In this document: one piece after another, positions 1 to 5,874 of the stretch
Numbering within the stretch: the first letter of the stretch is position 1
Layout: every line of letters begins with the position of its first letter
Source of the DNA: Ruminiclostridium sp.
GTDB lineage: Bacteria; Bacillota_A; Clostridia; Oscillospirales; Ruminococcaceae
NCBI GenBank assembly: GCA_017550775.1
Contig: JAFZOA010000754.1
Coordinates: forward strand, 1-5,874
DNA: 5,874 bases
Direction of reading: 5' to 3'
Program-made: the position numbers and the translations under genes
The notes under the pieces: model-generated
Told to the model about the DNA's origin: nothing
The model's database searches: none
The model's input: only the letters and a program-made list of their open reading frames with translations

Positions 1-1990
1 CGCAGACTATCTGCTCCGAGAACGGGTCGGCTTCCGACGCATTTTTCAGGAACATCAGCTCCCGTTCGCGGTCACCCCTCTCGCGGCACATCTCCGCCGC
101 CATGACCGAGGCGTTCACAAAGCACCGGTCGTAGTATTCCTTAAGTTCCTGTGAGCTGCGGCTGTCGGCCGCGCCGAGGTAACGTCCCCAGTAGCTCTCC
201 AGCACCGCCTCGTGCTTTGCGAGCCTGTTTCTGTCGCCGGTCTCCAGCGCCTCGCAGACTTCTATGATATCTCTGTCGTCCTCTGTTATCATCGACATAT
301 CGAGGGTGTAGCACTTGTTCTTGTAGATGATGACGTTCTCCAGCCCGTATGCCGCAAGCTCACGCCTGAGCCCGTATATGATGTTGTGCAGCATAGCTAC
401 CGCGTTGGCGGGGATATCCCCGCTCCAGAGCATATTCAGCAGCTCCTCGCGCTGAATGGGCTTCCCCGCTCTTTCCAGCATATAGGCGATAAGCTCGATG
501 CTCTTGCGGCTCTTGCACTGTATCTCGGTGCCGTCCACGGAGAGCCGCAGCGTACCGAAGCGGTAGATGTGGAGCCGCCCGCCGCTTTTCTCACCGCTGT
601 TTATCTCCGCAAGGATATCAAGCTCCTTGCGATGAAGGTACGGGAGCGGAACAGAGTTTGCGTTCAGATACTCGCACGCGCTCCTGACATTCTCCGCGTA
701 CAGCACGGGGTTCCTCTCATAGCGCAGCAGCCCGTTGTAAAGCTTTCTGGTGACGCTGTAACGGTTCTCCTTGCCGAAGCGGCTGTCCGCCATGTTGAAC
801 GCTGCCTCCATTTTCGCGTGATCTCCGGAGTAGTAATAATACTGCGCGAGGATCCCAAGCACCTCCGGGTCGGTCGTCCCGCGGTCCTTCCCGATGATAT
901 CGCCGCAGTAGCCTATGAGCTCGAACTCATAGTTTGCGAGGAACCGCTCACCGTATTCTTTGAGTATGCGCTCGGCGGCGGCGGCGTTCCCGCTCACATC
1001 GAACAGCTTTATCGCCTCTGCGAAGCGATTCTCCTTTATGTAGTACGAGGAGGCTCGTTCGGTGATGACGCTTTTCTTCTCCGAGGACAGCATACCCGAA
1101 AGTATGTCTCTCATCACCGCAGGGAAGCGTATCCCGCCGTTTTCGTCCCGGGACAGCACCCCCATGCTCACAAGCCGGTCTTCTCTCGCAGCGCCGTCGT
1201 TTATCCGGAACACCGCCTCTGAGAAGTGAGCGTCCGGCGCGTCGATAAATGCCGACATTTCAAGATACTCCGCAAGGTCGGGACCTGTCTCCGGTAGGAT
1301 ATTACATTCGATGTACCGCCGGAGAAGCGTGCGTTCCGCGCACCCGGCAATATCCTCGTCGGAGTCTGCGGCTTTAGCTGTCTCCGCGACTCCGACGCAC
1401 CAGCCGTTCGTGTAGGAATACAGCGTGTTGAGGTATTTGTCCGTGCAGGACTTCCCGAGTAGCTTTAAGAATTCCTCCGTCTCCGCACGGGTAAAGCTCA
1501 TCTCCCCGATGCCGTAAAGCGCGGCTTCCCCGTTCATAAGGAACTCCAGCGTGTACCCCGGTATCCCGCGCGACGCGAGCAGCACCCGGATCTTCCCTTC
1601 CGCCGCCGCCCGGCATAGAAGCGCAAGAAGCGCCGATGCTGCCTTGTTACTCACAGCATCGGCGTTGTCAACAAGAACAAGCCCGTTCTCACGAGCCGAA
1701 ACTTCCTCTATGAAGCGGCATACGGTCTCATACCCCGTACCGCCCGCTATGCCGGGAACGCTGTCTTCGAGCACCCTCGCTATGCGCTCCGGCGAATTAT
1801 CATACGGCGCGAGCGAGATAAGAACGCTTCCCCTTACCTCGGCAGCGAGCTGCGCAAGATACGCGGTCTTGCCGTACCCGGCGCAGCAGGCTATTATCCC
1901 GAGCCGCGCGGACATTTCCGCCCGTTCCCTGCGGACAAGGCGCTTACCCGGCACGCGGCCGGTCGTTTCCATATTACAGTCCATGATCAT
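1..1990 (-). CDS. MalT-like STAND ATPase fused to SARP/BTAD transcriptional activator (C-terminus cut by window edge)
   Basis: This is a large regulator, 663 codons visible and open at position 1. Residues 34-42 (ACCAGYGKT) form a MalT-type P-loop with K41 and T42. A Walker B-like strand follows at 103-108 (GLVLVD, D108). Residues from about 115 to 300 look like the rest of the NTPase core (including ASRG after a hydrophobic strand) and 300-470 is helical and repeat-like. Residues 473-565 form an OmpR/SARP-type winged helix (FGTLRLSVDG start; REELLNMLW; a YKNKCYTLD wing). From about 567 a BTAD helical domain begins and is truncated. Proteins of this class are NTP-dependent transcription activators. 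ATG 1990 is 10 bp after the upstream stop; ATG 1984 and 1972 are in-frame alternatives. None has a strong Shine-Dalgarno, so translational coupling is likely. Its position in the operon suggests it regulates this cluster, which is inference. The family call is firm; the target and inducer are unknown. Confidence 0.9.
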   Translation of the reverse strand, partial: MIMDCNMETTGRVPGKRLVRRERAEMSARLGIIACCAGYGKTAYLAQLAAEVRGSVLISLAPYDNSPERIARVLEDSVPGIAGGTGYETVCRFIEEVSARENGLVLVDNADAVSNKAASALLALLCRAAAEGKIRVLLASRGIPGYTLEFLMNGEAALYGIGEMSFTRAETEEFLKLLGKSCTDKYLNTLYSYTNGWCVGVAETAKAADSDEDIAGCAERTLLRRYIECNILPETGPDLAEYLEMSAFIDAPDAHFSEAVFRINDGAAREDRLVSMGVLSRDENGGIRFPAVMRDILSGMLSSEKKSVITERASSYYIKENRFAEAIKLFDVSGNAAAAERILKEYGERFLANYEFELIGYCGDIIGKDRGTTDPEVLGILAQYYYYSGDHAKMEAAFNMADSRFGKENRYSVTRKLYNGLLRYERNPVLYAENVRSACEYLNANSVPLPYLHRKELDILAEINSGEKSGGRLHIYRFGTLRLSVDGTEIQCKSRKSIELIAYMLERAGKPIQREELLNMLWSGDIPANAVAMLHNIIYGLRRELAAYGLENVIIYKNKCYTLDMSMITEDDRDIIEVCEALETGDRNRLAKHEAVLESYWGRYLGAADSRSSQELKEYYDRCFVNASVMAAEMCRERGDRERELMFLKNASEADPFSEQIVC

Positions 1991-2000
1991 ATCAATTTTA

Positions 2001-3629
2001 TTATCCGAAATACCTGAATCCGAGCACCGCGGTATCCATTGACACCGGCGTATCGTTCCTGAACTTCTCAAGCTCGGCTTCGAGCTCCGAGATCGTCTCG
2101 TCCAGCGCGTAGACGTTTCCGGATATCCTGTTCACCGAGTCACGAAGCCGCTCCATGGTGTATTTCGAGCCGGAGGGGTCGCACATTTCGGAGATGCCGA
2201 AGGACGTGAACAGGAGCGTGCTTCCCTGATACAGCGAGAGCGTACTCTGCTCAAACGAAAGTCCGCGCATCTGACCGAGGCTGAACGGAAGTTTTGCCTT
2301 GTCGAATCGGAAATCCTCACCCGGCTTCTTTATGAGTATGGGTGGCATACCCGCGTTGACGTATCTCATAACGCCGGTTTTCAGGTCGATATCCGCGATG
2401 ACGGCACCGATAGTGAGACCCCTGTCCTTCTTCTCCTTGCTGCAAAGCTGATTGTTGGTCTCGGCGGCTATCTTCCCGGGACCGAAGCCCATTTTCGCAA
2501 AGCTCTTGATGTATGAGATCGCAAGGACGGTAAAGATCATCGCCGCGAGGCCTTCGCCCAGAGACTCCCCGAGCACCACCAAGAGATGGTTGGTGTCCGT
2601 GAAGAAGTAGTTGCAGAAGCTGCACCTGTTGTAGAGCGTGTGACCGAGGCTCGCGCACAGGTCAAAATCGGTGCGTTCCGGGAATGCGGGGTAGTTGATC
2701 TCACTCGAAACAACGCTTCTTATCTGGCTCGCGACATCTAAGTCCACGCGCCGCCTCTCCGCCACGGTGGTTTGGACTTCAAGGTGATCGGTGTAGTCTA
2801 TGATGCGCTTGGCAAGGGCGTTGAAGTCATCCGCCATCTGCTCGATCTCATCGTTGGTATGTATTTCCGTGATCGGCTCATAGACCAGAACTCCCTCGTC
2901 GGACACAAACCTGTTCATGTGAACCGAAAGAGCCTTGAGCGGTCTGATGACACCTGATCTCAGATAGAGGATAAGGAAAACGGCAAAGGCAATGATACCC
3001 ATATCGGCTATGCTCGCGATATAGATCGACTCCATAATGATTCGTTCTATCACCCGCGCTATCTCTATCTCCACGCCCGCCACTGCTGCGACTCTCCCGT
3101 CGCTGTACTTGATAGGCGAGAAAACGGCAAGTATCATCTTTCCGCCGTCGTTCTCGATCTTATCGTGCGTCACGGTCTCCCGTGTCTCAAACACCTTAAG
3201 GATCGTTTCGTAAGCTTTGCTCTTGCCGAAATGATACCCGAATTCGTATTCATTGGATTGCTCGTTCGGAGTATCGACTATTATCGTCATATCGTTCAGA
3301 ATGTTGCCGTTCTTGTCACGCGTGGGATAGTAAACGTACAGATCCTCCACGCTGTCAAATATCTCGCGTGTGTGAAGACATTCTTCATGTATCGCATCAT
3401 AGTAGTCGTCCGTTCCTTCTATTATCCATTCGTCTATACGATCTCCGCTTCCCACAAGCTCGGAGACATACTCGCCGTACTGTTCCGCAAGCTTATTATA
3501 GGTATCGAAAGCGCGCGTGGCACTCGTCAGCAGCGCGGTGACCGCTACGACAAGGCTCATGACGACCATCATGATAACGAATGATATGACAAGCCTGAAA
3601 TAAAGCTTCCCGTTTTTTCTGATACTCAA
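2001..3629 (-). CDS. Membrane sensor: Cache-like outer domain, HAMP, and degenerate SpoIIE/RsbU-type phosphatase domain
   Basis: The protein is 542 residues from TTG 3629. A transmembrane helix spans about 12-34, an outer domain about 35-198 ending in a Cache-like pattern (AVFSPIKYSDGRVAAVAGVE), a second helix about 200-223, HAMP about 224-277, a short linker helix, then a PP2C/SpoIIE-type domain about 297-542. The fold is recognisable from YVNAGMPPILI (423-433), the LLFTSFGISE stretch and the final strand. The metal-site aspartates are mostly gone: the GGDFYD motif reads RCSFCN (S337, N340), GDVSGKG reads GESLGEG (E355), TDG reads SFG (F477) and the final DD reads MD (M531, D532). RsbU/SpoIIE relatives dephosphorylate anti-sigma-factor antagonists; this one is probably inactive and signals by binding. 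It follows the cyclase-like gene by 33 bp and precedes the SARP regulator by 10 bp. Architecture is well supported; inactivity rests on manual alignment. Confidence 0.9.
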   Translation of the reverse strand: MSIRKNGKLYFRLVISFVIMMVVMSLVVAVTALLTSATRAFDTYNKLAEQYGEYVSELVGSGDRIDEWIIEGTDDYYDAIHEECLHTREIFDSVEDLYVYYPTRDKNGNILNDMTIIVDTPNEQSNEYEFGYHFGKSKAYETILKVFETRETVTHDKIENDGGKMILAVFSPIKYSDGRVAAVAGVEIEIARVIERIIMESIYIASIADMGIIAFAVFLILYLRSGVIRPLKALSVHMNRFVSDEGVLVYEPITEIHTNDEIEQMADDFNALAKRIIDYTDHLEVQTTVAERRRVDLDVASQIRSVVSSEINYPAFPERTDFDLCASLGHTLYNRCSFCNYFFTDTNHLLVVLGESLGEGLAAMIFTVLAISYIKSFAKMGFGPGKIAAETNNQLCSKEKKDRGLTIGAVIADIDLKTGVMRYVNAGMPPILIKKPGEDFRFDKAKLPFSLGQMRGLSFEQSTLSLYQGSTLLFTSFGISEMCDPSGSKYTMERLRDSVNRISGNVYALDETISELEAELEKFRNDTPVSMDTAVLGFRYFG

Positions 3630-3637
3630 TAAAAACA

Positions 3638-3641
3638 CCTC
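3638..3641 (-). promoter_or_regulatory. Ribosome binding site that favours a TTG start at 3629
   Basis: On the minus strand GAGG lies 8 bases before TTG 3629, ideal spacing. The longer reading frame would start at GTG 3638, but that codon overlaps this site and has only a GGAG about 12 bases further up. The TTG start gives MSIRKNGKLYFRL, a normal short cytoplasmic lead into the first membrane helix. Confidence 0.6.
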
Positions 3642-3662
3642 ACAAGGAGACTCCGGAGTTTA

Positions 3663-4469
3663 TCAGTCGATCTCCAGATACTGTTTTTCGTTCTCGTCGG
3701 ATGCTTTCGCAATACAGCTGTCGCATCTGAACACATACTGTTTTGCGGCGGCATCGTTCCTGTCGAATTTCAGCAGCTCGATAAAGTACGAGCGCGCTTC
3801 AAGATAGCTTCCTTTAAGAAACAGATCCACACCGTTCTCAAAGAACAGCCTGCTTCTCATCTTGCTGTATTTCGTATCGGCAATATCGCCGTCGTACACG
3901 TCGTAAATATCCTCCGACCTGTCGGTTGCCGTGTGGAATATCTTCCCGAGTCTGCGGCTGTTGTACCGCTTGTAGAAGTCCGTAAGACGCGAGGTGACAT
4001 TGCTTGTTATCAGTATGCGTGAATTATACTTCGGCGCGGTAACGCTCAGGAATGTCGCGGTGTCCATTGTCTCCGACAGCACCAGCGGCATACTGAATCC
4101 GTCGAAGCCGACAACGCCTGTACAGACGGGGCCGTAGTCTATGCCGATGCTCACACCGCTGAACAAAGACTTTCTTTCCTCGCGCTCGGCTTCCTGACAA
4201 ATGGTGATCGCGCAGGTAAGAGCGTCGTCACAGTTTTTCCCGAACATTGCCGTTATACCCGACCGCGTTACCGAGATAAGCTTTCCGTTATGGTTGCCGA
4301 GCGTATTTCCGATGTCCTCCGTCTGCATATTTATCAGGGATATAAGTCCAAGATCCTTGTTTATCATGATCTTGTCTCTGAAATAAACGGTCGAGATGTT
4401 CATCACCACCGCTTCCTTTATCTCGGATATTCCCGGATCAATGGTCTTGCCGAGGCTCTTCTTATCCAT
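3663..4469 (-). CDS. Degenerate class III nucleotidyl cyclase-like protein with C-terminal TPR
   Basis: This is a soluble protein of 268 residues with no signal peptide or membrane segment. Residues about 18-195 follow the adenylate/guanylate cyclase fold: an opening strand (VVMNIS), GITAMFG (71-77), a helix with DDALTCAITIC, then SIGIDYGPVCTGVVG (107-121) matching the usual IGIhxGxvvxGxvG, and a late ILIT strand. The catalytic set is missing. By alignment the first metal Asp is N24, the second is S70, the base-specifying Lys is S66 and the base-specifying Asp is E133. The transition-state Asn and Arg are D136 and F140. Residues about 207-255 look like one TPR (FFENGVDLFLKGSYLEARSYF), an arrangement common at cyclase C-termini. 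It probably binds a partner rather than making cAMP or cGMP. ATG 4469 is preceded by AAAGGA at about 10 bases and begins 23 bp after the PAAR-like gene. Fold call good; role unknown. Confidence 0.85.
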   Translation of the reverse strand: MDKKSLGKTIDPGISEIKEAVVMNISTVYFRDKIMINKDLGLISLINMQTEDIGNTLGNHNGKLISVTRSGITAMFGKNCDDALTCAITICQEAEREERKSLFSGVSIGIDYGPVCTGVVGFDGFSMPLVLSETMDTATFLSVTAPKYNSRILITSNVTSRLTDFYKRYNSRRLGKIFHTATDRSEDIYDVYDGDIADTKYSKMRSRLFFENGVDLFLKGSYLEARSYFIELLKFDRNDAAAKQYVFRCDSCIAKASDENEKQYLEID

Positions 4470-4492
4470 TTGCAGTATTTCCTTTCATAGCG

Positions 4493-4879
4493 TCACGGTA
4501 CCATGATATTGGTGGTGCCGGGATTTGTGATCTGTATTACCCCGCCCCAGTTGCACATAAGCTTGCTCGTATTGTTCAGAGCCGGCTGACCCCCGATAAG
4601 TACGGTCGGGCTGCCGGGAGCCCACGGTGCGGTCGTCACCGGTATGCACGGCATCGGTGTGAGCACCCCGAGCGCCGCCGCGGTAGCCGATGCCACCGTC
4701 GGATTTGCGGGACACGAGCACATACCGAACGGCATAATGTTCGCAAGCGGCTTGTTGTCCATTATATTCGCAAGCGGCATCGTCGTCACCGTCTTGTTCT
4801 GCGGAAGAACGTTAAGCGCCGACGGTGCCATTCCGAACGAGCAGAAAAGCATCGCACCTCCGCATACCGCCATTCCCAT
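4493..4879 (-). CDS. PAAR-like spike-tip protein (DUF4280 family)
   Basis: The product is 128 residues, a normal length for this family. Hallmarks are PFGMCSCPANP (50-60), an Ala/Thr-rich helix (ATAAALGVLTPMPCIP), then the W-PGSPTVLIGGQPAL core (86-101) and SKLMCNWGGVIQI (105-117). DUF4280 proteins are PAAR-like and are expected to cap the VgrG-type spike of contractile injection systems, sometimes carrying effectors. Six cysteines (6, 13, 54, 56, 78, 109) could bind a metal or form bonds at the tip, which is inference. The motif PLANIM occurs twice, at 35-40 and 44-49. ATG 4879 is favoured over the in-frame ATG 4873 because AAAGGGG (4888-4894) sits 8 bases before it. It lies 38 bp after the all-beta gene and 23 bp before the cyclase-like gene. 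I am confident in the family and less so in the exact attachment partner. Confidence 0.92.
   Translation of the reverse strand: MGMAVCGGAMLFCSFGMAPSALNVLPQNKTVTTMPLANIMDNKPLANIMPFGMCSCPANPTVASATAAALGVLTPMPCIPVTTAPWAPGSPTVLIGGQPALNNTSKLMCNWGGVIQITNPGTTNIMVP
4740..4778 (-). repeat. Two direct copies of a 12-base repeat inside the PAAR-like gene
   Basis: On the plus strand TTCGCAAGCGGC occurs at 4740-4751 and again at 4767-4778. The 27-base period is exactly nine codons, so it encodes the duplicated PLANIM of the protein. It probably reflects the repeating strand-turn of a PAAR-like fold or a small internal duplication, not a mobile or regulatory repeat. Confidence 0.7.
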
Positions 4880-4917
4880 ATCCTAATCCCCTTTCAGTGT
4901 ATCTGTCTTTCTGCCGG

Positions 4918-5679
4918 TCATGTAAGATCCGCCTTCACGCAGCCCGTCCCGGATATGTCTATCGTCCTGCGCAAAGGCTTTCCCGACCCCTGCGCCTCGC
5001 ATACGAGCTCCCTGCCGGCACCGCTTCTGAGCAGTATCATGAACCTGCCGCCCGCGTCCGCCGTGCATTCCGATACCGGAGCGACCACCGTTCCGATCTT
5101 CGGATAGCTCCCGCGGAGCTTCTCCGTGAGCCGGTATTCCGAGCGCTCACTGTTCTCGCCGGACTTTATCCGTATGTATTCTCCCTTGTCGTCCGGCGAT
5201 ATTATCTTAAGGAGCTTGCCCTCGATGTTCGCGTTATCCCCGTGGTATATCCCCACAATGTCGCTTCCTTTTTTCACATCGTAAAGCAGCTTGTACGCCG
5301 AAGTTTTATCCGCCGGGTATGTCCGTATCACCGCGCCGGGCTCCGCATTCCCCTCGATGCACAGGGTGTCGGAGGACACGGGGTACTGTCTGTTCGGAAC
5401 GAGCCGGACGGTAAGGCTTTCGGTCCTGCCGTCACTCACCGTGCATTTCACCTCGGTGCGCGAATAGATGCCGCCCTCGGCGATAAGGACATATTCGCCC
5501 TCCGGAAGATCCACGAAGATGTGTCTTCCGTCCGGCTTTCTGACCGGAGGCTTCTGTCCCTCTATCCATACTCTCGCGTTGCTTCCCGTCACCGGCGCTC
5601 CCGTAAGGTCGTCCGTGAGCAGGACGGCTATGGAAAAGCGCGTCACCATACGGCGGGACGGAGAACCGAACCACTCCAT
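4918..5679 (-). CDS. Unrecognised all-beta protein with N-terminal carboxypeptidase-regulatory-like/Ig-like domain
   Basis: I do not recognise a named family for the 253-residue product. Residues about 11-95 resemble a carboxypeptidase-regulatory-like beta sandwich: LTDDLTGAPV, then VRKPDGRHIFVDLPEGEYVL and SRTEVKCTVSDG, the usual order of turn, DG, F-x-D-L-P-x-G-x-Y. Residues about 104-253 are also strand-rich, with an Ig-like IEGNAEPGAVI and KIGTVVAPVSECTADAGGRF pattern, and no catalytic motif stands out. There is no signal peptide or membrane helix, consistent with a cytoplasmically assembled particle part. It sits between the DUF4255-like and PAAR-like genes, so a structural, baseplate-associated or cargo-binding role is plausible; that is inference from position. 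ATG 5679 is chosen over the longer GTG 5688 because AGGAAG (5688-5693) lies 8 bases before the ATG and directly abuts the GTG. Confidence 0.8.
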   Translation of the reverse strand: MEWFGSPSRRMVTRFSIAVLLTDDLTGAPVTGSNARVWIEGQKPPVRKPDGRHIFVDLPEGEYVLIAEGGIYSRTEVKCTVSDGRTESLTVRLVPNRQYPVSSDTLCIEGNAEPGAVIRTYPADKTSAYKLLYDVKKGSDIVGIYHGDNANIEGKLLKIISPDDKGEYIRIKSGENSERSEYRLTEKLRGSYPKIGTVVAPVSECTADAGGRFMILLRSGAGRELVCEAQGSGKPLRRTIDISGTGCVKADLT

Positions 5680-5684
5680 AGCGC

Positions 5685-5874
5685 TCACTTCCTTTCGCCG
5701 CTGTTAAGGTCGCTCATCTGACCGAATGTGAACTCGGTCTCGGTCACTCTCGTTATCTTCTTTATGCGCTCGGACTCGATCTCGGCGGGGTAGACCTTGT
5801 AGAATACCGACAGCTTATACGGCTGGTCGGAGGCGTTCCATATCCGGTGCTTATCCTCAATGTCGAGGTCGAGC
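5685..5874 (-). CDS. DUF4255/Pvc16-like contractile injection system terminator protein (C-terminal fragment)
   Basis: Only the last 62 codons are inside the window; the gene enters from beyond position 5874. The visible part reads LDLDIEDKHRIWN, then QPYKLSVFYKVYPAEIES, then KKITRVTETEF, and ends with a short polar tail. The pattern of an IWN turn, PYKLS-FYKV-P-EIES strand and TRVT strand matches my knowledge of DUF4255 (Pvc16/Afp16-like) C-termini. Members are described as cap or tail-terminator proteins that stop tube and sheath growth in extracellular contractile injection systems. Its stop codon is only 5 bp before the next gene's start, so the two are probably translationally coupled. 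This is the main anchor, with the PAAR-like gene, for calling the locus an injection system. The call rests on a short fragment from memory, without a profile search. Confidence 0.75.
   Translation of the reverse strand, partial: LDLDIEDKHRIWNASDQPYKLSVFYKVYPAEIESERIKKITRVTETEFTFGQMSDLNSGERK

Follow-up and report, generated by a model that had tools for sequence, protein, structure and literature searches.

A degenerate cyclase gene and a degenerate phosphatase gene share an eCIS operon

The window (i.e., the whole stretch of DNA that we analysed) is a contig stretch of 5,874 nt from Ruminiclostridium sp. (GCA_017550775.1, JAFZOA010000754.1, positions 1-5,874). Open reading frames and Pfam matches revealed an operon on its minus strand that encodes the end of a DUF4255 protein, a carboxypeptidase-regulatory-like protein (CPreg), a DUF4280 protein, a cyclase-like protein, a phosphatase-like protein and a SARP/STAND transcription activator. 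The gaps are 38 nt between CPreg and DUF4280, 23 nt between DUF4280 and the cyclase, 24 nt between the cyclase and the phosphatase, and 10 nt between the phosphatase and SARP genes. The features are as follows.

5685..5873, minus strand: C-terminal end of a DUF4255/Pvc16_N gene (eCIS), truncated at the window edge; by-eye resemblance to the DUF4255 C-terminus of related loci L003 and L001
4918..5688, minus strand: carboxypeptidase-regulatory-like domain protein; PF13620 E 9e-5, below cut-off; same gene in other split loci
4493..4879, minus strand: DUF4280 PAAR-like spike-tip protein; PF14107 125.8 bits
3663..4469, minus strand: pseudo-cyclase, soluble, with a class III cyclase fold and a C-terminal helical (TPR-like) tail; 268 aa, intact frame
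4392..4394, minus strand: S26 codon, first metal Asp position (Me1); alignment with intact cyclases L017-L020
4260..4262, minus strand: S70 codon, second metal Asp position (Me2); alignment with class III cyclases
2001..3638, minus strand: pseudo-PP2C, in the order TM, sensor, TM, HAMP, long helix, SpoIIE domain; 545 aa, intact frame
3537..3593, minus strand: TM1 of pseudo-PP2C, residues 16-34; hydropathy scan
2985..3041, minus strand: TM2 of pseudo-PP2C, residues 200-218; hydropathy scan
2802..2954, minus strand: HAMP domain of pseudo-PP2C, residues 229-279; PF00672 25.3 bits, cut-off 25
2013..2591, minus strand: degenerate SpoIIE/PP2C domain, residues 350-542 by Pfam; PF07228 81.9 bits, cut-off 25
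2619..2621, minus strand: S340 codon of pseudo-PP2C (GGD Asp position); family alignment
2565..2567, minus strand: E358 codon of pseudo-PP2C (GDVSGKG Asp position); family alignment
2199..2201, minus strand: F480 codon of pseudo-PP2C (TDG Asp position); family alignment
2..1990, minus strand: SARP/STAND transcription activator, truncated at the window edge, frame open; Trans_reg_C 28.0 bits, AAA_22 28.9 bits; likely start ATG at 1990, 10 nt past the pseudo-PP2C stop

Within the window, the marks of an extracellular contractile injection system (eCIS) are the DUF4280 gene and the DUF4255 end only, the L003 relative of the latter scoring 83 bits with Pvc16_N. A fuller set is seen in relatives L001-L003, and local annotation of the operon in relatives gave Tail_P2_I, Pvc16_N, DUF4280, two AAA genes and a sheath gene. 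eCIS genes were present in all eight loci taken from genome records (Ruminiclostridium sp., uncultured Clostridia and Clostridiales, and Oscillospiraceae, all metagenome-assembled or uncultured), and further loci came from profile searches of genome samples. Judged by gene content, the surroundings of the pair are an eCIS operon, and the link to an injection system drawn in an earlier note on this DNA holds, with sheath, baseplate and AAA genes found in the relatives.

Both proteins keep their folds and lack catalytic residues

The cyclase-like protein scores 17.3 bits with Guanylate_cyc against a cut-off of 21.9, and four short-type relatives in source-named records are annotated 'hypothetical protein'. 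Its family profile retrieved solved class III cyclases (best E 2e-10), and an AF2 model (pLDDT 89.8) matched adenylyl cyclases (Foldseek E 2e-11) as well as photoactivated and other class III cyclases; on these grounds the window protein is predicted to have a class III cyclase fold. Serines (S26 and S70) occupy the positions of both metal-binding aspartates, while D and F stand at the columns of the transition-state Asn and Arg. We found 59 relatives and aligned 30 of these with the window protein (alignment A1). Across its 31 rows, D is absent from both positions: Me1 shows S, N, H, T, Y, A, G, F or Q, and Me2 shows A, T, S, K, R, N or Q. A PADLOC search with five proteins gave a marginal PycC match for the window cyclase (E 0.0086). 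The same search gave a marginal GajA match for an ORF of L118 (E 0.005).

In the phosphatase-like protein, Pfam identified a SpoIIE domain (81.9 bits) and a HAMP domain (25.3 bits). Three of the four metal-coordinating aspartates are replaced (S340, E358 and F480), and D535 is kept. We aligned the best 120 of 128 relatives with the window protein and separated a family with three lost aspartates (P0060-P0135 plus the window, 77 rows) from a canonical set (P0139-P0179, 41 rows); the partly degenerate P0136-P0138 entered neither count. The GGD position is S in 77/77 family rows, the GDVSGKG position is E in 76/77 and D in one (P0082), and the TDG position, mostly F or Y with N, H and others, is never D in the 76 rows that have a residue there; the C-terminal Asp (D535 in the window) is kept in 75/75 rows with a residue. 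Canonical SpoIIE proteins have Asp in 41, 41, 40 and 40 of 41 rows at the four positions, the rest being gaps.

The model of the pseudo-PP2C (pLDDT 85.8, pTM 0.50) resembles the PP2C domains of RssB, RsbU and SpoIIE, and its best PDB matches in Foldseek are to Pseudomonas aeruginosa RssB; a full-length sequence profile retrieved no solved structure at E 0.01. Two TMs flank a region of ~165 residues and are followed by the HAMP domain, a long helix and the PP2C domain. Within the window's PP2C family, conservation is 0.63-0.69 across HAMP, long helix and PP2C domain and 0.42 in the sensor, with the switch helices at 0.80 (a2) and 0.64 (a1). The sensor half is common to many ordinary PP2Cs, and its presence is thus not eCIS-specific. 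As far as sequence and structure prediction can tell, both proteins match the description in the earlier note, which had them keeping the folds of different signalling enzymes with their catalytic residues apparently lost.

Both genes evolve like their operon neighbors

dN/dS was calculated by the Nei-Gojobori method (NG86) from non-identical pairs with unsaturated dS, which was high throughout (1.1-3.1). The values for the cyclase (0.07-0.17) and the PP2C (0.12-0.21) fall within the range that the same script gave for the other operon genes (DUF4280, 0.03-0.13; CPreg, 0.10-0.23; SARP, 0.12-0.14; DUF4255, 0.07-0.09). L058 and L059 are nearly identical, and their values of 0.53 and 0.83 come from a handful of changes. 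By this measure, both pseudoenzyme genes are under purifying selection.

Cyclase-like genes of clostridial eCIS loci are degenerate

To survey the cyclase-like genes, we collected 40 clostridial eCIS loci that carry one: the window, L001-L008 (found via the phosphatase), 28 found via a cyclase profile (L058-L073, L118-L120, L122 and L130-L137) and L209-L211 (found via DUF4280). Both metal aspartates are kept in 0/40 of these genes, 28 of the loci having been found via the cyclase itself. One is kept in 7/40, the first in L132 and the second in L065, L068, L069, L071, L119 and L131. Both are kept in 11 of 14 cyclase genes from stretches without eCIS markers (all except L124, L126 and L128), and the stretches examined around intact cyclases L017-L020, L074, L075, L127 and L129 contain no eCIS marker.

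Because the profile that yielded 28 of the 40 loci was built on degenerate members, we drew a control sample through DUF4280. This gene was present in 17 of 391 class genomes, nine of which have further eCIS genes (G001, G980, G869, G698, G996, G075, G889, G759 and G829; two further DUF4280 places in G869 were left out). A cyclase-like gene lies in the locus in all nine and is intact in none, six of the nine being already in our set. Examined stretches of the other eight genomes, some on short contigs, contained no further eCIS marker, and single-sequence markers can miss divergent eCIS. PP2C-like genes were found in two of the nine control eCIS genomes (G001 and G980), both degenerate, which indicates that the phosphatase half is lineage-specific.

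The pair is one of two layouts

Fourteen loci (the window, L001-L008, L058-L061 and L118) have a split layout, in which a soluble pseudo-cyclase is followed downstream, in the same orientation, by a two-TM pseudo-PP2C (14/14). These loci were reached from the phosphatase side (L001-L008, 8/8), the cyclase side (L058-L061, 4/4) and both (L118), in addition to the window. The two genes are adjacent in 12 of the 14; an MFS-type ORF intervenes in L005 and two ORFs in L118, and the contig ends within the PP2C gene in L007, L008 and L118. Homologues of the two proteins do co-occur near DUF4280/DUF4255 genes with joint residue losses, the check that the earlier note proposed, and none of the 14 split loci showed intact homologues in an otherwise identical setting. 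Fetched stretches of the split loci likewise held no intact PP2C.

The other 26 loci have a membrane layout, in which a hydropathy scan gave the pseudo-cyclase its own membrane spans. The L119 protein (564 aa) has two of them, and those of the other 25 loci (795-1041 aa) have four or five. This simple scan also returned isolated, probably spurious hits inside the soluble cyclases of L003, L060 and L118. HAMP was above cut-off in two of three membrane-type proteins tested (L119 and L064) and below it in L067. The sensor-HAMP fusion in L119 is weak as evidence of a fusion, since many ordinary PP2Cs have that half. A 12-sequence profile of the membrane-type protein gave at least eight matches when the best 7992 candidates by common words were scored.

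Pseudo-PP2C genes were detected in 5/26 membrane loci (L069, L072, L131, L133 and L160 (= L071)) and belong to another clade with different residue losses; absence from the rest is provisional, as not all loci are covered to both ends. An intact SpoIIE gene lies downstream in three membrane-type loci (L158 (= L064), L159 (= L063) and L160), adjoining a HATPase_c_2 gene in each case and grouping in the tree with ordinary intact phosphatases. In L160, pseudo- and intact PP2C stand side by side. Some eCIS may therefore use real dephosphorylation.

Since the pseudo-cyclase with membrane spans mostly occurs where no pseudo-PP2C was detected, the pseudo-cyclase looks like the core part. This complementary layout is the main evidence, drawn from gene arrangement, and suggests that the two proteins work together, although the five membrane loci that have both a TM pseudo-cyclase and a pseudo-PP2C blur the pattern. 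The earlier note's idea of a paired module is thus supported in part: it fits the split loci, where the two genes always occur together, and is too narrow overall, as the pair represents a single version of a broader arrangement.

In a cyclase tree, all 38 eCIS domains included (L007 and L059 were left out) fall in one clade together with P0053, P0055, P0057 and P0059 (support 0.945), and within it the 12 split-type domains form a clade of their own (support 0.996). Its sister group is a set of seven intact cyclases of the HAMP type (support of the joint node 0.946). With a single eCIS clade, the aspartates were lost in one or few events, not 40. No relatives were found in viral contigs by tblastn.

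The pair may act as a membrane-linked checkpoint

Because both proteins are well preserved yet lack catalytic residues, their sequences suggest action by binding and not by chemistry. With nearly even confidence, we read the pair as a putative non-catalytic, membrane-linked sensor/adaptor or checkpoint of the eCIS. The complementary layout suggests that the pseudo-PP2C may supply membrane input to the pseudo-cyclase. An envelope signal would travel via the HAMP domain and long helix and reach the PP2C 'switch' helices, as happens in SpoIIE, and the output would be binding, by analogy with RssB, instead of dephosphorylation. The predicted partner is the soluble pseudo-cyclase. As the pseudo-cyclase of other eCIS lineages has its own spans, the pseudo-PP2C would give back to the split cyclase its missing connection to the membrane. 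By analogy with the proposal for CisA of Streptomyces, the assembled module could serve as a checkpoint, either bringing the particle to the membrane or permitting it to be assembled, released or fired.

A broader proposal seems possible to us, though rather doubtful: that the core of clostridial eCIS includes a cyclase-derived dead receptor linking the machine to the cell membrane, mostly as one multi-span protein and, in the window lineage, divided between a soluble pseudo-cyclase and a membrane-bound pseudo-phosphatase that form a two-pseudoenzyme checkpoint.

Alternative explanations

The main rival to the checkpoint reading is transcription control, which we consider unlikely. Here, the pair would hold the SARP/STAND activator, or some other regulator, and set it free, in the manner of RssB, and so control eCIS expression and not the particle. 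The window SARP gene has a Trans_reg_C match above cut-off and is MalT-like; BTAD is seen in its L003 relative, the window gene being cut off. A SARP gene is the next gene after the pair in the window and L001, and five other loci (L002, L003, L006, L058 and L059) carry one farther downstream. RssB-type pseudo-PP2C is described as binding a transcription factor (PMC5468089, PMC7226468), and BTAD is among the shell domains given for eCIS (PMC8213781). However, the window and L001 are only two of 11 loci with visible downstream sequence, and in the other nine an AAA gene directly follows the pair. We thus rejected the pair-plus-SARP unit of the earlier note as a general arrangement. In the annotated loci, moreover, the pseudo-cyclase adjoins or nears MORN, DUF4280 or baseplate genes and not regulators, and no SARP match was found in L062-L073 or L118-L137, where single-sequence markers could miss divergent ones (L209 has one).

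It is less probable still that either protein, or both, serves as a regulatory subunit for an enzyme whose gene lies outside the operon (e.g., the pseudo-cyclase with an intact cyclase, or the pseudo-PP2C with an intact PP2C). The active site of class III cyclases is built where two subunits of a dimer meet, and soluble guanylate cyclase is a heterodimer in which one half is dead. The sister lineage consists of intact HAMP cyclases, which share genomes with the pseudo-cyclases (L017-L019), and the neighboring PP2Cs of L160 would suit such a role. Yet the window cyclase lacks both site halves (S and S for the metal aspartates, D and F for the N/R pair) and should supply neither, and the split loci showed no intact PP2C in their fetched stretches.

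Retention of an altered chemistry, in which some other ligand is bound or converted without the canonical metals, we regard as improbable. Two replacing residues of the PP2C are nearly fixed (the S and E noted above), as expected of a used pocket, but the third position varies, as does Me2, and eCIS lineages differ widely at the cyclase positions. Finally, the lost catalytic residues might mark both genes as decaying relics, a reading ruled out, to within a very small residual probability, by frames that are open in the loci used, dN/dS of ~0.1-0.2 and losses common to family members across deep lineages, in agreement with the earlier note, which had judged decay unlikely from long, intact frames in one operon.

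Implications and comparison with known systems

A conserved dead-enzyme component would give a handle on how eCIS are held, sensed and triggered in Gram-positive gut bacteria. Routine annotation misses this component, the window cyclase being sub-threshold in Pfam. It would also offer a clear example of an operon in which two signalling enzymes have taken on binding roles. Degenerate cyclase domains are a known kind, and pseudo-PP2C adaptors and CIS membrane adaptors are each already known. Titles and abstracts of the open-licence literature yielded no report of their combination or of cyclase-derived eCIS components, in line with the statement in the earlier note that no system of this form was known to it.

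Geller et al. 2021 describe BTAD and GerE regulators near eCIS loci, and the words 'cyclase', 'phosphatase' and 'HAMP' are absent from the main text of that paper (PMC8213781). SpoIIE/RsbU-type HAMP phosphatases have the same order of TM, sensor, TM, HAMP and SpoIIE domain and a common sensor half; they differ in that the 41 canonical relatives keep their aspartates, whereas the window family keeps one. In SpoIIE-type phosphatases, the switch consists of helices that connect the regulatory domains with the active site, and RssB is proposed to control binding by the same switch (PMC5468089). RssB and the pseudo-PP2C are both PP2C folds without a catalytic site, binding being predicted by analogy for the window protein. 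RssB is a soluble response-regulator fusion that acts on sigma S, while the window protein is a membrane HAMP protein in an eCIS operon.

The membrane class III HAMP cyclases (L017-L019, L074, L075, L127 and L129) belong to the sister lineage and are of similar length (929-981 aa), with HAMP present in the three intact cyclases tested (L017, L018 and L075); they differ in having intact active sites and no eCIS marker in the stretches around them. The closest likeness in role may be CisA of Streptomyces coelicolor, a CIS-cluster membrane protein proposed as a checkpoint for membrane recruitment and firing (eLife 2025, PMC12237407). Like CisA, the pair includes a predicted membrane protein encoded in a CIS cluster, with one part outside the cytoplasm that may act in sensing and another part inside it. 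CisA is a bitopic protein with a cytosolic region described there as largely unstructured, whereas the clostridial pair has predicted folded pseudoenzyme domains and a HAMP domain, and the resemblance would be an analogy of role.

Injection-system loci hold a second pseudo-phosphatase clade

Four extracellular contractile injection system (eCIS) loci were found to hold a second clade of pseudo-PP2C proteins, in which the residue losses differ from those of the window's family.

L069, 17863-19383: pseudo-PP2C, second clade
L072, 17195-18685: pseudo-PP2C, second clade
L131, 17408-19513: pseudo-PP2C, second clade
L133, 16775-18283: pseudo-PP2C, second clade

A weak HATPase-like tail is also present in L072. 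Degeneration is partial in three further SpoIIE proteins (P0136-P0138), where the first metal aspartate is replaced by I or T and the third by N.

Additional cyclase-like proteins and locus markers

Pseudo-cyclases P0053-P0059 are ~325 aa long; all four members scanned (P0053, P0055, P0057 and P0059) have an N-terminal membrane span, and two of the set have Lachnospiraceae as their named source. Longer cyclase-like proteins (~470-510 aa) with partly degenerate metal sites are encoded in L124, L126 and L128, from genomes of about 0.9-1.2 Mb, and eCIS markers are absent from the stretches around these genes.

DUF4280 genes also occurred with no second eCIS marker within the stretches retrieved around them (L189-L201 and L205-L208), reaching five in one genome (G836). 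DUF4280 by itself is thus not an eCIS marker. Most eCIS loci examined carry a MORN-repeat gene near DUF4255, including L003:

L003, 4248-7106: MORN-repeat protein

A degenerate phosphatase adjoins an intact one

L160, an eCIS locus with a membrane-type pseudo-cyclase, encodes two adjoining SpoIIE phosphatases.

L160, 6916-8961, minus strand: degenerate SpoIIE phosphatase
L160, 5282-6919, minus strand: intact SpoIIE phosphatase

Ahead of the pair lies the gene for a MatE protein whose tail weakly resembles an HATPase, and an HATPase_c_2 gene comes after it; an intact phosphatase and HATPase_c_2 are likewise found in sister loci L158 and L159. The arrangement in L160 looks like a partner-switching module.
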